The notes under the pieces are model-generated. The model ran no database searches, was not told where the DNA came from, and saw nothing but the letters and a program-made list of their open reading frames with translations. The position numbers and the translations under genes were made by a program. A DNA stretch of 64,000 bases, from positions 86,080-150,079 of the forward strand of contig JANJWO010000036.1 of assembly GCA_024709485.1 (NCBI GenBank). Direction: 5' to 3'. The DNA is from Hydrogenophilaceae bacterium (GTDB lineage Bacteria > Pseudomonadota > Gammaproteobacteria > Burkholderiales > Thiobacillaceae). This document shows positions 1 to 64,000 of this stretch, piece by piece; position 1 is the first letter of the stretch, and every line of letters begins with the position of its first letter.

Positions 1-507
1 GCGCGCGCCGCCGCTGGCGGAAAAGCAGATGAAGGCGGAGCGGGTCTCGATCGCGGCGCTGATGCCGCGCACGAAGCGCTCGCCCACCACCGAGCCCATC
101 GAGCCGCCCATGAACTTGAACTCGAAGGCCGCGGCCACCACCGGCAGCGACTGGATCGCCCCCACCATCACCACCAGGGCGTCGCTTTCCTCGGTGCCGC
201 TTTGCGCCTCGGCCAGGCGATCGGGATACTTCTTGCTGTCCTTGAACTTGAGCGGGTCGATCGGCCTGATCTCGCCGCCGATCTCGCGCCGCCCTTCGGC
301 ATCCAGCAGCATGTCCAGGCGGTCGCGGGCGCTGATGCGATGATGGTGCCCGCACTTCGGGCAGACTTCCAGGTTGTTGTGGAGGTCGGCCTTGTACAGC
401 ACCTCGTTGCATGACGGGCACTTCGACCACAGCCCCTCGGGCACGGATTTCTTGGCCTCGCGGCGCGCCTTGATCTTGGGCGGAACGAGTTTCTGGAACC
501 AGCTCAT
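1..507 (-). CDS. accD: Acetyl-CoA carboxylase carboxyltransferase subunit beta (partial, C-terminus outside window)
   Basis: AccD forms, with AccA, the carboxyltransferase of acetyl-CoA carboxylase, which makes malonyl-CoA for fatty acid synthesis in the cytoplasm. The visible 169 codons start with [13 protein letters not shown] and carry the N-terminal zinc ribbon (CPSC, then CPKCGHHHR) followed by the start of the crotonase-like domain ([19 protein letters not shown]). The start at 507 is supported by an AGGAGA ribosome-binding site seven bases upstream. It lies 12 bp downstream of trpA on the same strand, the usual trpFBA-accD order of betaproteobacteria, so it is probably cotranscribed with trp genes. 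The gene runs off the left edge of the window. Confidence 0.95.
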
Positions 508-519
508 GCTTATCTCCTC

Positions 520-1326
520 TTATTTGGCGGCGGCGTCGACGCCGCGGCGCAGCGCTTCCACCAGATATTTGACGCGCGTCACCACTTCGTCTTCGGGCGC
601 GCTCTCGATTTCGCCGACGATGCGGCTGCCCACCACCACGGCATCGGCGATGCGTGCGATGGCCTCGGCGGTCTGGGCGTCGCGGATGCCGAAGCCCACG
701 CCCACCGGCAGCGCGCAGTGGCTGCGGATCATGGCGATCTTCCTCGCCACGTCCTCGGTGTCGAGATTGGCCGAGCCGGTCACGCCCTTGAGCGAAACAT
801 AGTAGACGAAGCCGCCGGCCGCCTTGGCCACTTCCGCCACGCGCGATTCCGGTGTCGTCGGCGACAGCAGGAAAATGGGGTCGAGACCGTGAGCCTTGAA
901 CACGTCGGCCACGCCCAGCGACTCCTCGGGCGGAATGTCGACGGTGAGCACGCCGTCCACGCCCGCCTCGCTGGCGGCCTTGGCAAAGGCTTCGTAGCCC
1001 ATGTGCTCGACGGGGTTGGCGTAGCCCATGAGCACTACCGGCGTGTCGGTGTTGGTCTTGCGGAACTCGGCCACCATGGCGAGCACGTCCCGGAGGCTGA
1101 CCTTGTTGGCGAGCGCGCGCTCGGAGGCGCGCTGGATCACGGGACCGTCGGCCATGGGGTCGGAAAACGGCACGCCCAGTTCGATGATGTCGACTCCCGC
1201 CTCCACCAGCGCATGCATCAACGGCACGGTATAGCCTTTGCCGGGGTCGCCCGCGGTGATGAAGGGAATGAGTGCTTTCTTGCCCTCGCCTTTTATCCTG
1301 GCGAAGGTGCTGCTTATGCGTGACAT
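520..1326 (-). CDS. trpA: Tryptophan synthase alpha subunit
   Basis: TrpA cleaves indole-3-glycerol phosphate to indole and glyceraldehyde-3-phosphate and passes indole to TrpB. The 268-residue product has the family's usual length and a TIM-barrel pattern. The signature [19 protein letters not shown] holds the catalytic Glu and Asp region, and GVGFGIRDA near the C-terminus forms the phosphate-binding loop. It starts 10 bp downstream of the trpB stop and is followed by accD, so trpB, trpA and accD look like one transcript. Nothing is odd about it. Confidence 0.97.
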
Positions 1327-1336
1327 ATTGCTCTGT

Positions 1337-2536
<1,200 letters not shown>

Positions 2537-2573
2537 CGTTTGACCATCTTCATCAATCGTTCAGAAATTCTCG

Positions 2574-2640
2574 ACACAGAGGAAACAGAGTAGAAATACG
2601 ACTTATATACCTGCCTCTGCTGCTTCTGCTCCCTCTGTGT
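2574..2640. repeat. Palindromic intergenic repeat, ACACAGAGG family (copy 1)
   Basis: The left arm (2574-2590) reads ACACAGAGGAAACAGAG. The right arm (2615-2640) is an imperfect reverse complement ending CTCCCTCTGTGT. The right arm touches the last base of the trpF stop codon. The transcript could fold into a long stem between trpF and trpB. Related copies lie at 9486-9560 and 41218-41302, and a diverged one at 62975-63060. Confidence 0.8.
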
Positions 2641-3266
2641 TAAAAGCTTTTCACTGTTTTCGCGCGCTCAATAAACGCCGCCATCCTGGCCGCGTCCTTG
2701 ATGCCCGGCGCGGCTTCCACGCCGCTGCTGACATCCACCGCCCAGGGGCGCACGGCCTGCACGGCCTGCGTCACATTGTCCGGGCTGAGCCCGCCGGACA
2801 GGACGAGGGGTTTGGGCAGCCCTGCCGGGATCAGCCCCCAGTCGAAGCGCTCGCCGGTACCGCCGGGCACCCCGGGCACGTAGGCGTCCAGCAGCAAGGC
2901 GCGCGCATCGTCGAATTCGGCGCAGTATTTTACCAAATCGGTGCCCTCCCTCATGCGCACGGCTTTCAGGTAGGGGCGCCGGTAAATTCGGCACTGCGCG
3001 GGGGCTTCGCTGCCATGGAACTGGAGCAGGTCGAGCGGTACCGCCTTGAGCACCGCCTCGACGAATCCCGGCTCGGCGTCGACGAACAAGCCCACCGACT
3101 GCACGAACGGCGGCAACTGCGCCAGCAGCGCGGCGGCCTGCGCGATCTCCAGATGGCGCGGGCTCCTGGCGTAGAACACGAAGCCGAGCGCATCCGCGCC
3201 GGCCGCGCAGGCGGCGGCGAGGTCTTCGGCTCGGGTGATGCCGCAGATTTTTACGCGCACGGCCAT
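2640..3266 (-). CDS. trpF: Phosphoribosylanthranilate isomerase
   Basis: TrpF performs the Amadori rearrangement of phosphoribosylanthranilate in tryptophan synthesis. The 208-residue product is of normal length. It begins with [12 protein letters not shown], which contains the catalytic cysteine motif KICGIT. It keeps QFHGSE and the C-terminal [10 protein letters not shown] and DVSSGVE segments that bind phosphate and carry the catalytic Asp. Its start overlaps the 3' end of truA by 16 bp, which suggests translational coupling. Confidence 0.96.
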
Positions 3267-4033
3267 GGGCTCCTGCCGCTCTCGGGCAAGCCAAAACGCG
3301 AAGGATACCGGATATACGCAAGGTACAAGCCATCCGCCATGAAAGTCGGCGCGGCGCGGGTGCGGTCCTTGTGCGCAAGCAGCTCATCGATCCAGCCGGG
3401 CGCGGCCTGGCCTGCGCCGATGTGCACCAGGCAGCCCATGATGTTGCGCACCATGTGGTGCAGGAAGCCGTCGGCGCGGAAATCGCACAGCAGAAAATCG
3501 CCCTGACGCATGATCCGCGCCAGGCGCAGCTCCTTTTCCGGTGACCTGGCCTGGCACTCGGCGGCGCGGAAGGCGGAAAAATCGTGCCGCCCCAGCAGGC
3601 GATGGGCGGCGGCCTGCATCGCCTCGGCATCCAGCGGCCGGTGGTGCCAGCCCACCTTGCCCGCCATCAGCCCCGGCCGCACCGGATGATTGAGCAGCAC
3701 ATAGCGGTAGCCGCGCTCTTCCACGGCAAAGCGCGCGTGAAAATCCTCCGCCACCGCCTCGGCCCAGGCCACCGCGATGCCGTCGGGCAGATAGGTGTTG
3801 ACCCCGCGCACCCAGGCGGTGAGGGGGCGCGCCGCCGTCGCGTCGAAATGCGCCACCTGAAAACTGGCATGCACGCCGGTGTCGGTGCGGCCGGCGGCGG
3901 CCACCGCAAGCTTTTCGCCGGCAATCTCGGCCACGGCCTTTTCCAGATGATCCTGGATGCCGCAGCCGGAAGGCTGGGACTGCCAGCCACAAAACCCGCG
4001 GCCGTCGTATTCCAGGCCGATGGCGATCCTCAT
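3251..4033 (-). CDS. truA: tRNA pseudouridine(38-40) synthase
   Basis: TruA converts uridines 38-40 of the tRNA anticodon arm to pseudouridine. I start it at ATG 4033 ([18 protein letters not shown]), nine codons inside the longest frame. That start forms an ATGA overlap with the stop of the upstream membrane-protein gene, and the protein then begins like the family. The catalytic aspartate lies in [18 protein letters not shown] near the end is also characteristic. Length is 260 residues. It sits between a CbiQ-like gene and trpF, a conserved neighbourhood in betaproteobacteria. Confidence 0.95.
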
Positions 4034-4668
4034 GCCGTCAGCCTCGCCAGCACGGCGCACAACAGCGCAAGCGCCAGAAGCAGCACCAGCGCATCCTTGA
4101 CACCGGCCTCGGCCACGCTCATGCGCATTTCCTCCGGGCCTTCGCTCATCCGCAGGGGCGCCTGCAGCTCGTCAAGCCACTTGCGGCCCTTGACCGGATG
4201 TTCGAGCTGCTCGAGCGTCAGCGCCAGCCGGACCGCGAGCGCGCGCCGGTCCAGGCCCAGCACGGCAAAGGGCTTCGCCAGCAGATACAGGCCGCCGGCC
4301 AGTTGGGTGGGGGTGAATTCCGACAGCAGGCGCGCCAGCGCCGCCAGCATCAGCACCAGGCGCGCGATGCGGACGAGGCCCGCGTCCAGGCCTTCGCGGG
4401 TCGGGCTGTAATCCGACGGCCACAGCAGCGTGCCAGGCACGGTCCAGGCATACAGCACGAGCAGCGCCAGCCACAGCCAGCGCGCCTTCCACATCAGGCG
4501 CGCAAAGCGACGCGCGGCCGCGCCCTGCGTCAGCAGGGCCAGCGCCGCCGGCGCGAGCCACCACAACTGGGACGGAGCCGCCAGTTCGATCGCGAGCATG
4601 ACGATGAGCCAGCTGGAAATGGAAACCGCCGGGTGGAATTCCCGGCGGTTGTCGTCGTGAGGTGCCAT
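4030..4668 (-). CDS. CbiQ/EcfT-like integral membrane protein
   Basis: About 212 residues with several hydrophobic segments: near the N-terminus (SSWLIVMLAIELA), an LWWLAPAALALL stretch, WLWLALLVLYAW, and a C-terminal helix. The middle part, from FTPTQLAGGLYLLAKP to LALTLEQLE, resembles the coupling-helix region of CbiQ/EcfT transmembrane proteins of ECF transporters. No ATPase or S-component gene is adjacent, so a transport role is only a guess. ATG 4668 is preferred; a TTG at 4704 would add 12 residues. The stop overlaps the truA start (ATGA). It lies between fimV and truA. Confidence 0.5.
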   Translation of the reverse strand: MAPHDDNRREFHPAVSISSWLIVMLAIELAAPSQLWWLAPAALALLTQGAAARRFARLMWKARWLWLALLVLYAWTVPGTLLWPSDYSPTREGLDAGLVRIARLVLMLAALARLLSEFTPTQLAGGLYLLAKPFAVLGLDRRALAVRLALTLEQLEHPVKGRKWLDELQAPLRMSEGPEEMRMSVAEAGVKDALVLLLALALLCAVLARLTA

Positions 4669-4705
4669 AGGTCGAACTATGGCGATTCGGGCGCCAATTG
4701 GCAAC

Positions 4706-7132
4706 CTACAGCCCGGCCATGATGCTCCTGGCGTCGCTTACCTGCCTGTCGTTGCCCTCGTTCAGCACTTCCTGGAGGATTTCGCGCGCCCCTTCCTTGT
4801 CGCCCATCTCCAGGTATGCCCTCGCCAGGTCGAGCTTGGTGGCGACTTCATCGAGCTCGTCCTCGTCGGCTGCGCCCACATCGCTCAAATCGAGATCGAG
4901 GCCGGAGAAGTCCATGCCGCCCGCCTTCGGCGTTTCCTCGGCTGCCGGCATTTCGGACGCCGCCGCATCGGCAAGGTTGAGATCGAAGCCGGAAAGATCG
5001 AAATCCAGCGGCTGCTCCTCCTTCGCCTCGGCGGCGGCCGGGGCTTCTTCGTGTCCGCTTTCCGCGTCCAGCACCGGAAAGTCCAGTTCCAGTTCCGCTG
5101 TCGGCGGCTCCGGCGGCGTAAACTCCATCACCGCATCCGGCACTTCGAGGGGAGCGGTTTGCGGGTTCGCTTCCGGCGCCGGCGCGGCTGCGGCTGGCGC
5201 TTCCGGCGCTTCCAGCTCTTCCGGCGCTTCCACCACCGGCTCCGGGGCCGCTTCGGGCGCCGCCCCGCTGCCGCCATACAAGGGGTTCAGCGGATCGATC
5301 GTGCGGCCCATTTCGGCCGCCTTGTCCCAGATCGCGCCGGTCTGGCCGCCCAGCGCGGCGTACAGTTCCCCGGCCACGGTCTCGAAGGACGTCACGTTCT
5401 TGCGCGCGGCGTAGATTTCCAGCAGCTTGAGGCGGATTTCGTGGCGCTCGGGCGTCTTGATCAGGGCTTCCTTGAGGATTTCCTCGGCTTGCGCGTCGCG
5501 CCCGTAGGCCATGTACACATCGGCTTCGGCAATGGGATCGACGTCGTGTGTATCGATTTCGGCCAGGCCGGCCTGGCTGAAATCCGTCAGGAACGAGGTG
5601 TCGCCGGTGTTCACCACCCCGCCGGTTGCGGCGGCGCCGGCCAAGCCAGCGGTCTGCAACTCCCCGCCGGTGATGATGCTGTCGGCCACGGTTGCGGGGG
5701 TTTTCTTCCGGCGCAGACGGCCGCCTGCAACCATCCACCACAGCAGCCCGCCCAGCACGACGATGGCCGCGCCCGCAGTCCAGTAAATGGGGTTCTCCCG
5801 CAGCTCGTCATACCAGTTCGCCTGCGGCTCTTCCAGCGCAGGCGGCGGCGCCTTCTTGACCTTGGGGGCAACTGTTGCGGGCGGCTGTTGGGCCCCTGCC
5901 GCGGCAGGGGCAGCTGCCTCCTTGTCCTTCATCTCGGCCAGCTTCTGCATGTCCTGGATCTGTTTTTCCAGTTCTGCCGCCCGCTCGTTGGATTCCTGCA
6001 GCGCCTTTTCGCGTGCGATCCTGTCTTCCTGCTCGGCCTGGGCTTTCTCCTGCGCCGCCTTCTGCGCCTCGGACTGGCCCGGCTTGGCAGCCGCCGCCGG
6101 CGCCGCTTTCGAGAGCTTCAGCACATCCTTGGCGGCTTCGGGCGCGGGCTGGGCCTTGTCCTCGACCTTGGGCGTGACCTTGCCGACAACGGTCTTGCCG
6201 GCCGGCGCTTCCCGCGCCGGCTGCTCGGCGACGCGCTCGGCCAGCTTGGCGCGGTAGGCCTGCCAATCCGCGGCCTGCAGGCTGATCTCGCGCCGGGCTT
6301 CCTGCGCATCGATCATGGCCATGGCTTCGGCAGTGGGCACGCGCAGTTCCTTGCCGGCCTTGAGGCGATTCATGTTGCCGCCGGCGAAGGCGTCGGCGTT
6401 TTCCCGGTACAGGCCCACCAGCGCCTGCTCCAGGCTGACGCTGGCCGGCCGCACGCGGCTGGCGATGCCGCTCAGGGTTTCGCCGCGCTTCACGCGCACG
6501 CTGCCCGCCGGCGAAGGAGCGGGGGCGGCTTGGGCCGCCGCCTGCGCGGCCGGAACCGGTTTCGGGCTTGCCGGCGGAACCCCGTCCATGGTTGCGAACC
6601 GGGGGGTCGGCGCTTGCGCCGGGGCTTCCTGAGCCTTGGCTGGCTCCGCGCCGGCCGGTTTCGCCTTGGCTGGCTCCGCCCGGGTTTCCGGCGCGCTGAT
6701 TGCCACCGGCGCCACGGTCTGGGGAACGGCGATCCCGGGCGGATCCAGCAGCACGGTGTATTCCCGCAGCAGCCGTCCGGAAGCCCAGTTGAGCTCGATC
6801 AGCATGTCCATGAACGGGTCGTTGATCGGCTTGTTCGAGCTTAGTTTCAGGACCGGCCGGCCGTCAGCGCGCTTGCCGACGCTGAATTGCAGGGTGGACA
6901 GCACCGGCGCAAATTCGATTTGCGCATCCTTGTAGGCCTCGCCGGACGCCAGGCTGGCAGTCAGGCTGTCGAGTTCGGCCTTGTCCGCCACCAGCAATTC
7001 GATTTCGGCGGAAAGCGGTTGCCCCAGCGCGGATTTGATGGTCAGCTTGCCCAGCCCCGCAGCCTGCACCCACACCGGCAGCGTCAACATGGCGCCAACA
7101 ACGAGTTGGGCAGTAAGGCGGTGCAATTTCAT
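4706..7132 (-). CDS. fimV: FimV-family polar/pilus assembly protein
   Basis: FimV is an inner-membrane, peptidoglycan-binding hub that organises the cell pole and supports type IV pili and type II secretion. The 808-residue protein has a signal peptide (cleavage after WVQAA), the FimV N-terminal domain (LGKLTIKSALGQPLSAEIEL), a LysM domain at about 212-265 (VKRGETLSGIASRV), an Ala/Lys/Glu-rich coiled coil at about 355-405 and one transmembrane helix near 455-475. An acidic low-complexity cytoplasmic part follows, ending in a TPR-like FimV C-terminal domain (ARAYLEMGDKEGAREILQEV). A strong GGAGGAATAAGG site precedes the start. It sits downstream of asd, as usual in this group. Confidence 0.93.
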   Translation of the reverse strand: MKLHRLTAQLVVGAMLTLPVWVQAAGLGKLTIKSALGQPLSAEIELLVADKAELDSLTASLASGEAYKDAQIEFAPVLSTLQFSVGKRADGRPVLKLSSNKPINDPFMDMLIELNWASGRLLREYTVLLDPPGIAVPQTVAPVAISAPETRAEPAKAKPAGAEPAKAQEAPAQAPTPRFATMDGVPPASPKPVPAAQAAAQAAPAPSPAGSVRVKRGETLSGIASRVRPASVSLEQALVGLYRENADAFAGGNMNRLKAGKELRVPTAEAMAMIDAQEARREISLQAADWQAYRAKLAERVAEQPAREAPAGKTVVGKVTPKVEDKAQPAPEAAKDVLKLSKAAPAAAAKPGQSEAQKAAQEKAQAEQEDRIAREKALQESNERAAELEKQIQDMQKLAEMKDKEAAAPAAAGAQQPPATVAPKVKKAPPPALEEPQANWYDELRENPIYWTAGAAIVVLGGLLWWMVAGGRLRRKKTPATVADSIITGGELQTAGLAGAAATGGVVNTGDTSFLTDFSQAGLAEIDTHDVDPIAEADVYMAYGRDAQAEEILKEALIKTPERHEIRLKLLEIYAARKNVTSFETVAGELYAALGGQTGAIWDKAAEMGRTIDPLNPLYGGSGAAPEAAPEPVVEAPEELEAPEAPAAAAPAPEANPQTAPLEVPDAVMEFTPPEPPTAELELDFPVLDAESGHEEAPAAAEAKEEQPLDFDLSGFDLNLADAAASEMPAAEETPKAGGMDFSGLDLDLSDVGAADEDELDEVATKLDLARAYLEMGDKEGAREILQEVLNEGNDRQVSDARSIMAGL

Positions 7133-7251
7133 CCTTATTCCTCCAGGAGGGTTCTATCGTTTTGGGCGCAAATTAAGCGCCAGTCGCCCTCTTATGACGG
7201 CGCAGCCGGCCAATACTTTAGCGATTAGGCCCGGAAAACAAGGTTTTAGGC

Positions 7252-8364
7252 CTATTGCTCAAGCAGTATGCGCAGCATGCGGCGCAGCGGTTCGGCAGCG
7301 CCCCAAAGCAGCTGATCGCCGACGGTGAAGGCGGACAAATACTGCGGCCCCATGTTGAGTTTGCGCAGGCGGCCCACCGGCACGGTCAGCGTACCGGTCA
7401 CGGCGGTGGGCGTGAGCTGCTCCATGCTGACCTGGCGGTCGTTGGGCACCACTTTCACCCAGTCGTTGTGGGCGGCGATGATGCCGTGGATCTCGTCCAG
7501 CGGCACATCCTTGGTGAGCTTGATGGTCAGCGCCTGGCTGTGGCAGCGCATGGCGCCGACGCGCACGCACAGGCCGTCGATGGGAATCGGGTTGCCGGAA
7601 CGGCCGAGAATCTTGTTGCACTCGACCTGGGCCTTCCACTCCTCTTTCGACTGCCCCGACTCCAGCTGCACGTCGATCCACGGGATCAGCGAACCCGCCA
7701 GCGGCACCGGCCAGGCATCCAGCGGGTAATCCTTGGAGCGGATGAAGTCGGCGGTCTGCTTGTCGATTTCCAGGATGGCGGAGGCCGGGTCGTCGAGCAG
7801 CGCCTTGACGTTGCCATGCACCGCGCCCATCTGCTGGATCAGTTCGCGCATGTTGCGCGCGCCGGCGCCGGAGGCCGCCTGGTAGGTCATGGGGCTGATC
7901 CACTCGATGAGGCCCTGGTCGAACAGGCCGCCCACGGCCATCAGCATCAACGACACCGTGCAGTTGCCGCCGACATAGGTTTTCACGCCCTTGGCGAGGC
8001 CGTCCTGGATCACGCTCTTGTTCACCGGGTCGAGGATGATGATGGATTCGTCCTCCATGCGCAGGGCGGAGGCGGCATCGATCCAGTAGCCCTTCCAGCC
8101 GGTTTCGCGCAGCCTGGAATACACCGCCTTGGTGTAGTCGCCGCCCTGGCAGCTGATGATGGTTTCCATCGCCTTGAGTTCGTCGATGCTGTTGGCGTCC
8201 TTCAGCGGCGGCACGTCCTTGCCGATGTCCGGGGCCTTGCCGCCGGGATTGGAGGTGGTGAAGAACACCGGATCGATGACCTCGAAATCCCGTTCTTCGC
8301 GCATGCGCTGCATCAGCACCGAGCCCACCATGCCGCGCCAGCCGATCAAGCCTACTCGCATCAT
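7252..8364 (-). CDS. asd: Aspartate-semialdehyde dehydrogenase
   Basis: Asd reduces aspartyl phosphate to aspartate semialdehyde for the lysine, threonine, methionine and diaminopimelate pathways. The 370-residue protein has the N-terminal NADP-binding motif [14 protein letters not shown], the active-site cysteine in [11 protein letters not shown] and the substrate-binding [12 protein letters not shown] segment. Two adjacent ATGs (8364 and 8361) compete as starts, with AAGGA about 12 bases upstream. It follows leuB by 27 bp, so leuB and asd are probably cotranscribed. Confidence 0.96.
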
Positions 8365-8391
8365 TTTCTTGCCGTCCTTTCGTGAACTCGT

Positions 8392-9468
8392 TCAAAGGGC
8401 CGCCACGACGGCGTCGCCCATTTCGCTGCACGACACCTTCTGCGTGCCTTCCGTATAAATGTCCGCCGTGCGCAGTCCCTGCGCCAGCACCTTCTTCACC
8501 GCGTCTTCGATGCGCTGCGCCGCCGCTTCCTGGTTGAGGGTGTAGCGCAGCATCATCGCCACCGACAGGATGGTGGCCAGGGGATTGGCCAGGTTCTTGC
8601 CGGCGATGTCGGGCGCGGAGCCGTGGATCGGTTCGTACATGCCCTTGTTGTTCTGGTCGAGCGAAGCCGAGGCCAGCATGCCGATGGAGCCGGTGAGCAT
8701 GGAGGCCTCGTCGGAGAGGATGTCGCCGAAGATGTTGCCGGTGACGATGACGTCGAACTGCTTGGGGTTGCGCACCAGCTGCATGGCGGCGTTGTCCACG
8801 TACATGTGCGACAGCTCCACTTCCGGATAGTCCTTCGCCACCTCGAGCACCACTTCCTTCCACAGCTCGGAGCATTCCAGCACGTTGGCCTTTTCCACCG
8901 AGCACAACTTCTTGTTGCGCTTCATGGCGATGCCGAAGGCTACCTGCGCCACGCGCCGCACTTCGGACTCGGCGTAAAGCATGGTGTTGAAGCCGACGCG
9001 CTCGCTCCCGCCATTTGGGCTTGGCCTGACTTCGATGCCGCGCGGCTGGCCGAAATACACGTCGCCCGTGAGTTCGCGCACGATCATGATGTCCAACCCC
9101 GCCACCACCTCGGGACGCAGGGTCGAGGCGCTCGCCAGTTCCGGATAGAGGAAGGCCGGACGCAGGTTGGCGAACAGATTCATTTCCTTGCGGATGCGCA
9201 AGAGGCCGCGCTCCGGGCGCAGGGGGCGGTCGAGGGCATCGTACTTGGGGCCGCCGACGGCGCCCAGCAGCACGGCATCCGCCGCCTTGGCCAGTTTGAG
9301 GGTGGATTCCGGCAGCGGATCGCCCGCGGCATCAAAGCCGGCGCCGCCGATGGGCGCCTCTTCCATTTCCAGCTTGAGGCCGTCGCCGGACAGCACCTTC
9401 ATCACCTTCACCGCCTGGGCGACGATTTCGGGGCCGATGCCGTCGCCGGGTAATACTGCGATCTTCAT
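8392..9468 (-). CDS. leuB: 3-isopropylmalate dehydrogenase
   Basis: LeuB oxidises and decarboxylates 3-isopropylmalate to 2-ketoisocaproate in leucine synthesis. The 358-residue product starts [15 protein letters not shown]. It has the substrate loop [16 protein letters not shown], the [11 protein letters not shown] segment, the Mg-binding DNAAMQLV and [15 protein letters not shown] region, and the NAD-specific [15 protein letters not shown]. It belongs to the leuCDB set but is separated from leuD by a palindromic repeat at 9486-9560. Confidence 0.97.
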
Positions 9469-9485
9469 ATCATCCTTTATTTTCT

Positions 9486-9560
9486 ACACAGAGGTATCAG
9501 AGGAAGCAGAGGACACCCACTGCAATAGTTTTTACTCTGTTACCTCTGCTCCCTCTGTGT
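9486..9560. repeat. Palindromic intergenic repeat, ACACAGAGG family (copy 2)
   Basis: The left arm at 9486-9513 begins ACACAGAGGTATCAGAGG. The right arm at 9534-9560 ends CTGCTCCCTCTGTGT and is its imperfect reverse complement. Each arm is itself a short tandem of CAGAGG-like words. It fills the leuD-leuB gap and would form a long stem in the leu transcript, perhaps acting as a processing site or partial terminator. Confidence 0.8.
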
Positions 9561-9571
9561 TTGAGCCTTTA

Positions 9572-10210
9572 TCAGGCAAACAGCCACGGCGCTTCCGCCT
9601 TGCGCCGTTCTTCGTAGGCCTTGATCTTGTCGCTGTGCAACAGGGTCGGGCCGATGTCGTCGAGGCCGTTCAGCAGCCGGTATTTGCGGCCGGCGTCGAC
9701 CTCGAAGGGGATCGCTTCGCCGGTGGGCGTGGTCACCGTCTGCTTGTCGAGGTCCACGGTCAGGGCATAACCCTCGTTCGCTTCGCACTGCTTGAACAGC
9801 TTGTCGACGATGGCCGCATCCAGCACGATGGGCAGCAGGCCGTTCTTGAAGCAGTTGTTGTAGAAGATGTCGGCGAAGCTCGGCGCGATGATGGCGCGGA
9901 AGCCGTAATCCTCCAGCGCCCAGGGCGCATGCTCGCGGCTCGATCCGCAGCCGAAATTCTCGCGCGCCAGCAGCACCGAAGCGCCCTGGTAGCGCGGCTG
10001 GTTCAGCACGAACTCGGGATTGAGCGGACGGTCGTGATTCGACTTGCCCGGCTCGCCCACGTCGAGGTAGCGCCATTCGTCGAACAGGTTGGGGCCGAAG
10101 CCGCTGCGCTTGATCGACTTCAAAAACTGCTTGGGGATGATGGCGTCGGTGTCGACGTTGGCACGGTCGAGCGGCGCCACCAGTCCGTCAAGCCTGGTGA
10201 ACGGTTTCAC
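9572..10210 (-). CDS. leuD: 3-isopropylmalate dehydratase small subunit
   Basis: LeuD pairs with LeuC to isomerise 2-isopropylmalate to 3-isopropylmalate. The 212-residue product has [13 protein letters not shown], the [14 protein letters not shown] swivelling-domain signature and [19 protein letters not shown]. The start is GTG at 10210 (MKPFTRLDG). It shares one base with the stop of the upstream entericidin gene (TAGTG), which points to translational coupling. Confidence 0.96.
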
Positions 10211-10335
10211 TATTTCGCCGCCTTCTCGATGGCCTCGCCACCCTTCTTGATGTCCTGACCCAGGCCTTCCACCGTATTGCAGGCTGACAGGCTCGCAAAC
10301 CCCACCAGGGCAAACAGCGCAATCAAGTAACGCAT
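10210..10335 (-). CDS. Entericidin A/B-family small lipoprotein
   Basis: This 41-residue product starts with [19 protein letters not shown] and continues [20 protein letters not shown]. The hydrophobic signal followed by the lipobox LSAC and a short amphipathic lysine-rich tail match entericidin-type lipoproteins. A good AAGGAG site lies upstream of ATG 10335. Its TAG stop shares a base with the GTG start of leuD, so it is translated within the leuC-leuD message. Entericidin B of E. coli is a cell-envelope toxic lipopeptide; its role in a leucine operon is unknown. Confidence 0.8.
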
Positions 10336-10420
10336 GCTGATCTCCTTAAAAAACTTCATCACAACAACAATCCCGCCTGATAATTGCAGAGGACGGGGCT
10401 AGTGCGACAACGAACCGCCT

Positions 10421-11824
10421 TCAAAAATTCCTGACATCCACGAAATGCCCGGCAATCCCGGCGGCCGCCGCCATGGCCGGGCTCACCAGGTGCGTCCGGC
10501 CGCCCGCACCCTGCCGCCCTTCGAAATTGCGGTTGGAAGTCGAGGCGCAGCGCTCGCCCGGCTCCAGGCGGTCGGCGTTCATGGCCAGGCACATGGAGCA
10601 ACCCGGCTCGCGCCACTCGAAACCGGCCTCCAGAAACACCTTGTCCAGGCCCTCTTGCTCGGCCTGCTGCTTCACCAGGCCGGAACCCGGCACCACCATC
10701 GCCAGCTTGACGTTGGCGGCCTTGTGCTTGCCCTTGACCACGGCCGCCGCCTCGCGCAGATCCTCGATGCGGGAATTGGTGCAGGAGCCGATGAAGACTT
10801 TATCAATGGCGATCTGCTCGATGGGGGTGCCGGCCGCCAGCCCCATGTACGCGAGCGCGCGCTCCCAGTCGTGGCGCTTCACTTCGCTCGGCGCGTCGGC
10901 CGGGTTCGGCACCTTGCCGTCCACCGTCACCACCATTTCCGGCGAGGTGCCCCAGGTCACCTGCGGCTTGATCCTGGCCGCGTCGAGCACGACTTCGGCA
11001 TCGAATCTGGCATCGGCGTCCGACACCAGGGTCTTCCAGTAGGCCGCCGCCTGGTCGAACAGCTCGCCCTTGGGCGCATAGGGGCGGCCGCGGAAATACT
11101 CGACGGTCTTCTCGTCCACCGCCACCATGCCGGCGCGCGCCCCGGCCTCGATGGCCATGTTGCACAGGGTCATGCGCCCTTCCATGGACAGCCCGCGGAT
11201 GGCGGAGCCGGCGAACTCCACAGCGTAGCCGGTGCCGCCGGCGGTGCCGATTTCACCGATGATGGCCAGCGCCACGTCCTTGGCGGTCACCCCCTTGCCC
11301 AGCTCGCCCTCGACGCGGATGCGCATGGCTTTGGATTTCTTCTGCACCAGGCACTGGGTGGCTAGCTCGTGCTCGAATTCGGAGGTGCCGATGGCGTGCG
11401 CCAATGCCCCAAAAGCCCCATGCGTGGAGGTGTGCGAGTCGCCGCAGACCACGGTCATGCCCGGCAGGGTCAGGCCCTCTTCCGGGCCGATGACGTGCAC
11501 GATGCCCTGGCGGATGTCGTTCATCTTGAATTCGGTGATGCCGAACTCGGCGCAGTTGGCGTCCAGGGTCTCCACCTGCAGGCGCGACACCGGGTCGGCG
11601 ATGCCCTGGCTGCGGTCGGTGGTGGGCACGTTGTGGTCCGGCACCGCCACGGCGGAACTGGTGCGCCAGGGCTTGCGCCCGGCCAGCTTCAGGCCCTCGA
11701 AGGCCTGCGGGCTGGTGACCTCGTGCACCAGATGACGGTCGATATAGAGCAAAGTGGTGCCGTCGGGCTCCACGTGCACCACGTGGGCATCCCACAGCTT
11801 GTCGTAAAGGGTACGTCCGGGCAT
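10421..11824 (-). CDS. leuC: 3-isopropylmalate dehydratase large subunit
   Basis: LeuC is the aconitase-family, 4Fe-4S-containing large subunit of isopropylmalate isomerase. The 467-residue sequence begins [16 protein letters not shown]. The three cluster cysteines are visible in [12 protein letters not shown] and [13 protein letters not shown], followed by [36 protein letters not shown] is also typical. It heads the leuC-entericidin-leuD-leuB-asd series on the minus strand. Confidence 0.97.
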
Positions 11825-11863
11825 GACAGCAAAAAAAGCTTTTACAGAACAAAAGATTATAAG

Positions 11864-13021
11864 TCAGCCATTGGCAGCCGGAAAGCGCCGCCAGGCCCTA
11901 TATTTCAGCCGCACCATAAAGGCCAGCATCGCGCAGCCCGCCGCCAGGCTGAAAGTCCATTGCGCGCCCAGGCCTTCCCAGGCCCAGCCCGAATACAGTC
12001 CGCCCAGCGTGCCGCCGGCGCCGAAGGCCAGGCTGTTGTAGAGCGCCTGCCCGCGCGCCTGGTGGCGCCCCCTGAAATAGCGGTGGATGAGGGTCACCGC
12101 CGCGACGTGATAGGCGCCGAAGGTGAAGGCATGCAGCGCCTGTGCCGCCACCACCACGGCAGGGCGCTCTATGCCCCAGGCGATCATGAGGAAACGCACG
12201 CCGGCAATGGCGAAAGTCGCCAGCAGCAGGCGCTCGAAATGCGCCTGTTTCCAGCGCGGCAGCCACAGGAACACGCCGATCTCGGCGATGACCCCGATCG
12301 CCCACAGCCAGCCCACGGTGGATTTGGCGTAGCCGTGATCGACCAGGTAAATGGAATAGAAGGTGTAATAAGGCCCGTGCGCCGCCGCCATCAGGAAGCA
12401 GGCCGCCAGCAGCGTCCACACCTCGGGCCGGCGCACGGTGTCCAGGATCGGCGCATGGTCGTGCTCGTGCGGCGCGATCACCGCCTCCGGCATGACGCGC
12501 GCAAAGAACGCGATGCCGAGGATGAAGCCCAGCACCGCCCACATCAGGTCCGACACCGGGCGGTAGTCGAACCAGTAGCCCAGCCCGACCACCACCGCGA
12601 TGAAGCCGATCGAGCCCCACATGCGGATATAGCCGTAGTTGGCCATGCGCTCGCCCAGATGCGACAGCGTCATGGCCTCGACCAGCGGCAGCGAAGCACT
12701 CCAGAAGAAGCTCATGCCCGCCATCACCGCGAACATCCACCAGAACGAGACCCCAAAGAACACGCCAAGGTAGAACAACAGGCTGCCGAGGGCGGCGAGC
12801 TGCACGATGGCCACGCGCCGGCCGCTGCGATCGGCCATGTGCCCCCAGATGTTGGGCGCGAAGATGCGCATCACCTGCAAGAGCGACATCAGGATGCCGA
12901 TCTGGAAGGCGGAGAATTCGAGCGACTGGAGGTACAGCCCCCAGAACGGGGACATGGCGCCGACAAAAGCAAAGTAGAAAAAATAGAAACCTGACAGGCG
13001 CCAGTAGGGAACTTCTTTCAT
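11864..13021 (-). CDS. MFS transporter, HcaT-like (MFS_1-like) family
   Basis: About 385 residues with a 12-helix pattern and N-terminus MKEVPYWRLSGFYFFYFAFV. GLYLQSLEFSAFQIGILMSL followed by GHMADRSGRR gives the conserved cytoplasmic loop between helices 2 and 3. This is the pattern of the phenylpropionate/nucleoside-permease-like MFS_1-like group; the substrate cannot be deduced. ATG 13021 is preferred over a start 15 codons upstream because the protein then begins directly before the first helix. It lies between aroC and leuC on the same strand with no functional link evident. Confidence 0.75.
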   Translation of the reverse strand: MKEVPYWRLSGFYFFYFAFVGAMSPFWGLYLQSLEFSAFQIGILMSLLQVMRIFAPNIWGHMADRSGRRVAIVQLAALGSLLFYLGVFFGVSFWWMFAVMAGMSFFWSASLPLVEAMTLSHLGERMANYGYIRMWGSIGFIAVVVGLGYWFDYRPVSDLMWAVLGFILGIAFFARVMPEAVIAPHEHDHAPILDTVRRPEVWTLLAACFLMAAAHGPYYTFYSIYLVDHGYAKSTVGWLWAIGVIAEIGVFLWLPRWKQAHFERLLLATFAIAGVRFLMIAWGIERPAVVVAAQALHAFTFGAYHVAAVTLIHRYFRGRHQARGQALYNSLAFGAGGTLGGLYSGWAWEGLGAQWTFSLAAGCAMLAFMVRLKYRAWRRFPAANG

Positions 13022-13111
13022 GGCATGAATTATCCCGGATCGCGGGCAGGCCCGAACGGGCCGCAAGGCGAATTATTTTTTGCTGCCGGCGCCAGGCCGC
13101 CGGCGCGGGCT

Positions 13112-14209
13112 TTAAGGCTTGGCCGGAACGCGCGGCGTGCCGCTATGCACGTCGCCGCACTGCGCGCGGTGGCGCAGCGCATGGTCCATGATGACGATGG
13201 CCATCAGCGCCTCGGCGATGGGCGTGGCGCGGATGCCGACGCAGGGGTCGTGGCGGCCGTGGGTGACGACCTCGATGGGATTGCCGTGAAGATCGATGGA
13301 CTGCCCCGGCAGGCGGATGGAGGACGTCGGCTTGATGGCGATGTGCGCCACCACGTCCTGACCGGAGGAAATGCCACCCAGCACGCCGCCGGCGTGGTTG
13401 GAGAGGAAGCCCTGCGGCGTCAGCTCGTCGCGGTGCTCGGTGCCCTTCTGGCGCGCGGCCTGCATGCCGTCGCCGATCTCCACGCCTTTCACGGCATTGA
13501 GCCCCATCAAGGCGTGCGCGAGGTCGGCGTCGAGCTTGTCGTACAGCGGCTCGCCCAGCCCCGCCGGCACGTTCTCGGCGACGATGGTGATCCTCGCGCC
13601 GACCGAGTCGCCGGACTTGCGCAGGGCGTCCATGTAGGCTTCGAGTTGCGGCACGATGGAAGCGCTCGGCGAAAAGAAGGCGTTATTGCCCACCTCGTCC
13701 CAGGACTCGAAGGGGATGTCGAGGGGGCCGAGCGCGCTCATGTAGCCGCGGATCGTCACGCCGTATTTTTCCCTGAGCCATTTCTTGGCGATGGCGCCGG
13801 CGCCGACGATGGGCGCGGTCAGGCGCGCGGAGGAGCGGCCGCCGCCGCGGTAGTCGCGCAGGCCGTATTTCTGCGTGTAGCTGTAGTCGGCATGGCCGGG
13901 ACGGAAGGTCGCGGCGATGTTGCCGTAGTCCTTGCTGCGCTGATCCTCGTTGCGGATCAGCAGCGCGATCGGGGTGCCGGTGGTCCTGCCTTCGAACACC
14001 CCGGAGAGGATCTCGGCGGTGTCGGATTCCTGGCGCTGGGTGACATGGCGCGAGGTGCCGGGCTTGCGCCGGTCGAGATCAAACTGGATGTCGGCCTCGG
14101 TCAGCAGCATCCCCGGCGGGCAGCCGTCGACCACGCAGCCGATGGCGGGGCCGTGGGATTCGCCGAAAACCGTGACGCAGAAAAGCTTGCCAAGAGTGCT
14201 GCCGGACAT
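13112..14209 (-). CDS. aroC: Chorismate synthase
   Basis: AroC converts EPSP to chorismate, the last shikimate step, using reduced FMN. The 365-residue product has [15 protein letters not shown] at the N-terminus, [14 protein letters not shown] (FMN/substrate site) and the [19 protein letters not shown] signature near the C-terminus. Length matches the family. It supplies chorismate to the tryptophan genes further along this strand. The upstream gap is shared with a divergent ThDP enzyme gene. Confidence 0.97.
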
Positions 14210-14340
14210 GTGCTGGGGCCGATCGATTCAGATGCCCGATTCTATCAAACTCGAAAGTCCCTACGGCCGGCTCCGCTTTCCCCCAATCGAAAACTTGTGT
14301 TCAAATCCCCGCTCTGGAGAAGGCAACCCACACATTGACG

Positions 14341-16008
14341 ATGCAAATTCCCGTCAGCGAACTGATCGTCCGGTACATGGAGCGGCTCGGCATCAAGGCC
14401 ATCTTCGGCATCCCGGGCTCGCATATCCTGCCGGTTTACGACGCGCTCTACGATTCGCCCATTCGCTCGGTGCTGGCCAAGCACGAACAGGGGGCGGCGT
14501 TCATGGCCGGCGGCCATGCCCGCGTCACCGGCGGCGTCGGTGCCTGCATCACCACCGCCGGGCCGGGGGCGACCAACCTCGTCACCGCCATCGCCAGCGC
14601 CTATGCCGACCACCTGCCGGTGCTCGCCATCACCGGCGAGGCGCCCACCTACATCTTCGGCAAGGGCGGCCTGCAGGAAAGCTCGGGCGAAGGCGGCGCC
14701 ATCGACCAGGTGGCCCTGTTCGCCGGCATCACCCGCTACCACAAGCTGGTCGAGCGCACCGACTACCTGCCCACCGTGCTCAGGCAGGCGGCGAAATATC
14801 TGCTGTCCAGGACGCCGGGGCCGGTGGTCTTGAGCATCCCCTACAACATCCAGAAAGAACGGGTGGAAGAATCCATCCTGGATGACATCAGCTTCAGCCA
14901 CGCCAACGGCGACGGCATGATCGCCGATGCCTACATCGCCCAAAGCCTGGAACTGATCGGCGCGGCCCGGCGTCCGCTGATCATCGCCGGCTATGGCTGC
15001 ATCCGCTCAGGCGCGCAGCAGGCCCTGCACAGCATCAGCGAACGGCTCAACATCCCGGTCGCCAGCAGCCTCAAGGCCAAGGGCGCGGTCGACGAGCGCT
15101 CGGCGCTGGCCCTGGGCAGCCTCGGCGTCACCTCCGGCGGCCATGCCCTGCGCTACCTGGAGCAGGAGGCCGACCTGGTGCTGGTGCTGGGCGCCGCCTT
15201 CAACGAGCGCACCAGCTACGTGTGGGACAAACAGCTGCTGGCCGGCAAGAAACTGATCCAGGTCGACAACAGCGCCCAGCAGCTGGAAAAGGTTTTTCGC
15301 GCCGACCTCGCGGTGCAGGCCGAGCTGGGCATCTACCTCAAGGCGCTGGATGCCGCGATTCAGACGCAAGACATGCCGGCCAAGGCGCCGGTGGACATCG
15401 CCGCCTTCATCGCGGCTTCGCAGCAACACAGCGACGCCGCCGGCGAGACCATTTTCGATAAAAAATTCGACCCGGTGCGCGCCTTCTACGCCTGGCTGGA
15501 GCGGCAGTTTCCCGAGGGGCTGGTCATGTTCGACGACAACATCGTGTTCGCGCAGAACTTCTACCGCGTCTCAAGCAAGGACCGCTTCTACCCCAACACC
15601 GGCATCTCCTCGCTGGGCCATGCCATTCCCGCCGCGATCGGCGCCGGCTGGGAAGTCGCCCAGCCCCTGTTCGCCATGATCGGCGACGGCGGCTTCCACA
15701 TGTGCGCCATGGAAATCATGACCGCGGTCAACTACAAGATCCCGCTCAACGTGGTGCTGTTCAACAACAACACCATGGGCCTCATCCGCAAGAACCAGCA
15801 TCAGCATTACCGCGACCGCTTCATCGACTGCGACTTCACCAACCCCGACTACGCCCTGCTCGCCCAATCCTTCGGCATCCGGCATGCGCGGGTGGAAAGC
15901 GCGCAGGACCTGGGCAAACTGGCGGCGCTCGATTTCCAGCGCGACATCAACCTCATCGAGGTGATGATCGACCAGGATGCCTATCCCAACTACTCGTCCC
16001 GCCGCTGA
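14341..16008 (+). CDS. Thiamine-diphosphate enzyme, acetolactate synthase large-subunit-like
   Basis: About 555 residues with the three-domain ThDP architecture. The N-terminal Pyr domain has AIFGIPGSHILPVYDAL and the catalytic Glu in KHEQGAAFMAGG. The central domain has an ALGSLGVTSGG stretch. The C-terminal PP domain has the cofactor/Mg motif GDGGFHMCAMEIMTAVN ending with NNN. ATG 14341 is preferred; a TTG two codons upstream is possible. No regulatory small subunit (ilvN) is adjacent, so this is probably not the housekeeping acetolactate synthase. It lies 3 bp from a GT-like gene, implying a dedicated joint pathway. The substrate is unknown. Confidence 0.75.
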   Translation: MQIPVSELIVRYMERLGIKAIFGIPGSHILPVYDALYDSPIRSVLAKHEQGAAFMAGGHARVTGGVGACITTAGPGATNLVTAIASAYADHLPVLAITGEAPTYIFGKGGLQESSGEGGAIDQVALFAGITRYHKLVERTDYLPTVLRQAAKYLLSRTPGPVVLSIPYNIQKERVEESILDDISFSHANGDGMIADAYIAQSLELIGAARRPLIIAGYGCIRSGAQQALHSISERLNIPVASSLKAKGAVDERSALALGSLGVTSGGHALRYLEQEADLVLVLGAAFNERTSYVWDKQLLAGKKLIQVDNSAQQLEKVFRADLAVQAELGIYLKALDAAIQTQDMPAKAPVDIAAFIAASQQHSDAAGETIFDKKFDPVRAFYAWLERQFPEGLVMFDDNIVFAQNFYRVSSKDRFYPNTGISSLGHAIPAAIGAGWEVAQPLFAMIGDGGFHMCAMEIMTAVNYKIPLNVVLFNNNTMGLIRKNQHQHYRDRFIDCDFTNPDYALLAQSFGIRHARVESAQDLGKLAALDFQRDINLIEVMIDQDAYPNYSSRR

Positions 16009-16011
16009 CGC

Positions 16012-17820
16012 ATGGGCGGCTTCGGCACCACGCAGTTGGAAAACTGCATTGCGCGTCATCAGGCCGCCATCCCCGCCCTGGCCGGGATCGGCCGGCAACT
16101 GCAAGGCGGCACCGACCCGCTCGCCCTCTACGAGCCGTGCTACCCCCTGCTGGAACAGGCCATGTGGTCCGGCGCGGCGGATTTCCATGCGCTGCTGGCC
16201 GACTACCAGGCCCTGTTCCGCGAGCAGGAAGCGCTGATCGCGCAACGCGGCAACGACGAGCGCCACCGCTTCATCCTCGGCATCCCCATCGCCGACCGCC
16301 CGCCGCACCTGCGCGCCTGCCTGGAAAGCATTCTTCAGGTCTGCCGGCGCTACGACTACGGCGGCAAGCGCCATGGCGTGTGGGACAAGATCGAGGTCGT
16401 GGTCGCCGAGGACAGCCGCCTGGAGGCCAACATCCGCCGCGACCTCGAGCTGGTGGCGGAATACCGGCAGCAAGGCCTGCGCGTCCATCACTTCGGTCTG
16501 GACGAGCAGTACGAATTGCTGCACGCGCTGCCCGCCGGCACGCGCGAACGCCTGGGCCGCCTGCTCACCACGCAGACACGGGACAAGTTCTACCTCAAGG
16601 GCCAGGCCGCCAATCGCAACCTCGCCTACCTCAAGTTCCTGCAGCTCACCGAAGACAAGGATCGCACGCTGTATTTCCTGGTCGACAGCGACCAGCGCCT
16701 GTGCGTGAACCGGCAAACGGAATCCGGCGACGAGGCGGTGTATGCGCTGAACTACTTCCATTACGCGGACAAGATTTTCCGCAACAGCGACACCCTCATG
16801 CTCACTGGCAAGATGGTGGGCAACCCGCCGGTGTCGCCCTCGGTGATGGCCGCCAATTTCCTCAACGACGTCAGCACCTTCTTCACCCGCATGAGCCAGC
16901 TGGGCAAAAGCCGGCCCTGCCAATTCCACGGTGCGCAGCAAAAGCCGGGCGACGCCGCCTATCACGACCTCGCCGGACTATTTGGTTATGAACACCAGCA
17001 GGCCGCGTTCGATTACGCCTGCCGGCTTGAAGGCGACCACGACCATGCCGCCTGTTTGCGTGACTTCGCCAGCCGCCTCAACGCCTTTTTCTTCGGCGAG
17101 CACCTCACACGCCGGACCTGGTTCGAGTATGGAAAAGGGTTCGGCCAGCTCAGCCCGGCGCGCACCGTCTACCCCGGCAACTACATCGTCAATTACGCGG
17201 GGCTCAAATACGTCATCCCCTTCGGCCACCTGCGCCTGCGGATGTCCGGCCCCACCGCCGGCCGGCTGATCGCCGCCGAGATCGGGCCGCGCTTCGCCTC
17301 GTTCAACATGCCCAACCTGCACCGGCGCACCACCGAAGCGGGACTGGAAGACGACTTCCGCCCCGGCGTGGAAGTGGGGCGGGAACAGATCGACCTCGCC
17401 AACGAATTCGAGCGCCAGTTCTTCGGCGACCTCATGCTGTTTTCCACCGAAGAACTGGTGAAGCGCGCAGACGTGAACCGGCCTTTTTCCCACGAGGCGG
17501 TCGAGGCCGTGCTGGATGAGAAAGAAGCCGAGCTGTTAGCGCTGTACCGGCAAAAGCACGCAGCCATCGCGCAGAAGAACCGGCAGTTGAATGAACGGGT
17601 GTTCGAGTCCGGCCACTGGTGGCTGGACGTGCCGGAACTAAAGGAAGCACTGGCGCAGGTGCGCGCCTTCATCGACAACATCGAGCGCAACTTCGGCGAA
17701 CACGCTCCGGCCTGGCAAGAGATTCAGTCCAGCGCGCACCGCGCCCGGCGCAAACGGCAGATCGCCGAGGCCTTGATGAACTACCGGGCCGAGCGCGACG
17801 CCTGGGACAGCCTCTTTTAA
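16012..17820 (+). CDS. Large unknown protein with GT-A glycosyltransferase-like domain
   Basis: A 602-residue protein I do not recognise as a named family. Residues about 85-250 look like a GT-A fold: FILGIPIADRPPHLRACLES, then VVVAEDS, then GQAANRNLAYLKF, and an acidic DxD-like motif in YFLVDSDQRL. The rest is unusual, with an aromatic-rich segment (FEYGKGFGQLSPARTVYPGN) and a helical, charged C-terminus. No transmembrane helix or signal peptide is seen. It begins 3 bp after the ThDP enzyme and is probably translationally coupled to it. A sulfotransferase-like gene converges 10 bp away. A role in making a decorated glycan or small molecule is inference only. Confidence 0.5.
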   Translation: MGGFGTTQLENCIARHQAAIPALAGIGRQLQGGTDPLALYEPCYPLLEQAMWSGAADFHALLADYQALFREQEALIAQRGNDERHRFILGIPIADRPPHLRACLESILQVCRRYDYGGKRHGVWDKIEVVVAEDSRLEANIRRDLELVAEYRQQGLRVHHFGLDEQYELLHALPAGTRERLGRLLTTQTRDKFYLKGQAANRNLAYLKFLQLTEDKDRTLYFLVDSDQRLCVNRQTESGDEAVYALNYFHYADKIFRNSDTLMLTGKMVGNPPVSPSVMAANFLNDVSTFFTRMSQLGKSRPCQFHGAQQKPGDAAYHDLAGLFGYEHQQAAFDYACRLEGDHDHAACLRDFASRLNAFFFGEHLTRRTWFEYGKGFGQLSPARTVYPGNYIVNYAGLKYVIPFGHLRLRMSGPTAGRLIAAEIGPRFASFNMPNLHRRTTEAGLEDDFRPGVEVGREQIDLANEFERQFFGDLMLFSTEELVKRADVNRPFSHEAVEAVLDEKEAELLALYRQKHAAIAQKNRQLNERVFESGHWWLDVPELKEALAQVRAFIDNIERNFGEHAPAWQEIQSSAHRARRKRQIAEALMNYRAERDAWDSLF

Positions 17821-17830
17821 TTCAGCTGCG

Positions 17831-18583
17831 CTAATCAATCTGTAGCGAATCCGCCGCCCGCTCGATGATCTGCTCGCGGCATTCCCGGTAAGCCTCGCCT
17901 GCCTCGACCAGCACATTGTCCGGCACGATGACATGCGCGTAATCGCTCCCGGCCCTGTCGATATTGCCGCGATGAATGCGCGGCGATGAATCGCCCTTCA
18001 AGGGCTTGCCGGTGTGGCTGAAGGTTCGATACTGCTCGCGCAAGGGCAAATCCAGTTCCAGCCACTTGGTGAGCCTGGGCAGCAGCAACTCCGGCGCGCG
18101 CTGCCACAACTCGGCATCGAAATAGAAATAGCCGGGGTTGGCTTTCGCGAAATCGGCCAGCGCTCTCACCCGCTCGATGTAGTAGCGCGCCGCCTTCTCG
18201 GGCGAATCGAACAGGTCACCGCCATCTTTTTGCCGATACAAATGCACGATGCTCTGGATGGTGGGTTCAGGCTGCCGCAGCGAGACCAGGATTTTCATGT
18301 CCGCCAGGCCCAGCTTGGCAGGCGCCAAGGCATAGTCGTTGTGCAGCAGCTTGTCGAACAGATAGCGGCTGCCCGGCTTGAGCGCATCGCTTTCCAGATA
18401 AGCAGCCAGCTGACGATCCAGCGCAGCGGCATCCGCATAGCTGAGGTGCATTTCGTAATAACCGCTGATCTGCGGGTGCGAGCCGAGAATATGCCCGGCC
18501 AGGCTGGTAAACGCCCGCATGTGGCTGAGCAGGAAAATTCTGAAGTAATGCTCAGGGAAAGCGTTGGTGGAATCGGGCTGCAT
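17831..18583 (-). CDS. Sulfotransferase-like protein
   Basis: A 250-residue product. Near the N-terminus, FRIFLLSHMRAFTSLAGHIL occupies the position of the 5'-phosphosulfate loop of PAPS sulfotransferases. The segment MKILVSLRQPEPTIQSI matches the 3'-phosphate-binding region (Arg and a downstream Ser). GYYEMHLSYAD and TGKPLKGDSSPRIH are further family-like pieces. The canonical loop is altered (SHMRAFTS instead of PRSGTT), so activity is uncertain. It converges on the GT-like gene. Together with the ThDP enzyme it may belong to one biosynthetic locus. Confidence 0.6.
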   Translation of the reverse strand: MQPDSTNAFPEHYFRIFLLSHMRAFTSLAGHILGSHPQISGYYEMHLSYADAAALDRQLAAYLESDALKPGSRYLFDKLLHNDYALAPAKLGLADMKILVSLRQPEPTIQSIVHLYRQKDGGDLFDSPEKAARYYIERVRALADFAKANPGYFYFDAELWQRAPELLLPRLTKWLELDLPLREQYRTFSHTGKPLKGDSSPRIHRGNIDRAGSDYAHVIVPDNVLVEAGEAYRECREQIIERAADSLQID

Positions 18584-18911
18584 TGTTCAACCAGGTTAGA
18601 TGGGCAAGGCTGAAAACCTTGGTCAAATAATAAGCCATCCTTTTAGGCCAAAAGACATATTCTTGCGCCATCTTTTTGTGCATTACTATGCTAGATAAAA
18701 AACGATCCTGACCGCTTTAAATCGGGCGACGGGACATGGTGTCTGCTCTCAAAAGTTAGTTGATGCTGACCCCTTTAGTTACTGCGACACCAGGATGCCT
18801 GGAAACGGCTGCTCCCAAATTTGCAGTAATGTAATTACTGACTATAAGCCGGCTCCCCCAGAACTAATTGCGCAATGTACACGCTAGCCCAGTTTTGTCA
18901 GAATTGTATCA
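18584..18911. other. 328-bp lower-GC gene-free stretch upstream of the two-gene island
   Basis: No plausible gene is seen. The base composition drops visibly here and stays low to 22627. Two small palindromes are present: CCAGG-ATG-CCTGG at 18790-18802 and CAGTAAT-GTA-ATTACTG at 18824-18840. The reading frame of the next gene is closed by a TAG nine codons upstream of its ATG. The stretch is probably the left junction of an acquired segment. No transposase or target-site duplication was recognised. Confidence 0.5.
18824..18840. promoter_or_regulatory. Operator-like perfect palindrome
   Basis: The two 7-base arms CAGTAAT and ATTACTG are separated by GTA, 71 bp before the ATG of the first island gene. 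The size and position fit a binding site for a small dimeric repressor, but no regulator is encoded nearby and no promoter boxes are clear. Confidence 0.3.
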
Positions 18912-20870
18912 ATGACTCAGAGCCCTGATCAAAACATAGCCCTAGGTGCATTGGCGTGGAGGATTTGCGCAGATGAGAAGCGGGCGCCCGTGCTGCTTGA
19001 CGATCCTGAACAACGGTCAGCTTTGCAGACTGCGCTCACCGATGGTCAGCTCATAGAGGACGATCATGGCATCCGATTTTCGGACGAGCATGCCATGGTG
19101 CTGGCGGCTACAGAATATTTACTAAAGACAGAGGCTGAATACCTTCTAGCCTCACCTCGGGAATGCTTTGAGCGACTACACGAAATCTTCACCCATGAGA
19201 TCGGAAAACAGCACCGTGTGAGCGGGTACGTGCTCGCTGAATTACACAATACCAAGCAGTTTGATGGCTTTGCCTGGGGACGACAGGCCATTGAAGCAGG
19301 CGTTGGCGTTTTCGACGTGCTGCATGTGATGGAAGGCGCTGTTCCACTCTTCAATGCGGCGTGTGCCCAGGATATCTATGATTTCTTTGCCGGGCATTAT
19401 GAACGCGTGAAGAACGATTTGGCAGGCGGCATTCTCTACTTCAAGCTGCCGCCGTGGCTCGCCAGTTTTCCCAAGACTGCAAGAGAGCTGAAGCATATGC
19501 ATGAAGCATCTCCCCAGGAACGCAGTGCCAGCCTGTATGCATGTGCGCTCCATGGGTTGATTCTCCATGACTTTGATGAAGGGCTCGTGCTCGCACTTGA
19601 GGCTGCACGCAGCTCAATACCTATGGTCAGTGGGCCTGCATTGCATTTGCTAGGGTTGGTAGACTATGCCAATCCACCGCATTTCGAAGGGCTCGAACAA
19701 GTCATTGAACTTTGCGCAGAAATCATTCGCACACCTGAACATGCTCAATTCGCGACTGCTGTCCGGACACTGGGCCGCCTTCTTCCTGTGGCAGAGACAC
19801 GGATTTCCCCCCTATTGACCGAGGCGGCACAAACAGAGGCCCCAGAAGTGCTGTACGCGCTTTCTGAGACATTGTTTCACGTGCGGGAGACGCAGTACGA
19901 TCGAGAATGGTTCTGGCCTTTGTTCCTACGTCTGGCTGCCGCGAAAACCGAGCACAAAGGCATCCTGGACAACATCGACATGGTGCTGATGGGCTGGATT
20001 TCCAATCCAGAGCGACAGGATCGGGCCTTGGAGTTCTTGAATTCTTGGATTGCACATCAATCACGCGAAATCATACAAGATGCTGTGTTGGATAAGCTTT
20101 TCGATTCGACAATCCACCAGCTAGAGCAGCAGCCAGCGCTACTCAACCGTGCCGTTACGATGTGGCTGATCCACGACGATATCCGCTATCCGATGGTTGC
20201 CTACAAGGTGATTTCACGTTTGCGTGAGCCGATCGCAAAATCTTTGGCGTTGGATCCAATGATCATTGATACCCTTCAGCCGAACGAGATTCGGTTTCTG
20301 GTCAGGCGGATCCTCGGTTTCATCGTGGGGGATGACGCCCAGATCGCCCTAGTTTTCTCCCTGGTTCGGACTCAAGATGCCAAGACGCGCACACTAAGTC
20401 TTGTAATGGAGGTACTTCGAGACCACACAGGCTACGACTACCCTTACCAGACAATGGATTTCTTGGAGGAGCGTCAAGCTGTGGACAGCGATGAGGACAT
20501 TAAGACGCTTTGCGGGGAAGTGGCCAGGGAGCTGAAGAACCATTTGGCCGCCTTGGATGGCCTTCCGTGGCTGAAGGAACTCGTACCCTCTTCTGCCAAA
20601 ATACATCGCTTTGCCAAGGAACGCAGGAAGCAGATGAGTAAGGCTTTCGACGAGGCGAGCAAGGACTCGATCTGGCGTCAATTGACCTCGCATGTGGTTC
20701 TGAAGGCAGGGCGCCGAACCTTTCAGGCTATCCAGGATCGTTACACTGAACCCATGGAGCTGAAGGGTATCTCCCACAGCGTGGCGTTACCTCGAAGCGA
20801 AATCTCCGACCCGGCGGGCTCTGCCCTCAAACGACACCTCTTTAAGGTAGCAACCAAGGACACGCCATGA
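18912..20870 (+). CDS. Unknown all-helical (HEAT/TPR-like) protein, first gene of a two-gene island
   Basis: A 652-residue protein that I do not recognise. The N-terminal 70 residues (LQTALTDGQLIEDDHGIRFS, then DEHAMVLAATEYLL) resemble the winged-helix region that follows the ATPase core in STAND NTPases. No Walker A or B motif is present anywhere. The remainder is a long run of amphipathic helices. There is no signal peptide or membrane helix. No good ribosome-binding site precedes ATG 18912. Its GC content is clearly lower than the neighbours, a sign of transfer. Its last four bases overlap the next gene (ATGA). It could be the C-terminal part of a once longer NTPase or a genuine partner subunit. 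Confidence 0.7.
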   Translation: MTQSPDQNIALGALAWRICADEKRAPVLLDDPEQRSALQTALTDGQLIEDDHGIRFSDEHAMVLAATEYLLKTEAEYLLASPRECFERLHEIFTHEIGKQHRVSGYVLAELHNTKQFDGFAWGRQAIEAGVGVFDVLHVMEGAVPLFNAACAQDIYDFFAGHYERVKNDLAGGILYFKLPPWLASFPKTARELKHMHEASPQERSASLYACALHGLILHDFDEGLVLALEAARSSIPMVSGPALHLLGLVDYANPPHFEGLEQVIELCAEIIRTPEHAQFATAVRTLGRLLPVAETRISPLLTEAAQTEAPEVLYALSETLFHVRETQYDREWFWPLFLRLAAAKTEHKGILDNIDMVLMGWISNPERQDRALEFLNSWIAHQSREIIQDAVLDKLFDSTIHQLEQQPALLNRAVTMWLIHDDIRYPMVAYKVISRLREPIAKSLALDPMIIDTLQPNEIRFLVRRILGFIVGDDAQIALVFSLVRTQDAKTRTLSLVMEVLRDHTGYDYPYQTMDFLEERQAVDSDEDIKTLCGEVARELKNHLAALDGLPWLKELVPSSAKIHRFAKERRKQMSKAFDEASKDSIWRQLTSHVVLKAGRRTFQAIQDRYTEPMELKGISHSVALPRSEISDPAGSALKRHLFKVATKDTP

Positions 20871-22627
20871 AGCTAGTCCTTGTCGAATATCTTAGGATGC
20901 TCAGGGAATCTGGCGAGTTTGACATCCTCCTGCCAGATTTGCTGTTGGCGATGAATATCACCCCCATCAGTAAGCCACAGAAAGGCACACGGCAAGCAGG
21001 GGTCGATCTAGCCGCTGTCGGCCTAGACGACTTGGGCGTCAGGACATTGTGGTTATTCGTCCTCAAGCGAGGTGATCTCGGTCGGCGGGACTGGGACACT
21101 GGTCAGCAGGCTGTCAGGCAATCGCTGGATGAGATCAAAGACGTTTACCTTCGCAGCAATGTGGCACCCGAACATCTCACACTCCCAGTTCGGATCGTGG
21201 TTGCGACGACGGGTGATTTCAAGCAGGACTTCGAGCAGCAGCGTGCGGGCTACGCTGCCTCCAACACCACACCCAGTCTTAGTTACGCTTTCTGGAATGG
21301 CGACTCCATCGCCACAAAGATGGAAGAGTACCTTCTTAATGAATATGCTCTTCCAGAGGCTGCAAGGTCGGAATTGCGTAGGGCGCTTGCCCTAGTGGGA
21401 GAGCCTGATTATGAACTCGGGCACTTCTATACACTGCTCAAGATACTCCTCGACTGGGTCAAGGAAGGGGAAAAGAAGAAAGAAAAGCCGGAAAAGGAAT
21501 GCTTGCGAGACATCCGCACGGTCAGCCTAGCGCTAGGAATACTCTGCCGCTGGGCTGCGCAGGACGGCAATTTGAAAAGTGCCATGATCGCTTGCGAGCG
21601 GTCACTTCTATGGACTTGGAACGCGTTACGTCAGCGAGGTCTTACCCAGGACCAAAACATGGTAGCCGCCTATACGCGACTCATTGCTATCTACCTCAAC
21701 ACAACCACCGAGTACTTCAATAGAGTTCAGGCTCACCTACATACACAGGATGCATTCGCGCGCTATCACAGAGAGTCCGCACTTCTCACTGAGCGCGTGT
21801 TTGAGGAGATCGGCCTCCTCGCCACAATGGGGCTAGCACACTACCTGTGGGGTGTCGCCACCAAGAATAAAGAACGCATAGAGGGTGCAAAGGTTGTGGC
21901 AGAAGGCTTGGTGTCTCTCCTTCATACCCACGGTGTAACCAGATCCCCTTGCTACGATGGGCAATCCATCGAAATCGCTCTCGCGCTGTCGTTTTTCTTC
22001 CTTTCCGAGGAGATTGATGAGATCAAGGCCTGGCTCCGGGAATTGGTAGGCCGAATGGTATTTGGATTCCGGAAAGGCCAGTGGTTTCCTATTTCGACCG
22101 ACTCCTTCGACGATCTGGTCGATCTGGAGCTTGGAAACGCTGATTTCGCGAAACTGACTGAGACGTCGTGGATGGTGCCTTTGATCGGTGAGTGGATGGC
22201 CGTGCTTAATGACGATGAAGGTTATTCTCGGTTGGTGAGTTTGAATGAAACACTCAAGGACACCACCTTTCAGGTTTGGTATCCGGACGACAAGACGGCG
22301 GAGGTTCTGTATGCCGGTCCCGCGCTTGAAACTGGCATTACGGAAGCACCCATAGTACTGCCCCCGACTGCTGAAGAAATGCGTGCCAGAATTTTGAAGA
22401 TTCGTACGGAATCTCCAGCGAAATCACAGTTAGTCACGTCAGCCAAGCAGGCAGGGATAGGATGGTTAGACTTCATCGCTAGTCGTCACTTCCGTACGCC
22501 GCCTGACCCGGCTTTTTGGCAGTCCCTGGAGAAGGGGGCTCAGGCAGCCAGCCAAACTAACGTCGTTTCCGACCGCTCAGGAGCCGTGAGCGGACACACC
22601 AGCCTAGCTGGGCCGAAGTCGGCTTAG
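20867..22627 (+). CDS. Unknown protein with PD-(D/E)XK nuclease-like N-terminus, second gene of the island
   Basis: A 586-residue protein. The N-terminal 110 residues read like a restriction-endonuclease fold: helix MKLVLVEYLRMLRESGEFD, then QAGVDLAAVGL with a candidate metal-binding Asp, then LWLFVLKRGDLGRRDW with the candidate catalytic Lys. The acidic residue normally two positions before that Lys is Val, so catalysis is uncertain. Residues about 170-480 are helical, with a very charged linker (KEGEKKKEKPEKE). The C-terminus is polar. It overlaps the upstream gene by 4 bp, so the two products are likely made together in fixed ratio. A defence role is inference from domain type and atypical composition. 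Confidence 0.65.
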   Translation: MKLVLVEYLRMLRESGEFDILLPDLLLAMNITPISKPQKGTRQAGVDLAAVGLDDLGVRTLWLFVLKRGDLGRRDWDTGQQAVRQSLDEIKDVYLRSNVAPEHLTLPVRIVVATTGDFKQDFEQQRAGYAASNTTPSLSYAFWNGDSIATKMEEYLLNEYALPEAARSELRRALALVGEPDYELGHFYTLLKILLDWVKEGEKKKEKPEKECLRDIRTVSLALGILCRWAAQDGNLKSAMIACERSLLWTWNALRQRGLTQDQNMVAAYTRLIAIYLNTTTEYFNRVQAHLHTQDAFARYHRESALLTERVFEEIGLLATMGLAHYLWGVATKNKERIEGAKVVAEGLVSLLHTHGVTRSPCYDGQSIEIALALSFFFLSEEIDEIKAWLRELVGRMVFGFRKGQWFPISTDSFDDLVDLELGNADFAKLTETSWMVPLIGEWMAVLNDDEGYSRLVSLNETLKDTTFQVWYPDDKTAEVLYAGPALETGITEAPIVLPPTAEEMRARILKIRTESPAKSQLVTSAKQAGIGWLDFIASRHFRTPPDPAFWQSLEKGAQAASQTNVVSDRSGAVSGHTSLAGPKSA

Positions 22628-22663
22628 GCCGAGAAGCGGACCTCATCATTTGCGAGGCTGAAT

Positions 22664-22721
22664 GCCGGCTTCGGGTCGCTTCCAGACATACTCCGCCCAC
22701 ACCAAAACCCTTGAAGCCGGC
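22664..22721. repeat. Inverted repeat after the island
   Basis: GCCGGCTTC at 22664-22672 is matched by GAAGCCGGC at 22713-22721, with partial extension inside the arms. It lies 36 bp past the second island gene, where GC content returns to the chromosomal level. It may be a terminator without a T-tract or a remnant of the island boundary. Confidence 0.35.
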
Positions 22722-22783
22722 CATTACTACACCCTGTCCGCTCTAGCTGGCACGACCCAGCGCGGCCTCGGCTCGAAAACCAA

Positions 22784-23071
22784 CTACGGCTGCAGGTTGT
22801 AAACCTCAAAAGCCGTTTCCTGCGGAGGGCCGGCGAATCCGCCCGGCACGCCTGCTTGAAGCTTGGGCAGCAGGACATTGTCGCGGAAGTTTTCCCAGTT
22901 CTCCTTGGATTCGTGGATGGCCACAATGGTCCATCCGCCGGCAGAGGGGCCGGCGGCGTGATAAATCTGCCCTTTCGGCAATTCCTTGCGGCTGGGATGC
23001 ACGGCCCCCAGTGACGCTTCGTACTGTTCCCTGGTGCCGTTGGCGAAAAAATGAACGATGCCGTATGCCAT
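22784..23071 (-). CDS. Small protein, possible antibiotic-biosynthesis-monooxygenase-like (dimeric alpha/beta barrel) fold
   Basis: A 95-residue protein with a clear TAGGAGA ribosome-binding site before ATG 23071. It starts MAYGIVHFFANGTREQYEAS and contains GGWTIVAIHESKENWENFRD. The alternating strand-helix pattern and conserved-looking central Trp/His resemble small ABM/EthD-type ferredoxin-like barrels. The function is unknown. It is on the same strand as the SnoaL-like gene upstream, with a 169-bp gap. Confidence 0.6.
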   Translation of the reverse strand: MAYGIVHFFANGTREQYEASLGAVHPSRKELPKGQIYHAAGPSAGGWTIVAIHESKENWENFRDNVLLPKLQAGVPGGFAGPPQETAFEVYNLQP

Positions 23072-23240
23072 GGCGGTCTCCTATTGGCCGTCAATGATTT
23101 TGGTTGCCAGGATTGGCCAGGCAGCCTGGGCCATGCAGACAGCCGCACGCCGTCTTCCGATGGCCCGTGTCCTGGCCGGGCGGGCGAAGCCGCGATTCAA
23201 ACCGGCGACAGCGGCTTGGTGCTCTCGCGCAGGCAAGCGC

Positions 23241-23693
23241 CTAGTGCGCCCGCTCCGGGCTGGCAAATGCGTAGGGGCGCGCAACATGGATAAGCCAGTG
23301 CCCGCCCTTCTTCTTCATCAGGCCGGCGATGTGGACCTTCATCTGCGGCATTGCCGCGCCATTTCGATCGAGCGCGTGGTCGATGGTCATCTCGCCGTCG
23401 AACCAGGCCAGGTCGCGGGTCAGCGGTTTCGATGTCAGGCTCAGTATCCTGGCGTGCGAATCCCGGAAAGTCGTGGCCTGCTCGTCGGCCAGGATTTTTT
23501 CGATCTCGGCCTTGCCGCTGGCGGCGCGGCCCACCGGGTTGATGAGCGACGCGTCTTCGTCCCAGTACGAGAGCATTTCATTCACGTTGTGCTTGTTCCA
23601 CGCTGCGAAGAATTCATCGAAGGTGTGCAGCATTGCCGCGGTGTCGCCCGAAGCTTTGGCACGGTGTGCCGTGGGGGAAACAGTTGTATGCAT
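23241..23693 (-). CDS. SnoaL/SgcJ-like (NTF2-fold, DUF4440-type) protein
   Basis: A 150-residue protein with the NTF2-like pattern. The N-terminal helix MLHTFDEFFAAWNKHNVNEM is followed by LSYWDEDASLINPVGRAASG (the typical W..D..f.np.G turn), a strand FDGEMTIDHAL and the closing GHWLIHVARPYAF. Such proteins are small cytoplasmic enzymes or ligand binders. No specific role can be assigned. It is divergent from the ECF sigma gene across a 440-bp gap. Confidence 0.65.
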   Translation of the reverse strand: MHTTVSPTAHRAKASGDTAAMLHTFDEFFAAWNKHNVNEMLSYWDEDASLINPVGRAASGKAEIEKILADEQATTFRDSHARILSLTSKPLTRDLAWFDGEMTIDHALDRNGAAMPQMKVHIAGLMKKKGGHWLIHVARPYAFASPERAH

Positions 23694-24133
23694 TTCAGTA
23701 CCTCATCCATCAGAGTTGAAAAACCCGCTTTTGGCCTCTCCCCGATACCTCTATGCATAGATGAAGTTGGCGCAGTTGAATTAAGAAATACTTATGGCGG
23801 TTTGCCGGGCATGGCGGCAAGCAAAAATCACGGAGCGGGGAAATGCACGAGCTTGCCTCGGGCGCGCCATCCGGATGACAATCCGCCGAGGGCCATAAGC
23901 GCGCATCGTGTTGCGCTCACGGCTGCCCCGCCGGCCCGCGCGAGCGGGCGGGCAAAACCACGCCCCCTCTGCGGCAGGGAGCAGCGGCCCCCTTCGGCGG
24001 CGTGCGAAAAAACCGGAACTTTTTTTGCACTGGCCCGTTTAATGCTGAGCGGAAGAGGTTTTATCACCCCCAGGCACTAGCCAGACGTGGGAAGGTTTGC
24101 CCAGAACAGGGCCTTAAATGAGCAGCGTGCCGG
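23694..24133. other. 440-bp intergenic region between the SnoaL-like gene and the ECF sigma gene
   Basis: No credible gene is seen. Its right part holds an ECF-type promoter at 24015-24042, leaving a leader of about 85 bases before the sigma factor. The left part must contain whatever promoter drives the minus-strand SnoaL-like gene, but none is clear. An eight-codon frame at 24118-24144 overlaps the sigma start and is probably fortuitous. Confidence 0.6.
24015..24042 (+). promoter_or_regulatory. ECF-type promoter upstream of the sigma factor (site 1)
   Basis: GGAAC at 24015-24019 and CGTTTAA at 24036-24042 are separated by 16 bp, with a T-run just after the -35 box. The -35 is preceded by AAAAAACC. 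The same elements with identical spacing occur at 25814-25841. GGAAC is the common ECF -35 core. Its position in front of the sigma gene implies positive autoregulation. Confidence 0.8.
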
Positions 24134-24706
24134 ATGAATCATAGCGAATCTTGCTGCAACTGGATGCAGTTGCAGGATCACGAGTGCGTCGCGCTGTTCC
24201 AGGACGGTGAGCAGGATGTTTTTGCGGAACTGGTGCGCCGTTACCAGAACCGCATTTTCCGTTTCCTCCTGCGCATGACGGGTTGTCGCGAAGACGCCCT
24301 GGAGCTGACCCAGGACACGATGATGAAGGCGCTTCGTGCGCTTTCCAGTTGGCGGCCGGACACCGCTTTTTCCACCTGGCTGTTCCGCATCGCCAACAAT
24401 ACCGCCACCGACCGGCTGCGGCGCAAGAAGGTGGTCAAGTACATCCCGCTGGACGAGCACATGGATTTTCCCGATCCGGCGGCGGGGCCGGAAGAGGCGC
24501 TGCAATCCGCGCAACGCACCCGCATCCTCGACGCGGCGTTGCAGCGGCTGCAGAAAGACTACCGTGAGGTGCTGCTGCTGCGGGAAATCGAGGAAATGTC
24601 GTATGCCGAGATCGGCGAAGTGCTCGGATTGCGCGAGGGGACGGTCAAATCCCGCATCGCGCGGGCAAGACAGGCTCTCCTGGATGTCTGTAGAGGCAGG
24701 CTCTGA
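24134..24706 (+). CDS. ECF-family RNA polymerase sigma factor
   Basis: A 190-residue sigma-70 family protein with only regions 2 and 4. Region 2 includes FAELVRRYQNRIFRFLLRMT and DALELTQDTMMKALRALSSW. Region 4 is the helix-turn-helix YREVLLLREIEEMSYAEIGE followed by VLGLREGTVKSRIARARQAL. The start is either ATG 24134 or ATG 24164; neither has a strong ribosome-binding site. A zinc-finger anti-sigma factor follows after 39 bp and a periplasmic sensor after that. Matching promoters in front of itself and of the porin-sox genes make both its likely targets. Confidence 0.92.
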   Translation: MNHSESCCNWMQLQDHECVALFQDGEQDVFAELVRRYQNRIFRFLLRMTGCREDALELTQDTMMKALRALSSWRPDTAFSTWLFRIANNTATDRLRRKKVVKYIPLDEHMDFPDPAAGPEEALQSAQRTRILDAALQRLQKDYREVLLLREIEEMSYAEIGEVLGLREGTVKSRIARARQALLDVCRGRL

Positions 24707-24745
24707 AGCCGATCACACGGAATTTGAAAATCGAGAGGTAGCGAT

Positions 24746-25195
24746 ATGAATAGGCACTGTAGCAGTAACGAGGCGTTGTCCGCCTACCTGGACGGTGAAC
24801 TGGGCGGGAATCGCCGCGCGGAATTCGAGAGACACTTGGCGGCTTGCGCCCTCTGCCAGGAGGCACTGCATAATTTTCAGTGTCTGCGGGCGTGCTTCCA
24901 GTCCCTGCCGCACCAGGAAATAGGCTACGACCTGGCCCCCGCGCTGCTGGCCGGGGCGAAGCCCAGGACCGCACCGACCTGGCGGCACCGCTGCAGCCTG
25001 TGGCAATTGCTGCCGACCTCCTTCGCGGCCGCAGCCACGATTTCGCTGGGCATCTTCCTGGGAACCAGCCTGGTCGGCACGCCCGATGCCGGCGCGGCGA
25101 CCCCGCCCCCGTCCCTGGCCATGTTCGACCTTCTCCCGCCAGGCAGCGTATGCGTTGGCTCCTTTGCGGGCTGCTACCCGGAGGGAAAAATCTGA
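24746..25195 (+). CDS. Membrane-anchored zinc-finger anti-sigma factor
   Basis: A 149-residue protein with an N-terminal ZAS-type finger: the HLAACALC motif gives His30-x3-Cys34-x2-Cys37, with His4/Cys5 available as a further ligand. One transmembrane helix lies at about 90-110. The short C-terminal part is predicted periplasmic and has two cysteines (VCVGSFAGCY). Such proteins hold their ECF sigma factor at the membrane until a signal arrives. The stop shares a base with the next gene (TGATG), so sensor and anti-sigma factor are co-translated. Confidence 0.85.
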   Translation: MNRHCSSNEALSAYLDGELGGNRRAEFERHLAACALCQEALHNFQCLRACFQSLPHQEIGYDLAPALLAGAKPRTAPTWRHRCSLWQLLPTSFAAAATISLGIFLGTSLVGTPDAGAATPPPSLAMFDLLPPGSVCVGSFAGCYPEGKI

Positions 25196-25665
25196 TGAAA
25201 CGTCATTGGCTCTATCTACTCCTGACCCTTTCCCTCCTCCTCAACGTGGGCGTGCTCGGCGCCGTGGGCTACCGGACGTGGCAAAACGGCAACGTCTCCG
25301 GCGCGCAGGGCGAGGCCAAGCCCGACCAGCTGGCGCAGCGCCTCAATCTCAGCGAGGAACAGCGCCGGCAATGGCGGCAGAAAGAGGAAAGATTCCTGCG
25401 GGAAATGCAGGTCGACTGGGAACAAGTCCGCCTCCACCGCGAAAACATGATCCGCCAGATCTTCTCGCCGCAACCGGACATGGCGGCGATCGAAACCGCG
25501 CGTGCGGCAATTTGCCGCATCCAGGAAAAACAGCAGCGCCATGTCATTGCGCAGCTGATGGAAGAGCAGCGCATGCTCGATGCGCAACAGCGGGAGACCC
25601 TCGCCGGGCTGCTGATCCAGCAAAGGCCCGCCGGCTCGCTCGAAGAGCACCTGCACCGCCACTGA
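25195..25665 (+). CDS. Periplasmic heavy-metal-sensor-like protein (CnrX/ZraP/CpxP type)
   Basis: A 156-residue protein with one N-terminal membrane anchor (WLYLLLTLSLLLNVGVLGAV) and a helical periplasmic domain. The domain contains LAQRLNLSEEQRRQWRQKEE and RAAICRIQEKQQRHVIAQLM, the pattern of the Metal_resist/CpxP-like helical hairpin. In CnrYXH of Cupriavidus a protein of this type (CnrX) senses nickel/cobalt and releases the ECF sigma factor through the anti-sigma factor. The gene directly overlaps the anti-sigma gene by one base. The ligand here is unknown; one Cys and several His are present but no obvious metal site. Confidence 0.75.
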   Translation: MKRHWLYLLLTLSLLLNVGVLGAVGYRTWQNGNVSGAQGEAKPDQLAQRLNLSEEQRRQWRQKEERFLREMQVDWEQVRLHRENMIRQIFSPQPDMAAIETARAAICRIQEKQQRHVIAQLMEEQRMLDAQQRETLAGLLIQQRPAGSLEEHLHRH

Positions 25666-25677
25666 GCCCCGGGGTGC

Positions 25678-25699
25678 GCGCCACGCTCCGCCGTGGCGC
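25678..25699. repeat. Hairpin after the sigma operon
   Basis: GCGCCACG and CGTGGCGC form a perfect 8-bp stem with a six-base loop, 12 bp after the sensor stop. There is no T-run, so it may be a weak terminator or RNA-stabilising hairpin separating the sigma operon from the porin promoter. Confidence 0.5.
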
Positions 25700-25813
25700 C
25701 CGTGCCCGTCTCCCCGCCGTCCCACCGCACGCAACCGTCGCCGATTTGCGCTTGCGCAAACGGTCATCGGCTTCCGCGACACCGCAAAAATTTTTCGCTT
25801 CCCGAAAAAAACC

Positions 25814-25841
25814 GGAACATTTTTCCCGCTCCTCCGTTTAA
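25814..25841 (+). promoter_or_regulatory. ECF-type promoter upstream of the porin-sox cluster (site 2)
   Basis: GGAAC at 25814-25818 and CGTTTAA at 25835-25841, spacer 16 bp, preceded by AAAAAACC and followed by ATTTTT. It is essentially the same as site 1 at 24015-24042. It lies about 100 bp before the porin start, placing the porin and probably the downstream sox genes under the ECF sigma factor. Confidence 0.8.
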
Positions 25842-25942
25842 GCAGTTGAAGAGCTTGATGTCTTCTGATCCGCCGTAACCTCCCTCGCGCGTGGCGGCGA
25901 CATCAGTGTCTTCTTCGCCAACAACTATATGAGGAGAACGGA

Positions 25943-27436
25943 ATGTCTACCAACAAGCTGAGCCTTGCCGCGGCCTGCGCCGCGGTCGGGCTTACGGCCG
26001 CGGGTTCAAGCCAGGCCGCCAACTGGGTGATGATGTACGGAACCGAGCCCGCCACCAGCACACACCGCCTGCTCGGGGCGGTGCAGCTTAGCTACGAAAA
26101 CAACTTCGGCTGCACCGAGCCGGACGGCCTGAAGGGCGCCGCGGCCGTCAACAACGGCGGGGTGGTGAACAACTGCCGCGTCGGGCCGGAGCTGAGGGAC
26201 AGCGAAAGCGGTCTTTACCTGCAAAACCTGATGCTGGGCGCGCGCGGCAACCTGATCCCCGAGCGCATCAACTACTTCATTGCCGCCAACGCCGGCGAGA
26301 ACGTCGCCAACTACAAGCCCTACAAGACCGACCGCGAACACCTCGCGAGCGTGACCGACGCCAGCCTCTCCTTCCACTACATCCCCGGCGTGCGGGTGCG
26401 CGCGGGCCTGCTGCGCAAGCCCGGTCCGGAGGAGCTGTACCAGGGGCTGGAAGCGACCGACTACGTCTTCCTCACCGATTTCACGCAGCGGGTGCAGATC
26501 GAGCGCTTCATCAAGGGCAACGCCAAGAGCACCAACGCGATCCCCGGCCAGGGCTATGGCTACCAGGGCACCTTGAACGGCAAGGGCATAGGCAGCGGCG
26601 TGGGCGACATCACCGGCAACGTGTCCACATACGGCTACGACGCCGACGCCGGGCGCGACTGGGGCATCCAGCTCTTCGACGCGTTCAAGCGCGACAAGTG
26701 GACCCACACCTACTCGGTGATGTTCGGCAACGGCAACGGCATCCACCATTCCGACAACAACAGCGAGAAGGACCTCAACCTCTACTGGTCGTCCGAGTAC
26801 GACCTGCCCGGCGGCCAGGGGCCGCTCAAGCACGGCATCAAGCTCTACGGCTATCACCAGCAGGGCGTGCGCAACTTCATCATCGACGCCGACGGCACCA
26901 AAAGCCGGGATTTCGACAGGATCCGCTACGGCATCGGCGCCAAGGCGATCGGCTACCTGTTCGGCGAGGAGCGCGGCAAGCATCGCCTGGCGTTCGAGTT
27001 GATGTTCGCCGAAGGCATGATCAACTACACCCCCACCGCCAACATGGCGGAGGCCACCTACGGCGGCCTCGTCCAGTTCGCGGCCGAACGCGACAACAAG
27101 GCCAAGGGCATGAGCTTCGACTACGGCTACTACCTCGACAAGCACTGGCAGTTCGACGCCCGCTACTCGCGCAACGACCTGCTTTACGAGCAGGCCGACA
27201 CCGCCTACTGGACCGATTCCGACTACCGCGTCCTGGAATACCTCACCCTGGGGGTGAACTACCACTTCACGCCCAAGGCCCGGCTCACCTTCAACTACGA
27301 GTTCCGCCATGCCGAAGCGCAGAACCCCGTGCGCAACACGAACGGCACCGTCAACACCAACGCCACCATCAATGCCAACCAGATCACCGGCTCGGTGGGC
27401 GATCGCGTCGGCCTGAGGCTCACGTACAGCTTCTAG
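25943..27436 (+). CDS. Outer-membrane porin-like beta-barrel protein
   Basis: A 497-residue protein with a signal peptide (cleavage near AGSSQA), many alternating aromatic/polar strands (WTHTYSVMFGNGNG, FDYGYYLDKHWQFDARYSRN) and a C-terminal strand ending in LRLTYSF. The terminal Phe is the outer-membrane targeting mark. The strong GAGGAG site before ATG 25943 fixes the start. Two cysteines (FGCTEPDG, NNCRVG) may form a loop disulfide. It follows an ECF promoter and precedes soxX by 34 bp, so it may pass thiosulfate or another anion into the periplasm. That substrate is inferred. Confidence 0.65.
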   Translation: MSTNKLSLAAACAAVGLTAAGSSQAANWVMMYGTEPATSTHRLLGAVQLSYENNFGCTEPDGLKGAAAVNNGGVVNNCRVGPELRDSESGLYLQNLMLGARGNLIPERINYFIAANAGENVANYKPYKTDREHLASVTDASLSFHYIPGVRVRAGLLRKPGPEELYQGLEATDYVFLTDFTQRVQIERFIKGNAKSTNAIPGQGYGYQGTLNGKGIGSGVGDITGNVSTYGYDADAGRDWGIQLFDAFKRDKWTHTYSVMFGNGNGIHHSDNNSEKDLNLYWSSEYDLPGGQGPLKHGIKLYGYHQQGVRNFIIDADGTKSRDFDRIRYGIGAKAIGYLFGEERGKHRLAFELMFAEGMINYTPTANMAEATYGGLVQFAAERDNKAKGMSFDYGYYLDKHWQFDARYSRNDLLYEQADTAYWTDSDYRVLEYLTLGVNYHFTPKARLTFNYEFRHAEAQNPVRNTNGTVNTNATINANQITGSVGDRVGLRLTYSF

Positions 27437-27470
27437 CCCCATGCACGAACTCACGGAAAGAGGAATGTTC

Positions 27471-27947
27471 ATGAAATCGATTTTTGAAAAAGGCCGGGCC
27501 GTTGCGCTGCTGCTCGCGGCGGCCGCGCTCGCCGGTTGCGCAGGCCAGCAAGCCGCGGGCCCGGCAAAAGCATCGGATTTTTCGGAGTGGCCCTGCCTGA
27601 GCAGTTCCCTGCCGTGCGGCAAGCTCGCCACCCGCAAGCCGGTCCAGCAGGCGCTCGCCGGCCCGCTCAACGGCGACCCGGCCCGCGGCAAGGCGCTTGC
27701 CAACGAGCGCAGCAAGGGCAACTGCGTCGCCTGCCACCTGCTGCAGGGCGCGGAACAGCCCGGCTCCAAGGGCCCGGACCTGCGCAGCTACGGCAGCTGG
27801 GCCAGAAGCGACGCGGAAACCTACGCCCTGGTTTACGACATGCGCTCGCGCAACCCGGACACCGTCATGCCGCCGGCCGGGACCAACCAAATCTTGACTG
27901 ATCAGGAGCTGCGCGATGTGGTCGCCTTCCTGCAGTCCTCGAAGTAA
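27471..27947 (+). CDS. soxX: Sulfur oxidation c-type cytochrome SoxX
   Basis: SoxX carries one heme and pairs with SoxA to attach thiosulfate to the SoxYZ carrier in the periplasm. The 158-residue product has the heme site CVACH at 85-89 and a Met ligand in TVMPPAGT (Met133). The signal sequence ends in a lipobox (LAGC, Cys23), so it is probably membrane-anchored, which is not the rule for SoxX. ATG 27471 is chosen because AGAGGA lies six bases upstream; ATG 27465 is possible. It is followed by soxA after 13 bp. Confidence 0.9.
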   Translation: MKSIFEKGRAVALLLAAAALAGCAGQQAAGPAKASDFSEWPCLSSSLPCGKLATRKPVQQALAGPLNGDPARGKALANERSKGNCVACHLLQGAEQPGSKGPDLRSYGSWARSDAETYALVYDMRSRNPDTVMPPAGTNQILTDQELRDVVAFLQSSK

Positions 27948-27960
27948 AGGAGCCCGGACT

Positions 27961-28884
27961 ATGGCTGAAAAACATTTCTCACTGAGCGCGCTTGCCCTGG
28001 TGGCACTCGTCGTGACAGCGAACGGCCAGGCGGCCGATGCCGAGGCATACCGGGAATTCTATCCGCACGTTGCCATCGACCCGGCGCGGGGAGTCGCCGG
28101 CGGCGCCGACGCCGAATTCGGCGCCACCCTGCAATACTGGCAGGACGAGCAGGCGCTCGAGCAAAACAAGGGCTTCATCGGTCAGGTGGACCAGGAGTGG
28201 AAGCTCAACTGGAAATTCATGGATCTCGATCGCTCCGACGACATGCACCCGGGATACCTGGCGCTGGAGAAGGCAGAAAAGCTTTTCAAATTCTGGGTCA
28301 AGCGCGAGCCTGAATTCCGCGCCTGCCTCGGCGAGGGCAAAACCGACCTCACCGGCCTGGCCGCTGGCTATCCCAAGTACGACCCCAAGCTGAAGAAGAT
28401 CATGACGGTCGAAAGCCGCGTGGAGCACTGCGCCCAGACCGCCTTGTGGGAGAACTTCAGGCAGGGCACGCCGGAAAACAATCTGATCTCGCTTTATTTC
28501 AAGTCGCTTTCCGCCACGGCGCCGATCAAGGTGGACACGAATTCCCCCGAAATCATGGCGTCCTACAAGCGCGGCGAGAAGCTGTTCTACACCAAGGTCG
28601 GCCAGTACAACTTCTCCTGCGCCTCCTGCCACACGTCGAGCGGCCTGCTCGGCCAGCGCTTCCGCGGCCAGGTGCCGACCTCGCCGTTCGCGGACGCGGC
28701 CCACTTCCCCACCTATCGCATGAACCTCGGCGACATCGAATCGCTGCAGCAGCGCTTCATGCGCTGCAACCTGCAGGCGCGCACCAAGGGGCTGCCGCCC
28801 GGCAATCCGGATTACACCGATCTCGAAGTGTTCTACACCGTGCTTTCCAACGGCTATCCGGTTTCCGTGCCTTCCGCACGGTGA
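27961..28884 (+). CDS. soxA: L-cysteine S-thiosulfotransferase subunit SoxA (monoheme type)
   Basis: SoxA is the catalytic subunit of SoxAX, which links thiosulfate oxidatively to the SoxY cysteine. The 307-residue protein has a signal peptide and one heme site, CASCH at 220-224. The active-site cysteine ligand is in FMRCN (Cys269). At the place of the N-terminal heme of diheme SoxA only Cys122 and Cys157 (EHCAQTA) remain, probably as a disulfide, so this is the monoheme form. AGGAG precedes the start. It lies between soxX and soxY. Confidence 0.93.
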   Translation: MAEKHFSLSALALVALVVTANGQAADAEAYREFYPHVAIDPARGVAGGADAEFGATLQYWQDEQALEQNKGFIGQVDQEWKLNWKFMDLDRSDDMHPGYLALEKAEKLFKFWVKREPEFRACLGEGKTDLTGLAAGYPKYDPKLKKIMTVESRVEHCAQTALWENFRQGTPENNLISLYFKSLSATAPIKVDTNSPEIMASYKRGEKLFYTKVGQYNFSCASCHTSSGLLGQRFRGQVPTSPFADAAHFPTYRMNLGDIESLQQRFMRCNLQARTKGLPPGNPDYTDLEVFYTVLSNGYPVSVPSAR

Positions 28885-28915
28885 CCTTTTGTCACAACGT
28901 CAAACGGAGAATGGT

Positions 28916-29410
28916 ATGAAAGTAGCAAATGAAATCAACCAAGCGCGCAGGGCCCTGCTGAAGGGCGGGTGCACCGCGGGCGTGCTCGCCCTCGCCGCAT
29001 CCGCCGGCCTGCTCACGCCGGGCCGCGTCCTGGCCGCGCCGTGGAACAAGGGCGCCTTTGAAGCCAAGAGCATCCCCGATGCGCTCAAGGGCCTGGGCGC
29101 CGGCGGCAGCGCCGCCACCAGCGCGGACATCGCGATCAAGGCCCCCGACATCGCCGAAAACGGCGCCGTGGTCCCGGTCGAGGTCACCAGCCAGATTGCC
29201 GACACCCAGGCGATCATCATCCTTTCGGAGAAGAACCCGCTGCCGCTGCTGGCAAATTTCGACTTCACCGAGGGAAGCGCACAGGGCTACGTCTCCACCC
29301 GCATCAAGCTGGGACAGACCTCGCAGGTGCGCGTGGTCGTCAAGGCCGGCGGCAAATACTACAGCGCGGCCAAGGAAATCAAAGTCACCATCGGCGGCTG
29401 CGGCGGCTGA
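28916..29410 (+). CDS. soxY: Thiosulfate oxidation carrier protein SoxY
   Basis: SoxY carries the sulfur substrate on a cysteine of its flexible C-terminal arm. The 164-residue protein ends exactly in IGGCGG, the carrier motif. The N-terminus has a twin-arginine signal (NQARRALLKGG followed by a hydrophobic run ending GRVLA), consistent with export as a folded SoxYZ heterodimer. ATG 28916 has ACGGAGA upstream; a frame start nine codons earlier is less likely. soxZ follows after 46 bp. Confidence 0.94.
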   Translation: MKVANEINQARRALLKGGCTAGVLALAASAGLLTPGRVLAAPWNKGAFEAKSIPDALKGLGAGGSAATSADIAIKAPDIAENGAVVPVEVTSQIADTQAIIILSEKNPLPLLANFDFTEGSAQGYVSTRIKLGQTSQVRVVVKAGGKYYSAAKEIKVTIGGCGG

Positions 29411-29456
29411 ACCTCTTTTTGATCGAATTTTTGCATTTCTAAGGAAAGGAACGAAC

Positions 29457-29771
29457 ATGGCAGAACCGATGAAAGTCCGCGCGAAGCTCGCCGGAGACGT
29501 GCTGGACGTCAAGATCCTGATCAGCCACACGATGGAGACCGGCCAGCGCAAGGATGCGAAAAGCGGCCAGGTGGTGCCCGCCCATTTCATCCAGAACGTC
29601 ACCGTCGACCTGAACGGCAAGACGGCGGTTGCGGCGCAATGGGGCGCGGCGATCTCGAAGGATCCCTTCCTCGGCCTGAAACTGAAGGGCGCCAAGGCCG
29701 GCGACACCGTGACGGTGAACTGGGAAGACAACAAGGGCGGAAAGGGTAGTGGCGCGACCACAATTACCTGA
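29457..29771 (+). CDS. soxZ: Thiosulfate oxidation carrier complex protein SoxZ
   Basis: SoxZ is the partner of SoxY in the sulfur carrier. The 104-residue product starts MAEPMKVRAKLAGDVLDVKI and contains HTMETGQRKDAKSGQVVPAH and FIQNVTVDLNGK, all typical. It has no signal peptide, as expected since it is co-exported with SoxY by the Tat system. An AAGGAAAGGA site lies upstream. It is followed by a cytochrome gene rather than soxB, which is not present in this window. Confidence 0.95.
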   Translation: MAEPMKVRAKLAGDVLDVKILISHTMETGQRKDAKSGQVVPAHFIQNVTVDLNGKTAVAAQWGAAISKDPFLGLKLKGAKAGDTVTVNWEDNKGGKGSGATTIT

Positions 29772-29864
29772 GCGTTTTCCGGCAGCCCCGGCGCGCAAGC
29801 ATGGCGCGCGGGGCGCATGCCGCCGGACGCGTTGGCAAACAATCATCAATTTCGGAGTAGATTC

Positions 29865-30332
29865 ATGAAGGTAAATTTCAAGGCGGTGTGTCTCGGTCTG
29901 GCGATGGGCCTGGCCACGGCAGGAGCAGTGGCCGACATCGGCAAGGACGATCGGCTCGATGTGGTACTGGAACCCGATGAGCGGCATCTCGTGCTGTTCG
30001 AGATGCGCAGCTTCCTCCAGGCCCTCCAGGGCATAACCGAGGCGCTGACGCGGGAGGACATGCAGACCGTGGCCAACCTGGCGCGCACCATGGGCAGCGG
30101 AGCCGCAAACCAAATTCCGCCCCAAACCACGGCCAAGCTGCCGGAAACCTTCCAGATGCTGGCCGGCACCGTGCACACGACCTTCGACGTCATCGCCCTC
30201 GACGCGGAAAGCCTGGGGGACCCCCTGCATACCATCCGGCAGGTGAGCACGATGATGCAGACCTGCAATGCCTGCCACGGCATCTATCAGGTCAAGGTCG
30301 GCAGCGAACCCTTCCCGCGTCTGAAGCAGTAA
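29865..30332 (+). CDS. Cytochrome c'-like periplasmic heme protein
   Basis: A 155-residue protein with a signal peptide (cleavage near GAVA) and a single heme motif CNACH at 134-138, close to the C-terminus. This and the helical pattern in between are the arrangement of the four-helix cytochromes c'. An upstream GGAG site supports ATG 29865. It lies 93 bp after soxZ on the same strand. It may accept electrons from thiosulfate oxidation or bind a small gas ligand; neither can be shown from sequence. Confidence 0.75.
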   Translation: MKVNFKAVCLGLAMGLATAGAVADIGKDDRLDVVLEPDERHLVLFEMRSFLQALQGITEALTREDMQTVANLARTMGSGAANQIPPQTTAKLPETFQMLAGTVHTTFDVIALDAESLGDPLHTIRQVSTMMQTCNACHGIYQVKVGSEPFPRLKQ

Positions 30333-30365
30333 GCTCATGAAGCCGGAGCCGACGAGCTTCATGCT

Positions 30366-30406
30366 TCCGGAAAGGCGCCGCCCATCGCGGGAGCCGCCCT
30401 TCCGGA
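30366..30406. repeat. Inverted repeat between the cytochrome and DnrO-like genes
   Basis: TCCGGAAAGGCG at 30366-30377 pairs with CGCCCTTCCGGA at 30395-30406 (11 of 12 bases). It sits in the 250-bp gap 30333-30582, which otherwise contains only an open frame in phase with the next gene that I regard as untranslated. It may attenuate transcription from the sox genes. Confidence 0.5.
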
Positions 30407-30582
30407 GCAAACCAGATTGCATGGCGGGCGCCGCCATCGAAGCATCGCACGCGTCCAGCGCCGCGCCCGAACCGGAACCTTCCAGGCTGCCCACGGTCAG
30501 CCTGGACAAGCCCCCGGCCAGCGCCGGGGCCAAACCGGCCGCCAAAAATGGCCAGAACACAAACCCACAACGGAATGAAAAA

Positions 30583-31065
30583 ATGAGAACCATCCTGCTT
30601 TCACTGTCTGCCGCCATGCTGGCTTTCCCCTTGATGACGCAAGCCGCCGCCCCTGTCCACCACGATCACGGCGACGGGGCCGCGCCCGCAATCGAACTCA
30701 ACGCCGGCAAGAAGTGGGCCACCGACGACGCCTTGCGCCAGGGCATGAGCGCGATAAGGACACTTGCCGCCAAAGCGCTGCCGGACGCGCACGCCGGCAA
30801 GCTCAAGCCGGCCGCCTACGATGCGCTGGCGAAAGACGTCAATTCGCACATCGCCTATATCGTGGGCAATTGCAAGCTCGACCCCAAGGCCGACGCGCAA
30901 CTGCACATCATCATCGGCGGCCTGAGCGAAGGGGTCGATGCGATGCAGGGCAAGCGCGCCGGTCAGGCGCGCGCCAAGGGGCTGGTGGAAATCTCCAACA
31001 CCCTGAACACCTACGGCGCTTATTTCAATCATCCGGGCTGGCAAGCCATCAAGCTGCCGCATTGA
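30583..31065 (+). CDS. DnrO-like periplasmic helical protein
   Basis: A 160-residue product starting MRTILLSLSAAMLAFPLMTQ, a signal peptide, then a His-rich segment VHHDHGDG that could bind metal. The helical body contains NAGKKWATDDALRQGM and NCKLDPKADAQLHIIIGG and ends YGAYFNHPGWQAIKLPH. I recall such proteins being annotated as DnrO in denitrifying betaproteobacteria; no biochemical function is known to me. It has no heme motif. The frame is open 82 codons upstream, but ATG 30583 followed by a signal peptide is the sensible start. It closes the sox-side gene run. Confidence 0.6.
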   Translation: MRTILLSLSAAMLAFPLMTQAAAPVHHDHGDGAAPAIELNAGKKWATDDALRQGMSAIRTLAAKALPDAHAGKLKPAAYDALAKDVNSHIAYIVGNCKLDPKADAQLHIIIGGLSEGVDAMQGKRAGQARAKGLVEISNTLNTYGAYFNHPGWQAIKLPH

Positions 31066-31080
31066 ATCGCCCGCTTCCCC

Positions 31081-31119
31081 GCGCTTGCGGCAGGCCGGAA
31101 TCCGGCCTGCCGCAAGCGC
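31081..31119. terminator. Perfect 19-bp inverted repeat, likely bidirectional terminator
   Basis: The arms at 31081-31099 and 31101-31119 are exact reverse complements (GCGCTTGCGGCAGGCCGGA on the left) around a single central base. It lies between the end of the sox-side genes and the convergent aminopeptidase gene. No T-tract follows, so it would act as a very stable hairpin rather than a classical intrinsic terminator. Confidence 0.7.
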
Positions 31120-31166
31120 CGCGCGGCCACCCGGCCCCGCGGCACGCTGAGGCCATCAGCGGCGCA

Positions 31167-32621
31167 TTACAAGGATTCCACGAAGCTCAGCCCCCAGCCC
31201 ACGCCAAAGCCGGTGAGGTCGGTCATCACCGCGCCCAGGCCGCCCTTGCAGGTGCTGGCCGAGAGATCCATGTGCACCCAGGGGGTGTCGTCGATGAAGC
31301 GCGAGAGAAAGCGCGTGGCGAGGATGTGGTCGGCGGCGCCTTCCAGGGTGCACTGCAGCACGTCGGCCACTTTTGAATCGAGCTGCGGGTCGTAGTCGGC
31401 ATCCATGGGGAAGCGGCAGACGCGTTCGCCGCTTTGCTGCGCGGCCTTCAATGCGGCTTCTGCCACGTTTTCGCGGTTGGAGAAAATGCCGCTGTAGCGG
31501 TCGCCCAGCGCGTAGTGCATGGAGCCGGTCAAGGTGGCGAAGTCGGCGATGGCGTCGGGCTTGGCGCGCGCCGCCAGGGTCAGGGTGTCGGCCAGCACCA
31601 TGCGGCCTTCGGCGTCGGTGTGCACGATCTCGATGGTGGTGCCGTTGAGCGACCTGACGATTTCGTTCTGCCGGTAGGCCTGCGGGCTGATGTGGTTTTC
31701 CGCCAGCGCGACCCAGCCGTCGATCTGCAGCGGCAGCTTCAGCCTGGACGCCGCGGCCAGGATGCCCAGCACCACGGCGGAGCCGTTCATGTCCTCGTGC
31801 ATGCCGTGCATGTACTTGGCCGGCTTGAGGTTGTGGCCGCCGGTGTCGAAGCAGATGCCCTTGCCCACCAGCGCGATCTTCCTGCCCTTGCCCTTCGCGA
31901 CCTGGCCCTTGTAGGTGAGGTGCACGATGGCGGCATCCTTGGCCGGCGAGCCCTGGGCCACGGCGCAGAAGGCGCCGGCGCCCATCTTCTTCAGTCTGTC
32001 GAAGCCGAACTCTTCGAGCTTCCAGCCGTAGTCCTTCGCCAGCCTGGCGATGCGCTTGCGGTAGGCGCCGGGCGTGAGCTGGTTGGGCGGCAGGCTGGTG
32101 AGCGCGCGCGTGAGGGTGTTGCCTTCGGCCACCGCCAGCTCGCGCGCATGGCCGCCCCTGGCAGTGACGCCATGCACGGTGAGCCTTTGCAGGGCGCCGG
32201 GCAGCTTGCCGCTTTTTTGCGTGGGCAGGGGCTGCGCGTTCACCGCCGCGCAATACACGGCATCGCTCGCCGCCGTTTGCTTGAAGGCATCGGCGCCGTA
32301 CAGCGCGAGCTGCAGCTCGGCGGGATGCTCATTGAGCAACGGCGCGAGCGCCTGGCGCAACTGGGCATGGCGCGAGTAGGTATCGGCCGCGACATCGAGC
32401 ATGGCATACACGCGCAGGCCGGCGCCGGTTTCGAGGGCGAGCGGCGTCTTCGCCAGTTCTTCCGCTTTCATGTCCTTGCGCTTGAGGAGAGCGGCGAGCG
32501 CCGGCTTGCCGGGCACGTCCGCCAGGGTTTTGCCCTTCGGCATCAGCACCAGCGCATGGCTGACGGCGTCGAGCGTTTTCAGGTTGGCTTCGGTTTTCTT
32601 TTCAAGCAGTTGCACGGACAT
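31167..32621 (-). CDS. M17-family leucyl aminopeptidase
   Basis: A 484-residue cytosolic metallo-aminopeptidase that removes N-terminal residues from peptides. The metal and catalytic residues are in VGKGICFDTGGHNLKP (Lys, Asp, Lys), HEDMNGSAV (Asp) and the family signature HTDAEGRMVLAD (Asp, Glu, Arg). The context around the second motif differs from E. coli PepA (MHEDMNG instead of MKYDMCG), so it belongs to a PepA-like rather than strict PepA branch. It is divergent from the PDH operon across a 102-bp promoter-sized gap. Confidence 0.88.
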   Translation of the reverse strand: MSVQLLEKKTEANLKTLDAVSHALVLMPKGKTLADVPGKPALAALLKRKDMKAEELAKTPLALETGAGLRVYAMLDVAADTYSRHAQLRQALAPLLNEHPAELQLALYGADAFKQTAASDAVYCAAVNAQPLPTQKSGKLPGALQRLTVHGVTARGGHARELAVAEGNTLTRALTSLPPNQLTPGAYRKRIARLAKDYGWKLEEFGFDRLKKMGAGAFCAVAQGSPAKDAAIVHLTYKGQVAKGKGRKIALVGKGICFDTGGHNLKPAKYMHGMHEDMNGSAVVLGILAAASRLKLPLQIDGWVALAENHISPQAYRQNEIVRSLNGTTIEIVHTDAEGRMVLADTLTLAARAKPDAIADFATLTGSMHYALGDRYSGIFSNRENVAEAALKAAQQSGERVCRFPMDADYDPQLDSKVADVLQCTLEGAADHILATRFLSRFIDDTPWVHMDLSASTCKGGLGAVMTDLTGFGVGWGLSFVESL

Positions 32622-32723
32622 GATGATTTAACTAGGCAGGAGCAAAATTGAATGGATGGGGCTTTTCCGGGATAATAGCGCGATTTTTTCGCAACCCTGC
32701 CCACGATAGATAAAGGGTCATCA

Positions 32724-33725
32724 ATGAAACTGGAAGACAAGAAGCGCGTACTGAGGGAGATGGTGGTTCACCGCCGTTTCGAAGAGCGCTGCTACCAAGC
32801 CTACATCGAGCGCAAGATCGGCGGCTTTCTGCACCTGTATCCCGGTCAGGAAGCCTGCTGCAACGGCGTGATGGAAGCCGCCCGCCCCGGCTACGACTAC
32901 GTCATCACCGGCTACCGCGACCACGTGCATGCCATCAAGTGCGGCGCCGATCCCAAGGAAGTCATGGCCGAGCTGTACGGCAAGGAAACCGGCTCCTCCA
33001 AGGGCCGCGGCGGTTCCATGCACATCTTCGACGTCAGCAAGCGCTTCATGGGCGGCTACGCGCTGGTCGGCGGCCCCTTCCCGCTCGCCGCCGGCATCGC
33101 CAAGGGCATCCAGATGAAGGGCGGCGACGAGATCGCCATCTGCTTCCTCGGCGACGCCGCCAACAACCAGGGCACCTTCCACGAGACCATGAACATGGCC
33201 GCGCTGTACAAGCTGCCGGTGCTGTTCGTGTGCGAGAACAACCTCTACGGCATCGGCACCGCCATCGAGCGCTCCACCGCCGTGGTGCACCAGCATAAAA
33301 GGGTGTGCGGCTACGACATGGAAGCCGCCGAAACCGACGGCCAGGACATCGAAAAGGTGTACGAGGCCGCCAAGGTCGCCGTCAACCACGTGCGCTCCGG
33401 CAAGGGCCCCTACTTCCTCGAGCTGCTGACCTACCGCTATCGCGGTCACTCCATGTCCGACTCGCGCGGCTACCGCTCGCGCGAGGAAGAGGAAATGTGG
33501 AAGCAGCGCGACCCCATCTACATCCTGCGCGACCGCCTGATCGCCGAGAAGGCCATGACCATGGCCGACTACGAGGCGATGGAGAAGGAAGTCGACGCCT
33601 ACATCGAGAACGAAGTCATCAAGTTCGCGGAAGAATCGCCCGAGCCCAAGGTGGAAGAACTCGAAAAATACGTGCTGGCGGACCGCGAAAGCCAGCTGCC
33701 CTGGATCACGGGCAAGGCCGCCTGA
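32724..33725 (+). CDS. pdhA: Pyruvate dehydrogenase E1 component, alpha subunit
   Basis: E1 alpha with E1 beta decarboxylates pyruvate using thiamine diphosphate and passes acetyl to the lipoyl groups of E2. The 333-residue protein shows the E1 alpha pattern: RRFEERCYQAYIERKIGGFL, GRGGSMHIFD, the ThDP/Mg motif GDAANNQGTFHETMNMA and the phosphorylation-loop-like YRYRGHSMSD. Heterodimeric alpha/beta E1 differs from the single-chain AceE of many proteobacteria. It is followed by pdhB after 12 bp. Confidence 0.93.
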   Translation: MKLEDKKRVLREMVVHRRFEERCYQAYIERKIGGFLHLYPGQEACCNGVMEAARPGYDYVITGYRDHVHAIKCGADPKEVMAELYGKETGSSKGRGGSMHIFDVSKRFMGGYALVGGPFPLAAGIAKGIQMKGGDEIAICFLGDAANNQGTFHETMNMAALYKLPVLFVCENNLYGIGTAIERSTAVVHQHKRVCGYDMEAAETDGQDIEKVYEAAKVAVNHVRSGKGPYFLELLTYRYRGHSMSDSRGYRSREEEEMWKQRDPIYILRDRLIAEKAMTMADYEAMEKEVDAYIENEVIKFAEESPEPKVEELEKYVLADRESQLPWITGKAA

Positions 33726-33737
33726 GGAGAATCAAAC

Positions 33738-34721
33738 ATGGCAGAAATAATGTATTGGGAAGCCATCCAGCGCGCCCATGATGAAGAAATGGCCCGCGAT
33801 CCGCTGGTGATCTGCATGGGCGAGGACATCGGCGTGGCCGGCGGCACCTACAAGGCCACCAAGGGCCTCTACGAAAAATACGGTCCGCTGCGCGTGATCG
33901 ACACCCCGATTTCCGAGAACAGCTACACCGGCCTCGGCATCGGCGCCTCCTTCCTCGGCGTGCGCCCGATCATCGAACTGATGTCGGTCAACTTCGCCTG
34001 GCTGGCCATGGACCAGATGTTCAACTCCGCGGCCAAGGTGCGCTACATGTCCGGCGGCCAGCTCACCGCGCCCTGCGTGTTCCGCTCCGCCGGCGGCGCC
34101 GCGCACCAGCTCGGCGCGCAGCATTCGGCGCGCATGGAAAAGGTGTTCATGGGCATCGCCGGCCTGCGCGTGGTGACGCCGTCCAATCCCAAGCAAGCCT
34201 ACGGCCTGCTGAAATCGGCCATCCGCTGCGACGACCCGGTGTACATCAACGAACACGAGCTGATGTACAACATGAAGGGCGACGTGCCCGACACCGAGTA
34301 CTTCCACCCGCTGGAAGGCTCGGAAGTCACCCGCTCCGGCACCGACGTCACCCTGTTCGGCTACAACATCTCCGTGCACTGGAACCTCAAGGCCGCGGAA
34401 ATCCTCGACAAGCAGTACGGCATTTCCGCCGAGGTGGTGGACCTGTATTCGCTGTCGCCGCTCGACCGCGAAGGCATTCGCAAGTCGGTGTCCAAGACCC
34501 ACCGCGCCGTGGTGGTGGGCGAGGAAGAAGCGCCGGTCGGCGTGTGTTCCGAAGTGATCAGCGTCATCAACGAGGAATGCTTCTTCGAACTCGACGCCGC
34601 CCCGGTGCGCGTCAATTCCGCCCTGGTGCCGCAACCCTACAACCATGGCCTGGAAAAGGCCGCCATTCCGAATGCGGAAGACGTGGTCGCGGCGGTGCTT
34701 AAATTATTCGGTAAAGCGTGA
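33738..34721 (+). CDS. pdhB: Pyruvate dehydrogenase E1 component, beta subunit
   Basis: A 327-residue transketolase-type beta subunit. Features include EDIGVAGGTYKATKGL, RVIDTPISENSYTGLGIGAS, the histidine-containing GGAAHQLGAQHSAR and the C-terminal domain with VVVGEEEAPVGVCSEV. It forms the alpha2beta2 E1 with pdhA. Its stop lies inside the left arm of an inverted repeat at 34717-34786 that separates it from the E2-E3 gene. Confidence 0.93.
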   Translation: MAEIMYWEAIQRAHDEEMARDPLVICMGEDIGVAGGTYKATKGLYEKYGPLRVIDTPISENSYTGLGIGASFLGVRPIIELMSVNFAWLAMDQMFNSAAKVRYMSGGQLTAPCVFRSAGGAAHQLGAQHSARMEKVFMGIAGLRVVTPSNPKQAYGLLKSAIRCDDPVYINEHELMYNMKGDVPDTEYFHPLEGSEVTRSGTDVTLFGYNISVHWNLKAAEILDKQYGISAEVVDLYSLSPLDREGIRKSVSKTHRAVVVGEEEAPVGVCSEVISVINEECFFELDAAPVRVNSALVPQPYNHGLEKAAIPNAEDVVAAVLKLFGKA

Positions 34722-34786
34722 GCGAGAGGCGTGAGGCGGAACCCCCGATGACCTCACGCCTCACGCCTCACGCCTTTCGCCTCACG
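34717..34786. repeat. Palindromic intergenic repeat, GCGTGAGGC family
   Basis: The left arm 34717-34739 contains GAGGCGTGAGGCG. The right arm 34752-34786 holds three tandem CTCACGCC words and then TTTCGCCTCACG, its reverse complement. The left arm overlaps the pdhB stop codon. It is built like the ACACAGAGG elements but from a different word. Confidence 0.75.
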
Positions 34787-34796
34787 GAATAAACGT

Positions 34797-37790
34797 ATGT
34801 CAAATCACTATGCGATAACCATGCCCCAGCTCTCGGACACCATGACCGAGGGCGTGCTGGTCACCTGGGAAAAGCAGCCGGGCGACCGCGTCGAGCGCGG
34901 CGACATCGTGGCCACGGTGGAAACCGACAAGGCCATCATGGACGTGGAAGTGTTCAAGGCCGGCTACCTGGCAGGACCGCTTGCCGAAGTCGGCAGCACC
35001 ATTGCCGTCGGCGGCGCGCTGGGCTACATCACCGACACCGCCGGCGACATGGCGATCGCCGCCGGCGAAGTGGTGGAAGAAAAGGCCCAGACCGAAATGA
35101 TCCCGCACCATGCGGGCACTCCCATCGTCATGCCGCAGCTGTCGGACACCATGACCGAGGGCGTGATGGTCACCTGGGAAAAGCAGCCGGGCGATGCGGT
35201 CAAGCGCGGCGACATCGTGGCCACGGTGGAAACCGACAAGGCCATCATGGACGTGGAAGTGTTCCAAGACGGCTTCCTCTCCGGCCCCATCGCCGACGTC
35301 GGCTCGGTGATCGAAGTCGGCCACCCCATGGGCTTCATCGTCTCCGATGCCGCCAAGGTCAACACCACCGGCGTCACCCTGGGCGCCGATCATAAAGTAA
35401 AAGAAACCCATGCCATGAAGCCGGGCGCGGGCGAAATCAAACCGGCGCCCAAGACCGCGCCGGCGAAATCCAACATCCCGGTCACCGCGCCCAGCGCCGC
35501 CTCGGTCAAGGTCGCGCCCGCCGCGCGCCCCGCCGGCCGCCAGGCCAGCCCCTATGCGCGCAAGCTCGCCGCGCAAAGCGGCGTCGATTTGGGCAAGCTC
35601 GCCGGCAGCGGCCCCGCCGGCGTGATCATCGCCGCCGACGTGGCGCGCGCGCGCCCGTCGATGAAGGAAGTCGCGCACAGCCTGCCGCAGGTCGACGTGC
35701 CGGGCGAAGGCCGCGCCATGACCTCGATGGAAAAGGCGGTGAGCCACGCCATGACGGCCTCGCTCACGCTGCCCACCTTCAACGCCACCATGAACATCGA
35801 CACCAGCAAGCTCACCGCCGCCGCCAAGGCGCGCAAGGTGTCGGTGACCGTGGCCATCGCCAAGGCCTGCTCGGTGGCGATGCAGAACTGGCCGCGCATG
35901 AACTGGGCCTACCAGCCGGTGGACAAGCTGGTCGAACGCAATGAACACAACTTCGGCGTCGCGGTGAAGTCCGACGACGGCGGCCTGGTGGTGCCGATTC
36001 TGCACGGCATCGAGTCCAAGGGCCTGGAAGGCCTGCAGGAGGCCTGGAACGACCTGGTGCCGAGAGCCCGCATCCGCAAGCTCAGCCCGGCCGAGTTCGC
36101 CAACCCGACCTTCACCATCTCCAACATGGGCATGTTCGGGATCACGCATTTCACCGCGATCCCCACGCCCGGCATTTCCGCCATTCTGGCCATTGCCGCG
36201 AGCGGCCCGCAGGGCACGCCCTTCACCATCACCGCCGACCATCGCGTGCTGAACGGCGCCGACGTGGCCGGCTACCTGGTCGACCTCAAGAACGCCATCG
36301 AGAATCCGGAAGCCTGGATTGCCGGCGCGGCCGCGGCAGCGCCGCCGGTCTCGCCCATCCCCGAAGGCAACTGGGACTATCCGGTGGTGGTCATCGGCGG
36401 CGGCCCCGGCGGCGAGGACTGCGCGCGCGATCTGGCCGATCACGGCATCAAGGTCGCGATGGTGCACAACGAGCCCTTCCCCGGCGGCGAATGTCTGTGG
36501 CGCGGCTGCATCCCGTCCAAGGCCTGGCGCGCCGCCGCCGACGTCATCCGCAACCGCGCGCACGACGCGGAAATGGGCGTCACCGGCACCAGCAAGCCCA
36601 AGCTCGACTGGGATCAGGTGGAGAAGCACCGCCGCTGGGTGCAGCAGTCGCGCGGCGAGATGGCGCTCAAGGCCGACAAGGGCATGAAGATCAACGTCAT
36701 CGAGGGCTTCGGTGAATTCGTCGATGCGCACACGCTGAAGGTCACCGCGCCCGACGGCGCGGTCAACACGCTCACCTTCGGCGCGGCGGTGATCGCCACC
36801 GGCGCGCCCGCCTTCGTGCCGCCGATTTCCGGCGCGCGCGAAAACCTGGCGAGCGGCGGCGTGGTCACTTCCGACACCATCTGGAACCTGGCCAAGCCGC
36901 CGAAGAAGATGGCCATCGTCGGCGGCGGCGTGATCGGCGTGGAAATGGCGCAGATCTTCCGCGACTTCGGCTGCGAGATCCTCATGCTCGAGCGCAACGC
37001 GCGCATCCTCGCCGAAGTGGAAGAGGAAATCGCCAAGACCCTGATCGGCCTGCTGGAGAAGGAAATCAGCGTCGTCACCGGCGCCGAGATCAACGGCATC
37101 AACGGCCAGCCCGGCAGCATGAGCGTGGCCTACAAGAACGCCGGCGGCGAAGCCGCCGAGTTCAAGTGCGACGTGGTGCTGATGGCCACCGGCAAGCGCC
37201 CGGATACGGCGAAGCTCAATCTCGACAAGATTGGTGTGGCACTCGACGGTGCGGCGATCAAGGTCAACGCCCGCTGCCAGACCTCGCAGCCGCACATCTA
37301 CGCGGTCGGCGACGTCATCGGCGGCTACATGCTGGCGCACACCGCCGCGACCCAAGGCCGCGTGGCCGCCGACAACCTGCTCGGCCATGCGGCGACCTAC
37401 GACCAGGACAAGGATTGCGCCGTGACCTTCTCGCGCCCGCAGGCCGGCTTCGTCGGCTTGACGGTGGCGCAGGCCAAGGCCAAGGGCATCGACGCGGTCG
37501 AGGCCAAGATGCCGATGAGCATCGACGCCAAGGCCATGATCACCGGCGAGACCGAGGGCATGATCAAGCTGGTGGCGGACAAGGCCAGCGGCCGCATCAT
37601 CGGCGTGCACTACCTCGCCGACCACACCGACACCCTGATCGGCACCGGCGTGATGATGGTGGCGGGCGAGATGACGCTGAACCAGGTGGCCAAGGCCATC
37701 TTCCCGCACCCGACCCAGACCGAGCTGTTCGGCGAACTGGCGCGGCGCCTGCTGGCGCGCATGCGCCGCACCGCCAAGGCCAAGGCCTGA
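34797..37790 (+). CDS. Fused dihydrolipoamide acetyltransferase (E2) and dihydrolipoamide dehydrogenase (E3)
   Basis: A single 997-residue frame. Lipoyl domain 1 (lipoyl Lys45 in ETDKA) and lipoyl domain 2 (Lys148) are followed by an Ala/Pro linker and a peripheral-subunit-binding domain (about 250-285, SPYARKLAAQSGVDLGKLAG). The E2 catalytic domain (about 300-515) contains DHRVLNGAD, with His482 kept but Asn486 where most E2s have Asp. A second linker leads to the complete FAD-dependent E3 (about 527-997) with VVIGGGPGG, the redox disulfide Cys566-x4-Cys571 and a C-terminal HPTQTE. It would join E2 and E3 stoichiometrically in the PDH complex. It follows pdhA and pdhB. Confidence 0.9.
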   Translation: MSNHYAITMPQLSDTMTEGVLVTWEKQPGDRVERGDIVATVETDKAIMDVEVFKAGYLAGPLAEVGSTIAVGGALGYITDTAGDMAIAAGEVVEEKAQTEMIPHHAGTPIVMPQLSDTMTEGVMVTWEKQPGDAVKRGDIVATVETDKAIMDVEVFQDGFLSGPIADVGSVIEVGHPMGFIVSDAAKVNTTGVTLGADHKVKETHAMKPGAGEIKPAPKTAPAKSNIPVTAPSAASVKVAPAARPAGRQASPYARKLAAQSGVDLGKLAGSGPAGVIIAADVARARPSMKEVAHSLPQVDVPGEGRAMTSMEKAVSHAMTASLTLPTFNATMNIDTSKLTAAAKARKVSVTVAIAKACSVAMQNWPRMNWAYQPVDKLVERNEHNFGVAVKSDDGGLVVPILHGIESKGLEGLQEAWNDLVPRARIRKLSPAEFANPTFTISNMGMFGITHFTAIPTPGISAILAIAASGPQGTPFTITADHRVLNGADVAGYLVDLKNAIENPEAWIAGAAAAAPPVSPIPEGNWDYPVVVIGGGPGGEDCARDLADHGIKVAMVHNEPFPGGECLWRGCIPSKAWRAAADVIRNRAHDAEMGVTGTSKPKLDWDQVEKHRRWVQQSRGEMALKADKGMKINVIEGFGEFVDAHTLKVTAPDGAVNTLTFGAAVIATGAPAFVPPISGARENLASGGVVTSDTIWNLAKPPKKMAIVGGGVIGVEMAQIFRDFGCEILMLERNARILAEVEEEIAKTLIGLLEKEISVVTGAEINGINGQPGSMSVAYKNAGGEAAEFKCDVVLMATGKRPDTAKLNLDKIGVALDGAAIKVNARCQTSQPHIYAVGDVIGGYMLAHTAATQGRVAADNLLGHAATYDQDKDCAVTFSRPQAGFVGLTVAQAKAKGIDAVEAKMPMSIDAKAMITGETEGMIKLVADKASGRIIGVHYLADHTDTLIGTGVMMVAGEMTLNQVAKAIFPHPTQTELFGELARRLLARMRRTAKAKA

Positions 37791-37805
37791 GAACGGCTGC
37801 GCGGC

Positions 37806-38453
37806 ATGAGCCATTCAGCGCAGGCCGATATCAACAAGGTCCTGGCCGCGCTGAAAGGCCTGCACCGCGCCTTCCCCATCGAGCAGCGCCTCAAGCTCCA
37901 GGCCTGCGACAGCACGCGCGAAACCTATCTCGCCGTGCTGGCGCGCTGGGTGCAGACAGCCTCCGCCCCGTCGCCGGCCGGCTTCGACGCCGAGGCGCTG
38001 GACGAACTGCTGGCGCTGGACGCGCTCTACCTGACGGAAGATGAGCAGGCCATCGGCGCCGCGCCGTTCTGCCCCGTCGAAACCGACATCAAGGTCAGCT
38101 TCCCGCACGAAACCCTGTATGCGCTGTCGGCGCTGGATGCGCTGGCGCTGCCCAGGCTGCTCGGCAGCGCAGGCGTGATCGAAACCCGCTGCCCGGTCAG
38201 CCGCCAGCCCATCACCCTGCAGATCGACGCGCAAGGCAATCCGCTGCCTGCGGAGCTTGACAAGGCCATGGTGGTGTTCCAGAAAATCAGCGAACACGTC
38301 CAGCATTATTCCCACGACATCGCAGGGGGAATTCGCTTCGTCCACCCCGCGCTGCGCGGGCGTTTCCCGCAATCGCTCACGCTGGCCGAGGCGGCCGCGA
38401 CCGTGCACGCTTTTTATGCATTTCAGCGTAGAATGCTGGCAGGAACCTTCTAG
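37806..38453 (+). CDS. MerB-like (alkylmercury lyase fold) protein lacking the main catalytic cysteine
   Basis: A 215-residue protein. Residues 105-140 (YALSALDALALPRLLG, then VIETRCPVSRQPITLQI) line up well with organomercurial lyase MerB around its active site. Where MerB has Cys96 in CALD this protein has Ser108; the Asp (Asp111) and the second cysteine (Cys129) are kept. The equivalent of MerB Cys159 is not seen. It is therefore unlikely to be an ordinary mercury lyase. It lies 15 bp after the E2-E3 fusion and is probably cotranscribed with PDH, which suggests a housekeeping role of unknown kind. Confidence 0.6.
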   Translation: MSHSAQADINKVLAALKGLHRAFPIEQRLKLQACDSTRETYLAVLARWVQTASAPSPAGFDAEALDELLALDALYLTEDEQAIGAAPFCPVETDIKVSFPHETLYALSALDALALPRLLGSAGVIETRCPVSRQPITLQIDAQGNPLPAELDKAMVVFQKISEHVQHYSHDIAGGIRFVHPALRGRFPQSLTLAEAAATVHAFYAFQRRMLAGTF

Positions 38454-38457
38454 GGGG

Positions 38458-38487
38458 CCCGCAACATCTTCAAAGCTTGATTGCGGG
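38458..38487. terminator. Weak hairpin after the PDH/MerB-like genes
   Basis: CCCGCAA (38458-38464) pairs with TTGCGGG (38481-38487), with a 16-base loop. It follows the stop of the MerB-like gene by four bases. There is no T-run, so termination is only a possibility. Confidence 0.3.
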
Positions 38488-38543
38488 AAAGCGGTATCGG
38501 AAGGTTGCCGAGGGGACAATAAACTCAACAAGAACAGGCAACC

Positions 38544-39431
38544 ATGGCGGAACATCCTGCTGACAGCGCGCTAGCGCAGCTCGAACTCACGCTGGAAAAT
38601 CACCAGCAGTGGGCGGAGGTGATTGTCGCCGGCATTCTGGCCAACGAAGCGCCCGCAGAAGAAAACCTGGTGCCGGGCGCGCACATGCTGTGCGACTTCG
38701 GCAAGTGGTATTACAGCCAGACCCACTCCACCGTGCTGACCGAACAGCCGCTGTTCACCACCCTGGAAAAGAAGCATCGCGCCCTGCACGACACCGCGCG
38801 AAGCCTGCTGACCGCCCCGGCCGGCGAGGACAAGGCCGACGCCTACCGGCAGTTTTCCGGCGCCTCCAGCGAAATGGCGCAGCACATCCGCAGCCTGATC
38901 CAGGCGCTGCTGACCAGCGAACTCACCACCGACGCGCTGACCGGCGTGCCCAACCGCCGCCAGATGGACGAGCAGCTCGAGGAGGCGATCTACGCCGCCA
39001 CCCACATCCTGCGCGAACCGGCCTGCCTGGCGCTGTCCGACCTCGACCACTTCAAGCGCATCAACGACACCTACGGCCACGGCGTCGGGGACGAGGTGCT
39101 GAAAGCCTTCAGCCAGCTCCTGCTCACCAGCATGCGCGACACCGACCGCATCTACCGCTACGGCGGCGAGGAATTCCTCATCTTCATGAACCATGTCGAT
39201 ATGGAAATAGCCGAAAACATACTCGACCGGCTGCGGGAAAAAATCTCGCGCTACCCGCTGCATATCGAAGGGCTGTCCGCGCCGCTCAACATCACGGTTT
39301 CCTTCGGCATCGCCCAGGTGATTCCGAACGAAACCCTGCGCAGCCTGATCCGGCGCGCGGACGAGGCCCTGTATCAGGCCAAGAGCGACGGGCGCAACCG
39401 GGTCTGCACCACCCGCCAGTTCGCTGCCTAG
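38544..39431 (+). CDS. Zinc-sensing diguanylate cyclase (CZB-GGDEF, DgcZ-like)
   Basis: A 295-residue cytoplasmic enzyme making cyclic di-GMP. The N-terminal CZB domain shows the 3His-1Cys zinc set: His20, Cys50 (AHMLCDFGKWYY), His78 and His82. The GGDEF domain follows from about residue 128, with LSDLDHFKRINDTYGHGVGD and active-site GGEEF at 207-211. An intact inhibitory I-site RDTD (198-201) sits five residues upstream. This is the domain layout of E. coli DgcZ, which zinc inhibits. No matching phosphodiesterase is nearby. Confidence 0.88.
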   Translation: MAEHPADSALAQLELTLENHQQWAEVIVAGILANEAPAEENLVPGAHMLCDFGKWYYSQTHSTVLTEQPLFTTLEKKHRALHDTARSLLTAPAGEDKADAYRQFSGASSEMAQHIRSLIQALLTSELTTDALTGVPNRRQMDEQLEEAIYAATHILREPACLALSDLDHFKRINDTYGHGVGDEVLKAFSQLLLTSMRDTDRIYRYGGEEFLIFMNHVDMEIAENILDRLREKISRYPLHIEGLSAPLNITVSFGIAQVIPNETLRSLIRRADEALYQAKSDGRNRVCTTRQFAA

Positions 39432-39569
39432 CCAAATCGATTTCGCAGCCGCGAAATTGGCGCCAACGCGCCCTGGCGAACGATCCGGGCCGGGCAATTT
39501 CCCCGCTTTCCCCAACCCCGGGCACCCGCTCGGGTAAAATCGCAGGTTTAGCTCGATTGCCGCACCGCC

Positions 39570-41156
<1,587 letters not shown>

Positions 41157-41170
41157 TCGCGGCTGAAGGA

Positions 41171-41335
41171 ATAGAATTAACCGCAGAGTTCGCGGAGGAC
41201 GCGGAGTGAACGGCTTAAACACAGAGGAAGCAGAGGCAACAGAGGAAAGCGATTTCCTCATTGTTTCCGTGTAATCCTCTGCTCCCTCTGTTACCTCTGT
41301 GTAATTGCTTTTCCTCCACGAACTCTGCGGTCAAC
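41171..41335. repeat. Nested palindromic intergenic repeat (ACACAGAGG family inside a CCGCAGAG palindrome)
   Basis: The outer arms are 41177-41199 (TTAACCGCAGAGTTCGCGG onward) and 41312-41334, near-perfect reverse complements. The inner arms, 41218-41248 and 41275-41302, belong to the ACACAGAGG family also seen at 2574 and 9486. The left end ATAGAATTAACCGC (41171-41184) is identical to the left end of the element at 50780. It fills the prfC-pyrD gap and looks like one palindrome inserted in, or grown within, another. Confidence 0.85.
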
Positions 41336-41360
41336 AAACCTGAATAGGCTTCTGTCTCAA

Positions 41361-42371
41361 ATGTTTCCATACTCTCTGCTGCGCCCCGCCCTGTTCGCGC
41401 TCGACCCGGAGACCGCGCACGATCTGACGATCGCGGCGCTCGCCAAGGCCGGGGCGCTGGCGGGGCTGGGCTGCGGCAAGACCGCCGGACGTGAAGTCGA
41501 GGTCATGGGCCTGAGATTCCCCAATCCGGTGGGTCTCGCCGCCGGCCTCGACAAAAACGGCGCGGCCATCGACGGCCTGGCCGCATTGGGGTTTGGCTTC
41601 ATCGAAATCGGCACCGTCACGCCGCGCCCGCAGCCGGGCAACCCCCGGCCGCGCATGTTCCGCCTGCCCGCGGCCGGCGCCATCATCAACCGCATGGGCT
41701 TCAACAATCACGGCGTCGCCGCGCTGGTGGAGAACGTCAGGCGCGCGAAATACCAGGGCATCCTCGGCATCAATATTGGAAAAAATGCCGACACCCCGAT
41801 CGAGCGCGCCGCCGACGATTACCTCGCCTGCCTCGATGCGGTGTATGCGCACGCGAGCTATGTCACCGTCAACATCTCCTCGCCCAACACCAAGAATCTG
41901 CGCGACCTGCAAAGCGCGGACGCGCTGGACGCACTGCTCGCGCAGCTGAAGCGGCGCCAGGCCGAACTCGCCCAGGCCCACGGCCGCTACGTGCCCATCG
42001 CGTTGAAGATCGCGCCCGACCTCGACCATGAGCAGATCGCCGCCATCGCCGAGCTGCTGCGCCGCCACCGCCTGGACGCGGTGATCGCCACCAACACCAC
42101 GCTGGCGCGCGACCAGGTCGCCCATCTTGCGCACGGCCAGGAGGCCGGCGGGCTTTCCGGTGCGCCGGTGCGCGAAAAATCCACCGCCGTGATACGCGAA
42201 CTGGCGCGCCTGCTGCAAGACGAAGTGCCCATCATCGGCGTGGGCGGCATTCTCTCCGGCGCCGACGCCCGCGAAAAAATTTCCGCTGGCGCAAAGCTGG
42301 TTCAGGTCTACACTGGGCTCATCTATCGCGGGCCGGCCCTGGTGCGCGAATGCATCGAGGCGCTGAAATGA
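41361..42371 (+). CDS. pyrD: Dihydroorotate dehydrogenase (quinone), class 2
   Basis: PyrD oxidises dihydroorotate to orotate with quinone as acceptor at the inner membrane. The 336-residue protein starts [20 protein letters not shown], the amphipathic membrane-associating N-terminus of class 2. It has [13 protein letters not shown], the catalytic serine in [14 protein letters not shown] and the FMN-binding [15 protein letters not shown]. Its stop overlaps a five-codon frame that leads into kup. Confidence 0.96.
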
Positions 42372-42381
42372 GGGGACATCA

Positions 42382-44256
42382 ATAAGCACCACGCCCAAAT
42401 CCGGACTGCCCGCCCTCACCCTGGGCGCGATCGGCGTGGTATTCGGCGACATCGGCACCAGCCCGCTGTATGCCGTCAAGGAAGTGTTCCACGAAAGCCA
42501 CGGCATCGGGCTCAGCGAAGCCAACGTGCTGGGCATGCTGTCGCTGGTGTTCTGGGCGCTGATGCTGGTGGTGTCGCTGAAATACGTGTTGTTCATCATG
42601 CGCGCCGACAACCGCGGCGAAGGCGGCATCATGGCGCTCATCGCGCTGGCGCAGCAGGCCACGCACAGGCGGCCGCGGCTGAAATGGGCCTTCCTCACCC
42701 TGGGCGTGTTCGGCGCCGCGCTGTTCTACGGCGACGGCATCATCACCCCGGCCATTTCCGTGCTGTCCGCCGTCGAGGGCCTGGAGTTCGCCACCCCCGG
42801 CATGCACGTCTTCGTCATTCCCATCGCACTGATCATCCTGGTCGGCCTGTTCGTGGTGCAGCGCTGGGGCACCGGCCAGGTCGGCCGCTTCTTCGGACCG
42901 GTCATGCTGGTCTGGTTCCTGGCCCTGGCCGGCCTCGGCATCAAGGAAATCATCCACAATCCGCATGTGCTGCTGGCGCTGAATCCGCAATACGCCCTCC
43001 TGTTCTTCGTCAACAATCAGACCGCGGGCTTCCTGGCGCTGGGCTCGGTGGTGCTGGTCGTCACCGGCTCCGAAGCGCTGTATGCGGACATGGGCCATTT
43101 CGGCAAGCAGGCGATCCGCACCGCCTGGGTCGGGCTGGCGCTGCCGGCATTGCTGCTCAACTACTTCGGCCAGGGCGCGCTGATCCTGCGCCATCCCGAG
43201 GCGCTGGAAAACCCCTTCTACCGCCTGGCGCCGGAAGGCACGATCTATCTGCTCATCGGGCTGGCCACGCTCGCCACCATCATCGCCTCGCAGGCGGTGA
43301 TTTCGGGCGCGTATTCCATCACCCGCCAGGCCATCCAGCTGGGCTACCTGCCGCGCATGCGCGTGGTGCACACTTCCAGCCGCGAGATCGGCCAGGTCTA
43401 CATCCCCTTCATCAACACCGCGCTTGCCATCGGCGTCGCCGGCCTGGTGCTGGGTCTGCGCAACTCCTCCAACCTGGCCGCCGCCTACGGCATCGCCGTC
43501 ACCGGCACCATGGCCATCGACACGCTGCTCGCTTCCCTGGTGGCCTATTCGCTGTGGAAAAAGAACCTCGGGGCGGTGATCGCGCTGGGGGTTTTCTTCC
43601 TCGTCATCGACCTTTCCTTCTTCGCCGCCAACCTGCCGAAAATCCCGCACGGCGGCTGGTTCCCGCTGGTGGTCGGCGCGTTGGTCTTCGTCCTGCTCGC
43701 GACCTGGAAGAAGGGCCGCGGCCTGCTGCAGAAAAAGCAGTCCGATGAGACCCTGCCGCTTGAGCCCTTCCTGGAAAGCCTGCTGGCGCATCCTCCGGTG
43801 CGCGTGCCCGGCACCGCGGTGTTCCTCACCACCAGCCGCTCCAGCGTGCCGCATGCGCTGCTGCACAACCTGATCCACAACAAGGTGCTGCACGACAGGC
43901 TGATCTTCCTCACCGTCGTGACCGAGGAAGTCCCCTTCGTCCCCGAGATCGACCAGATCGAAATCGACGATCTCGGCCATGGCGCCTGGCGCATGATCGC
44001 GCGCTACGGCTTCAAGGACGAGCCCGACATCCCACTGGCGCTGGCGCGCTGCGACGCCCTGGGCATGCACTTCAACATGATGGAAACCTCCTTCTTCCTC
44101 AACCGCGAAACCATCCTGCCCGGCAAGCTGCCGGGCATGGCGCTGTGGCGCGAAAAGCTGTTCGCCTGGATGAACCGCAGCGCCTCGACCGCCATGGTAT
44201 TCTTCAAGCTGCCGCCCAACCGCGTGATCGAGCTGGGCACGCAGGTAGAGATTTAG
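42382..44256 (+). CDS. kup: KUP-family potassium uptake protein with apparent AUA start
   Basis: Kup is a multi-helix K+/H+ symporter of the inner membrane. The frame contains the signature GVVFGDIGTSPLYAVKEVF and about 12 hydrophobic helices with a C-terminal cytoplasmic domain. From codon ATA at 42382 (then STTPKSGLPALTLGAIG) the protein has 624 residues, the length expected for Kup. No ATG, GTG or TTG lies in this frame between the upstream region and GTG 42436, and a start at 42436 would cut into the first helix. GAGGGG six bases before the ATA supports initiation there. The ATA overlaps the TAA of the five-codon frame ATG-AGG-GGA-CAT-CAA, so reinitiation is plausible. A sequencing error is an alternative. 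Confidence 0.88.
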   Translation: MSTTPKSGLPALTLGAIGVVFGDIGTSPLYAVKEVFHESHGIGLSEANVLGMLSLVFWALMLVVSLKYVLFIMRADNRGEGGIMALIALAQQATHRRPRLKWAFLTLGVFGAALFYGDGIITPAISVLSAVEGLEFATPGMHVFVIPIALIILVGLFVVQRWGTGQVGRFFGPVMLVWFLALAGLGIKEIIHNPHVLLALNPQYALLFFVNNQTAGFLALGSVVLVVTGSEALYADMGHFGKQAIRTAWVGLALPALLLNYFGQGALILRHPEALENPFYRLAPEGTIYLLIGLATLATIIASQAVISGAYSITRQAIQLGYLPRMRVVHTSSREIGQVYIPFINTALAIGVAGLVLGLRNSSNLAAAYGIAVTGTMAIDTLLASLVAYSLWKKNLGAVIALGVFFLVIDLSFFAANLPKIPHGGWFPLVVGALVFVLLATWKKGRGLLQKKQSDETLPLEPFLESLLAHPPVRVPGTAVFLTTSRSSVPHALLHNLIHNKVLHDRLIFLTVVTEEVPFVPEIDQIEIDDLGHGAWRMIARYGFKDEPDIPLALARCDALGMHFNMMETSFFLNRETILPGKLPGMALWREKLFAWMNRSASTAMVFFKLPPNRVIELGTQVEI

Positions 44257-44313
44257 CCTGCGGGGACGACAGGCTGAAATGGACACAACCCGGAAGACAT
44301 GTAAGGAGCCTCC

Positions 44314-45399
44314 GTGCTGATCGGCATCCCCAAGGAAATCAAGGACAACGAATACCGCGTGGCGATGACGCCGGGCGGCGTGCAGGCGCTCGCCGAGGCC
44401 GGGCACGCGGTGCGGGTGGAGGCCGGCGCCGGCGCGGCCATCGGCTTTTCCGACGCGGACTATCGCGCGGCGGGCGCGGAACTGGCCGGCGCGCCGGCGG
44501 ACGTGTGGCAGGCCGAGCTGGTGGTCAAGGTCAAGGAGCCGCAGGACGCGGAAACGCCGCGGCTGCAGTCCGGCCAGATGCTGTTCTGCTACCTGCATCT
44601 GGCGGCCATGCCCGAGCTGGCCAGGACCCTGCTGGCAAAAAACGTGACGGCCTTCGGCTACGAAACCGTGACCGACGCGGCGGGCGGTTATCCGCTATTG
44701 AAGCCCATGTCGGAAATCGCCGGGCGCATGGCGCCGCAGATGGGCGCGCTCGGCCTGACGCTGCCCTACGGCGGCAACGGCACCCTGCTCGCCGGCGTGC
44801 CGGGCGTCTGGCCCGGGCGCATCGCCATCCTCGGCGGCGGCAACGTGGGCATGAATGCGGTGCGCGTGGCGGTCGGCCTGGGCGCCCAGGTGCGGCTGCT
44901 GGATCGGAATGCCGAGAAACTGCGCCATGCGGACGAACGCTACGGCGCGCGCTGCGAAACCGCCTTCGCCACTGCGGACGAGGTCGCCCGGGCGGTCGCC
45001 CAGGCCGACGTCGTCATCGGCGCCGCTCTGGTGGCCGGCCGCCGCGCGCCGCACATCCTGACGCGCGCGCATCTGCGCGCCATGCGCCCCGGTTCGGTGC
45101 TGGTCGACGTCGCCATCGACCAGGGCGGCATCGCGGAAACCTCGCGCCCCACCACGCACAGCGATCCGTTTTACGTGGAGGAAGGCATCGTGCATTACTG
45201 CGTCACCAACATGCCCGGCGCGGTGGCGCGCACCGCCACCCTGGCGCTGACCCAGGCCACGCTGCCTTTCGTGCTGGCATTGGCCGGGCACGGCATCGGC
45301 GCGGCGGCGGAAGATCCGCATCTGGGCAAAGGCTTGCAGCTCCGGAACGGGGAAATCGTCTATCCCGGCCTCGCCGAGGACATCGAAAAACCACGTTGA
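44314..45399 (+). CDS. ald: Alanine dehydrogenase
   Basis: Ald interconverts L-alanine and pyruvate plus ammonium with NAD. The 361-residue product starts at GTG 44314 ([20 protein letters not shown]) with AAGGAG upstream. It has VVKVKEPQ and the pyridine-nucleotide motif [16 protein letters not shown]. The C-terminal [16 protein letters not shown] signature is clear. Length is normal. It stands between kup and rnfA without obvious operon partners. Confidence 0.93.
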
Positions 45400-45494
45400 C
45401 AAAGGCGCCGGGAAAATTCCCCGCTGTTGCCACGGTTGAATATCGCGCGGCCACACCGGATAATTCGGATAATTGTCTCTTGTAACAAGACGCC

Positions 45495-46073
45495 TTGGAA
45501 CATTACCTCCTTCTCCTCATCGGCACGGTGTTCGTGAACAACATCGTCATGTCCAAGATCCTTGGCCTGTGCCCGTTCATGGGCGTGTCGAAAAAGCTGG
45601 AAACCTCGATTTCCATGGGGCTCGCCACCACCTTCGTGCTGACCCTGGCTTCGGGCACGTCCTACCTCATCAACGAATACCTGCTCGGCACCGACCTCTT
45701 CTACCTGCGCACGCTGTCCTTCATCGTGGTCATCGCCGGCATCGTGCAGTTCACCGAGATGTTCATCCACAAGACCAGCCCGGTGCTGTACCAGGTGCTG
45801 GGCATCTACCTGCCGCTCATCACCACCAACTGCGCGGTGCTGGGCATTCCGCTGCTGAATGCGCAGGCGCAGCACAATTTCGTCGAGTCGCTGCTGTTCG
45901 GCGCCGGCGGCGCCATCGGTTTTTCCATGGTGCTGGTGCTGTTCGCCGGCATCCGTGAACGCATGGAAGCGGCCGACGTGCCGAAAGTCTTTCAGGGCAC
46001 CAGCATCGCCATGATCACCGCCGGACTGATGAGCCTGGCCTTCATGGGCTTTTCCGGCCTCGTGAAAATCTGA
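45495..46073 (+). CDS. rnfA: Electron transport complex subunit RnfA
   Basis: RnfA is an integral membrane subunit of the Rnf complex, which couples ferredoxin:NAD electron transfer to an ion gradient. The 192-residue protein has six hydrophobic helices and the family sequence [20 protein letters not shown], with the intramembrane iron-binding cysteines (GLCP and TTNCAVLG). The start is TTG 45495 ([14 protein letters not shown]), preceded by a small palindrome TCTTGTAACAAGA. Its stop shares a base with rnfB (TGATG). Confidence 0.95.
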
Positions 46074-46624
46074 TGCTGACCGCCATTCTGGTCATGGCCG
46101 GCATCGCCGTCGCGGTGGGCGCGGTGCTGGGCTTCGCCGCGCTGCGCTACAAGGTGGAAGGCGATCCGCTGGTGGAGAAGATCGACGCCATCCTGCCGCA
46201 GACGCAGTGCGGCCAGTGCGGCTTTCCGGGCTGCCGGCCCTACGCCGAGGCGATCGCCAAGGGCGAGGCCGACATCAACCTGTGCCCGCCCGGCGGCGAG
46301 GAAGGCGTGAAAAAGCTGGCCGAGCTGCTGGGCGTGGAGCCCAAGCCGCTGGACGAATCCCATGGCGTGCAAAAGCCCAAGTCCGTCGCCTTCATCGACG
46401 AGAGCCTGTGCATCGGCTGCACTTTGTGCATCCAGGCCTGCCCGGTGGACGCGATACTCGGCGCCGCCAAGCAGATGCACACCATCATCGCCGCCGAATG
46501 CACCGGCTGCGAGTTGTGCGTGGCGCCCTGCCCGGTGGATTGCATTTCCATGGTGCCGCTCAAGGAAGACGTCGGCAACTGGAAGTGGAAATACCCGGTG
46601 TTCAAATTGAAGCAGGTCGCATGA
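46073..46624 (+). CDS. rnfB: Electron transport complex subunit RnfB
   Basis: RnfB is the iron-sulfur subunit receiving electrons from ferredoxin. The 183-residue product has an N-terminal membrane helix, a CGQCGFPGC 4Fe-4S domain and two ferredoxin-type clusters ([12 protein letters not shown] and [12 protein letters not shown]). It overlaps rnfA by one base and rnfC by four (ATGA). Confidence 0.95.
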
Positions 46625-48267
46625 TGGAACTGCACCGTTTTCCCGGCGGCATTCATCCGGACGAGCAAAAAGCGCAATCCGCAGCGCGCCCCATCCACGC
46701 CGCCTTCGTTCCGAAAAAGCTCGTCGTGCCGCTGCGCCAGCATATCGGACAGCCGGCCAAGCCCGTCGTCCAGGTGGGCGAGCATGTGCTCAAGGGCCAG
46801 ATGATCGCGGAGGCGGACGGCTATGTGTCGGTCGCCATCCACGCGCCCTCCTCGGGCACCGTCACCGACATCGGCCTTGCCGCCGTGCCCCACCCGTCCG
46901 GCCTGCCGGATTTGTGCATCACCATCGCCACCGACGGCAAGGACGAATGGATGGCGCGCACGCCCGTCGACTGGCGCAACACCGATCCGGCGGCGCTCCG
47001 GGGCCATGTCCGCGACATGGGTATCGTCGGCCTGGGCGGAGCGGTGTTCCCCAGCTCCATCAAGCTCGACCCGGCGGGCAACCCGCCCATCCACACCCTC
47101 GTTCTCAACGGCGGCGAATGCGAGCCCTGGATCACCTGCGACGACCGCCTGATGCGCGAGTGCGCCGAGGACATCCTCGAAGGCGCGCGCATCATGCAGC
47201 ACCTGCTCGGCGCGAGCAGAGTGATCGCGGGCATCGAGGACAACAAGCCCGAGGCCATTGCCGCCATGCGCGCCGCCGCGCAAAAGCTCGGCCTCGCAGT
47301 CGAAGTCGCGGCCATGCCCACGATCTATCCCGGCGGCGGCGGCAAGCAGATCACCAAGACCCTGACCGGGCTCGACACCCCCTCGGGCGGGCGCACCACC
47401 GATGTCGGCGTGCAGGTCTTCAACATGGGTACCAGCTACGCGCTGGCGCGCGCCATCCTGCACGGCGAGCCACTGATCTCGCGCATCGTCACCGTCACCG
47501 GCCATGTGCTGCGGCCGCAAAATTATGAAGTCCTGATCGGCACGCCGATGCGCGAGCTGCTCCTGCGCGCGGGCGAGCGCGACGGCACCACCGGCATCAT
47601 CATGGGCGGGCCGATGATGGGCTTCGACGTGCCGAATCCGGATGTGCCGGTGGTCAAGTCCACCAACTGCGTGCTGGCCAAGTCCGCCGAGCTGTTCCCG
47701 CCCAAGCCGCGCGAGCTGCCCTGCATCCGCTGCACCCAGTGCGTGCCGGTGTGCCCGGCCGAACTGCAGCCGCAGCAGCTGTACTGGTTCGCGCGCGCCA
47801 AGGATCTCGGCAAGGCCCAGGAATATCACCTGTTCGACTGCATCGAATGCGGCTGCTGCAGCTACGTCTGCCCCAGCCACATTCCGCTGGTGGACTACTA
47901 CCGCTTCGCCAAGAGCGAGATCTGGGCGCGCGAGAAGGAAAAGCGGCTGGCCGACACCGCGCGCGACCGCCACGAATTCCGCCTCTTCCGCCAGGAACGC
48001 GAGAAGAAGGAAAAGGCCGAGCGCCTGGCCGCCAAGGCCCAGACCAAGAAAGCCGAGGCGCCGGTCCTCTCCACGCCCGAGCAGGACGCCAAGCAGAAGC
48101 TGATCCAGGAAGCGCTGGCCCGCGCCCAGGCCAAGAAGGCCGCGGTCTCGCCGAAGAATGTCGACAACCTGTCACCGGTCAAGCAGGCGGAAATCGCCGA
48201 GATCGAAGCGCGGCGGGCTAAAATCCGCGCAATCGCCAAGCAGCCGGTGGAACCGGAACAACCCTGA
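46621..48267 (+). CDS. rnfC: Electron transport complex subunit RnfC
   Basis: RnfC is the NADH/FMN and 4Fe-4S subunit on the cytoplasmic face. The 548-residue product contains [17 protein letters not shown], the FMN/NAD region with [15 protein letters not shown], two clusters ([12 protein letters not shown] and [12 protein letters not shown]) and a charged, Lys/Ala-rich C-terminal tail. Either ATG 46621 or the next codon, also ATG, may serve as start. It overlaps rnfB and is followed by rnfD after 14 bp. Confidence 0.95.
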
Positions 48268-48281
48268 ACCTAGCGCACACA

Positions 48282-49310
48282 ATGACCGCTTCCGCCCACA
48301 TCCTGCAAAAAGGCAGCGTCACCCGCGTGATGCTGCTGGTACTGGCCTGCCTCCTGCCCGGCGTGCTGGCCTATGTCTGGCAGTTCGGCTGGGGCATCGT
48401 CATCAACCTGGCGTGGGCGTCCATTCTGGCGCTGGCCCTGGAGGCGCTGGCGCTGCGGCTGCGCAGCTACCCGCTCAAGCCTTTCCTCGCCGACGGCAGC
48501 GCGGTCGTCACCGCCTGGCTGCTGGCGCTGTCCTTGCCGCCGCTGGCGCCGTGGTGGCTCACCCTGGTCGGCATGCTGTTCGCAATCGGCGTGGCCAAGC
48601 ACCTTTATGGCGGCCTCGGACAGAACATTTTCAATCCCGCCATGATCGGGTTCGCCGTGCTCATCATCTCCTTCCCGGCGCAGATGACGCAATGGGCCGC
48701 CCCGCTTTCCCTGGCGGCGCAGCCGCTGACTTTCGGCGAAAGCCTGGGCTTCATTTTCGGCGGCGGCCTGCCGCCGGGCCTGGGGCTGGATGCGGTGGTT
48801 TCGGCCACCCCGCTCGACACGCTGCGCACCGGCCTGCTGCAGCAGCACACCTTGCACGAGATCCAGGCCGCCAGCCACGTTTTCGGCAGCGTCGGCGGAG
48901 TGGGCGGTGAATGGGTGGCCGCGGCCTATCTCGCGGGAGGACTCATCCTGTGGGCGCTGCGCATCGTGCCCTGGCAGGTGCCGGCGGCCTTCCTCGCCGG
49001 CATCTGGCTCACCGCCGGCTTCCTGCATTGGGCGGACGCCGGACGCTACGCCGCGCCGTGGTTCCAGATCGCGACTCCCAGCGCCATGCTCGGCGCATTT
49101 TTCATCGCGACCGACCCGGTCACCGGCGCGACCACGCCGCGCGGCCGCCTGATCTTCGGGCTGGGCGCAGGCTTCCTCACCGTCATCATCCGCGCCTTCG
49201 GCGGCTATCCGGACGGCGTGGCTTTCGCCATCCTGCTGATGAACCTGTGCGTGCCGCTGATCGATGCCTACACCCAGCCGCCGGTGTTCGGCGCAGCCAA
49301 GAAAAAATGA
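48282..49310 (+). CDS. rnfD: Electron transport complex subunit RnfD
   Basis: RnfD is a polytopic membrane subunit with covalently bound FMN. The 342-residue product begins MTASAHILQKGSVTRVMLLV. It shows about eight to ten hydrophobic helices and the flavinylation motif DPVTGATTPRGR, in which a Thr binds FMN. The stop overlaps the rnfG start (ATGA). Confidence 0.94.
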   Translation: MTASAHILQKGSVTRVMLLVLACLLPGVLAYVWQFGWGIVINLAWASILALALEALALRLRSYPLKPFLADGSAVVTAWLLALSLPPLAPWWLTLVGMLFAIGVAKHLYGGLGQNIFNPAMIGFAVLIISFPAQMTQWAAPLSLAAQPLTFGESLGFIFGGGLPPGLGLDAVVSATPLDTLRTGLLQQHTLHEIQAASHVFGSVGGVGGEWVAAAYLAGGLILWALRIVPWQVPAAFLAGIWLTAGFLHWADAGRYAAPWFQIATPSAMLGAFFIATDPVTGATTPRGRLIFGLGAGFLTVIIRAFGGYPDGVAFAILLMNLCVPLIDAYTQPPVFGAAKKK

Positions 49311-49945
49311 ATGCGCCCCTGAAAAACGCGCTGCGCACCGGCGTCGTCCTGTTCCTGTTCGCGTTCATCGGCACGGCGCTGCTGGCCTACACCTATCGCC
49401 ACACCCACGGCATCATCGAGGCGAGCGCACAGGCGGAGAAACTCGCGCTCATCAACCAGGTGCTGCCGCAGCAGCTCTATGACAACGACCCGCTCGCCGC
49501 CCACCGCGAACTGCCCGCCGACCCGCTGCTGGGCACGCGCAGGCCCTCCGGCATGTGGCTCGCTACCAAGGGCGGCCAGGCCGCCGGCGTGGTGCTGGAA
49601 GCGGTCGCGCCGGAGGGCTACGCCGGCGACATCAACCTGCTCATCGGCATCGACGCCAATGGCGTGGTGACGGGCGTGCGCGTCACCCAGCACAAGGAAA
49701 CGCCCGGCCTCGGCGACTATATCCAGTTGACCAAAAGCGACTGGATACTGCAGTTCGACGGCAAGCCCTACGACGCCGGCCAGGACGGCCGCTGGAAAGT
49801 GAAAAAGGACGGCGGCGACTTCGACGCGCGCGCCGGCGCCACCATCACGCCGCGCGCCATCGTCAAGGCGGTGCGCCAGGCGCTAAAATATTTTCACGCG
49901 CACCGCGAAACGCTGTTGCGCCCGCAGGAGTCCAAGCAGCCATGA
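49307..49945 (+). CDS. rnfG: Electron transport complex subunit RnfG
   Basis: RnfG is a membrane-anchored periplasmic flavoprotein. The 212-residue product has one N-terminal helix (GVVLFLFAFIGTALLAYTY). Its FMN-binding domain has QHKETPGLGDYI and the covalent attachment motif AGATITPRAI. ATG 49307 overlaps the rnfD stop, and its own stop overlaps rnfE (ATGA). These overlaps imply tight translational coupling. Confidence 0.94.
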   Translation: MNAPLKNALRTGVVLFLFAFIGTALLAYTYRHTHGIIEASAQAEKLALINQVLPQQLYDNDPLAAHRELPADPLLGTRRPSGMWLATKGGQAAGVVLEAVAPEGYAGDINLLIGIDANGVVTGVRVTQHKETPGLGDYIQLTKSDWILQFDGKPYDAGQDGRWKVKKDGGDFDARAGATITPRAIVKAVRQALKYFHAHRETLLRPQESKQP

Positions 49946-50631
49946 TCAGCAAACAGGAATTCGCCACCCTCGCCCACAACGGCCTCTGGAAGCAAAACAG
50001 CGGCGTGGTCCAGTTGCTGGGGCTGTGCCCGCTGCTGGCCATCAGCAGCAACGTGGTCAATGCCCTGTCGCTGGGCCTGGCCACGGTGTTCGTCATGGCG
50101 GCGTCCAGCCTGGCGGTGTCGGGGGTGCGCAATTTCGTGCCGCATGAAGTCCGCATCCCGGTGTTCATCCTCATCATCGCCGCGCTGGTCACCATCATCG
50201 ACCTGGCCCTGAACGCCTTTGCCCACCCCTTGTATCTGGTGCTGGGCATTTTCATCCCGCTCATCACCACCAACTGCATCGTGCTGGCGCGCGCCGACGC
50301 CTATGCCTCCAAGAACCATCCCCTGCACAGCGCGCTCGACGGCGCGCTGATGGGCCTGGGCCTGACCCTGGTGCTGGTGATACTGGGCGGCCTGCGCGAA
50401 GTCGCCGGCCAGGGCACGCTGCTGTCGGGAATCGACCTCGCGCTCGGGCCGGCGGCGAAGGGCTGGGTCATCACCCTCCTGCCGGATTACAAGGGCTTCC
50501 TGCTGGCGATCCTGCCGCCCGGCGCCTTCCTCGGCCTGGGACTGCTGATCGCCGGGCGCAACTGGATCGAGCAGCGCGCCCTGCGCCGCGCGCAGCGGGA
50601 CGCGCGCACCGCCGCCGCCCAGCCGGCATGA
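49942..50631 (+). CDS. rnfE: Electron transport complex subunit RnfE
   Basis: RnfE is homologous to RnfA and completes the membrane core. The 229-residue product has six helices, with VVQLLGLCPLLAISSNVVNA and ITTNCIVLARADAYA carrying the two iron-ligating cysteines. The C-terminal tail is Arg/Ala-rich. It is the last of six overlapping rnf genes; its stop overlaps the start of a tiny basic ORF. Confidence 0.95.
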   Translation: MISKQEFATLAHNGLWKQNSGVVQLLGLCPLLAISSNVVNALSLGLATVFVMAASSLAVSGVRNFVPHEVRIPVFILIIAALVTIIDLALNAFAHPLYLVLGIFIPLITTNCIVLARADAYASKNHPLHSALDGALMGLGLTLVLVILGGLREVAGQGTLLSGIDLALGPAAKGWVITLLPDYKGFLLAILPPGAFLGLGLLIAGRNWIEQRALRRAQRDARTAAAQPA

Positions 50632-50783
50632 AAATTCGCGGCAAGGCGCCGCGCAAACCGCGCAATCCGCTGGTGGTGCTGGTCAAGCAGCGCAAGGCCG
50701 GCACGCATGCGCCGACGCTCAAGGCCCAGCGCCTGAAAGCCAAGCTGGCGCTGAAGCGGCAACTGAAAAAACCGGAACAATAG
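50628..50783 (+). CDS. Small basic protein coupled to rnfE
   Basis: A 51-residue frame starting MKIRGKAPRKPRNPLVVLVK with about a third Lys/Arg residues and no cysteines. Its ATG overlaps the rnfE stop (ATGA), the same coupling used between the rnf genes, which argues that it is real. It resembles small basic nucleic-acid- or ribosome-associated proteins, but I recognise no family. It is not RnfH. Its TAG stop lies in the left end of a palindromic repeat. Confidence 0.6.
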   Translation: MKIRGKAPRKPRNPLVVLVKQRKAGTHAPTLKAQRLKAKLALKRQLKKPEQ

Positions 50784-50917
50784 AATTAACCGCGGGCACG
50801 GGGCGCGCGGGGAAGGCAGCGAAATAATTTTTACCGCAGCGGGCGCGGCATGTTCGGCGGCTTGCTTCGCAAGCTCCGCAGTTGATTCTCGATTTCCCCC
50901 GTGTTCCCGTGGTTATT
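50780..50917. repeat. Palindromic intergenic repeat, AACCGCGGGCACGGGG family
   Basis: The left arm (50784-50814) contains AATTAACCGCGGGCACGGGG. The right arm (50893-50916) contains CCCCCGTGTTCCCGTGGTTA, its imperfect reverse complement. A smaller hairpin (CTTGCTTCGCAAG) lies inside. The left end ATAGAATTAACCGC is identical to that of the element at 41171. The 284-bp gap 50784-51067 holds this repeat and the leader of the chemoreceptor gene. Confidence 0.75.
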
Positions 50918-51067
50918 GGCGGCGGCGATGCGGCTAAACTGGCGCCTCGCTCCGGCAACACGCCCCGCGAGCGTAAACCGCATGATCGGCATCAAGGCTT
51001 GCGGCAATTTTTGCCCAGGCTTCCCAACAATCAGGGCAAGCACGGATTTGATCGAAAGGGGATGGAA

Positions 51068-52174
51068 ATGTTTGGCAGAGGCACCAAAAAGGCGCTGGCG
51101 GCGGCGCTGGCGGAGAATGCGCAGCTGCACGCCCGCGCGCAAGCGCTCGAAAGCGAGCTGGCCGACATGCGGGGCGTGCAGGAACGGCACGATCTGCTCT
51201 CGGGCGTGCTCGACAACATTCCCCGCTTCGGCGAATCGCTCTTTGGCATCCAGCAATCGTTTTCCAGCCTTTCGGCGCAGTTGAACCAGGACAAGGTTTC
51301 GGCCTCGACCGCGGCGAGCGAATCCGATGCCAACCGCGCCACCTTCCGCAAGATCGCCGACAACCTGCATACGATGTTCGAGCGCATCAACGCCGCCGGC
51401 GAGAGCGTCGAGGGTCTGTCGCGGCGGGCCGGGGAAATCGGCGGCATCGTCCAGCTGATCAAGGAGATCGCCGAGCAGACCAACCTGCTGGCGCTGAACG
51501 CCGCTGTCGAGGCGGCACGCGCCGGCGAGGCCGGGCGCGGCTTCGCGGTCGTCGCCGACGAGGTGCGCAGGCTCGCCGAGCGCACCGCCAGCGCCACCGC
51601 CGAGATCAGCCGGCTGGTGGCCGGCATCCAGGCGGAGACCGCCGAGGCGAAAGGCATCATGGATGCCGGTGCCGGCAACGCCGCCAGCCAGGGCGCCGAG
51701 AGCGAGGCGGCGACGCGCAGCATGGGGCGCATGCTCGACCTCGCGCAGCACATGCAGACCACGATCGCCTCCTCCTCGCAGCTTGCCAACATCGAGCTTG
51801 CCAACATCGAAGAGCTGACCCTGAAGCTCGAGGTGTACAAGGTCTTGCTGGGGTTCTCGAAGCTCAGGCCCGAGGATCTGCCCGACGAAACGCAGTGCCG
51901 GCTCGGGCGCTGGTACTTCGAGGGCGAGGGCAAGGCGGAGTTCTCGCGCCTGCCCGGATACCAGGAGATGGAGAGCCCGCACAAGGCCGTGCACGTCTAC
52001 GCCCGGCGGGCGATCGAACGCCATCGGGCCGGCGATACCGCCGGCGCGCTCGACGCGCTGACCCGCATGGAGAAGGCCAACCTGCGGGTGATGACGGGCA
52101 TAGGGCACATCCTGGCCCAGCATTCCGCACGGGCGGAGGGCGCGGCACGCGCCACCCGCGCAGTGCGGGCCTGA
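51068..52174 (+). CDS. Soluble methyl-accepting chemotaxis-type receptor with C-terminal CZB domain
   Basis: About 368 residues with no transmembrane helix. A coiled N-terminus leads to an MCP signalling hairpin whose tip contains [20 protein letters not shown] followed by [15 protein letters not shown]. The C-terminal CZB domain has [13 protein letters not shown] and [12 protein letters not shown]. The Cys and two His of the zinc site are there, but the first His of typical CZB domains is replaced in [12 protein letters not shown] 51068 has GGGG six bases upstream; ATG 51062 is possible. It would report cytoplasmic zinc or oxidants to a chemotaxis pathway encoded elsewhere. Confidence 0.85.
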
Positions 52175-52223
52175 CGGCGGTTTTCGCCCATGGTCGCTGC
52201 CGTCCGCTTGACCGGCTTTTAGC

Positions 52224-52856
52224 ATGAACCAGGAAAAACGCGCCGAAATCTTCCGCCGCCTGCAGGCCATCGACCCCCACCCCGCCACCGAGCTCGAATA
52301 CGGCACCCCCTTCGAGCTGCTGGTCGCCGTGGTGCTGTCGGCGCAGGCCACCGACAAGGGCGTCAACCTCGCCACCCGGCGGCTGTTTCCGGTGGCCAAC
52401 ACGCCGCAAACGATTCTCGCCCTCGGCGAGGACGGCCTGCGCGATTACGTCAAGACCATCGGCCTCTACCAGAGCAAGGCCAGGCACATCATCCAGACCT
52501 GCAAGATGCTCATCGACGCGCACGGCGGCGAGGTGCCCGCCACGCGCGAGGAACTGGAAAGGCTGCCGGGCGTGGGGCGCAAGACCGCCAACGTCATCCT
52601 CAACGTGGCCTTCGGCCAGCCGACCATGGCGGTGGACACCCACATCTTCCGCGTCTCCAACCGCACCGGGCTCGCCCCCGGCAAGACCCCGCTGGAGGTG
52701 GAAAAGAAGCTGCTGAAACACGTGCCGAAGGAATTCATGCAGCACGCGCACCACTGGCTGATCCTGCACGGCCGCTACACCTGCGTCGCGCGCAAGCCCA
52801 AGTGCGGCGAATGCGTGATCGCCGATCTGTGCGACTACAAGGACAAGAATGTTTAA
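52224..52856 (+). CDS. nth: Endonuclease III
   Basis: Nth is a DNA glycosylase/AP lyase that removes oxidised pyrimidines. The 210-residue product has the helix-hairpin-helix LPGVGRKTANVIL with the catalytic Lys, the catalytic Asp in AVDTHIFRVSNR and the C-terminal 4Fe-4S motif C-x6-C-x2-C-x5-C (CVARKPKCGECVIADLC). It overlaps the next gene by 8 bp. An rnf-nth neighbourhood is common in proteobacteria. Confidence 0.96.
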   Translation: MNQEKRAEIFRRLQAIDPHPATELEYGTPFELLVAVVLSAQATDKGVNLATRRLFPVANTPQTILALGEDGLRDYVKTIGLYQSKARHIIQTCKMLIDAHGGEVPATREELERLPGVGRKTANVILNVAFGQPTMAVDTHIFRVSNRTGLAPGKTPLEVEKKLLKHVPKEFMQHAHHWLILHGRYTCVARKPKCGECVIADLCDYKDKNV

Positions 52857-53277
52857 CCCCAGCCGCGATCAGGTGCGGCAGTTCTTCTTCGGCGTCTGGG
52901 GCAAGTACAAGAACCGCCAGCCGCTGGAAGGCGCGGAGGCGCTGGCGCTGCCGATCATCCTGCAGCACCCCGAATACCATGGCGTGCTGGACGACCCGGA
53001 GCGCCATCAGGACAGGGACTACCTGCCCGAGCTGGGCGAAACCAATCCCTTCCTGCATCTGGCCATGCACCTTTCCCTGGCGGAGCAGGTTTCGATCGAT
53101 CAGCCGCCCGGCATCCGCGAGCGGCTCGGCCGCCTCGCCGCCCGGCTGGGCGACCGCATGGCGGCCGAGCATGCCGCCATGGACTGCCTGGCGGAAATGA
53201 TCTGGCGCGCGCAGCGCGACGGCGGCGGCTACGCGCCCGCGGGCTACCTCGACTGCCTGGACGAGAAAATCGGATAG
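52849..53277 (+). CDS. DUF1841-family protein
   Basis: A 142-residue protein starting MFNPSRDQVRQFFFGVWGKY and containing NPFLHLAMHLSLAEQVSIDQ and PPGIRERL, the pattern of the DUF1841 family of beta/gammaproteobacteria. It overlaps the end of nth, so it is probably co-expressed. The function is unknown; the protein is soluble and helical. Confidence 0.8.
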   Translation: MFNPSRDQVRQFFFGVWGKYKNRQPLEGAEALALPIILQHPEYHGVLDDPERHQDRDYLPELGETNPFLHLAMHLSLAEQVSIDQPPGIRERLGRLAARLGDRMAAEHAAMDCLAEMIWRAQRDGGGYAPAGYLDCLDEKIG

Positions 53278-53301
53278 GCCCATACGATGCCGGAAGCCGT
53301 C

Positions 53302-54018
53302 ATGCAAACACCGCTGTGCCGCCTGCTGCTGCTGCTGGCTCTGCTTCCCGGCGTCGGCCATGGCGCGGCGGTCGAATCCACGGACCTGCCGGAGCCGGCC
53401 GTCCAGGTCGCCAGCCAGGATGGCGTCCTGGTCATGGACCTCAGCTACCGCGTCCCGGTGCCGCCGCGCGAGGCCTGGTCGGTGCTGACCGACTTCGAGC
53501 ACATGGCGGATTTCGTGCCCAATCTCGAATCCAGCAGGATATTGCAGCGCAGCGGCACGCGCCTCGAGGTCGAGCAGGCCGGCAGCCTCCGCCTCGGCGT
53601 GCTGCCCATACACTACGAATCGACCCGGCAAATCGACACCGTCCCCTACCAGTCGATCCGTTCGCATACGCTGTCCGGCACCGCCCGCCTGGAGAGCGTC
53701 ATGGTGCTGACGCCCGCCGGCGACGGCACGCTGCTTTCGTATCACGCCAGCGCGGTGCCGGACCTGCCCGTGCCCGCCAGCCTGCTCGGCTCCTATCTCG
53801 GCGAATTGCTGGAGAGCCAGTTCAAGGCCATGGGCCGCGAGATGGTGCGCCGCGCGCAACTGAGCGGCGCCAGCGCGGGCGGCGAGCCGGCGCCGCCCGC
53901 CCGCGAGGCGGCTTCGGCGGCCCCCCGCCAGGCCGCGAACGGCGCCGGGCCAGCCATCAGGCAAAGCGGGCTCGCCCCCAAAAAGACCCGCCTGCCCACG
54001 AAAAAACGGCCGGGATGA
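53302..54018 (+). CDS. Exported SRPBCC (START-like) lipid-binding-type protein
   Basis: About 238 residues. A signal peptide (MQTPLCRLLLLLALLPGVGHG) is followed by a SRPBCC domain (MDLSYRVPVPPREAWSVLTD, FEHMADFVPNLESSRIL, then a long C-terminal helix). The Ala/Pro/Lys-rich tail ends in KKTRLPTKKRPG. ATG 53302 is chosen for its GGAAG site and clean signal peptide; ATG 53287 adds five residues. The ligand is unknown. Its stop codon lies in the loop of an intrinsic terminator. Confidence 0.65.
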   Translation: MQTPLCRLLLLLALLPGVGHGAAVESTDLPEPAVQVASQDGVLVMDLSYRVPVPPREAWSVLTDFEHMADFVPNLESSRILQRSGTRLEVEQAGSLRLGVLPIHYESTRQIDTVPYQSIRSHTLSGTARLESVMVLTPAGDGTLLSYHASAVPDLPVPASLLGSYLGELLESQFKAMGREMVRRAQLSGASAGGEPAPPAREAASAAPRQAANGAGPAIRQSGLAPKKTRLPTKKRPG

Positions 54019-54030
54019 GCGGCCGTTTTT
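54002..54030. terminator. Bidirectional intrinsic terminator
   Basis: AAAAACGGCC (54002-54011) and GGCCGTTTTT (54021-54030) form a stem with a nine-base loop containing the upstream gene's TGA. A T-run is present on either strand. It separates the START-like gene from the convergent cytochrome genes. Confidence 0.9.
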
Positions 54031-54046
54031 CGTCGCAAGGCCGCGC

Positions 54047-54373
54047 TCAGTATTTCTGGATCAGGCCATGCTGCCTGGAGAAAAAGACGGCCAGATCCTC
54101 CATGTCCCGATCGGACAGGCTCGCCACCTGGCCCTGCATGACGGGGTTCTTGCGCTTGCCGTTCTTGTAGCTGCGCAAGGAGTGCAGCAGGTAGTCCGCG
54201 TGCTGCCCGGCGAGCATGGGGAACAGCGGCGTCGGGCTGTTGCCGTCGGGACCGTGGCAGCCCGCGCAGACCGTGGACTTGGCCTTGCCGGCTTCCGCGC
54301 TGCCGCCGGCCAGAGCCGGGGCGCTGGCCGCGAGCGCAAGGGAGATGGCAAACAGCGTGATGGTTGGTTTCAT
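54047..54373 (-). CDS. Small periplasmic cytochrome c (c553/c4-like), second of pair
   Basis: A 108-residue product with a signal peptide (cleavage near APALA) and one heme site CAGCH followed by GPDGNSPTPLFPMLAGQHADYL. The candidate Met ligand is in NPVMQGQVASLSD. GGAGGGG lies before ATG 54373. It is 17 bp downstream of a related cytochrome on the same strand; the two probably pass electrons in series, and similar halves occur in diheme cytochrome c4. Confidence 0.88.
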   Translation of the reverse strand: MKPTITLFAISLALAASAPALAGGSAEAGKAKSTVCAGCHGPDGNSPTPLFPMLAGQHADYLLHSLRSYKNGKRKNPVMQGQVASLSDRDMEDLAVFFSRQHGLIQKY

Positions 54374-54390
54374 GTTTTTCCCCTCCGCGA

Positions 54391-54729
54391 TCAATTGCTC
54401 GGTCCGCTGTAGGACGAGGCGTAGTAGGCGGCCAGATTCTGCATGTCCTCCTCGGACAGGCTGGCGGCGATGGCCATCATGCTGGGATGATTGCGCTCGC
54501 CGGTCTGGTACTGCTTGAGCGCGGCGACGATGTATTCCTCGTGCTGCCCGCCCAGCTTGGGCACATGATAGGTTTCCGGGTAAGCCGTCCGCCAACCGGG
54601 AATGCCGTGGCAGCCGGCGCACATCGAGGTTTTTTCGCGGCCCTTGACCGGATCCCCGCCTGCCTGGGCGGACAGACTCAGCGCGCAGGCGAGCGCTGCC
54701 ACTACTGTCGTGATATGCGTTGCTTTCAT
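54391..54729 (-). CDS. Small periplasmic cytochrome c (c553/c4-like), first of pair
   Basis: A 112-residue product with a signal peptide (cleavage near LSAQA), heme site CAGCH followed by GIPGWRTAYPETYHVPKLGG, and the candidate Met ligand in HPSMMAIAASLSEEDM. A GAGGAGAGAGG site precedes ATG 54729. It is related to the next gene downstream, suggesting a tandem duplication. Likely partners are terminal oxidases or sulfur-oxidising enzymes; none is encoded next to it. Confidence 0.88.
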   Translation of the reverse strand: MKATHITTVVAALACALSLSAQAGGDPVKGREKTSMCAGCHGIPGWRTAYPETYHVPKLGGQHEEYIVAALKQYQTGERNHPSMMAIAASLSEEDMQNLAAYYASSYSGPSN

Positions 54730-54897
54730 CTTCCTCTCTCCTCGGTGGTGTGGTGGGTGTTATAATTTTTTCCAAGACTTGCTTTTTATGCCTTGACTCC
54801 TGGGGCATTCTATGCCCGCGCTGCGTGCCGCCGCAACCGCCCCGGTAAATAATGCCAGCGCCCCCACAAACCACCTTGCCGGCTTGCAAAACACCTT

Positions 54898-56694
54898 ATG
54901 CGGCTTGACGCCTCCGCCTGCCCCCTCTGGCTCTACAAGCTGCTGCCCTTCCTGCGCTGGTGGCCGCAGGTCAATCGGGGCACGCTCAAAGCCGACACCG
55001 TGGCCGGCCTCTCCGGCGCGATCATCGTGCTGCCGCAGGCGGTGGCGTTCGCCATCATCGCCGGCCTGCCGCCCGAATACGGCCTGTATGCGGCCATGGT
55101 GCCGACCATCCTGGCGGCGCTGTTCGGTTCGAGCTGGCATCTGGTATCCGGCCCGACCACCGCGATTTCCATCGTCGTCTTCGCCTCGGTCAGCCCGCTG
55201 GCCGAACCCGGCACCGCCCACTTCATCGGGCTGGTGCTCACCCTCACCTTTCTCGCCGGCCTGTTCCAGCTGCTCATGGGACTGGCGCGCATGGGGGCGC
55301 TGGTCAATTTCATTTCGCACACCGTGATCATCGGTTTCACCGCCGGCGCCGCGATCCAGATCGCGGCCAGCCAGATCAAGAACTTCCTCGGCCTCGCCAT
55401 CCCGCGCGGCGCGCATTTTCATGAAGTCCTCGGGCATACCGCAACCCATCTGGCCGACATCAACCCTTACGTGGCCGCGACCGGCCTCATCACCCTGCTG
55501 AGCGGCATCGCTTCGCGCAAATACCTGCCGAGGCTGCCCTACATGATCGTCGCCATGGTCGTGGGCAGCGGGTTCGCGGCGGCGCTCAACCATTTCTACG
55601 GCGAGGCGGCGACCGGCATCCATACGGTCGGTGCCCTCGATGTCGGCCTGCCGCCGCTGTCCATGCCCGATTTCTCGCTCGTCGCCCTCAAGCAGACGAT
55701 CTTTCCCGCGCTCATCATCACCATCCTGGCGCTGACCGAGGCCGTGGCCATCGCGCGCTCGGTCGCCATCAAGTCGGGGCAGAGCATCGACAGCAACCAG
55801 GAATTCATCGGCCAGGGCCTGGCCAACCTCTTCGGCAGCTTCTTCTCGGGTTATGCCAGCAGCGGCTCCTTCAACCGCAGCGGGGTGAACTACAGCGCCG
55901 GCGCGCGCACGCCGCTGGCGGCGGCTTTTTCCGCGGTGTTCCTGCTGGTCATCGTGCTGCTGATCGCGCCGCTGGTCGCCTGGCTGCCGGTGGCGGCGAT
56001 GGCCGGGGTGCTGTTCCAGGTGGCCTGGGGACTGATCGATTTTCCCCACATCACGGAAATCCTGCAGCGCCACCGCAAGGAGTCCGTCGTGCTCGCAGTC
56101 ACCTTCATCGGCACGCTGGTCGATCTGGAAAAAGGCATCTTCCTCGGCATCATCGTGTCGCTGATCTTCTATCTCTACCGCACCTCGCGCCCCAGCATCC
56201 GCTCCATGGCGCCGATCGCCGCCGAAAAATACGACCCCAATCGCAAGTTCGCCAATGTCGGCGCGGAGGCGCCGGGATGCCCGCAGATGGAGATGGTGCG
56301 CGTGGAGGGCTCGATCTTCTTCGGCGCGGTCGAGCACGTGAAGCAGGCGCTCAAGCAGATCGACGAATACGATCCCGCCAAGAAACACGTCATGGTGTTT
56401 TCGCGCGCGGTCAATTTCATCGACCTGGCCGGGGCGGAGATGCTGACGGGCGAATCGAAACGCCGCCAGCAGCTGGGCGGCGGCCTGTATCTGGTGGGGG
56501 TGCAGCCCGGATTCTGCAACATGCTGCGCGAAGGCGGGCATGCCGAGCACATGGGGCGCGAAAACATTTTCGCCCACAAGGGCGAAGCCATCGCCAGCGT
56601 TTACCCGCGACTGGACAGCGAAATCTGCCGCACTTGCACCGCCCGCATCTTCACCGAGTGCGACATTGCGCTGCCCAATGGAGAGAAGCGCTGA
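54898..56694 (+). CDS. SulP-family anion transporter with STAS domain
   Basis: A 598-residue inner-membrane protein. The SulP transmembrane core has GLSGAIIVLPQAVAFAIIAG, PPEYGLYAAMVP, GSSWHLVSGPTTAISIVVFA and SNQEFIGQGLANLFGSFFSG. A cytoplasmic STAS domain follows (about 460-560). It ends with three cysteines, Cys577, Cys580 and Cys588 (EICRTCTARIFTEC), which could bind metal or sense redox state. Sulfate, bicarbonate or other anions are possible substrates. Its stop shares a base with the next gene (TGATG). Confidence 0.88.
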   Translation: MRLDASACPLWLYKLLPFLRWWPQVNRGTLKADTVAGLSGAIIVLPQAVAFAIIAGLPPEYGLYAAMVPTILAALFGSSWHLVSGPTTAISIVVFASVSPLAEPGTAHFIGLVLTLTFLAGLFQLLMGLARMGALVNFISHTVIIGFTAGAAIQIAASQIKNFLGLAIPRGAHFHEVLGHTATHLADINPYVAATGLITLLSGIASRKYLPRLPYMIVAMVVGSGFAAALNHFYGEAATGIHTVGALDVGLPPLSMPDFSLVALKQTIFPALIITILALTEAVAIARSVAIKSGQSIDSNQEFIGQGLANLFGSFFSGYASSGSFNRSGVNYSAGARTPLAAAFSAVFLLVIVLLIAPLVAWLPVAAMAGVLFQVAWGLIDFPHITEILQRHRKESVVLAVTFIGTLVDLEKGIFLGIIVSLIFYLYRTSRPSIRSMAPIAAEKYDPNRKFANVGAEAPGCPQMEMVRVEGSIFFGAVEHVKQALKQIDEYDPAKKHVMVFSRAVNFIDLAGAEMLTGESKRRQQLGGGLYLVGVQPGFCNMLREGGHAEHMGRENIFAHKGEAIASVYPRLDSEICRTCTARIFTECDIALPNGEKR

Positions 56695-57236
56695 TGGGCA
56701 ACCGCCTGTCCAGGATCACCACCCGTACCGGCGATGACGGCAGCACCGGGCTCGCCGACAAGACCCGCGTGCGCAAGGATCACCCGCGCGTCGAGGCCAT
56801 GGGCGAGATCGATGAACTCAACAGCCAGTTGGGCCTGCTGCTGACGGAGGCCTTGCCGGACGACATTCGCGCACTGCTCACTCAAATCCAGCATCATCTG
56901 TTCGATCTCGGCGCGGAGCTGGCCTTGCCAAAATTCTCCGGCATCACCGAGGACAAGCTGCGCCTGCTGGACGAGGCGATCGGACACTACAACGCCGCCC
57001 TGCCGCCGCTGCAGGAATTCGTCCTGCCCGGCGGCAGCCGCGCCGCGGCGCTGGCCCACGTCTGCCGCACCGTCTGCCGCAGGGCCGAACGCCGGGTGGT
57101 GAGCCTGGTGCTGAGCGACGCGGTGTCGCCCTTGCAGCTGCACTACCTCAACCGGCTGTCGGACCTGCTGTTCGTGCTGGCGCGCACGCTCAACCAGGGC
57201 AGCGAGCCGGGGCAATGGAAGAAAGGCAGTCGTTAG
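56694..57236 (+). CDS. Cob(I)yrinic acid a,c-diamide adenosyltransferase, PduO type
   Basis: A 180-residue enzyme that adenosylates reduced corrinoids using ATP. The N-terminal ATP site ITTRTGDDGSTGLADKTRV, the middle VLPGGSRAAALAHVCRTVCR followed by RAERR, and the C-terminal LNRLSDLLFVLART are all diagnostic of PduO-type transferases. It is coupled by a one-base overlap to the SulP transporter gene, an arrangement without an obvious metabolic reason. A word-repeat palindrome follows at 57237. Confidence 0.9.
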   Translation: MGNRLSRITTRTGDDGSTGLADKTRVRKDHPRVEAMGEIDELNSQLGLLLTEALPDDIRALLTQIQHHLFDLGAELALPKFSGITEDKLRLLDEAIGHYNAALPPLQEFVLPGGSRAAALAHVCRTVCRRAERRVVSLVLSDAVSPLQLHYLNRLSDLLFVLARTLNQGSEPGQWKKGSR

Positions 57237-57294
57237 TTTTCAGTTATCCGTCGAAGAAAGCCCTTGCTGATAACTGATGACTGATGACTGAAAG
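57237..57294. repeat. Palindromic intergenic repeat, TGATGACTGA family
   Basis: The left arm TTTTCAGTTATC (57237-57248) pairs with GATAACTGATGACTGATGAC and the following TGAAAG (57269-57294), whose centre is a tandem TGATGAC. It lies between two convergent genes, where it may act as a terminator. It is organised like the other word-repeat palindromes in the window. Confidence 0.65.
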
Positions 57295-57297
57295 CTG

Positions 57298-57900
57298 CTA
57301 TTGAATCGCCTTCAGGATCAGCGGCAGCAGCGGCTCCGGCAGCCTGATCTTGCCGGCCAGCGCGAACGCGTGCGCCTCTTTCGACATCTTCTGCCAGGTC
57401 TTGCGGATGATGCCGATCCATTTTTCCTCGTCGTAGTCGGGATGCTGGGCGGCGAAATCCAGGATGTAATGCTCGATGAAGACGAGGTCGACCACATCCT
57501 CCAGCAACTGGGTTTCCGGGTTCACCTTGATGCCGCGCTTGCCGACCGCGGATTGCACGCGGTCTATCGTTTCGCCGTCGTAGCCGGCCTCCTTCATCAG
57601 CCGACCCGCGGTTTCGGCATGGTATTTATAGAGGCCGGTGCGCCACTGCAGGTAGCCGGCACGATCCATGGGATAGCTGCTGCGCGGCACTTTCCAGCGC
57701 TCGATGTGCTGGGCGCGCACCGCCAGTTTCACCGTCTCGGGCGCATCCGGTGCGAAGCGCGCGAGCATCTCGCTCATGCGCTGCGCATAGAGCAGCTCCT
57801 TCGGGTATTCCTCGCCGTCGACAGTTTCCTTGTTGGGATCGGCGGCGTTGGCTGCGTCAAAAAGTGCGATGGCGCGCTCAAACCTCTGGCTGTCCGTCAT
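57298..57900 (-). CDS. DUF4202-family protein
   Basis: A 200-residue soluble, helical protein. The stretch RAQHIERWKVPRSSYPMDRA then GYLQWRTGLYKYHAE, and LEDVVDLVFIEHYILDFAAQ, match my memory of DUF4202. The His/Glu/Asp pattern (QHIERW, KYHAE, EDVVD) recalls HD-type metal sites. No function is established. It is divergent in context from neighbours and convergent with the adenosyltransferase gene. Confidence 0.7.
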   Translation of the reverse strand: MTDSQRFERAIALFDAANAADPNKETVDGEEYPKELLYAQRMSEMLARFAPDAPETVKLAVRAQHIERWKVPRSSYPMDRAGYLQWRTGLYKYHAETAGRLMKEAGYDGETIDRVQSAVGKRGIKVNPETQLLEDVVDLVFIEHYILDFAAQHPDYDEEKWIGIIRKTWQKMSKEAHAFALAGKIRLPEPLLPLILKAIQ

Positions 57901-57966
57901 GTTTGCCTCATTCAGTAAAAAGCCTGACTTGATATTGGGTTTGCGGCTGGGAAAAACAAGCCGGCC

Positions 57967-59094
57967 CTACAGCCTGACCAGGTTGTCGCGGTGGATCAGC
58001 TCCGGCTCGTCCACGTAGCCCAGCAGCGACTCGATTTCCGAACTGGGCCGGCCGGCGATGCGGCGCGCCTCGGCGGCGCCGTAGTTGACCATGCCGCGGG
58101 CGATCTCATGGCCCTGGCCGTCCACGCAGGCGATGACCTCGCCGCGCTCGAACTCGCCCTGCACCAGCTTGACGCCCACCGGCAGCAGGCTCTTGCCGCC
58201 CGCCGCCAGCGCCCTGGCGGCGCCGTCGTCCAGCACCAGGCGCCCGCGCAATTGCAGGTGGTCGGCCATCCACTGCTTGCGCGCGGCGAGCGCGGCCTTC
58301 TCGGCAATCAGTTGGGTGCCGATGAGTTCGCCGCGCGCAAGCCGGAGCAGCACGTCCGGCTCGCGCCCGGATGCGATCAGGGTATGCGCCCCGCTGCGCG
58401 CCGCGCGCTTGGCGGCGAGTATCTTGGTCAGCATGCCGCCGGTGCCCACGCTGGAGCCTGCGCCGCCGGCCATGCGCTCCAGTTCCGGATCGCCCGCGCG
58501 CGCCTCGTGCACGAATTGCGCCGCGGGGTCCTTCCTGGGATCGGCGGAGTAGAGCCCGCGCTGGTCGGTCAGGATCACCAGGCAGTCGGCCTCGATGAGA
58601 TTGGTGACCAGCGCGCCCAGGGTGTCGTTGTCGCCGAGCTTGATCTCGTCGGTGGAGACGGTGTCGTTTTCGTTGATCACGGGCACCACGCGCAAATCCA
58701 GCAGGGTCAACAGCGTGGTGCGCGCATTGAGATAGCGGGTACGGTCGGCCAGGTCTTCATGGGTGAGCAGCACCTGGGCGGCGTGCAGGCCATGCTGGCG
58801 GAACACGCTCTCGTAGGCCTGCACCAGCCCCATCTGCCCCACCGCGGCGGCGGCCTGCAATTCAGGCAAGGCCTTGGGCCGCTTGCTCCAGCCGAGGCGC
58901 TGCAGCCCCTCGGCAATGGCGCCGCTCGAGACCAGCACGACCTGGCGCCCTTCCCCGACCAGCTGGGCGATCTGCTCCGCCCAGCGGGCCAGCGCCGCAT
59001 GATCGAGCCCCTTGCCCTCGTTGGTGACCAGACTGCTGCCGACCTTGACGACGATGCGCCCGGCCTGCGCCAGCGCGGAAACGCCTGTTTGCAT
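57967..59094 (-). CDS. proB: Glutamate 5-kinase
   Basis: ProB phosphorylates glutamate in proline synthesis. The 375-residue product from ATG 59094 has the kinase domain ([51 protein letters not shown]) and a C-terminal PUA domain ([20 protein letters not shown]). The start shares a base with the stop of the CNP1-like gene (TGATG). A longer open frame upstream belongs to another frame of that gene and is not translated with proB. Confidence 0.96.
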
Positions 59095-59600
59095 CAGTGG
59101 CTCCCGGCGGACTGCTTGAGCTTGCGCACGGCTTCCTCCGCATCCCGGACGGGAATGCCGACATCGCAAAGGATGTCCTCGAACAAGGCCTTGTGGTAGG
59201 AGAGCAGCGAGCGCACCTTGATGCTCTCCCAGGCGGCCCGCTTGTTCTCGGACCACTTGCCGTCGCTTTGGCCGAACGCATAGAGCTTGCGCTCCATGGT
59301 GTCGCAGCGCAGCCCCTCGTAATTGACGGTGCGCGCGCCGCGCGGGCTTTCGATCACGATGGTGTAGCGCACCACCTTGTCCTGGCCGACCGATATGGAT
59401 GCGGTATCGATCATGAACTTGTTGCTGGTCGCCGAAGACACTTCGAAGGGCGCCAGGTTGCGGTCGCTGGGATAGGGCGGAAGCTGGACTGCAATTTCCT
59501 CCCAAGGTGTCGTATCCTCGACAAAATCCGGATTGAGCACTTCCCCCTTGCCGAAGCACAGGGCGGGCAGGATGAATAAGAATGCGGGCAGGAATTTCAT
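59094..59600 (-). CDS. CNP1-like family exported protein
   Basis: A 168-residue protein with a signal peptide ([17 protein letters not shown]). The body includes [40 protein letters not shown] and [20 protein letters not shown], the pattern of the CNP1-like family (named after a Neisseria cryptic protein). It commonly precedes proB in betaproteobacteria, as here. The function is unknown; location is periplasm or envelope. Confidence 0.82.
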
Positions 59601-59688
59601 GCCGGCATTTTACCCTGCCTGGGTTCAGGCTTGCTGCCGCGCGCCGCCAACCCGGAATGTTTTCCATGCCAGGTCTCAAGGAGCAATC

Positions 59689-60177
59689 ATGAACCAAGCC
59701 ATTTTTTCCGCATTCCTCGTGCTGACGCCGCTCCTGGCCCAGGCCGGCGATTTCGTCCAGGTCAGGCAGATCGGTCTGGAACTGGCGAACGCGATCGCCA
59801 CGAAAGCCGTCGAGGCCTGCCGCCAGGGCGGCTACAGCGTTTCCGCGGTAGTGCTCGACCGCGCCGGCAGGGTGCAGGTCGCCCTGCGCGACACCCTGGC
59901 CGCGCCCTACACCCTGGAAATCGCCGAACGCAAGGCCGGCATGGCCGTCATGTCCGGCATCCCCAGCGGCGACTTCCGCAAGGCGCGCGCCGACATCCGG
60001 CCCGAGCTCAACCATATCGATGGCCTCATCGTGATGGAGGGCGCGCAGCCGATTCGCGCCGCCGGCAGCCTGATCGGCGCGCTCGGCGTGTCCGGCGCGC
60101 CCGGCGGCGACAAGGACGACGTCTGCGCCAGGGCCGCCCTCAAAGCCGTGGAGGAGCGTCTGGAGTTCGCCGATTGA
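59689..60177 (+). CDS. Exported HbpS/GlcG-family protein
   Basis: A 162-residue protein with a signal peptide (cleavage near LLAQA). The HbpS-like domain has [20 protein letters not shown] then [10 protein letters not shown], and [19 protein letters not shown] near the end. Family members bind heme or small molecules or act as accessory proteins. AAGGAG precedes ATG 59689. Its stop is overlapped by the TTG start of rlmM. Confidence 0.78.
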
Positions 60178-61247
60178 GCCCGTCCGCCCTCGCCGCCCTG
60201 CTGCTGTATTGCCGGGCCGGCTTCGAAAAGGAGTGCGCGCAGGACATCACGCAGGCGGCGGAGCATCTTGGCGTGGCCGGCTGGTGCAAGGCGGTGCCGG
60301 ACACCGGCTGGGTGCTGTTTCAGCCGGCCGAGGCGGAAGGCATCACGACCCTGCGCAAGCGGCTGGCCTTTGCCGACCTGTGCTTCGCCCGGCAGATGGT
60401 TTTCGTCACGCCGGCCCTGAAGCTGGCGCCGGAAAACCGGCTCCCGCCGCTGCTGCAAGCGGCCCAGGCCCTGGGCGGCCCGTTTTCCGGCCTCTGGCTG
60501 GAGACGGCCGACACCAACGCGGCCAAGGAACTGTCCGGGTTCTGCCGCAAGTTCGAACCCCACCTGAAAAAGGCCCTGAGCCAGGCCGGCCTGCTCAGCC
60601 CGGAGCAGGCCGGCCTGCCCAGGCTGCATGCCTTCTTCATCGACTCCGCGACGGCCTACGCCGGCCTCAGCCGCCCCGGCAACTCAAGCTCCTGGCCGAT
60701 GGGCATCCCGCGCCTGAAAATGCCGCGCGAGGCGCCTTCCCGCTCCACGCTCAAGCTGGCGGAAGCCTTGCTGGAAATACTGGACGAGCAGGCGCGCGCG
60801 CAGCTCAGGCCGGGGCGGCGCGCGGTCGACCTGGGCGCCTCGCCCGGCGGCTGGACCTGGCAGCTTGCCCATCGCGGCATGAAAGTCGCCGCCGTCGACA
60901 ATGGCCCCATGGACAAGACGCTCATGGAAAGCGGGCTGGTCGAACACCTGCGCGCCGACGGTTTCACCTTCCGCCCGCGCCATCCGGTGGACTGGCTGGT
61001 CTGCGACATGGTCGACAAGCCCGCGCGGGTGGTGGACCTGATCGCGCGCTGGTTCGAGCGCGGCGACTGCCGCGCCGCGATTTTCAACCTGAAACTGCCC
61101 ATGAAGCGGCGCTTCGAGGAGGTGCAGCTGGCCCGCGCCGTGCTCCAGGAGCGTCTTTCACGCCTGGAGGGAAGCTGGCGCATTGTCTGTCGCCAGCTTT
61201 ATCACGATCGCGAGGAAGTCACCCTCGCCATTCTGCCCCGCGCCTGA
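60174..61247 (+). CDS. rlmM: 23S rRNA (cytidine-2498-2'-O)-methyltransferase
   Basis: RlmM methylates C2498 of 23S rRNA. The 357-residue product has the N-terminal THUMP-like domain ([20 protein letters not shown]). Its Rossmann methyltransferase domain has [34 protein letters not shown] and [14 protein letters not shown], the last holding a catalytic Lys. The start is TTG 60174, overlapping the preceding gene by four bases. Length fits the family. Confidence 0.93.
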
Positions 61248-61415
61248 TCGGGGGCCGTTTGTTGCTGGCATGCAACAAGGATTGCAGACAGTTCTAAATT
61301 ATGAGTAGCCACTAGTTTTATTACTTGGATTTGCTAGAATTTTGCGGGTCGGTTGGATCTCAAAATCCCTGACCGATTCGGGATATCCACACACTTATTG
61401 TTTAAGGGAAGATAA

Positions 61416-61649
61416 ATGAAATACTCCGTTCTGCTGGCCGCTCTGCTGGCCGTTTCCGTGACCGCCTGCGGCAAAAAAGAAGAAGCTGCCGCTCCTGAGG
61501 CTGCTGCGCCCGCTGTCGAGGCCGCCGCTCCTGCCGCCGAGCCTGCTCCCGCCGCCGAAGCCCCCGCTGCTGAAGCCCCCGCTGCTGAAGCCGCTGCCCC
61601 GGCCGCTGACGCTGCCGCCCCGGCCGCTCCCGCCGATGCCGCCAAGTAA
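61416..61649 (+). CDS. Small Ala/Pro/Glu-rich lipoprotein
   Basis: A 77-residue product with a lipoprotein signal (MKYSVLLAALLAVSVTAC). The mature part begins with KKEE and then consists almost wholly of Ala-Pro-Glu words such as EAPAA and EAAAPAAD. This is an extended, acidic, low-complexity tether of the kind used in envelope lipoproteins of unknown role. A Shine-Dalgarno-like AAGGGA lies upstream, and a strong terminator follows, so it is a one-gene transcript. The 168-bp upstream gap is AT-richer and probably holds its promoter. Confidence 0.7.
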   Translation: MKYSVLLAALLAVSVTACGKKEEAAAPEAAAPAVEAAAPAAEPAPAAEAPAAEAPAAEAAAPAADAAAPAAPADAAK

Positions 61650-61671
61650 TCCTGGCGCAATGGCATAAAAA

Positions 61672-61695
61672 GCCGGTCGCAAGACCGGCTTTTTT
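61672..61695. terminator. Intrinsic terminator (bidirectional), with a second copy at 61725-61747
   Basis: GCCGGTC-gcaa-GACCGGC followed by six T on the plus strand and preceded by A-run, so it can serve both the lipoprotein and the convergent aminotransferase. A second hairpin at 61725-61742 (GCCGGT and ACCGGC) ends in the same GCAAGACCGGCTTTTT string, showing that the terminator has been partly duplicated. Confidence 0.9.
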
Positions 61696-61746
61696 ATTTG
61701 CCGATTTTGCCGTTTCGCCTTGACGCCGGTTGCAAGACCGGCTTTT

Positions 61747-62913
61747 TCATGCCCGCCTTTCGGCCAGAAAGCGCCGGATGCGCGCGACCGCCTCCTGCAA
61801 CACCGGCAGCGGCCGGGTATAGGCGAAGCGCACATGCCTTTGCGGCGCGACCGCCCCGAAATCGACGCCCGGCGTGATCGCCACGCCCGCCTGTTCCAGC
61901 AGCCGTTCCGCGAAGACGAAACTGTCGCCGCTGAAGCGGCTGACATCCGCATACAGATAAAACGCACCCTGCGGCGCCACGCTCAAGCCGAAGCCCAGTT
62001 CGCGCAGGGCCGGCAACAGGAAATCGCGCCGCGCCTTCAACTCCTGCCGCCGCGCTTCCAGGATTGCCGCCGTCTCTTCGGAAAACGCCGCCAGCGCGGC
62101 GAATTGCGCAGGCGTCGGCGGCGCGAGGAAGAGATTTTGCGCCAGGCGCTCGATGCCGCCCAGCAAACCGGCAGGCGCGGCCAGCCAGCCCAGGCGCCAG
62201 CCGGTCATGTGGAAATACTTGGAAAAACTGTTGATGACGACGATCTCTTCCGCCTGGGCCAGCGCCGTTTGCGGCGGCGCTTCGTAAACCAGGCCGTGGT
62301 AGATCTCATCGACGATGAGCGTCGCGCCGCGCTTTGCACACCAGGCCGCGATCCCGCGGATCTCCTCGTCGCGCGCCAGCGTGCCGGTCGGGTTGGAAGG
62401 CGATGCCAGCAGCACCGCCTTGGTGTTCTCCGTCCAGTGCCGTTCCACCAGTTGCGCGGTGAGCTGGAAGGCGGTGTCCGGCCCGACCGGAATGGCGACC
62501 GGCCTGGCATCGATGAAACTCGCGAAATGGCGGTTGCACGGATAGCCGGGGTCGGCCATGAGGATTTCATCGCCGGCATCGAGCAGGGCGCCCAGCGCCA
62601 GCAGCAGCGCGCCCGAGGCGCCGGTCGTCACCGCGATGCGCGCGGCCGGCACCTCGACGCCGTAGCGTTTCCGGTAGAAGCCGGCAATCGCCTCGCGCAA
62701 TTGCGGCAGGCCGAGCGCCGGCGTGTAATGCAGCTCGCCGTTCTCGATCGCCTCGATGGCCGCGCGCGCGACGGGTGCGGGCGTGGGGAAATCCGGCTCG
62801 CCGATTTCCAGGTGGATGATGTCGCGCCCCTGCGCCTCCAGCGCCCTGGCGCGCGCCAGGATGTCCATGACATGAAAGGGCGCGATGGCTTGCGCGCGGC
62901 GGGAGCTGTTCAT
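61747..62913 (-). CDS. Class I/II pyridoxal-phosphate aminotransferase
   Basis: A 388-residue fold-type I aminotransferase. It has IIHLEIGEPDFPTPAP and YTPALGLPQLREAIA near the N-terminus, SPSNPTGTLA, VDEIYHGLVY and the PLP-lysine segment INSFSKYFHMTGWRLGW. The C-terminal RHVRFAYTRP holds the carboxylate-binding Arg. It belongs to the aspartate/alanine-type group; the exact substrate pair cannot be fixed from sequence. It lies between a shared terminator and a palindromic repeat. Confidence 0.88.
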   Translation of the reverse strand: MNSSRRAQAIAPFHVMDILARARALEAQGRDIIHLEIGEPDFPTPAPVARAAIEAIENGELHYTPALGLPQLREAIAGFYRKRYGVEVPAARIAVTTGASGALLLALGALLDAGDEILMADPGYPCNRHFASFIDARPVAIPVGPDTAFQLTAQLVERHWTENTKAVLLASPSNPTGTLARDEEIRGIAAWCAKRGATLIVDEIYHGLVYEAPPQTALAQAEEIVVINSFSKYFHMTGWRLGWLAAPAGLLGGIERLAQNLFLAPPTPAQFAALAAFSEETAAILEARRQELKARRDFLLPALRELGFGLSVAPQGAFYLYADVSRFSGDSFVFAERLLEQAGVAITPGVDFGAVAPQRHVRFAYTRPLPVLQEAVARIRRFLAERRA

Positions 62914-62974
62914 TTATCCTGAAAACCCTATTTCACCCATGGAGGCCTCGGGGTCGCCGACAAAAAACGATTCA

Positions 62975-63060
62975 AACAAAGAGGACACGAGGACAAGAGG
63001 TTCACTACCTCAAACCGGGCAAGCTCCGGGCTTTTTCTCTGTCCTCTTGTCCTCCTTGTT
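62975..63060. repeat. Palindromic intergenic repeat, GAGGACA family (diverged relative of ACACAGAGG elements)
   Basis: The left arm 62975-63000 (AACAAAGAGGACACGAGG onward) is matched by the right arm 63037-63060 (CTCTGTCCTCTTGTCCTCC onward). Between them is a shorter GC hairpin (CCGGGCAAGCTCCGG). It lies in the 194-bp gap between the thioredoxin gene and the aminotransferase gene. Confidence 0.7.
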
Positions 63061-63107
63061 CTGATCCTTTGCCTTACCTTCACGTGCGCCCGCGGTTAAT
63101 TGGTTTC

Positions 63108-63470
63108 TTACTGCTCGATGCCATGTTCGGACAGAAAGTCGCGCACCCAGTGCTCGGGCTTGGCACTGTGCCAGCGGCCCTTCATCTCGCCGCCGACGAA
63201 CAGCAGCACGGTGGGAAAGCCGCGCATGCCGTAGTGCCCGGCCAGTTTCATGTTGTGGCCCTCGTCCACTTCCACTTTCGCCAGCCGGAACTTGCCGTCA
63301 TAGGCATGCACCACGCGCTCGAGTATGGGCGCGAGCGCGTTGCAGGGCGGGCACCAGTCGGCCCAGAAATCCACCAGGATGGGAACGTTGTTCGAGGCCG
63401 CGATCACGGCTTCGTCGAACTGCTCGTAGGTGGTGTTGAAAATCAGGTCCTCGTTATTTTTCAAGTTCAT
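63108..63470 (-). CDS. Thioredoxin-family protein with WCPPC active site
   Basis: A 120-residue cytoplasmic thioredoxin-fold protein. VPILVDFWADWCPPCNALAP contains the redox pair Cys40 and Cys43, VEVDEGHNM follows, and the cis-Pro is in MRGFPTVLLF. The CPPC centre differs from the CGPC of classical thioredoxins and usually shifts the redox potential. There is no signal peptide. It follows rmuC by 31 bp on the same strand. Confidence 0.88.
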   Translation of the reverse strand: MNLKNNEDLIFNTTYEQFDEAVIAASNNVPILVDFWADWCPPCNALAPILERVVHAYDGKFRLAKVEVDEGHNMKLAGHYGMRGFPTVLLFVGGEMKGRWHSAKPEHWVRDFLSEHGIEQ

Positions 63471-63501
63471 CTTGCGAATCGATGTTGCTGGGTTGATGGA
63501 A

Positions 63502-64000
63502 TCACTCGTTGTCCGGCAGCAGCGGCTGGGCGCTCTGCAAATGCTCCAGGTCGACCGACTCGATCTGGCGGAAGCGCTTGCTGATCTTGTCGGAGCTGAT
63601 CTGCACGTCCTTGACGTCGTCATTGGCCTGGCGGATATGGCTGGCGAGCTTCTTCATGCGCTCGTCGAAGCGTCCGAAGTCCTTGCCCAGGCGCGACAGC
63701 TCTTCCTTGATGATGTGCACCTGGCGCCGCGTCTCGACGTCCTTGATCACCGCGCGCGCGGTGTTGAGCACCGCCATCAGCGTGGTCGGCGACACGATCC
63801 ACACCCGCCGCTGCATGGCGTAGTCGACGAGGTCGCCGTGGTAGGCGTGGATCTCGGCGAACACCGCCTCGGCCGGCACGAACATCACCGCGCCGTCGCT
63901 GGTCTCGTGCTCGATGATGTATTTCCCGGCGATGTCGTCGATGTGCTTTTTCACATCGCTCTTGAAAGCGCGCGTGGCGGCGGTGCGCTCCGCTTCGGCG
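63502..64000 (-). CDS. rmuC: DNA recombination protein RmuC (partial, N-terminus outside window)
   Basis: The visible C-terminal 165 residues include FKSDVKKHIDDIAGKYIIE and TSDGAVMFVPAEAVFAEIHA, then RRVWIVSPTTLMAVLNTARA, the conserved RmuC core with nuclease-like character. A helical C-terminus ends in SAQPLLPDNE. The frame stays open to the right edge through AERTAATRAFK, so the apparent start at 63954 is internal. RmuC limits inversion events at short inverted repeats, which is of note given the many palindromic repeats here. Confidence 0.92.
   Translation of the reverse strand, partial: AEAERTAATRAFKSDVKKHIDDIAGKYIIEHETSDGAVMFVPAEAVFAEIHAYHGDLVDYAMQRRVWIVSPTTLMAVLNTARAVIKDVETRRQVHIIKEELSRLGKDFGRFDERMKKLASHIRQANDDVKDVQISSDKISKRFRQIESVDLEHLQSAQPLLPDNE

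Follow-up and report, generated by a model that had tools for sequence, protein, structure and literature searches.

The window, by which we mean the whole 64,000-nucleotide stretch of DNA that was analysed, carries two groups of plus-strand genes, each headed by a predicted promoter. The first promoter heads the genes for an ECF sigma factor, a zf-HC2 anti-sigma factor and a Metal_resist-type partner protein, and the second heads a porin gene followed by soxXAYZ. The features are as follows.

24015..24042, plus strand: predicted promoter 1, upstream of the sigma gene (-35 box GGAAC at 24015-24019, 16-nt spacer, -10 box CGTTTAA at 24036-24042)
24134..24706, plus strand: ECF sigma factor gene, 190 aa (Sigma70_r2 4e-21, Sigma70_r4_2 5e-19; placed in a tree)
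24746..25195, plus strand: membrane anti-sigma factor with zf-HC2 (H30-C34-C37), a possible TM helix at about 89-110 and tail cysteines C136 and C143
25195..25665, plus strand: membrane-anchored Metal_resist protein (PF13801, 1.7e-17), predicted periplasmic sensor partner
25814..25841, plus strand: predicted promoter 2, upstream of porin-sox (-35 box GGAAC at 25814-25818, 16-nt spacer, -10 box CGTTTAA at 25835-25841)
25848..25865, plus strand: inverted repeat GAAG..CTTC, just 3' of the -10 box of promoter 2
25943..27436, plus strand: porin, 497 aa, predicted OprP-like beta-barrel (model pLDDT 85.9; PF07396 in homologues)
27471..27947, plus strand: soxX (TIGR04485 above cut-off; start codon inferred, longest ORF from 27441)
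27961..28884, plus strand: soxA (TIGR04484 above cut-off; start codon inferred, longest ORF from 27916)
28889..29410, plus strand: soxY (TIGR04488 above cut-off; longest ORF)
29439..29771, plus strand: soxZ (TIGR04490 above cut-off)
29817..30332, plus strand: small CxxCH protein, cytochrome c'-like (sub-threshold PF01322, E 0.094), conserved after soxZ
30583..31065, plus strand: conserved protein with a signal-like start, at the cluster end (start inferred; in five of six module-bearing genomes)

The 190-residue protein behind the first promoter matches PF04542 and PF08281 above cut-off and contains sigma-2 and sigma-4 domains only, which identifies it as an ECF sigma factor, as the initial annotation had proposed from the letters. 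The zf-HC2 domain of the anti-sigma factor also scores above cut-off, and its H-x3-C-x2-C motif is invariant in seven aligned sequences. Its predicted membrane span appears as a low-confidence helix only, with residues 69-149, the tail cysteines among them, below pLDDT 50. The protein ends in a PPGxxC-x5/6-C pattern; among the best 120 of 254 anti-sigma homologues, all 120 have a C-x5-C tail and 119 of these have PPG, and the C-x5/6-C tail is found in all six module loci described below (L243 reads PPF). A phylum-wide draw of 398 genomes returned the sigma factor, at E<=1e-38, from the window's own genome only, which points either to a rare module or to too thin a draw. Plasmid carriage of the sigma factor was considered and set aside, as at E<=1e-25 there were only 17 records, 34-41% identical and from unrelated genera.

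SoxX, SoxA, SoxY and SoxZ were each assigned by an NCBIfam equivalog scoring above its cut-off. The porin itself has no Pfam match, and homologues 76-78% identical to it carry PF07396, which we take to be Porin_O_P. It is modelled as a beta-barrel, and among PDB entries OprP matches this model best (2o4v, E 3.3e-13; TM-score 0.51 by query at 12% identity, with other porins close behind). The previously suggested order of a porin followed by soxXAYZ behind the second site is thus borne out, directly for the four Sox proteins and through the PF07396 of its homologues and the barrel model for the porin. All six module-bearing genomes retain the gene for the c'-like CxxCH protein, and a Pfam search of the last protein (30583..31065) gave no match.

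GGAAC and CGT are the usual boxes of ECF promoters. The letters of the two sites are GGAACTTTTTTTGCACTGGCCCGTTTAA (24015-24042) and GGAACATTTTTCCCGCTCCTCCGTTTAA (25814-25841), and position, GGAAC, 16-nt spacer and CGTTTAA are all exactly as first reported. At both sites an A-run and CC precede GGAAC and the spacer opens with a T-run, after a single A in the second site. The pattern GGAACN{15,18}CGTTTAA matches twice in the window against 0.01 matches expected (100 shuffles, none with two), in agreement with the earlier view that identical boxes here are unlikely by chance. Across the window's own assembly (2.54 Mb, 83% complete) the same two sites, ahead of sigma and porin-sox, were the only matches, and the pattern read backwards matched once; a genome scan for GGAAC-N16-CGTTTAA had been proposed beforehand as a check. 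A wider regulon in this genome was accordingly not retained, as the full box has no further site. With a looser pattern one more site appeared in this genome (G000); it reads CGTTTG and falls within an open frame of the opposite strand. By a simple scan, no sigma-70-like site was found in 23690-25950. The inverted repeat that follows promoter 2 is a possible operator or 5' hairpin. Its GAAG..CTTC arms are identical in five of six sequences, and the sixth has another repeat. As an RNA structure the repeat was rejected, being weak (-2.8 kcal/mol) with a slightly unfavourable covariation term.

The porin served as query against 399 genomes at the level of the order, 369 at that of the class and 117 at that of the family, with some genomes recurring among them. 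The whole module was found in five genomes besides the window's: G013, G1173, G1174 and G1211 from the same family, and G438 from another family of the same class. All six have the same gene order (sigma, anti-sigma, partner, porin, soxX, soxA, soxY, soxZ and the c'-like gene), with the G013 operon split over contigs C43 and C25. In each of them GGAAC-N16-CGTT occurs once ahead of sigma and once ahead of the porin, so that the comparison of the same gaps in relatives suggested by the initial annotation finds both core boxes kept throughout. The -10 sequence is CGTTTAA twice in four of the genomes; in G013 (CGTTATA, CGTTTAC) and G438 (CGTTTAT, CGTTTGC) the tail deviates from TTTAA. Identity to the window's proteins across the module genomes is 52-79% for sigma and 57-76% for the porin, and the upstream regions of the window and G438 can hardly be aligned apart from the boxes. 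Five of the six genomes come from the same family, and G1173 is near-identical to G1174 in this region, so the six are not independent; several are also incomplete.

Evidence from outside these six genomes comes from ten loci with a sigma factor 48-56% identical, in genomes named as Burkholderiales or Betaproteobacteria and one labelled Sulfuricaulis. Nine of these sister loci have sigma, anti-sigma and partner genes; eight of them have a box ahead of sigma, eight have one behind the partner gene and seven have both. The two exceptional loci, each without one exact box, retain degenerate forms. The tenth (L014), in which the anti-sigma gene was not found, has its sigma box. The gene next to the second box reads as one for a DUF6448 protein in the eight sister loci that have this box (Pfam was run on three). 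The sigma factors of the module and of the sister loci form one clade (support 96/84, midpoint-rooted tree).

Counts of the pattern across genomes have to be read with care. In 15 genomes GGAACN16CGTTTR matched 18 times and its reverse 74 times. The GGAAC-N16-CGTTTA form was present in all three module genomes searched (two matches in G000, three in G013, one of them within the module, and one in G438) and in none of the 12 genomes in which the anti-sigma factor was not found. Across the six module genomes the pattern GGAACNTT-N13-CGTT matched 15 times, with 12 of these matches in the two gaps where they were expected, and also 15 times when reversed; in four relatives without the module it gave none, and its reverse 11. 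Because reversed patterns are equally or more frequent, it is the placement of the sites and not their number that constitutes the evidence. The last pattern has three additional sites, two in G1211 and one in G013. In G1211 one lies 39 nt ahead of a thioredoxin-like gene (PF13098), and the other precedes a small ORF that has a response regulator behind it. The G013 site, on contig C31, has no convincing gene downstream and was discarded as a promoter, as was a GGAAC-N16-CGTTTA site of G013 on C9, which is inside a reading frame.

The locus contains soxXA and soxYZ and lacks soxB. In all three genomes searched (G000, G013 and G438), a single SoxB match was found on another contig, outside the module, next to another soxA. 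The SoxB locus also has soxY and soxZ in G000 and G438; in G013 it reaches the contig end after soxZ and a partial soxY. No GGAAC-N16-CGTT lies ahead of the main-locus sox genes in these three genomes, and one match in the main sox stretch of G000 sits within the soxB span. The soxXAYZ genes of the module are a second, accessory set, whose products presumably work with SoxB from elsewhere. Eight genomes of the same genus all have at least one SoxA and none has such a porin at E<=1e-60, so the module appears to be an add-on; the eight include incomplete genomes.

The twin boxes in six genomes suggest that the sigma factor likely activates both itself and the second, accessory sox genes. Our preferred reading is that the product of 24134-24706 transcribes its own operon and porin-soxXAYZ from the two GGAAC-N16-CGTTTAA promoters, forming an autoregulated switch for accessory thiosulfate oxidation, and we put its probability at roughly 0.8. 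By the comparative evidence the predicted conserved ECF circuit is real, and direct control of porin-sox by this sigma factor is very likely. The twin-promoter circuit of the initial annotation is therefore supported as regards predicted autoregulation and porin-sox control, with core boxes in six of six genomes and in seven of nine sister loci, and needs revision as regards its target, which is the accessory set; the one SoxB found and a further soxXYZA are on a different contig, with no box ahead of them.

If the circuit works like other ECF systems (Cnr, according to the available part of PMC7689651), the sigma factor should be retained by its anti-sigma factor and released on a periplasmic signal. 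Without a signal, the zinc-finger anti-sigma factor would hold sigma at the membrane. A periplasmic signal would be read by the anti-sigma tail with its invariant Cys pair, by the Metal_resist-type partner, or by both, freeing sigma. Free sigma would then raise its own level and that of its inhibitor, and would also raise the OprP-like channel, SoxXAYZ and the c-type cytochrome, which would act alongside SoxB from the main sox locus. As to the signal itself, a thiol-redox or reactive sulfur cue perceived through the tail cysteine pair is our guess.

A different signal is conceivable, given that the partner matches PF13801 (Metal_resist) and that a sigma factor combined with a membrane-bound anti-sigma factor and a periplasmic partner is reminiscent of the Cnr scheme in the available part of PMC7689651. 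The locus would then be a metal-stress switch like CnrYXH of Cupriavidus metallidurans, in which the partner binds metal and frees sigma, and porin and sox would belong to a metal or envelope-stress response with sulfur being incidental. CnrX signalling, however, requires a conserved Met according to the same source, whereas six aligned partner proteins share a single invariant His, and neither a Met nor a Cys is invariant among them, which makes a CnrX-like metal site unlikely. The sigma factor also scores nearer to SigE and SigW (101 and 96.5 bits against solved structures by sequence) than to CnrH (57.5 bits), and none of the operon genes was recognised as coding for efflux; the targets are porin-sox or DUF6448. 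The system further differs from CnrYXH in its zf-HC2 anti-sigma factor with a C-x5/6-C tail. Metal sensing as the main role is thus not our first choice, and we regard it as improbable, at perhaps one chance in five.

Somewhat less probable still is that sigma drives the porin alone in an envelope response, with soxXAYZ expressed mainly from another promoter or by another regulator. Such a second regulator could have its operator in the inverted repeat that follows the -10 box, and the target in the sister lineage is not sox. But the genes from the porin through soxZ are closely spaced, with gaps of up to about 35 bases when the inferred starts are used, and none of the six module genomes departs from the porin-soxXAYZ order. 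That the two boxes are a product of chance, or inherited duplicates without function, is highly improbable: reversed short patterns are genome-wide as frequent as forward ones or more so, but the expectation in the window is a hundredth of a match, and the boxes persist in most sister loci and in all six genomes, of which the window and G438 have little else that can be aligned.

The porin family was also found at 55 other places, of which 40 were fetched as wide stretches and 15 were not (the window and G013:C43 were set aside and repeats counted once). BLAST detected a sigma factor in 30 of the 40 loci, 29 with a divergent sigma factor (type 2) and one being the G438 module. Among the ten loci without a sigma match, L128 and L131 show the type-2 anti-sigma factor and L166 ends at a contig edge. 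The type-2 anti-sigma factor had a BLAST match in all 29 divergent-sigma loci, in L174 only at the place expected for the DsrE-like gene. Four small proteins from two type-2 loci belong to the DsrE family. Since no Pfam family was found in the two type-2 anti-sigma proteins searched, the DsrE-like tail of this anti-sigma factor rests on BLAST similarity only. The type-2 sigma factors form a separate clade (support 100/99, midpoint-rooted tree), and their loci have boxes of their own: GGAAT-N17-CGTC occurs in intergenic regions of 24 of the 29 loci (either strand) against at most four in five base shuffles. Counted by direction, GGAAT-N16-18-CGT faces the divergent gene in 24 loci, sigma in 24 and both in 23, and six of the 29 lack one or both boxes. 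Three loci, L122, L129 and L130, belong to three genomes of a single genus; there soxY is the divergent gene, soxZ and soxA come next, and the porin lies beyond them, in L122 with soxB between. With paired boxes at 23 of 29 loci of an unrelated sigma factor, in three loci before soxYZ, it seems that two unrelated sigma lineages act on one porin family and on sox genes. A bolder and tentative extension, which we consider possible and on balance doubtful, is that ECF sigma factors are widespread, twice-evolved switches of sulfur oxidation, two unrelated lineages with matched promoters commanding the same porin family and sox. Here the Cys pair of the anti-sigma tail would directly sense reactive sulfur, so that the anion channel and the second SoxXAYZ would rise only when sulfur intermediates reach the periplasm.

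The closest known system found is the ECF26 RpoE4 (and RpoE1)-SorT circuit of Sinorhizobium meliloti, which is sulfite-responsive and activated on thiosulfate and taurine (PMC3511301, available part, which names GAA and GT motifs). Like the module, it has an ECF sigma factor, an anti-sigma factor and an autoregulated operon, with a second operon just downstream for periplasmic sulfur oxidation with cytochrome c. Its target, however, is a sulfite dehydrogenase and not porin-soxXAYZ; the word 'porin' is absent from the main text of that paper, and the available part mentions no Metal_resist partner. Next to RpoE4-SorT we place the sigE-orf1-sorAB locus of Starkeya novella, named in the available text of PMC3797975. 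The earlier statement that ECF control of thiosulfate oxidation through such a module is, to its author's knowledge, undescribed is consequently too broad, because ECF control of sulfur oxidation is known from S. meliloti, and it holds in a narrower form: by title or abstract in the open-licence literature, no paper that we found describes an ECF circuit acting on soxXAYZ itself. An Arcobacter genome paper (PMC2147049) was rejected as a precedent, since in its available part its sigma factors are not linked to sox. Sox operons of Paracoccus, Pseudaminobacter and Bradyrhizobium are controlled by SoxR, which differs from the module in being a repressor, with no sigma factor in the available part of PMC5748708.

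Two questions from this literature bear on the module. How thiosulfate induces sox genes beyond SoxR repression is stated as not known in the available part of PMC5748708. The second cluster of Starkeya novella, soxX2Y2Z2A2F2, resembles the module in being an additional, soxB-less group of sox genes next to a main cluster; it differs in that the available text of PMC3797975 lacks the term 'sigma factor' and mentions no ECF control. Its expression was very low in the conditions tested there, and the purpose of an extra soxB-less cluster is left open in that text. A two-promoter sigma circuit on a soxB-less cluster would offer a small, testable answer both to thiosulfate induction and to the purpose of such extra clusters, and the porin family may serve as a marker for finding similar circuits in other bacteria.

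The porin promoter and the 5' flank of the sigma gene hold two further features.

25848-25865, inverted repeat directly 3' of the porin promoter's -10 box
23241-23693, minus strand, SnoaL-like gene on the 5' side of the sigma gene, oriented away from it

An inverted repeat occupies the equivalent position in the module loci of all five other genomes (L085, L243, L244, L245 and L163), with GAAG..CTTC arms in 5 of the 6 module sequences and a different repeat in the sixth; it is possibly a second operator or a 5' hairpin. The SnoaL-like gene found no tblastn match in the relatives' module stretches.

In the sister sigma lineage (L005-L013), the same sigma/anti-sigma/partner set lies 5' of DUF6448 (PF20046) proteins, whose function is unknown, and most of these loci have twin boxes. 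Among the loci around porin homologues (L117-L134 and L164-L181), 29 have a divergent ECF sigma gene with a DsrE-like anti-sigma and, in 23 of the 29, paired GGAAT-N16-18-CGT boxes; they adjoin distant porin homologues and, in some cases, sox genes. A single literature search listed no report of this regulatory family.

Two extra promoter-like sites were found in G1211, a same-family genome with the module.

L249 (contig C35), 5' of a small ORF that precedes a response-regulator gene
L260:1501-2071 (contig C87), 5' of a thioredoxin-like gene

The L249 site is followed 3' by a strong inverted repeat, and its response regulator has a Trans_reg_C domain. In L260, the next gene after the thioredoxin-like gene resembles, by eye, a TolC-type outer-membrane protein; this locus may be a further regulon member.
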